Virus record (IMG/VR): IMGVR_UViG_3300022204_000020
Coordinates: 1-20,279 of that record
Strand: one strand, 5' to 3'
Length of the DNA stretch: 20,279 nucleotides
Source of the DNA: a virus
Positions 1 to 20,279 of the stretch are shown here, one piece after another (position 1 is the first letter of the stretch; the number at the start of each line of letters is the position of its first letter). Made by a program: the position numbers and the translations under genes. The notes below the pieces were generated by a model. That model was not told the origin of the DNA, searched no databases, and was given only the letters and a program-made list of their open reading frames with translations.

Positions 1-2197
1 CCCCTGGGAGCGGAGCCCCTTTCAGGAGTCCGAGTTTTTCACCAACCCAGCCCAACGCTCTCACACCCCATTCCAACGGAGCAAAAGCAAAGCGGATAGC
101 GGAACCCACAACCTTACCGAAGGTCGCCCCGGCAGATGTGGCCTTACCGAGAGCATCGGCGGAGTATTGGACTGGATTAACCAGGTCCATAAGGAATCTG
201 CCTACACTGGAAACAGCGGACCCAATGGCACTGAATACTGGAGCGAATGGTTTAAATGCCTCAAAGACTGGAGTGAGCCCGTCTTTTACCCCCGCCCACA
301 CACCGCCGAAGAACGCGGAAATCGGTTGCCAATTCTGATAAACAACAAGAGCTGCCGCCCCTAGTGCCGCCGCCCCGGCCACTACCAACCCTATGGGGTT
401 GGCAACCATAGCAATATTAAGGGCACTCTGTGCCGCAGTCCACGCCGTAGTAGCGACACTGACCGCCTTTGATACAAAATTGTATTTCAATAGGGCCTCT
501 GTGTTGCCAGCTGCCGCCAGTTTTGCAAACTTCAAGGCCTTGGCAGCATTCAACCAGCCGCCCACCACAAAGGTCGAGGCGTACCCGGCGGCGATCCCGG
601 CGACGGAGAGTGCCGCCAGTCCCGCGCCAGCCGTCAAGACAACCGCCGAGGTTTTCGGGAAAGCTGCGGTCAAGGTCGCTGCCTTGTCCGTCACCCATCC
701 AGCGGCGGCGGCAACCCTGTTCAAGGGAGGCAGCAATATCGTCCCAACGTTGACGCCCAACCGGGTGGCCCGGTTCTGGAGCAGTTGCAATTTGTTCGCG
801 GTGGTATTCGAGCGGGAGGCAAACTCGGCCTGCATCGACCCGGCGTAGGCGGTTGCGGTCGAGGTCAGGTCAAACGCCTGGGCGAGCAATGCCTGGTTTT
901 TCAGCAACGGCATGATTGCGCCCTTGCTTTCATCACCGAACAGTTGGGAAACGAGAGAGTTTTGTTCCTCTTTAGGTGCCTCGGACAGTGCTTTAATAAC
1001 TTCGCGAATGGCCGCAGGGGCGTTCTCCTGCATCTTGCTCGCCATCTCTACAGCATCGAGGCCGAGTGCCTGGAAGGCGTCTTGCTGCGCCTTTGTGGCG
1101 GCTTTGCCTTTAGTGAGAGCCCCGGTAAAATTTTTCAGGCCGGTGGCGGCGATCTCCATCTTCGCCCCGCCAGCGAGAAAAGCGGCGCCGAGGGAGGCGG
1201 TCTCTTTCTCGGTAAGCCCAGCGGCCATTGCGACCGCGCCTTGCCGCTGCAACACCTGCCCCAAATCACCGGCGGTCGCCGCCAGATTATTGGAAAGGTG
1301 GTTGACGACGTTGGCCAGGCTCTCGGCCTGTGATTGGTCCAGAGCCATACCTGTCCGCCACTTCGCCATCATCTCTCCGGCCTGGTCGGCGGAGATGTCG
1401 AAAGCAACCCCCATTTTTGCGGCTGTCTCTGCAAATGACAGCAACTCCTCGCGGCTCTTGGCTAAACCGGATTGACCGGCAGCCTCGACAATCTTCGCCA
1501 TCCCCGCCGCCGCCATAGGAATACCCTTGTCGGTGGTCATGGAGAGGATGTCATCGCCCATCTGCTTAAACGCTCCGGGGGCTTCCAGATCAACGACCTT
1601 ACGAACATCAGCCATGGCCGACTCAAAATCGACGGCCATTTTCAGCGGCACAGCCACGGAGGCCGCCATCCCGGCGGCACCAAAGAGGGCCCCCTGAAAA
1701 GAGTCACGCCTCGCCAAGTTGGCCCGTTGCCTGCGGGTGATGTCAAGAAATCCGGCTTGCGCCTTCTTGGCCCGGTCCAGGCTTTTCGTCAGCCGGTCAG
1801 ACTCCGACCTGAAACGAGAAGTCGCGAACCCGGCCTGTTTTAACTCTTCTTTGACTTTGACAAGCGAGTTCTTTTGTTCCCGGTGCTTTTCTTTAAGCCC
1901 GGCAACAACACGTTTTGATTTTTCAAATTCCTGCCGGAGCTTATTGGTCGGCTTCTCGGTGGCTACAAGCTCCCTGCCGAGGTCAGCAGCGCGGCGTTTT
2001 GCGGCGTCAAGGGTAGAGGCGGTTCGTCCTAGTTCCGACTCAAGCTTTTTGAATTTCTCACTCTTGGTCTGGATTTTACCAAGACCCTTGACAGCGGAAG
2101 CGAGGCCGTCAACACGGGAAGTAGCCATTCCCATGGCCGTGTTGAAGTTGCCGGTGAGCCCTGCCCCGATATTGAACTTTACGCCAAAAGTTTTCAC
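1..2197 (-). CDS. Phage tail tape measure protein (3' end beyond window)
   Basis: The open frame runs from a GTG at 2197 to the left edge without a stop (732 codons visible). An in-frame TGA lies two codons upstream of the GTG, and AGAGGTG just upstream serves as ribosome binding site. The GTG overlaps the stop of the frameshifted chaperone product by four bases (GTGA). Residues about 40-150 are Lys/Glu/Arg-rich and heptad-like, as expected of a coiled coil. Next comes a region resembling the TP901-type tape measure core (AVDFESAMADVRKVV, then repeated Ala/Gly-rich helices). Hydrophobic Ala/Gly stretches near residues 500-620 resemble the membrane-active segments of these proteins. The protein sets tail length and is ejected with the DNA. 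Its position after sheath, tube and chaperone matches P2 gene T. Family call is firm; the C-terminus is not visible. Confidence 0.93.
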   Translation of the reverse strand, partial: MKTFGVKFNIGAGLTGNFNTAMGMATSRVDGLASAVKGLGKIQTKSEKFKKLESELGRTASTLDAAKRRAADLGRELVATEKPTNKLRQEFEKSKRVVAGLKEKHREQKNSLVKVKEELKQAGFATSRFRSESDRLTKSLDRAKKAQAGFLDITRRQRANLARRDSFQGALFGAAGMAASVAVPLKMAVDFESAMADVRKVVDLEAPGAFKQMGDDILSMTTDKGIPMAAAGMAKIVEAAGQSGLAKSREELLSFAETAAKMGVAFDISADQAGEMMAKWRTGMALDQSQAESLANVVNHLSNNLAATAGDLGQVLQRQGAVAMAAGLTEKETASLGAAFLAGGAKMEIAATGLKNFTGALTKGKAATKAQQDAFQALGLDAVEMASKMQENAPAAIREVIKALSEAPKEEQNSLVSQLFGDESKGAIMPLLKNQALLAQAFDLTSTATAYAGSMQAEFASRSNTTANKLQLLQNRATRLGVNVGTILLPPLNRVAAAAGWVTDKAATLTAAFPKTSAVVLTAGAGLAALSVAGIAAGYASTFVVGGWLNAAKALKFAKLAAAGNTEALLKYNFVSKAVSVATTAWTAAQSALNIAMVANPIGLVVAGAAALGAAALVVYQNWQPISAFFGGVWAGVKDGLTPVFEAFKPFAPVFSAIGSAVSSVGRFLMDLVNPVQYSADALGKATSAGATFGKVVGSAIRFAFAPLEWGVRALGWVGEKLGLLKGAPLPG

Positions 2198-2681
2198 TGT
2201 TCACCTCTGTCCGTTGGGACTACCAAGTCGCCAACCTCGACCCATCGCAACAGCTCATCCAGCGGCAACGACAGCCAATAATCAACCCCGGTGTGGAACC
2301 GGGAGGCCATGCTCAAGCAGGCCTCCCGGATATCAACCTTTACAAAAAATCACTCACCAGCCCGGAAAGCACATTCAGGTCGGATGCCGACATCTGTTGC
2401 ACATCGTCAAAGAGCAAGCCAACAGAGCGGGCGAGTAACCGCATCATCCTTTCGCCTTGCCCAATCGAAGCGTAATCCTTCGTAGGGTCGGTGGCCCGGA
2501 CCTCATGCTCGACAGCGAGCATGTCTTTTCCGGTTAGCCGGCGAAGGATGACCTTCTCAATCTTCTTATCACCAAGATTGAGCGGATGCTTAAGGGTGTA
2601 ACCACCGGCCTCTTTTTCGGGAGGCGCGGGCGGGATGACCGGAGCATCAGGCACAGCTTTCTTTTTATCGTCACTCATCAA
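2194..2681 (-). CDS. Tail assembly chaperone, -1 frameshift product (E-E'-like)
   Basis: Translation of the E-like gene slips back one base at the heptamer spanning 2349-2343 and bypasses the TAA at 2342-2340. It then continues for 49 codons in the -1 frame to the TGA at 2196-2194, giving about 162 residues. The extension reads VKVDIREACLSMASRF and then a YWLSLPLDELLRW stretch, which resembles GpE/E'-family tail proteins; this supports real coding in the second frame. The stop overlaps the tape measure GTG by four bases, so the shifted ribosomes are the ones positioned to start the tape measure. P2 gene E is known to use such a -1 shift. An unshifted start at the ATG at 2310 could also make the E' part alone, but a conserved slip site makes the fusion more likely. 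Confidence 0.82.
2299..2349 (-). promoter_or_regulatory. Programmed -1 frameshift signal (slippery heptamer plus hairpin)
   Basis: On the minus strand T TTT TTG (2349-2343) is in the zero frame just before TAA. Thirteen bases later a perfect 10-bp stem forms between CCGGGAGGCC (2329-2320) and GGCCTCCCGG (2308-2299). Inside it a 3-bp stem (TGC/GCA) closes a TTGA tetraloop, with one bulged base. The heptamer type is that reported for P2 E/E'. The 13-base spacer is longer than the usual 5-9. The immediate stop codon may itself promote slipping. Confidence 0.8.
2340..2681 (-). CDS. Tail assembly chaperone, short form (E-like)
   Basis: This 113-aa protein resembles the small tail assembly proteins of P2- and Mu-like phages (Phage_TAC_7 type). 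It has a Pro/Lys-rich N-terminus followed by a YTLKHPLNLGDKKIEKVILRR stretch and a GKDML motif. Such chaperones coat the tape measure during tail assembly and are absent from the virion. The gene lies between tail tube and tape measure, the canonical place. Its last codons contain a T TTT TTG slippery heptamer directly before TAA, so the same start also gives a longer -1 product. The ATG at 2681 is preceded by GAGG; a second ATG follows immediately and could also be used. Confidence 0.85.
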   Translation of the reverse strand: MMSDDKKKAVPDAPVIPPAPPEKEAGGYTLKHPLNLGDKKIEKVILRRLTGKDMLAVEHEVRATDPTKDYASIGQGERMMRLLARSVGLLFDDVQQMSASDLNVLSGLVSDFL

Positions 2682-2688
2682 TCAAACC

Positions 2689-3207
2689 TCACTTGCCAAG
2701 GTTGGCGCGAACAGCGGCGAGGTAGTCCACCCCGTCGATCACACACATATAGTTGTATTTATCGATCTCGATCTTTTCCACCCCATCAATCCACAGCTTA
2801 AGGTAGTTGACCTCGAACTCGTTTTCCGAGTCCTGGGGCTTGCCGGTCTCGAACTTGCCCAGGGCCGCTTTTTTGGGCACTGCCTTAACAACCAGCTTGA
2901 CCGAGGTCGGGGTATATTCGCCGCTCCCCGAGTCATACACCTGGATCGAGCCGCGCAAATCCAAATGATGCGACTTGGGAGCGGCCAGGGCGGTGACATT
3001 GCCGGTCACGGTGCGGAACTTGATGCCCACGGTCAGCGACTTAAAGTGGCCGAGCACCGGGCTGTCCACCTCGCCGGCGATCCCGGCTCCACCCACGGTG
3101 TCGGTCATGTATTCAAGCGAGGGGAGGGTGGCATCCGCCACGCCGAGCATCTCGGCGCCGTCGTTATAGACAGCGAAGTTGATCAGTTTCTCTGGGATCT
3201 TTCCCAT
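2689..3207 (-). CDS. Major tail tube protein (P2 FII-like)
   Basis: This 172-aa protein matches the contractile-tail tube family (Phage_tube). The N-terminus MGKIPEKLINFAVYNDG is typical, and further in are a HHLDLRGSIQVYDSG stretch and a C-terminal beta-rich region with YLKLWIDGVEKIEIDKYN. It polymerises inside the sheath to form the DNA conduit. AAGGAG lies eight bases before the ATG. The gene follows the sheath by 26 bases and precedes the chaperone, the same order as P2 FI-FII-E-T. Length is close to the family norm. Confidence 0.93.
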   Translation of the reverse strand: MGKIPEKLINFAVYNDGAEMLGVADATLPSLEYMTDTVGGAGIAGEVDSPVLGHFKSLTVGIKFRTVTGNVTALAAPKSHHLDLRGSIQVYDSGSGEYTPTSVKLVVKAVPKKAALGKFETGKPQDSENEFEVNYLKLWIDGVEKIEIDKYNYMCVIDGVDYLAAVRANLGK

Positions 3208-3233
3208 GGTCGTATCTCCTTATGTCCGCCCGA

Positions 3234-4673
3234 TTACCCGAACAGGGTGTCCAAATAGGCCGGGTCGTATTCGAGGATAAAGTTGATCTCACGCGCCGGA
3301 CTGGGCGGTGTGACGTAAACGTGGAAACGGATGATGCCGTCCATCAGGTCGGTGGTGGGGTTTTCATCGTCGATGAATTCCACCCGGCCGCCGAGAATGA
3401 TCTCGCGGGCCGCCAGGCCGTTGAGCCAGATATTCACCGAATCGACCACGGTTTCTACCAGCCGCCTGGTGACCGGGAAATCAACCTTCTGCCACCAGGT
3501 CAGGGTCAGGGTGTTGGCTATCCAGTTAAACATCCGGCGGATGGGGAGGAACGAGTCCTTGACATCGGTCACGGCCGGATAGGCCCCGGTGCGGTTGCCC
3601 CAGCACTTCCAGCCGCCCACGAAATTAAGCGCGGTGATGATACCGTTACCGTTCAGGTAGGCGGCCTGGTCCTGGCCTAGCCACGGCTCGTTGCTGCCGG
3701 CAACGGCGGCGTTCATCTGCAGCCGTTCGTTGCTGGGCGATTTGTAGGGGATGTCGTCGTGGTCTGCATCCACCTGGCAGATCAACCCGGCCAACTGGGT
3801 CGAGAGCCAATACTCATCATCACCGAGCTTGAGCTTGGGCCAGCAAACCGCCATCAGCTCATCGGTGAGGTTGTTGTCGTTTTTGTAGGCTGGAGCGTCG
3901 GAATACAAGTCCACTGACGCGGGCAGATCAATCAGACAGATCGCCTTGAACACGCCGTTGATGTTGCCGGCCTTGGCATCCATCACCGCCGCCACGCTCA
4001 CATCGTCGGACCATCCGGGGGCCACGATCTGTCCCGGTACCAGGCGGAAACGCGGGAACACGTCATTGACCAGCTCAAGACCGGTAAGAGCGCCGGTAAC
4101 ACCATCAACCCCGCCGATGATATCGGCGGCATCAACCAGGGTCGGGTCGCCATACTCATATGAGCGGAGGATCGACTCGTCGGCGGCAATCGCGCCGGTA
4201 ACGATCCTGGTCACCAGACCGGTGATCAAATCCACGGAGTAATCGGTATCCTCCACATAGGTGGTGGTGCCGGTGGAATCTTTGATAACCAGAGTTGCGT
4301 CAAGGATTCCCTCATTGGGGAGCTGGAGGTCGTCGCCGACAAAGTCCTGACTCGCTTCGGCAACGCTGGTTTTGTGGACCGCCGGGTCAAAGACGTTGAT
4401 AAACACCACCGGGGCAACGGCGAAGAGCGCGAAATGGCTCTTCATAAACTCGCAAAGAGTGTACTTGTTCCAGTCGGCGTTATAGCCCATGGCCGCAACG
4501 GCTTCCGAATAAGTGTAGTAAAGGCCGGGCTCATTGACCGGGCCGATGGATCCGCCGGACAGCATGTGGACCGGGGCGGTGCCGACCACCACCGGCAAAG
4601 ATGCCGAGACCCGACGAGGCGGCAGGATTGATGTCGCCTGCTCGGAAATAGTGACGCCGTGTTCGTAACCCAT
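3234..4673 (-). CDS. Tail sheath protein (P2 FI-like)
   Basis: This 479-aa protein is a contractile tail sheath subunit. The N-terminal part contains VSASLPVVVGTAPVHM, the usual sheath opening. The C-terminal part contains IRRMFNWIANTLTLTWW and a domain ending in a REINFILEYDPAYLDTLFG-like tail, as in Phage_sheath_1 proteins. The middle (about residues 120-190) is an inserted, variable beta-rich domain. The sheath contracts to drive the tube through the cell envelope. Start and upstream stop overlap by one base (TAATG), so the gene is translationally coupled to the small gene before it. Confidence 0.95.
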   Translation of the reverse strand: MGYEHGVTISEQATSILPPRRVSASLPVVVGTAPVHMLSGGSIGPVNEPGLYYTYSEAVAAMGYNADWNKYTLCEFMKSHFALFAVAPVVFINVFDPAVHKTSVAEASQDFVGDDLQLPNEGILDATLVIKDSTGTTTYVEDTDYSVDLITGLVTRIVTGAIAADESILRSYEYGDPTLVDAADIIGGVDGVTGALTGLELVNDVFPRFRLVPGQIVAPGWSDDVSVAAVMDAKAGNINGVFKAICLIDLPASVDLYSDAPAYKNDNNLTDELMAVCWPKLKLGDDEYWLSTQLAGLICQVDADHDDIPYKSPSNERLQMNAAVAGSNEPWLGQDQAAYLNGNGIITALNFVGGWKCWGNRTGAYPAVTDVKDSFLPIRRMFNWIANTLTLTWWQKVDFPVTRRLVETVVDSVNIWLNGLAAREIILGGRVEFIDDENPTTDLMDGIIRFHVYVTPPSPAREINFILEYDPAYLDTLFG

Positions 4674-4990
4674 TATTTAGCCCTCCGCGCTGCCAGATAC
4701 TTCCGCAGCGTCTCGCCGTGGGCGCGGTGCAGCCGCGACCCTTTTTTGTTAAGTTCGGCCCGGGCCGATTGCAAATCGGCCACAGGGACAAACAACTTCT
4801 GCATTTCCGTGTCCGACTCAACGGCACCGGCCAGGTGAGCAGGCAATCCGTTGCGGTAAACGGTGTACTGCCGCAAGGTCAACTCTCCGCCCATGTTCGG
4901 CCCTACATAGACCAGCGGCGTATTGGCTGCCGTGGCCACGGGCTTGGCCTCCTTTTTCTTAGTTTTCATCATCTTCGAGTCCTGCGCCAT
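4673..4990 (-). CDS. Small conserved-looking tail-region protein, unknown function
   Basis: This 105-aa protein has a Lys-rich N-terminus (MMKTKKKEAKP), a central segment with VYVGPNMGGELTLRQYTVY, and a basic helical C-terminus ending LRKYLAARRAK. I do not recognise a named family, but genes of this size and position, directly before the sheath, are common in Mu/P2-like tail modules. GAGGAGG nine bases before the ATG at 4990 supports this start, which overlaps the preceding gene by 32 bases. The TAATG junction couples it to the sheath. No membrane segment or cysteine pair is visible. Confidence 0.7.
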   Translation of the reverse strand: MAQDSKMMKTKKKEAKPVATAANTPLVYVGPNMGGELTLRQYTVYRNGLPAHLAGAVESDTEMQKLFVPVADLQSARAELNKKGSRLHRAHGETLRKYLAARRAK

Positions 4991-5513
4991 AATCCTGTAC
5001 CTCCTCGGTTACTGATAGCGGGTTGGATACCGGCGGCAACAGCCACCTGGTTTTTATTGTCAGATAGTAATAAGGGTGGGGTTGCCCCCCGGACTCCGAA
5101 CCATCGGAATCCCTCACTCCGGTTTTCCACTTGACCGGGTACTGCAACTCATAGCGGTTATCGAGCAAGCCCGACCCATTACCGACATTGCGGATAGCGA
5201 CTCTTGCCTTATCCCCCATCTTGTGGACCTCGATGACGCCGGCTTCGATCTCTGCCTCCGGCTTGACCCACGCCCCGATAATGATGTCGATATCAACCTC
5301 GGGCTTTTCCTCTTTCTCGTCTGCGCCTTCCACGGCCCGCACAACCAGGAAAGGAAAATCCTCGCCCTGCTCAGGGTTGCGGCGCTTGGGCGGCAGCGCG
5401 CCGATGACGATGCGCGGCTCGGTCATTTCACCGTTCGGCGGCGACAGGGAAAACGACCCGGTAAACACCGTGACCAGAAAATTTTTAAGCGCCTTTTGCA
5501 GCAAATATGTCAC
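4959..5513 (-). CDS. Putative tail terminator/completion protein
   Basis: This 184-aa protein starts with GTG at 5513, overlapping the stop of the gpZ-like gene as GTGA. It begins MTYLLQKALKNFLVTVF and continues into alternating charged and beta-prone segments (EVDIDIIIGAWVK, ARVAIRNVGNGSGLLDNRYELQYPVKW). A short helix, beta sheet and WxVK-like core placed between a gpZ-like protein and the sheath is what small tail terminators of this module look like. This is judged from size, fold impression and position only, not from a recognised motif. An alternative is an uncharacterised baseplate-proximal protein. Confidence 0.55.
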   Translation of the reverse strand: MTYLLQKALKNFLVTVFTGSFSLSPPNGEMTEPRIVIGALPPKRRNPEQGEDFPFLVVRAVEGADEKEEKPEVDIDIIIGAWVKPEAEIEAGVIEVHKMGDKARVAIRNVGNGSGLLDNRYELQYPVKWKTGVRDSDGSESGGQPHPYYYLTIKTRWLLPPVSNPLSVTEEVQDYGAGLEDDEN

Positions 5514-6112
5514 TTGACGTTGACCTCGTAGTTAAGCTCGTGCTCAAAGTTTTTCAGGAACATGGGCGGAACATCCGCTGCCAGGTTCTCGGCCACATCT
5601 TCCACCACCCCGTCGATGGGCACCGCCGCTTTCACCACCGGGAACCGGCCCATCAGGGCAGGGTCCGACAAGCCGCCACGGTCACCCTTGCGGGATCTGG
5701 TCGGATACCGGGCCGGATCATAATGCTTGCTGCCGAGCCTGATCCACACCTTGGGGGTGTTGGTGTAGATTGATTGCACAAACGCCCCAGGGTATGAATG
5801 CCGACCGACCCTGACCCCTCTGGCCGCCTGGGCCGGGTTACCGATCATGGTTGCGTCAATCGGCATGGTGCCGATAAAGATTGCCGCCTCATCATCGCCG
5901 GGCTTTACCGGGTGGACGAAAACCCGATTATGCAGAGCCCGCCGTGGCATTCGCTCTTTCTTGGCAACCTTGGCCAGGATAAGTTTGCCAACCTGACGGC
6001 CCGTTTTCCGCAGAGCCCGAACCCTGGCGACCTCAATCTGTTTTTGAGTAGCTGCGAATTGCGAGACAACACGGTCCAGATCGCCGTCATCGATTTCAAT
6101 AATCTTGCTCAC
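5510..6112 (-). CDS. Minor tail protein Z-like (GPZ family)
   Basis: This 200-aa protein resembles the prophage minor tail protein Z family. It has an N-terminal basic helix (QIEVARVRALRKTGRQVGKLILAKVAKK), a central IYTNTPKVWIRLG motif, and a C-terminal helix rich in Asp/Glu. In lambda, gpZ completes the tail tip that joins the head. Here it follows the head-tail joining gene, as expected for a connector. GTG at 6112 is the start, overlapping the previous stop as GTGA. Family call is reasonable, precise role inferred. Confidence 0.75.
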   Translation of the reverse strand: MSKIIEIDDGDLDRVVSQFAATQKQIEVARVRALRKTGRQVGKLILAKVAKKERMPRRALHNRVFVHPVKPGDDEAAIFIGTMPIDATMIGNPAQAARGVRVGRHSYPGAFVQSIYTNTPKVWIRLGSKHYDPARYPTRSRKGDRGGLSDPALMGRFPVVKAAVPIDGVVEDVAENLAADVPPMFLKNFEHELNYEVNVK

Positions 6113-6423
6113 GATTGCGCCCTCTCCAAAATGATCTCGGCCATTCCGTCCTCGTCAATCACCGGGCCGACCGTCCAATATTCGCCGTTCAAGGTCTTTT
6201 GCTGGTTCGGCACCGGCAATTCAGGCAGATCAGCCAAGGCAACAAACATCCGTTTGCGCTCGATGTTGAATCCGTCGTAGCCATGTTTGGCGGCGTCAAA
6301 GTCAACATCCTCGATGGTGGCCGGAATATCGGAGACTCCGCCAAACTCCACCAACTCCCCAAACTCGTCCGGGTTGGTAAAGACCGCGGCATCGGCCGCC
6401 ATTTGTTCCTTAAAGGTGCCCAT
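6109..6423 (-). CDS. Head-tail joining protein (lambda FII-like adaptor)
   Basis: This 104-aa acidic protein starts MGTFKEQMAADAAVFTNPDEFGE and contains paired beta strands ending WTVGPVIDEDGMAEIILER. That layout is typical of Phage_attach/FII-like adaptors, in which a short N-terminal helix carries FxNxxEFG and a small beta barrel follows. Such proteins bridge the portal and tail. It lies three bases after the holin stop and overlaps the gpZ-like start, so it opens the connector-tail segment. Confidence 0.72.
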   Translation of the reverse strand: MGTFKEQMAADAAVFTNPDEFGELVEFGGVSDIPATIEDVDFDAAKHGYDGFNIERKRMFVALADLPELPVPNQQKTLNGEYWTVGPVIDEDGMAEIILERAQS

Positions 6424-6426
6424 TGA

Positions 6427-7029
6427 TTACTTGGCTCCGGATATCCTTTGCACCAAAGCACCAATCATCCCCATGGGCGGTGGTTGTCCGGCGGCAACAT
6501 GCTTGTCATCTGACCGCTTTTTAGCGTTGATCCCCAACACTGAAAGAGCCACACCCCACAACACCATCAGGGCGGAAATCACCTTGGCCACCGAATCAAT
6601 AATAGTTGCGGCATCCGTCGGATGTTTCACGACTGCCCAACCGATGACGATGGTCAAGCCGAGCATTTGCAAAGTCCAGGAAATAGCAACCGAGTATCCG
6701 AAGGTAGGACGCCAGCGGCGGACATATGGATCAAGGCTGGCCGCTTCGGCCCGCATTGTCTTGTTAACCTCGGCCAACTGAGCGGTTTCCGCCTCAAGGT
6801 GCAGACGGGTAAGGGCGGTTTCATTCTCAATCTCAAACTTTTTCACGCGCTCGAATGCCGCCGGGTCATCCCGGAGTGCCTGGGCAACCGACACGGGGTC
6901 GGGATCGGAGCCAAGAGCTTTGGCGATCAAGCCCCCAACCGAAACAGCAGTGCCAGCAGGGCCGGTCAACAAAGCCCCGGCCAACGGGGCCACTTTGGCA
7001 AGGGTTTTACCTATTTCATGCCAATTCAT
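6427..7029 (-). CDS. Holin of the 3TM type
   Basis: This 200-aa protein has an amphipathic Ala/Gly-rich N-terminal segment (about residues 12-40), a charged helical middle with VKKFEIENETALTRLHLE, and two clear membrane segments at about residues 109-133 and 144-167. The WRPTFGYSVAISW motif before the first clear membrane segment is characteristic of the GTA_holin_3TM family. It would permeabilise the inner membrane so that the endolysin encoded just upstream can reach the peptidoglycan. Start and endolysin stop overlap as ATGA. Confidence 0.88.
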   Translation of the reverse strand: MNWHEIGKTLAKVAPLAGALLTGPAGTAVSVGGLIAKALGSDPDPVSVAQALRDDPAAFERVKKFEIENETALTRLHLEAETAQLAEVNKTMRAEAASLDPYVRRWRPTFGYSVAISWTLQMLGLTIVIGWAVVKHPTDAATIIDSVAKVISALMVLWGVALSVLGINAKKRSDDKHVAAGQPPPMGMIGALVQRISGAK

Positions 7030-7481
7030 GATTTACTCCTAAATTTCAAAACATGATGGGGCTTATCGCCGCCTTTGATCGCGGAATAATTAGCCCCGGA
7101 CTCAACCACGTAACCAAGGATTGCGGCGGTGGCGATTATATGGTCGGACATCAACTTGAAAGCTTCGTCACTGGCTGATTGCCCGACCACTTCCGGCCAC
7201 ATATAATTTCGATGCTCCGCAGAGTAAGGGGCCACATCCACGGCGAGAGAACACGGATTATTACCGAGCATCCAATTGTGATCGGATTCCCCCCATAGAG
7301 CATTGGACTTTCCTGCAGCAAGAGCCTTGTTTTGATCGTCCTCACCCCTCGCACCGCACACCACCCCAAAATCAATCGGGCTGGTCTTTATAGCCTTATG
7401 CAGGATTGCCCACCAGGCAGGGTGACAAGTATCAAGCCGTTTAATGCTCGTTTTCCCTAATGCGTAATTAGTAGCCCCCAT
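7026..7481 (-). CDS. Endolysin, M15-family L-alanyl-D-glutamate-type peptidase
   Basis: This 151-aa protein has the layout of phage M15 peptidases. It opens with an N-terminal LDTCHPAWWAILHKAI helix and then FGVVCGARGEDDQNKALAAGKS. The metal-binding set is His68 (SDH), Asp82 (SLAVDVAPY) and His142/143 (PHH). It should cleave peptide cross-bridge stems in peptidoglycan. No signal peptide is present, so release depends on the adjacent holin. The His68-Asp82 gap holds a few more residues than the SKHNxxPSxAVD pattern of close relatives. The gene begins one base after the upstream stop. Confidence 0.88.
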   Translation of the reverse strand: MGATNYALGKTSIKRLDTCHPAWWAILHKAIKTSPIDFGVVCGARGEDDQNKALAAGKSNALWGESDHNWMLGNNPCSLAVDVAPYSAEHRNYMWPEVVGQSASDEAFKLMSDHIIATAAILGYVVESGANYSAIKGGDKPHHVLKFRSKS

Positions 7482-7482
7482 C

Positions 7483-7737
7483 TCAACTCACCAGATCCTT
7501 AATATCGTCTTCATCAACTTCACCGCCGGTGGCCATCACCACCAAAACTCGACGAATAGCTTTTATGTCGTGGGCCAATTCCTTTGCCGCACAGTTCTCG
7601 CAGTCTTTGATTTTGACGAAGCCGGGAGCGGTCAAACGACCGAAAACCAACCCGACCGTCAATTTCAAAACCTCGTAAAACGCAACGGACACCACAAATA
7701 GAGCGGCGGCCTGCGGCAAAGAAACCGACTCAAGCAT
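7483..7737 (-). CDS. Small single-pass membrane protein of the lysis cluster
   Basis: This 84-aa protein starts at the ATG at 7737, chosen because GGAGGGGTGAGG lies immediately before it and the upstream gene stops at 7742; an earlier in-frame ATG at 7776 would overlap that gene by 35 bases. It has one hydrophobic segment at about residues 8-31, then a CENC pair (CxxC) and a charged C-terminus ending EVDEDDIKDLVS. Position directly before the endolysin suggests an accessory lysis role (antiholin or spanin-like), but no family was recognised. Confidence 0.65.
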   Translation of the reverse strand: MLESVSLPQAAALFVVSVAFYEVLKLTVGLVFGRLTAPGFVKIKDCENCAAKELAHDIKAIRRVLVVMATGGEVDEDDIKDLVS

Positions 7738-7741
7738 AACC

Positions 7742-8092
7742 TCACCCCTCCTTGGCAATAACAGCCATCGCGTCATCGCGCTGGACGGTGTTAATCTGCC
7801 GGTCGCCGAGAAGGATCTCGATTACCTCCACCCGTGGCTTGCCGCCCTGGGTGTAGTGCTCGGGATTCTCCGGGTCGAGAGTTTTGATAATCTCTACAAT
7901 CTCGGCCTGGGTGACCGGGGCCTGGTTGGGGTGCGCATCATCGACCCACTCGGCGAGCTTACGGCCAACCAATAACTCCGCATCCTCGGCGGATACTTCA
8001 CCCGGCACCTTGTGAGTGGTGCCGAGCCCGAGGCGACGCTTATCGCCGCCCCAGGTGTTGTCCAACATTTTGATTGATTTATTCCCGGCCAT
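7742..8092 (-). CDS. Mu-like head-region protein (HI1506/FluMu gp35-like)
   Basis: This 116-aa protein contains VPGEVSAEDAELLVGRKLAEW, followed by a segment with LDPENPEHYTQGGKPRVEVIE and ILLGDRQINTVQRDDAM. A short beta/helix unit followed by a helix-extension-helix resembling 'xGGKPxVxAIExLLG' is seen in Mu-like prophage proteins next to the capsid gene. The function of that family is not established; a head fibre or joining role is possible. AAGGAG lies seven bases before the ATG. Confidence 0.6.
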   Translation of the reverse strand: MAGNKSIKMLDNTWGGDKRRLGLGTTHKVPGEVSAEDAELLVGRKLAEWVDDAHPNQAPVTQAEIVEIIKTLDPENPEHYTQGGKPRVEVIEILLGDRQINTVQRDDAMAVIAKEG

Positions 8093-8121
8093 GACAGGCT
8101 CCTTGATTAAAGGGTTTTATC

Positions 8122-8457
8122 TCAGCCGCCCAACTTCACCTGGATGGTGGTAGCCGCATCAAGAGCTCCGGCCCAGGCGCAACCGGCCAGGGTGTTGGCG
8201 GTGGCCACGTTGGTGATTTTCTTGGCGGTGTTATCCCAGTACACGTCCGCGCCCTGGGCAATATCGCCAATAGCGGTGGCCTTGGCCAATTCCCAAACCT
8301 CACAGGTGGCCAACTGGCCGGATTCGCCGTCGGCTATATCGCCGAGAGCCACAAACAAACGATTGCCGACCAGGACAGGGTCGCCGCTGAGTACATCGAC
8401 GCCGGTGGAGTTGGTCCAGGGCATTGCCTCGCCCGGTTGAATATGATTCTTTGCCAT
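8122..8457 (-). CDS. Capsid decoration protein (DUF2190-like)
   Basis: This 111-aa Ala/Gly/Thr-rich protein has the alternating short beta strands of DUF2190 capsid cement proteins: an early GDPVLVGNRLFVAL strand pair, AIGDIAQGADVYWDNTAKKI, and a terminal GCAWAGALDAATTIQVKL. Such proteins sit on the outside of mature capsids and stabilise them after DNA packaging. The gene follows the capsid gene, the usual place. AAGGAGG eight bases before the ATG predicts strong translation, fitting a structural protein made in high copy number. Confidence 0.85.
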   Translation of the reverse strand: MAKNHIQPGEAMPWTNSTGVDVLSGDPVLVGNRLFVALGDIADGESGQLATCEVWELAKATAIGDIAQGADVYWDNTAKKITNVATANTLAGCAWAGALDAATTIQVKLGG

Positions 8458-8535
8458 GGTGGTGCCTCCTTGAAAGATTGATTATCGCGCCCACCCCTCA
8501 AACGGAGGCCGCCGCGGTTATTCAGTTAGCCCGGC

Positions 8536-10659
8536 TTATGCTCCGGCGTTTTTGTTGATGCCAGCGTAATCGACCAGACCGGCGCCGAAATCGTGACGAA
8601 CCTTGACCACCAGAGAGTCGGAGGCAAATTCCACCTCGTCGTCGATAAAGGGCTGCTCATCGCCCATCAGGTAGGCAACCTCAATGGCGGCGGCCTGGTT
8701 TGGATGGGCCAACAGGTAGTAGGCGGTGATGGAATTATCGTCGAGCCGGGTGTCGGCAATGGGGGTTAACTTGCCCGCCCATGGGTTATGAACCCCGGCG
8801 GACTTGTTGTCATCCGGCAGAGCGGCGGAGCGGAGCAGGATCTCCGCATCGGTCTCCAGTTCGACCGGGTGCAGCAGGAAGGCGGGGGTCAGATCAAGGA
8901 CTGAACCATTCATACCTTTCTGTTTTCTCATAAGGGTGCGGCCTTTGGAAAGACCGGCCGAACCAAAAGCAGTGGCGGTTACGATGTTTTTGTGATCGGC
9001 GTGGAATAAGGTTTTGTTATCGCTCATGACCGGGTTGCTGGTGATCAGGCTATAAACCGCATCAGATTCAAAACGACGGGCAGCAAAACCAAACAGCTTG
9101 GGAATACGAGTGAAGGCCCGGAGGTCGTCATTGATGATCATGGTGCGAGTAAGCTTGACCTTACGGCCCTTGGTGACAACCCGGTATTTTTCCTGGGAGT
9201 CGGAGAACTTGGCGGTCTTGTATTCGCCGTTCTGGTCAAGATCGAGCAGATCCGGAGACTCGGAAAGCTTAATCCCGTACATATCCTTGAAATCGGGAGC
9301 ATCAACAATGGCAACAAAGGGTCGCCAAGTGGACGGGGCCTCGGCATATGCACCAAGAAGATGCCTGCCGGTGACAGCCCCCATGATGGCCGGGAAGTCA
9401 CTGGAACTGGCCGGGCTCAAGGCGCGGGCCGCAATGATTCTTTTGTCCATACCACGGGTACGGATACCGGCGTTCTCAAGGCTCTCGCGGGCCAGATCAA
9501 GTAAAGACATACCCCGGAAGATGTTAGACCCGTCGGCGGGCTTCTCGACCCGCAGGCCTCCGCGCAGGGCAAATCCGTCTATAGCGGCGGCGCGGAATTT
9601 TTCTACGGCCTCGGTGCCGATCTCGATGCTCATACCGATACCGGCGCCAACTGCCGGGCCGCGCTCTTTGAGCTTCTCGAAAATCTTCGCCCTGGCCTGA
9701 TCCAGGGACACACCCTGGTCAACCAGAGTTCTGGAAAATTCGGCGTCCAACCCGGCCACCGAGACCGCGTCGTTAATACCGTTGACCCGCTCGCGCTCGG
9801 TGCGCTGCGCCTCATCGATTTGGGCGCGAACCTGCTCCGGAGTCAAGCCGGTGGAACCGTCGCCGCGACCCTTATCGCCTGCAGCAGGAGCCGGGGCCGC
9901 TGCGCCCTGGGCGCCTCGGGTGTTTTTATCAGGGGCCTGATCGGCCCGATGGCCGCACGCGGTGCAGTGCCTGCCGTCGAAATCCTTTCCGCAATCTGGA
10001 CATTTGTGCATGGTGTTTCCTCCATTGTGTTGTTGACGGCCTTCATCGGCCCCCGGCCCACTCATCAGGGACCGTACTTTTGCTAAATTATCCGCGCCGA
10101 TGGGCACCAGCGAGAGTTCCCGCAGTTCCCAGCGCGTCGAGACCTTGACCGGCCCCTCGTATGATTTACCGTTGATGATTTGTTTCTCACCCTCGGGCAC
10201 CCAATAAGATTCAATGACCCGATACCCCACCGAAACATCGGTGATATGACCCTCGCGGACCTTGGTCGCAGCGTCCTGGCCTTCCTGGACGCTGGAAAAC
10301 TCAACCCGACAGTCTTTACCGGGAATGTCGTCCACCTCGCAGTCCTGGAAATCAGAGGCAGAGCCAAGAACATCGGACACCGAATAGCGGCTGTGGGTGT
10401 CGAGCAACCGCACATGATCACCGTCCGGCAAGATCATTCCATCGCTGACCAGGATCTCGTTGACAAAATCCCATCGTTCCCAATCGAACACCATTACCGG
10501 CCGCTCGACGGTGGCTACGAACCGGACGGATCGGGTTTTCTCGTCAAAGGTGGCCGGCTCGGCACGCATACCGGCGGCACGGGCCGAGAAGCCGTAGGCC
10601 AGGCCCCGGCGTTCCATTTCCTTCCTAATCTTCGCTTTCTGCTCAGGCGTTAACAGCAT
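8536..10659 (-). CDS. Prohead protease / major capsid protein fusion
   Basis: This 707-aa protein joins two proteins usually encoded apart. Residues about 35-195 resemble an HK97-family prohead protease, with His89 in LLDTHSR and Ser143 in TDVSVGYRV as likely catalytic residues. Residues 217-237 form a CxxC-x8-CxxC zinc ribbon (Cys220, 223, 232, 235). A Gly/Ala/Pro-rich linker and a charged helical stretch (about 265-330) follow and look like a scaffolding or delta region. From about 345 to the end it resembles Mu gpT-like major capsid proteins. Protease-capsid fusions of this kind are known. An in-frame ATG at codon 217 has an excellent ribosome binding site, so a separate capsid precursor may also be made. 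GGAGG precedes the main ATG; the start overlaps the portal end by 17 bases. Confidence 0.92.
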   Translation of the reverse strand: MLLTPEQKAKIRKEMERRGLAYGFSARAAGMRAEPATFDEKTRSVRFVATVERPVMVFDWERWDFVNEILVSDGMILPDGDHVRLLDTHSRYSVSDVLGSASDFQDCEVDDIPGKDCRVEFSSVQEGQDAATKVREGHITDVSVGYRVIESYWVPEGEKQIINGKSYEGPVKVSTRWELRELSLVPIGADNLAKVRSLMSGPGADEGRQQHNGGNTMHKCPDCGKDFDGRHCTACGHRADQAPDKNTRGAQGAAAPAPAAGDKGRGDGSTGLTPEQVRAQIDEAQRTERERVNGINDAVSVAGLDAEFSRTLVDQGVSLDQARAKIFEKLKERGPAVGAGIGMSIEIGTEAVEKFRAAAIDGFALRGGLRVEKPADGSNIFRGMSLLDLARESLENAGIRTRGMDKRIIAARALSPASSSDFPAIMGAVTGRHLLGAYAEAPSTWRPFVAIVDAPDFKDMYGIKLSESPDLLDLDQNGEYKTAKFSDSQEKYRVVTKGRKVKLTRTMIINDDLRAFTRIPKLFGFAARRFESDAVYSLITSNPVMSDNKTLFHADHKNIVTATAFGSAGLSKGRTLMRKQKGMNGSVLDLTPAFLLHPVELETDAEILLRSAALPDDNKSAGVHNPWAGKLTPIADTRLDDNSITAYYLLAHPNQAAAIEVAYLMGDEQPFIDDEVEFASDSLVVKVRHDFGAGLVDYAGINKNAGA
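10009..10023 (-). promoter_or_regulatory. Internal ribosome binding site and start inside the protease-capsid gene
   Basis: On the minus strand GGAGGA (10023-10018) stands six bases before ATG (10011-10009), which is in frame with the fusion gene at codon 217. The codons over this site read HNGGNTM, low-complexity residues with no obvious protein role. The product would be 491 residues: zinc ribbon, scaffold-like helix and capsid. Confidence 0.65.
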
Positions 10660-12232
10660 GCTTGTTTTCCTCCAGCTTCTTTTGGTTTTGAGCCCGCAGT
10701 TCGTAGAGTTTGCCGAGCTTCTCTTCCTCGCGGATCGCCTCGTCCAGGGTCTCGTTCCAGTCTTCGCCCTGGTTGGCGTTGATCTTGGTCCGGGTTGTGG
10801 TCACGTTGTTGATGCCCTGGTCGGCAGCCTTGGAGTCCTTGAGCGGATCGACCCATGTCCAGCCGGGGTTCTGCCAGGTGACCGCCTCGTGGTACGGCAG
10901 CGGGTCGAATGCATAGTTGCGCAGCTCCGGCAATTTTCCGTCCATCCACGCCGCCTCGATGAACCAGGCCCACAGCTTGTTGTTGAGTTTCTCGTTCAGG
11001 AAAAATTGCTGCCCACCGTAAGAGAGACGATTTTCCAGCGAGCCGTCCCGCCCCGATGAATAAGACGAATTAGACCGGTCGTTTGAAAACGACTCGTAAC
11101 TGATCCCGGCCCCGGCGGACATCCCCCGCACACCGTCGCGGATGTACGGCTCGTACTGAGTGCCTGGCCGGTTATGCTCGGCAACCTTAATATCAGCGCC
11201 GAACGGCAATTTCTGAATCCGGCCCGGATCGATATAGTCGGGCAGATCGCCCCAACCCACACCGGTGTCAACAGGCTTAGCCTGGTTGCCGCCGGGGATG
11301 CCGATCCCCGCGCCGGGCAGATCCGGGTAGGACGACTTGACGAACACCCCGAAGGCCGCGGCCAACTTGGCCCCAACCCGCTCGATCCCCTTGTATTCGG
11401 AGATGTCGTAAGCCTCCATGATAATGGCGGCCAGCCAGGAGATTCCGCGAGTCTGTGAGGCTCGGCGACGGTCGAACACATAGATCATGTCTGCCGCGGG
11501 TATAGGGTTTGACTTACCGCTTACCCCCATGAACAGATAATCGCCGGGGTGGCTCTCAAGAACATGGTAGGCAACTGCCTTGCCGGTTTCCGGGTCAACC
11601 TCAATGCCTCGGCGACCGATATTGCCGTTTGAGAGCGGGCCGTCAATACGAGCGTCGAGCAGGTCGCACTCGATCACCTCAAGGCGCAGCGGCACAATCC
11701 CCTTGAGCGAGGTGTCCCACACCCGATGGATCAGGACTTCGCCGTCAATCCAGATATGGCGGAGGATCAACCGTTGCAGGGCGGCAACGGAGTCATGGCC
11801 GGTGATATCGGCGTAGCGCGCCCAGCGGGACCACAGCTTTTCGACCTTGTTGTTGAGGTTGGTGTCCAGCTCGTCGGGACCTTTCTTGAAACAGGCCTGG
11901 GGCCGGATGCCTTTGCGGACCACGTTATTGCAAATCTTGTCGATGGCGCCGGAAATGTAGCCGTTGTTCTGGACCTGGTCCCGCGCCCGGGCGGTGAGCC
12001 ATTTCGCGGCCCGCTTGATCTCGGCGTCGGCCGATTTGTTGCGGGGTCGCCAGTTCTTGTTGGGGCCGGAGATTTCGCCGGCAACGTAGGTGCGCAAGAC
12101 CTCGCGGCCGTGGCAGTAGAAAGCGGCACGGGCCGGGCTGAACAGGCCGATGGTCCCACCCACCAGAGCGGTGACCGCATCGTATGCCCGGCGGCGAAAG
12201 CCTGCCGGTGATGTCTCGACCCGATCCGCCAT
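10643..12232 (-). CDS. Portal protein (lambda B-like)
   Basis: This 529-aa protein is a lambda-type portal (Phage_portal_2). The N-terminal region carries RTYVAGEISGPNKNWRPRN and a NNGYISGAIDKICNNVVRKG helix. The wing and stem region has IDGEVLIHRVW and GIEVDPETGKAVAYHVL, and later comes AGISYESFSNDRSNSSYSSG, a conserved portal loop. Twelve copies would form the DNA channel at the capsid vertex and dock the terminase. The ATG overlaps the stop of the preceding gene (TAATG). Length is normal for the family. Confidence 0.95.
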   Translation of the reverse strand: MADRVETSPAGFRRRAYDAVTALVGGTIGLFSPARAAFYCHGREVLRTYVAGEISGPNKNWRPRNKSADAEIKRAAKWLTARARDQVQNNGYISGAIDKICNNVVRKGIRPQACFKKGPDELDTNLNNKVEKLWSRWARYADITGHDSVAALQRLILRHIWIDGEVLIHRVWDTSLKGIVPLRLEVIECDLLDARIDGPLSNGNIGRRGIEVDPETGKAVAYHVLESHPGDYLFMGVSGKSNPIPAADMIYVFDRRRASQTRGISWLAAIIMEAYDISEYKGIERVGAKLAAAFGVFVKSSYPDLPGAGIGIPGGNQAKPVDTGVGWGDLPDYIDPGRIQKLPFGADIKVAEHNRPGTQYEPYIRDGVRGMSAGAGISYESFSNDRSNSSYSSGRDGSLENRLSYGGQQFFLNEKLNNKLWAWFIEAAWMDGKLPELRNYAFDPLPYHEAVTWQNPGWTWVDPLKDSKAADQGINNVTTTRTKINANQGEDWNETLDEAIREEEKLGKLYELRAQNQKKLEENKHAVNA

Positions 12233-12456
12233 TAACGACGCCCCCCAAACACGGTAACTGAGTGGCCGAACAGCCCGCCGTTTTGCGTGGCGGCGATTCG
12301 TGCCTCAAGATTGTTGATCTCGCTGCGGATTTCGGGAAGGGATGCGCGAGTCAGCCGCCGCTTGCCGACCTGGTACTCCTGGGAGTGTTCCAGGATGGCT
12401 TTTTCAGCGGCCTTATAAAGAGCCAGACGTTCTTGCAATTCGGTGAGTGTTGACAT
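12232..12456 (-). CDS. DUF6148-like small head-joining protein
   Basis: This 74-aa protein starts at the ATG at 12456, preceded by CGAGGG; an upstream in-frame ATG at 12507 lacks a good site. It is helical, with LQERLALYKAAEKAIL, then YQVGKRRLTRASLPEIRSEI and a second helix. The pattern of an aggregate helix, an 'xYxxGxRxLTRAxLxEIR' turn and a second helix is that of DUF6148/gpW-like small proteins encoded next to portals. It probably acts in head completion. It is the first gene after the control region at 12457-12740 and should lead the head transcript. Confidence 0.78.
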   Translation of the reverse strand: MSTLTELQERLALYKAAEKAILEHSQEYQVGKRRLTRASLPEIRSEINNLEARIAATQNGGLFGHSVTVFGGRR

Positions 12457-12526
12457 TGAGCCCTCGTTGATTTTGCTTGATGAGGGCCAGTGTAGGGGAG
12501 TGGGCAAAAGAAAAAAAGTGGGTCTG

Positions 12527-12591
12527 TACCACGGGTGGTACTTTACTACCCGTGGTAATATACTACAGGTGGTATAATACTACTGGTAGTA
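12527..12591. repeat. Four 14-bp palindromic repeats at exact 17-bp pitch (operator-like array)
   Basis: Four copies begin at 12527, 12544, 12561 and 12578: TACCACGGGTGGTA, TACTACCCGTGGTA, TACTACAGGTGGTA and TACTACTGGTAGTA. The consensus is TACYAC-NN-GTRGTA, a near-perfect inverted repeat. Spacers are CTT, ATA and TAA. A constant 17-bp pitch points to cooperative binding of a dimeric protein. The array lies between the intI terminator and the first head gene, where a promoter is expected. I see no convincing -35/-10 pair overlapping it on the minus strand, and I do not recognise the operator. Confidence 0.8.
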
Positions 12592-12680
12592 TCAAGTTTG
12601 GTGATGGTGGCACAAGATGTGCTATTTATAAAGATAGGCTATGGCCAACAGGGGGAAAGGGCGGTCAGGGCGACCGGGCA

Positions 12681-12717
12681 ACAAAAAACCGCCGGGCTAC
12701 GATCAGCACCGGCGGTT
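12681..12717 (-). terminator. Rho-independent terminator of intI
   Basis: On the minus strand AACCGCCGG (12717-12709) pairs perfectly with CCGGCGGTT (12695-12687) around a 13-base loop. A T run (12688-12683) follows at once. It lies 24 bases after the intI stop and should end transcripts coming from the integron and packaging side. Confidence 0.85.
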
Positions 12718-12740
12718 GTGATTTTATGGCATGGGATTTG

Positions 12741-13727
12741 CTATATTGCGATGGCCAATGGTCGATTATCAAGGGGGCTCCCGACCTTGGCCGGGGTGAT
12801 CAGGTGCAGATAGACCATGGTGGTCTCAATTTTCTTGTGGCCAAGAAGACGTTGCAGCCGGGGAAGAACAATATCCTGCGCCCCCTCGGCATCCTCAAGC
12901 CAATGAGTTGCAAAGGTATGGCGCAGGGTATGCGGGCTTACTCGTTTAACCAGCCCGGCCCGCCGAGCGGCGTTGCGGACTTGCTTTTGTAGGGTGGATT
13001 CGTGCAGGTGGTAGCGCTTACGACTCCCACCATCCGGGTCAACGCTTAGTTGACTTGCCGGGAATAACCATTGCCAACGCAACTCCAAAGGGGCGGAAGG
13101 ATACTTCCTGGATAATGCGCCCGGAAGACTCACAGCACCATAACCGGCGGCTAGATCCCGAGAGTGTATCCGCCCGACCAGCTCGACTTGCCTCGACAAA
13201 TGAGACGCCAACATCTGCGGTAAAGGTAAAATGCGATCCTTATCACCCTTACCGGCCCGGACGGTGATGGTCATCCGAGCAAGATCAATATCACCAACCC
13301 GCAATCTTAAGCACTCCATAAGCCGAAGGCCGCAGCCATACAACAGAGCAGCCAACACCCACCAGTCACCACGCAACTGATCAAGCACCGCCCACACCTC
13401 GGACCGACTCAACACTGACGGCAACCGAGGCTGACGCTTGCAGTGTAAAAAAGAAATGTCCCCGAGGTCTATCCGCAAAACCTGCTTATAAAGAAAAACA
13501 ATGGCGCAGAGGGCCTGCTTTTGCGTAGAGGCGGCAACCCGCTGGTTACTGACCAAATGAGTGAGGAACCGGCCAACCTCTTCGGCCCCCATATCTTTTG
13601 GATGGCGTTTGTCGTGGAAAAAGATAAACTGGCGAATCCAATAAATATAGGCATCGATAGTGCGGCGACTCTTCCGCTGCAACCGCGCCAAATCCCTGAC
13701 CTGATCAAGTAATTTCGGTTTCTGCAT
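12741..13727 (-). CDS. intI: Integron integrase (IntI-type tyrosine recombinase)
   Basis: This 328-aa protein carries the tyrosine recombinase residues Arg135 (GCGLRLME), Lys160/163 (GKGDKD), His266 and Arg269 (PHTLRH), His297 (LLGHKKIETT) and Tyr306 (MVYLHL). Two traits separate it from ordinary phage integrases. It has the IntI-specific extra segment between the catalytic patches (residues about 204-245, ALSRKYP...WQWLFPAS...RKRYHLHESTLQK), and it has the C-terminal GSPLD motif. IntI proteins recombine attI with attC sites of gene cassettes, acting on folded single-stranded attC. An attI-like junction lies 47 bases upstream and three attC-like sites follow. An AGGAAG site precedes the ATG. 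All catalytic residues are present, so it looks functional. Confidence 0.93.
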   Translation of the reverse strand: MQKPKLLDQVRDLARLQRKSRRTIDAYIYWIRQFIFFHDKRHPKDMGAEEVGRFLTHLVSNQRVAASTQKQALCAIVFLYKQVLRIDLGDISFLHCKRQPRLPSVLSRSEVWAVLDQLRGDWWVLAALLYGCGLRLMECLRLRVGDIDLARMTITVRAGKGDKDRILPLPQMLASHLSRQVELVGRIHSRDLAAGYGAVSLPGALSRKYPSAPLELRWQWLFPASQLSVDPDGGSRKRYHLHESTLQKQVRNAARRAGLVKRVSPHTLRHTFATHWLEDAEGAQDIVLPRLQRLLGHKKIETTMVYLHLITPAKVGSPLDNRPLAIAI

Positions 13728-13742
13728 AGTCGCTTCCTTTTG

Positions 13743-13780
13743 GTTATGCGGACATTTGTCCGTTTAGTTGGATGTTCAAT
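13743..13780 (+). other. attI-like integration site with a palindrome
   Basis: GTTCAAT at 13774-13780 forms the insertion point facing the first cassette. Beside it is GTTGGAT (13768-13774 region), which fits the GTTRRRY core. A perfect palindrome CGGACA-TT-TGTCCG lies at 13749-13762, 22 bases before the intI start, where a repressor could control intI. The exact attI limits cannot be set by eye. Confidence 0.6.
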
Positions 13781-14012
13781 TGCGCGAACGGCCTAGCACA
13801 TGATCTCTAATTTGCAGGCACTGTTGGCAGTCAACACGCTTAGTTGTAGGCTCTGCCTCTCCCCAGCTCTCGCCCATACAATTATCATCTCCAATATTAT
13901 CTTGCCCACATAACATACAGGAATCAGATGGGCCGTCATAATGTACCGTTGATGAAATTGTTTCACCACCATCTTGGTGCCTTTCAATAACCCTAAGCAG
14001 TAACCGCTTCAT
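13776..14012 (-). CDS. Cassette 1 gene: small cysteine-rich protein, unknown function
   Basis: This 78-aa protein starts at the ATG at 14012, seven bases after GGAGG (14024-14020). The open frame continues upstream to 14192, but that part lies over attC1 and lacks a binding site, so the shorter form is preferred. It reads MKRLLLRVIERHQDGGETIS and then has Cys pairs SCMLCGQ and DCQQCLQIRDHVLGR, suggesting zinc binding. The stop TGA falls inside the attI-proximal junction heptamer, so the gene fills its cassette back to front. No named family is recognised. Confidence 0.7.
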   Translation of the reverse strand: MKRLLLRVIERHQDGGETISSTVHYDGPSDSCMLCGQDNIGDDNCMGESWGEAEPTTKRVDCQQCLQIRDHVLGRSRN

Positions 14013-14036
14013 ACCTGAGCCTCCGGGGCGCGCAAA

Positions 14037-14157
14037 ATTGAACCAGTCAATCAAGAGTGACAAAAAGAGCCGCTGGTTATCGGTCAAGTTGTCTTGGTGT
14101 TTACGGTGGGCAATTAAAGCACGTTGCTCTTTTTGCCCCTTATTTCGGGCGTTATGG
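14037..14157 (+). repeat. attC site 1
   Basis: About 121 bp. The left simple site is ATTGAAC-CAG-TCAATCAAG, very like the left end of the aadA1 attC (AAC-AAT-TCATTCAAG). The right simple site GCCCCTTATTTCGGGC followed by GTTATGG fits the published right-hand consensus nearly base for base, except in the last bases. The inner arms pair as AATCAAG against AATAAG with one extra C on the left arm, the usual extrahelical base that sets attC polarity. Confidence 0.75.
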
Positions 14158-14388
14158 TAAAGGGGGTAATATCTCGGAAGCATAGCTAACAATACCGTCT
14201 ATACTGCAACTCCTAATAGACGCTCCGCACCAAGAGCAGTATTCTGAGGTATGTATAACAACCCTCCCCCAATTATCCTCATATCTACCTATTTCCCCAC
14301 CAATAAAATCATGGGCGCATCTTTGCCATAGTAACCCATTAACCAAAACATCTATTTTGAGCAGTAGCTTGTTTAAAAAATTTACCAT
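14152..14388 (-). CDS. Cassette 2 gene: small putative zinc-binding protein, unknown
   Basis: This 78-aa protein starts at the ATG at 14388, inside the first heptamer of attC2, with GGAG about nine bases before it in the attC arm. It begins MVNFLNKLLLKIDVLVNG, and then has RCAHDFIGG and EYCSWCGASIRSC, giving a possible C..H..CxxC metal site. Its TAA uses the first bases of the cassette junction at 14152. Base composition is clearly more AT-rich than the phage genes around. I do not recognise the family; the alternative is a chance open frame, though the cysteine layout argues against that. Confidence 0.55.
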   Translation of the reverse strand: MVNFLNKLLLKIDVLVNGLLWQRCAHDFIGGEIGRYEDNWGRVVIHTSEYCSWCGASIRSCSIDGIVSYASEILPPLP

Positions 14389-14470
14389 AACCCGTCACTC
14401 CAGTCGGACTGGAATTATCTGCGGGTAACCTGGCCCAGTTCGTGGCCAGCCGCTGAGTTTAACATTCGGC
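14385..14470 (+). repeat. attC site 2 (degenerate crossover core)
   Basis: About 86 bp. The left site is CCATAAC-CCG-TCACTCCAG-TCGGAC; the right site is CCGCTGAGTTTAAC-ATTCGGC. The arms ACTC(C)AG(T)CGG and ACTCAGCGG pair with an extra C on the left arm. The loop contains a second hairpin (CTGGCC/GGCCAG). The right core reads ATT instead of the conserved GTT. Confidence 0.75.
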
Positions 14471-14712
14471 TACTCAATACCCTCATCGAAAATCTTGTTT
14501 TCAAAATATACTTCTACCCAGCCAGCTATCAATTCTTGGCTTTTCAAGCAAAGTTCTTCGTCATCGTTAAGCTCAGTGCTTCTAATCATTTCGATAAGAT
14601 CAGTTTTTAATTCTCTCAACCACGTAGCCGAACCAGGCACTTCAGCGGAACCCGCCCCTGTGTCGCCCCTGTGATTGTTCATTGGGTTTCCCATACTTGC
14701 AGTTTGTACCAT
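14470..14712 (-). CDS. Cassette 3 gene: small acidic protein, unknown function
   Basis: This 80-aa frame starts at the ATG at 14712, eight bases after AGGAGG (14726-14721); both lie within the loop of attC3. The first 30 residues (Gly/Ala/Asn-rich) are read from the attC itself. The protein-like part follows: LRELKTDLIEMIRSTEL, DDEELCLKSQELIAGWVEVYF and a terminal FDEGIE. A TTG at 14619 would give just this helical part. The TAG abuts the cassette junction. No family recognised; probably a small soluble helical protein. Confidence 0.58.
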   Translation of the reverse strand: MVQTASMGNPMNNHRGDTGAGSAEVPGSATWLRELKTDLIEMIRSTELNDDEELCLKSQELIAGWVEVYFENKIFDEGIE

Positions 14713-14758
14713 TGTTCGTGCCTCCTATTGGCGGTTCGCGCTGAGTTTAACGTTGGAC
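14627..14758 (+). repeat. attC site 3
   Basis: About 132 bp. The left site is GCCGAAC-CAG-GCACTTCAGCGG; the right site is GCGCTGAGTTTAAC-GTTGGAC, with an intact GTTRRRY core. The arms ACT(T)CAGCG and ACTCAGCG pair with one extra T on the left, and GAACCCGCC against GGCGGTTC extends the stem. The loop carries the ribosome binding site and start of the cassette 3 gene. Confidence 0.75.
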
Positions 14759-14917
14759 AACTTTTGCCAGCTTGTTCAGGTCGTCAGTTTCCACCTGGAG
14801 AGTAATGCAGCCATCCGTAGGGCCGGAAAACTTTGAAAACTCATACCCCTCGTTGTCCAATGTTTTCTTAAATATGGGGAGCTTCCAGTCGTCTAAAACT
14901 ATTGCCGCCTTTTTCAT
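14747..14917 (-). CDS. 56-aa orphan protein
   Basis: The small gene starts at ATG 14917 with AAAGGA nine to ten bases upstream, 17 bases after the preceding stop. It encodes MKKAAIVLDDWKLPIFKKTL, then EGYEFSKFSGPTDGCITLQVE and TDDLNKLAKVVQR. The beta-helix-beta-beta-helix impression suggests a compact domain, and I recall similar short orphans from phages and mobile elements, but I cannot name a family. The TAA lies just inside the right arm of attC3, so its end is at the cassette junction like the three cassette genes. It may belong to a fourth cassette whose attC has been lost. Confidence 0.68.
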   Translation of the reverse strand: MKKAAIVLDDWKLPIFKKTLDNEGYEFSKFSGPTDGCITLQVETDDLNKLAKVVQR

Positions 14918-14934
14918 CCACTTGTTCCTTTAAG

Positions 14935-15567
14935 TTAATTTTTGACATGAAGGCGCAAGCCAATAAAAACAACATTCCCGCCCCTTTTTATGGACACATA
15001 GCCAAGACTTTTAAGCCTGCTGGAAAACGAGCGAGGAGAAAGCGCTGAAAAACCGTTCCCGTCACAATATTCAACAAAAGCATCGTAAAGGTCTTTCACA
15101 GGCACTGCAAAATCAGCAACCTTTTCGCAGACGGTAGCGACAAAATCTTCAACCACACAAACAGCACCATCGGTAAACTGGTCTGTCGGTAAAAGTCCAG
15201 CCGCCAGCAGCACGTCTTCTGCCTGTTTTTCTTTGGCCGGGTCAATAAACCTTACTGCCGCGATCTTCCATTTGCCCTCATTCTGACGAGCATCAACACT
15301 AAAACCGTTTGCGGATAAATGCTTAATCATATCGTCCGCGCTTTCAAAACTGTAACCCGCTTCAATTAGTACCTTTTGCATGGCTTCTCCTTTATGTTCT
15401 CGCTTTCCCGTAACCTCACTCAAAAAACAACCAGAGCCGTCCTCAAACTCGACACCAAGGCCACCGTCTTTCTCATATAAAACCACCACCCCAACACCGT
15501 AGGGTGTTTCAACAATATCTCCATCCTCAAGAGACCTATAATCAAATGACATGGTCGGGTTACTCAC
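14935..15567 (-). CDS. Protein with SH3-like N-terminus and D5-type winged-helix-like C-terminus
   Basis: This 210-aa protein has two visible parts. Residues 1-58 (DGDIVETPYGVGVVVLYEKD, then GVEFEDGSGCFL) look like a small SH3/Tudor-like barrel. Residues about 157-207 (VPVKDLYDAFVEYCDGNGF, then SPRSFSSRLKSLGYV and a final IGLRL strand) resemble the Pox_D5 winged-helix found at the end of phage and plasmid primase-helicases. No helicase domain is present. The GTG at 15567 overlaps the previous stop (GTGA). AAGGAG six bases before an in-frame ATG at 15381 (codon 63) could start a 148-aa form lacking the barrel. Function is unknown; DNA binding is plausible. Confidence 0.7.
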   Translation of the reverse strand: MSNPTMSFDYRSLEDGDIVETPYGVGVVVLYEKDGGLGVEFEDGSGCFLSEVTGKREHKGEAMQKVLIEAGYSFESADDMIKHLSANGFSVDARQNEGKWKIAAVRFIDPAKEKQAEDVLLAAGLLPTDQFTDGAVCVVEDFVATVCEKVADFAVPVKDLYDAFVEYCDGNGFSALSPRSFSSRLKSLGYVSIKRGGNVVFIGLRLHVKN

Positions 15568-15827
15568 CGGCCAACCTCCACCGGATCAACCTCTATCGAC
15601 TTAATCGTCACCTTCATCGCGCAGAGATAACAGGCGACGTTTATGCAATGGTGATATCTGGTCCTGGTCGAGCCTTCCCATGGCTTGGTGGAATAAATCT
15701 TCGCCTTTTCCCGGCAGGCCGGGCACAATGCCCCGTGCCGGGCCGAGTAGTCCACGCCGTTTTCAGCCTCTTGCTTTTTCAGCACAATCAATGCCGTTGC
15801 CTGTGTCAATTTATCTCTCCTCTTCAT
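15564..15827 (-). CDS. Ogr/Delta-like zinc-finger protein (late transcription activator candidate)
   Basis: This 87-aa protein contains Cys35-Pro-Ala-Cys38, RYHHC61 and INVAC66. This is the CPxC...RYHxCxNxxC pattern of the Ogr/Delta family, which activates late promoters in P2-like phages by contacting RNA polymerase and DNA. A helical basic N-terminus (MKRRDKLTQATALIVLKK) extends beyond the usual Ogr start, and a third CxxC-like residue (Cys69) follows. The gene lies inside the late operon, joined to the terminase by an ATGA overlap, whereas P2 ogr lies outside. It could instead be a structural zinc protein. Confidence 0.75.
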   Translation of the reverse strand: MKRRDKLTQATALIVLKKQEAENGVDYSARHGALCPACREKAKIYSTKPWEGSTRTRYHHCINVACYLCAMKVTIKSIEVDPVEVGR

Positions 15828-17836
15828 CCGCCGAAAATGCTCTGTCCACCCGTGAACGGGTTGTCGCCCTGGTTGTCATTGCCGGTTTTCTTTGCCTCGC
15901 TCTTGGGGGGTGGCGGGGTGGAGCCGGGCCGCTCCATGGTCTTGATCCCCAGTTCATAGGCCGCCACCAACGCCATATATTCACAGTCCCAGTAGTGGTT
16001 CGGCTTAGAGTTGGGACATTGCCACAACCCTTTCGTGTCGCGGTACTCGGCGCACATGTGCGAGGCATATTCGTCCGAGGTTTCTTTGTGTAGATGAAAC
16101 GCCCCTGGGTCGGTGGGGTTGATGTTGAGCCGCCGGGCCAGATCGTTTTTAAAAAGGGTCGAGTCTCCGTTCAGCAGGTTGACCCCGCCGGGGATCGGCT
16201 TGTTGGTGCCGGGGTAGGTGGTTATCTTCGACCATGATGTCGGACTGGTTTTACGCTGCTGACCACGATAGGCGATCAAGCGGCCCGGCCAGAGGGATGA
16301 GAAGTCATACACCTCGCTGGTCCGGTGACCCTGGGTATCCTGCACCGCGATGTGTACGGGATAGACGATCCCGTTCTCGTCGCGGTATTCGTGCTGGAAT
16401 AAAATCTTTGCCAACCCCTCAAAGGTGAGGGCCTCGCCGTTCTTGACCAGCCACGACTCGTGATCCATCCCCCACCCGAAGGCACGGATCACATAATAGA
16501 ATCCGTTGTCCTGGGTATCCACCCCGGCGACCAGGGCGGCCACCTTGCCGCCACCCGGCACCAGACCGGCGGGGCGATCATCCCGCAGAGCAAGGATCGC
16601 GTCCTCGAGGCGGAGGGTGCCAAAATCCTTGAAAGGTTCTGCCTTGTACTGGGTGAAAAAAATCTGCATGGCTTTTTTATCTTTACGCCCTTTGAGCCAT
16701 TGGGCGGCGATCTTCCACAACTGGATCAGCGGCGAGATCCACGCCGGAGAGTGGAAGCAAATCTTTTCCGGGTTTTCCTGTTCGAGGTAATCGCGCAGCC
16801 GGCGGCCTGCATTCTCCAGCGCCCCCCACTCGGTATGTTCCCGAGCCCGCCACCCGGTGTGCATGGCGGCAATCACCGCCTGATCGCGTTTTTGATCATC
16901 CCAAATAGAGCCGCAACCTTCCCGGGCGCAGACGTACCCGGCCTGTTTGTATAACTCCATCACCTTGGGGTCGGTCAACTCCTTGTCGAACGAGTGCATG
17001 ATCTGGTCGAAGTTCATCAACTGCTCACCACCGCAGTCCGGGCAACAGACCCAGTAATCAAAAACGACCTGGGCCTCTTTTGTCATGTACTGGGTGATAT
17101 GTCCTTCTTCATCGGTGGGGGTGGATGACCAAAAAATCTTATGCGCCATAGGATAGGCGTTGCACCGCTGCCGGAGGTAGTCCCGCAATGCGCCTTCCTT
17201 CTTCCCGGCGGATTCGTCCATCTTGTTCACTTCGTCCACCAACAAATACATAGCCGAAACGTTAGATATAGAGGTGGTGGAGCCAGCCCAGCCCATATAG
17301 ATGAGCATAGTCAACAGCTTGATCCGCAGTCCGGCCATATCGTCATCGATGCCGGTGAGGAGTTTTTTGAGCCGGGGCGATCGCTCGAACATCGGCTGCA
17401 GGTAATCGTTGCAGCGCTTTTTGGCGGTCTCTTTGTCCGGGTACACGATCAGCGCCGGGCCGGGGCGCATGTCAGAGGCAAAACCGAGCAGGGTTTCCAT
17501 GCCCGCAGAGCTGGCCCCCTGGGGCGACTTGACGTTGCCGATCTCACGGACAGACGGATATAACGCCGCGTCCATGATCCCGACCATGTGCGGCATGAAG
17601 TCGTTATCCCACTTCGCGCCCTCAAGAGGCCCATAGGTGACGGTGCGGTGTTTGGGCGCCCAGGTAGACGGCGGCACCATCTTGTGACGGCGGAGGATGC
17701 GGCGTTCGCCTTTGGTGGGCCGGAACTTGATGCGGATGCGCTCGGGCCGGTGGCGGTATTTCTCGGCCAACCACTCCGGGCTGACGCGCAGCCGGACAAC
17801 CGGGTTGATGATGTCGACCTGTTGCGCGAAACCCAT
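15824..17836 (-). CDS. Terminase large subunit (GpA family)
   Basis: This 670-aa protein is a GpA-type packaging motor. The N-terminal ATPase region has a KSPQGASSAGMET segment (about residues 103-115) at the place of the Walker A-like loop and MYLLVDEVNKMD (196-207) as Walker B with Asp201-Glu202. A cysteine-rich insert (CCPDCGG, then CAREGCG) is typical of the family. The C-terminal nuclease part begins near VAGVDTQDNGFYYVIRAFGWG and ends with a Pro-rich tail. It cuts concatemers and pumps DNA into the prohead. The ATG overlaps the small subunit stop (TGATG). Confidence 0.95.
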   Translation of the reverse strand: MGFAQQVDIINPVVRLRVSPEWLAEKYRHRPERIRIKFRPTKGERRILRRHKMVPPSTWAPKHRTVTYGPLEGAKWDNDFMPHMVGIMDAALYPSVREIGNVKSPQGASSAGMETLLGFASDMRPGPALIVYPDKETAKKRCNDYLQPMFERSPRLKKLLTGIDDDMAGLRIKLLTMLIYMGWAGSTTSISNVSAMYLLVDEVNKMDESAGKKEGALRDYLRQRCNAYPMAHKIFWSSTPTDEEGHITQYMTKEAQVVFDYWVCCPDCGGEQLMNFDQIMHSFDKELTDPKVMELYKQAGYVCAREGCGSIWDDQKRDQAVIAAMHTGWRAREHTEWGALENAGRRLRDYLEQENPEKICFHSPAWISPLIQLWKIAAQWLKGRKDKKAMQIFFTQYKAEPFKDFGTLRLEDAILALRDDRPAGLVPGGGKVAALVAGVDTQDNGFYYVIRAFGWGMDHESWLVKNGEALTFEGLAKILFQHEYRDENGIVYPVHIAVQDTQGHRTSEVYDFSSLWPGRLIAYRGQQRKTSPTSWSKITTYPGTNKPIPGGVNLLNGDSTLFKNDLARRLNINPTDPGAFHLHKETSDEYASHMCAEYRDTKGLWQCPNSKPNHYWDCEYMALVAAYELGIKTMERPGSTPPPPKSEAKKTGNDNQGDNPFTGGQSIFGG

Positions 17837-18591
17837 CAGGCGTCGGCCTCCAGAATGATGTCGAATTCGATGTCGGCGGCAAAGACGCTCATCCGCTGGG
17901 CGATCTCCTCAAGCATGGCCTCCAGCAGGGCCGGGGCCTTGGTCTGATCACCGTTGACCAGGGCGATCCAGGTCTTGACGTTCTTCTGCGCCATGTGCGA
18001 GAGCTGCGCCATTGCCGCAACCTGCCGACCGACGATGGCGTTTTCGTGCTCCTCGATGGGCATAACCTTACCCTGCTTGACTCGCTGTTTATGGCGGAGT
18101 TCTTCGAGCTTGAGCTGTTCTTTTTCCAGCTCGATCTCTTTCAATTCATCCTGTATTTTATCCAGCCGGTCGCGCTCCTTCTCGCCGGTCTCGGCGGACT
18201 TGGTGTGCAGCTTGGCGTATTTTTTGACAGCGGCCTGGGTGAAGACCTTACTCCCGCGCTTCTTACGGAGCAGCCCTTCCGCGCAGTGGTCATAAAACTG
18301 GGTTTCGCTGATCTGCCGATTGTTATCGAGCAGCCAGCGATAGACCGCGGCCTTTGATTTGAATTCGGGTTGCGGACGAGCGGACGACTTTTTCTTTGAT
18401 TGTCCCAATATTTCTGCCTCCTTCTCAGCCAAAGCCGCGCTCGCGGTGTCCCAATTTTTTTTATTTATGGCGGTCGGGTTCCCGTTATAGCTCTTTATTG
18501 TTGACACCACCGCATTGTAGAGGATCACATATTCAGACCGTAGGCGCTTAGGAGCGGCATCAAGGACCTTTTTATCAAGCGGGTCAATCAT
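17836..18591 (-). CDS. Terminase small subunit-like protein (Nu1-type layout)
   Basis: The protein is 251 aa from the ATG at 18591, which overlaps the end of the methyltransferase by eight bases and has GAGGAA about ten bases before it; a longer frame to 18732 lies over the methyltransferase. Residues about 90-130 (KSKAAVYRWLLDNNRQIS, then QFYDHCAEGLL) look like a winged helix-turn-helix that reads cos or pac DNA. A long charged coiled coil (about 148-190) follows, and a C-terminal helical part with AQKNVKTWIALVNGD. This is the layout of Nu1-type small terminases. Its place directly before the large subunit supports the call. Confidence 0.82.
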   Translation of the reverse strand: MIDPLDKKVLDAAPKRLRSEYVILYNAVVSTIKSYNGNPTAINKKNWDTASAALAEKEAEILGQSKKKSSARPQPEFKSKAAVYRWLLDNNRQISETQFYDHCAEGLLRKKRGSKVFTQAAVKKYAKLHTKSAETGEKERDRLDKIQDELKEIELEKEQLKLEELRHKQRVKQGKVMPIEEHENAIVGRQVAAMAQLSHMAQKNVKTWIALVNGDQTKAPALLEAMLEEIAQRMSVFAADIEFDIILEADA

Positions 18592-19819
18592 GGATGCTGA
18601 TTTCCTCGAATGGTTGGCCGGTTGACTCGAGAACCGCCTTCTTGCCTGTAAAATTTTGCCAGCGGCATATAGTAACGTCGACATAAAGCGGGTCGATTTC
18701 CATTCCAAAATATTGACGGCCGAGCTGCTCACAAGCGATCAACGTTGTTCCCGACCCGTTGAACATATCGGCCACTCGCTTGGCAAAAGGCACGTTGGCC
18801 AACAGCGTTTCGATAATTTCAACAGGTTTTTCCGTGGTGTGGTTTTTGTTCCCGGTGCGTTTTTCTCGCAAAACATTACCAACGCCGGAAGCGTGCTTGT
18901 CGAATGGCGCTGTTTGTTTGCAACCCCACAACACCAATTCATGCTGGGCTCGCCAACCGCGACCCATTCCGGGGGAACACTTATCCCACACAATCATCGA
19001 CCGGGCGCCAAACCCGGAGGATTCCGCCACGTCGTAAAGGTAAATCCACATCCGCCAGTCGGTGAAGGCATAAAGGTATTTGGCCCCGAAATTAGAAAAC
19101 GCAGATTTAAGCAACGCCATATAGCCACGGGTTGACAAGGTGTCATTAGCAATCATCTTGTGTGCGGCGCTGGTGCCGACTGACCCAGGGGACTTGCCGC
19201 TTTCTTGGAAACCTCCTGAGCAATAAGGAGGATCGGTGCAAATCAGATCCACCGTGCCACCATCAAGTAATATTTTGACATTGTCAGCCACCGTGCCATC
19301 TCCGCACATCACTCGATGATCACCACACAACCACACATCGCCGGGGCGAGTAATAGGGGCAACAGGTGGCGGTGGGACATCATCCGGGTCCGTGTATCTT
19401 TGCAAGATTCCTCCATCGGCCAGCATGGAAGATATTTCTCCAGCGGCAAAACCGATTAAAGAAAGGTCGAAATCCAATTCCTGCAGGTCATTCAATTCCA
19501 AACAAAGAAGGTTTTTATCCCAACCAGCAAGCTCGGCAAGTTTGTTGTCTGCAAGGATATACGCCCGCTTTTGAGTGGCAGTTAGTCCAGCAAGTTCAAT
19601 AACTGGCGCCTCTTCCATGCCTAACGATTTGGCCGCCATTAAACGGCCTTGGCCAGCGATGACCCCGTTCTTGCCATCAACCAGAACTGGGTTTGTCCAT
19701 CCAAATTCCTTGAGACTGGCCGCCAACTGGCGGATTTGTTCTTCGGAATGAGTTCTGGCGTTCTTCCTGTAGGGAATCAAACTATCAATTTTTTTCAGCT
19801 CAACTTGCATCTTGCTCAT
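18584..19819 (-). CDS. ParB-like domain fused to DNA adenine/cytosine methyltransferase
   Basis: This 411-aa protein has an N-terminal ParB/sulfiredoxin-like domain (residues 1-110: LIPYRKNARTHSEEQI, VIAGQGRLMAAKSLG, ILADNKLAEL). A methyltransferase domain follows, with CTDPPYC (Asp196-Tyr199) as the catalytic motif and DMFNGSGTTLIACEQLG (from about 351) as the S-adenosylmethionine site. DPPY before FxGxGT is the beta-class order. No restriction enzyme is adjacent, so it is an orphan enzyme; such phage fusions probably protect DNA or mark packaging sites. The start overlaps the preceding stop (ATGA). Confidence 0.93.
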   Translation of the reverse strand: MSKMQVELKKIDSLIPYRKNARTHSEEQIRQLAASLKEFGWTNPVLVDGKNGVIAGQGRLMAAKSLGMEEAPVIELAGLTATQKRAYILADNKLAELAGWDKNLLCLELNDLQELDFDLSLIGFAAGEISSMLADGGILQRYTDPDDVPPPPVAPITRPGDVWLCGDHRVMCGDGTVADNVKILLDGGTVDLICTDPPYCSGGFQESGKSPGSVGTSAAHKMIANDTLSTRGYMALLKSAFSNFGAKYLYAFTDWRMWIYLYDVAESSGFGARSMIVWDKCSPGMGRGWRAQHELVLWGCKQTAPFDKHASGVGNVLREKRTGNKNHTTEKPVEIIETLLANVPFAKRVADMFNGSGTTLIACEQLGRQYFGMEIDPLYVDVTICRWQNFTGKKAVLESTGQPFEEISIHD

Positions 19820-20279
19820 CCCCTCACCAAATTCCGCGCCGAATAAATCCCATCCGGCAAAGTTGACAGATAATCGCCCGCCTCGATGGCGACGAACACC
19901 AACTCACTGAGGCGGGCGGCTTGCTTGGGGTTGGCGGTGCGCCAATCCTCATCCATGTTGACGCTCATATTCAGGCCGCTTTCACTGCGGGTGATATTGC
20001 CGGAGCTGGCCCGGAGCAGTTCCAGCAACTCGGCAACCTCGCCGGTCGGTACCACTGCCTGTTGCGCGGCGCGGACGGCGATCTGCTTTTCCTCCTGGGC
20101 CGGGGTTTGTTCCCGGTGCAGGGAGACCGGCAACCCGGCCATGATCCAGGCGCGGATGTCGACGCCGTTCTGCCATGCCTCGCCGGGGTCTTTTGCCGGG
20201 CGCGGCGCCGGCCAGCGGCGGCAGTTGGTGAACTGCTCCTCCCACCATGCGGCAGCCTCTACCGCGGCGTCGTCAAAAT
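19816..20279 (-). CDS. Unknown phage protein, 5' end beyond window
   Basis: The frame is open from the right edge (first full codon at 20277) to the stop at 19816, giving 153 visible residues. The visible part starts FDDAAVEAAAWWEEQFTNCR, has a Trp-rich stretch, then QNGVDIRAWIMAGLPVSLHRE, a helical middle, and ends LPDGIYSARNLVRG. Internal ATG 20142 could start a shorter form, but the upstream codons look equally protein-like. I do not recognise the family. The stop overlaps the methyltransferase ATG, so it belongs to the same operon. Confidence 0.7.
   Translation of the reverse strand, partial: FDDAAVEAAAWWEEQFTNCRRWPAPRPAKDPGEAWQNGVDIRAWIMAGLPVSLHREQTPAQEEKQIAVRAAQQAVVPTGEVAELLELLRASSGNITRSESGLNMSVNMDEDWRTANPKQAARLSELVFVAIEAGDYLSTLPDGIYSARNLVRG

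Follow-up and report, generated by a model that had tools for sequence, protein, structure and literature searches.

Phage flanks and the integron integrase

The window, which is an entire IMG/VR record (20,279 bases), carries phage late genes that all lie on the minus strand in the order terS, GpA-type terL, Ogr/Delta-like zinc-finger ORF, an insert, gpW-like adaptor, lambda-type portal, and head and tail genes. The right flank contains the terminase large subunit gene terL (15824..17836; PF05876/PF20454) and the left flank the gpW-like head-tail adaptor (12232..12507; PHROG 118, E 5e-19) and the portal gene (10643..12232; TIGR01539, 285 bits). The terL, portal and tail genes are thus co-directional around the insert, as expected for a Caudoviricetes late operon and in agreement with the packaging genes on the right and head genes on the left of the original prediction. 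The borders of the insert are conserved in relatives: on one side the adaptor gene, on the other the zinc-finger ORF (15564..15827, minus strand), which gave weak Pfam and PHROG matches and is 40-60% identical in most relatives holding the interval. Over the cassette array and the adjoining ORF the GC content drops to 44-48%, from about 58%. An Rfam scan of the window gave no useful match, and promoter and terminator scans gave no more hits than in shuffled sequences.

Several other features were noted in the flanks. Just upstream of the gpW-like gene, at 12500-12600, operator-like palindromes (GTACCAC-GG-GTGGTAC, with variants TACTACC..GGTAGTA) form a cluster that precedes a T-rich run, and similar repeats occupy the same place in contigs L101 and L100. 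A 210-aa ORF with a primase C-terminal/Pox_D5-like winged-helix domain is located at 14935-15567, between the array and the zinc-finger ORF, and has a 32% identical relative upstream of terS in L095. Upstream of terS, positions 18584-19819 encode a ParB-N plus DNA methyltransferase-like protein, the N-terminal part of which has a relative between the zinc-finger ORF and gpW of L097.

The insert contains an integron integrase gene, intI, at 12741..13727 on the minus strand, co-directional with the late operon. Its 328-aa product matched the IntI family model TIGR02249 with 371.4 bits (cut-off 265) and scored far under the cut-offs of the XerC and XerD models. The best PDB match was VchIntIA (2A3V, 264 bits), to which the IntI-specific stretch GALSRKYPSAPLELRWQWLFP could be aligned. 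The catalytic residues R135, K160, H266, R269, H297 and Y306 are invariant across 71 IntI sequences. In a tree the protein falls inside IntI, with full support as the sister of the IntI of L196, another phage; the two are 62% identical. A 5-aa insert (GAQDIVLPRLQ) precedes the second catalytic histidine, and among the 71 non-redundant phage IntIs from the best 80 of 486 relatives it is shared only by L196. The earlier assignment as an IntI with complete catalytic residues and the family-specific insert therefore holds, and family model and tree both place the protein with the IntIs and not with Xer or ordinary phage integrases.

The attI-like region and attC sites

An attI-like region (13728..13773, plus strand) is located between the intI start and the first cassette. 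It ends in the core GTTGGAT (13767-13773), which follows the motif GTTRRRY, and its stretch GGTTATNCGG..GTC.GT.TA-TT.GATGTT resembles a stretch upstream of the L196 intI gene. These sequence features make 13728..13773 a candidate attI site, with GTTGGAT as its core.

For the detection of attC sites we used a covariance model, R1, constructed from 36 attC sites of chromosomal arrays only, with no phage sequence. Their source was a set of 80 bacterial genome loci surrounding IntI relatives, with arrays of known gene direction. The structure of R1 had a covariation score of 0.398, versus 0.155 in shuffles, and its matches were strongly one-stranded, a single strand being chosen for nearly every site. 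In two isolated phage genomes (98 kb) R1 found three sites only, which form the attC cluster at the start of the TJE1 genome. Polaribacter phage P12002L gave no R1 match and is hence uninformative on direction.

With filters off, the three best R1 matches in the whole window were attC1 (14037..14157; R'' ATTGAAC, R' GTTATGG; model match 14041-14153, 11.6 bits, E 0.46, rank 2), attC2 (14385..14470; R'' CCATAAC, R' ATTCGGC; 11.5 bits, E 0.48, rank 3) and attC3 (14627..14758; R'' GCCGAAC, R' GTTGGAC; 30.6 bits, E 2e-5); the next best match elsewhere scored 9.2 bits. The three attC-like sites recognized earlier by eye thus did produce covariance-model matches and are the highest-scoring ones of the window. 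All have plus polarity, pointing away from intI. Only attC3 is significant on its own, and it was also the top site of the window according to a separate pattern detector; its bottom-strand DNA was not predicted to fold better than shuffles (z −0.5). The sites attC1 and attC2 are weak when taken alone, but their rank, strand, spacing and mirrored core sites support them as real sites. Core sites mirror the opening of their own cassette at 5/7 positions for attC1, 7/7 for attC2 (GTTATGG) and 6/7 for attC3; of the predicted counts of 7/7, 7/7 and 6/7 the second and third were confirmed and the first was not. Both attC1 and attC2 may be decayed, given their low individual scores (E about 0.5) and, in attC2, an A in place of G at the crossover base. 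With intI, an attI-like site and three attC sites between terL and the portal gene, the locus does look like a complete integron.

Cassette genes

Each cassette contains one gene on the minus strand, reversed with respect to its attC site. The cassette 1 gene (13776..14012) encodes 78 amino acids with two CxxC pairs, is preceded by a GGAGG ribosome site and stops 2 nt from the attI core; its frame is open to 14192. The cassette 2 gene (14152..14388; 78 aa, Cys-rich) has its start codon in R'' of attC2 and its stop codon within the GTTATGG core. The gene of cassette 3 (14470..14712; 80 aa, AGGAGG ribosome site) starts within attC3 and shares 1 nt of its stop codon with the ATTCGGC core. Just past the last attC a fourth minus-strand ORF of 56 aa (14747..14917) has its stop codon at the attC3 core; an attC site of its own was not found. 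All four ORFs thus stop at or a few bases from core sites. Three of the four starts have a clear ribosome-binding site and the remaining one is located in the attC2 core. The attC thus lies at the 5' end of each gene, whereas canonical cassettes have attC at the 3' end and a gene that follows its polarity. This gene direction, the unusual part of the locus, was missing from the original prediction.

When the window ORFs were compared with the fetched loci, only the 56-aa ORF was found elsewhere, with tblastn identities of 55% to L133:8763-8927 and 36% to L117:1884-2048. A search with one window cassette against phages and with the array DNA against plasmids gave no relatives. The relatives of the 56-aa ORF are in the terS-terL interval of L133 and L117, as for a travelling late-operon gene.

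Gene direction relative to attC polarity

An IntI alignment used as the query against IMG/VR retrieved 486 relatives, the best 80 of which were kept; all 71 non-redundant viral IntIs among these matched TIGR02249. R1 gave 157 matches in viral loci and 94 in chromosomal loci. For the direction counts we used only cassettes with a gene clearly on one strand, according to a strand-symmetric gene score. In arrays upstream of intI, 54 genes of the chromosomal loci followed attC polarity and 3 opposed it, whereas in the viral contigs, many of which are fragments and some possibly mislabelled bacterial DNA, 7 genes were with polarity and 68 against. Fisher's test for this contrast gave 2e-25, although related loci are non-independent and p-values are only a guide. 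The contrast also holds at loci where a terminase or portal gene adjoins intI (1 with polarity, 16 against). Reversed cassettes do occur in chromosomal arrays, for example in L035 and L021. The count omits the isolate contig L161, whose IntI is of the Xanthomonas type and whose array is canonical; its inclusion would contribute roughly ten more canonical cassettes. With an earlier rough detector and L161 included the contrast was weaker (30 with, 48 against).

A coding check with Pfam agreed with the assigned directions: about 20 of 108 ORFs against polarity had a match, an estimate since families overlap, versus 1 of 89 ORFs with polarity. The matches include PAPS reductase, N6/N4 and C5 DNA methylases, Dam and Mom, so the content of viral-locus cassettes appears to fit DNA modification. 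The stops of reversed genes lie a median of 4.5 nt from the next core.

Not all viral arrays have the reversed arrangement. Mixed directions occur in five viral contigs, and mainly canonical arrays in L156 and L161, both of which have an IntI of the Xanthomonas chromosomal type. In arrays downstream of intI, genes follow attC polarity in both sets (chromosomal 11/0, viral 8/0). We noted intI upstream of a canonical array as a second design in L153, L173, L178, L179, L185 and L013, which include the GenBank virus Rctr41k.

Relatives of the phage and settings of intI

When the window IntI or TerL was used as a single query against viral contigs, only distant relatives emerged, so that alignments were required. 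Portal relatives show that a cargo site separates the zinc-finger ORF from gpW: this interval measures 69-356 bp and is empty in L103, L100, L095, L117 and L125, whereas other portal relatives have different genes there, over a length of about 1 to 6 kb. On the 5.7-kb contig L130, which includes no intI, this interval holds reversed cassettes, one of them encoding a methyltransferase. Two attC sites are present there in L094, with genes on the attC strand.

The closest relatives by portal sequence, L100 (64%) and L101 (63%), both have an IntI just upstream of terL. In L101, terS is followed by three cassettes and then by intI and terL, the last two of which overlap; attC sites and genes of this contig occupy opposite strands, and one gene resembles a C5 DNA methyltransferase. 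The cassette methyltransferase of L101 is encoded at 2159-2812. A late-operon context of IntI was also found in L133, L131, L135 and others. About twenty viral IntIs among the best 80 of 486 have a terminase or portal gene directly downstream; others adjoin an integrase, primase or methyltransferase gene. The terminase-portal interval, for which a comparison between relatives had been suggested, can thus be empty or hold other cargo, or the IntI can be placed beside terL. A second setting was observed in L165, L181, L192, L202 and L207, where a reversed-cassette array is combined with another recombinase or integrase gene directly downstream of intI.

In a quick tree, with SH-aLRT as the only support values, phage IntIs formed several groups among chromosomal ones. 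Because gene direction requires four changes on this tree, for the rows with known layout, the reversal probably arose, or was exchanged, more than once.

Cassette movement

Near-identical relatives differ by cassettes gained or lost at core sites. The loci L168 and L169 are 99.9% identical over intI and the following sequence, yet one additional cassette, bounded exactly by two attC sites, is present in L168. The cassettes beside attI are also different, the shared attI sequence starting right after the core AAC|. Likewise, L145 is without two cassettes of L147, with the junction at the core. These differences have the pattern expected from IntI-driven gain and loss. The window itself, for which a close relative is lacking, showed no such change. 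The earlier suggestion that phages move cassettes is thus supported by these relatives, and transfer to chromosomal arrays would be a further step that we infer. In L130 (2825-4128) a 99-aa cassette gene is present in two copies with 90% nucleotide identity that flank the methyltransferase cassette, likely the result of a cassette duplication.

Comparison with known systems

The phage carriage of integrons inferred in the original prediction is not novel, since it was published in 2023. In Qi et al. 2023 (PMC9892861), integrons and attC clusters are described on phage genomes, the attC sites of virulent phages are functional with IntI1, and the complete phage integrons were captured from chromosomes or are of class 1; as passive cargo, integron pieces of ordinary chromosomal type are described for Vibrio anguillarum phage p16 and for Shewanella phage M16-3. 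The parts covered here mention no late-operon intI and no reversed cassettes. The window resembles these phages in having integron parts on a phage genome, and differs in that the captured arrays L011 and L012 have canonical cassettes, with genes and attC on the same strand. TJE1 is also canonical in this sense and has no annotated integrase. Full-text literature searches gave, at the title and abstract level and with subscription journals and preprints outside their scope, no report of phage late-operon integrons or reversed cassettes. What is new is therefore that the cassette genes are directed against attC polarity, in the same direction as intI and the late operon.

With the sedentary chromosomal integrons of Vibrio, Xanthomonas and Shewanella the window shares the IntI family, an attI-like site beside intI, the attC structure and the polarity away from intI. 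In these integrons, however, genes are with polarity (54 of 57 clear calls) and the surroundings are a host chromosome instead of a phage operon. Inverse-intI integrons, as in Treponema and Acidobacteria and in the chromosomal and viral arrays on the right of intI, have intI and cassette genes co-directional as in the window. Their intI is upstream of attI and the genes follow polarity, whereas the window has intI downstream of the array and genes that oppose polarity; the position of intI rules out a Treponema-type inverse integron. Phage moron sites likewise have variable genes between conserved ones, here terL, the zinc-finger ORF, gpW and portal, but the cargo of the window brings its own recombinase and recombination sites.

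Origin of the integron

The recurrence in viral contigs of an IntI-family integrase with attC sites pointing away from it, genes against this polarity and phage flanks makes it very likely that the window contains an integron belonging to the phage, composed of intI, a putative attI and a three-cassette array at the terL-portal cargo site and on the late-operon strand.

An ordinary chromosomal integron piece, picked up by a phage or prophage as passive cargo, would also account for an IntI of the normal family and for the lower GC content of the array, and such captures exist (PMC9892861). We consider it improbable, as captured arrays L011 and L012 are canonical while the window is reversed like many phages with IntI beside terL, a late-operon IntI is also present in L100 and L101, the nearest relatives by portal, and the nearest IntI, that of L196, is in another phage.

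The reversal itself would disappear if attC polarity were misassigned and the locus were a canonical integron with normal genes and intI at the far end. Core sites are symmetrical, and the other polarity gives the textbook order of gene, stop and attC as well as three R' boxes starting with GTT. This is very improbable because the covariance model picks one strand for nearly every site, and the extra base in L'' is present only on the assigned strand. The assigned polarity also points away from intI and attI, as attI x attC recombination needs, with the same geometry in chromosomal and phage arrays, and the attI boundary AAC| beside intI in L168 and L169 fits it.

Slightly less probable still is that IntI is the phage's own integrase for integration into host attC arrays, with the phage attC sites as attP-like leftovers. 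Phage p16 excises at attC sites (PMC9892861), and at some viral loci IntI lies beside another integrase. In the window, however, IntI is among late packaging and head genes rather than lysogeny genes, a tyrosine integrase distinct from IntI is encoded in L196, and core-site cassette differences in near-identical phages indicate cassette traffic and not phage integration. No prophage of this family with an integration site other than attC was located in this analysis. An assembly chimera of an integron and a phage contig, conceivable for a metagenome-derived 20-kb record with a GC shift, can practically be dismissed since the same design occurs in independent contigs of other samples, with intI overlapping or abutting terL.

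Proposed function of the phage integron

For an integron that belongs to the phage, by analogy with known integrons IntI would capture cassettes at attI by recombination with folded single-stranded attC sites. As intI shares the strand of the late genes, the polarity of attI and attC runs in the upstream direction, opposite to late transcription, and a normally oriented cassette in this setting would therefore be read backwards. With attC at the 5' end of the gene and the stop at the next core, late transcription would read the cassettes forward, old cassettes first and the newest last, followed by intI. The reversed genes thus apparently let phage late transcription read captured genes. The cassette pool may be maintained by selection on the lytic phage, and the DNA-modification cassettes of relatives could serve against restriction; the window cassettes, too, would be expressed and beneficial.

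More broadly, we think it likely that phages own a distinct form of integron, with several IntI lineages and a separate cassette pool of genes against attC polarity. Capture would occur at the promoter-distal end of the late operon, and the pools would be kept apart because phage cassettes in a bacterial integron are read backwards. If true, phages run their own gene-capture systems and are not just carriers of bacterial ones. The rule that attC follows the gene and the gene follows polarity would be broken in a way that fits late-operon expression, and phages would have a concrete supply route for DNA-modification genes. The separation of phage and bacterial cassette pools by gene direction would then become testable.
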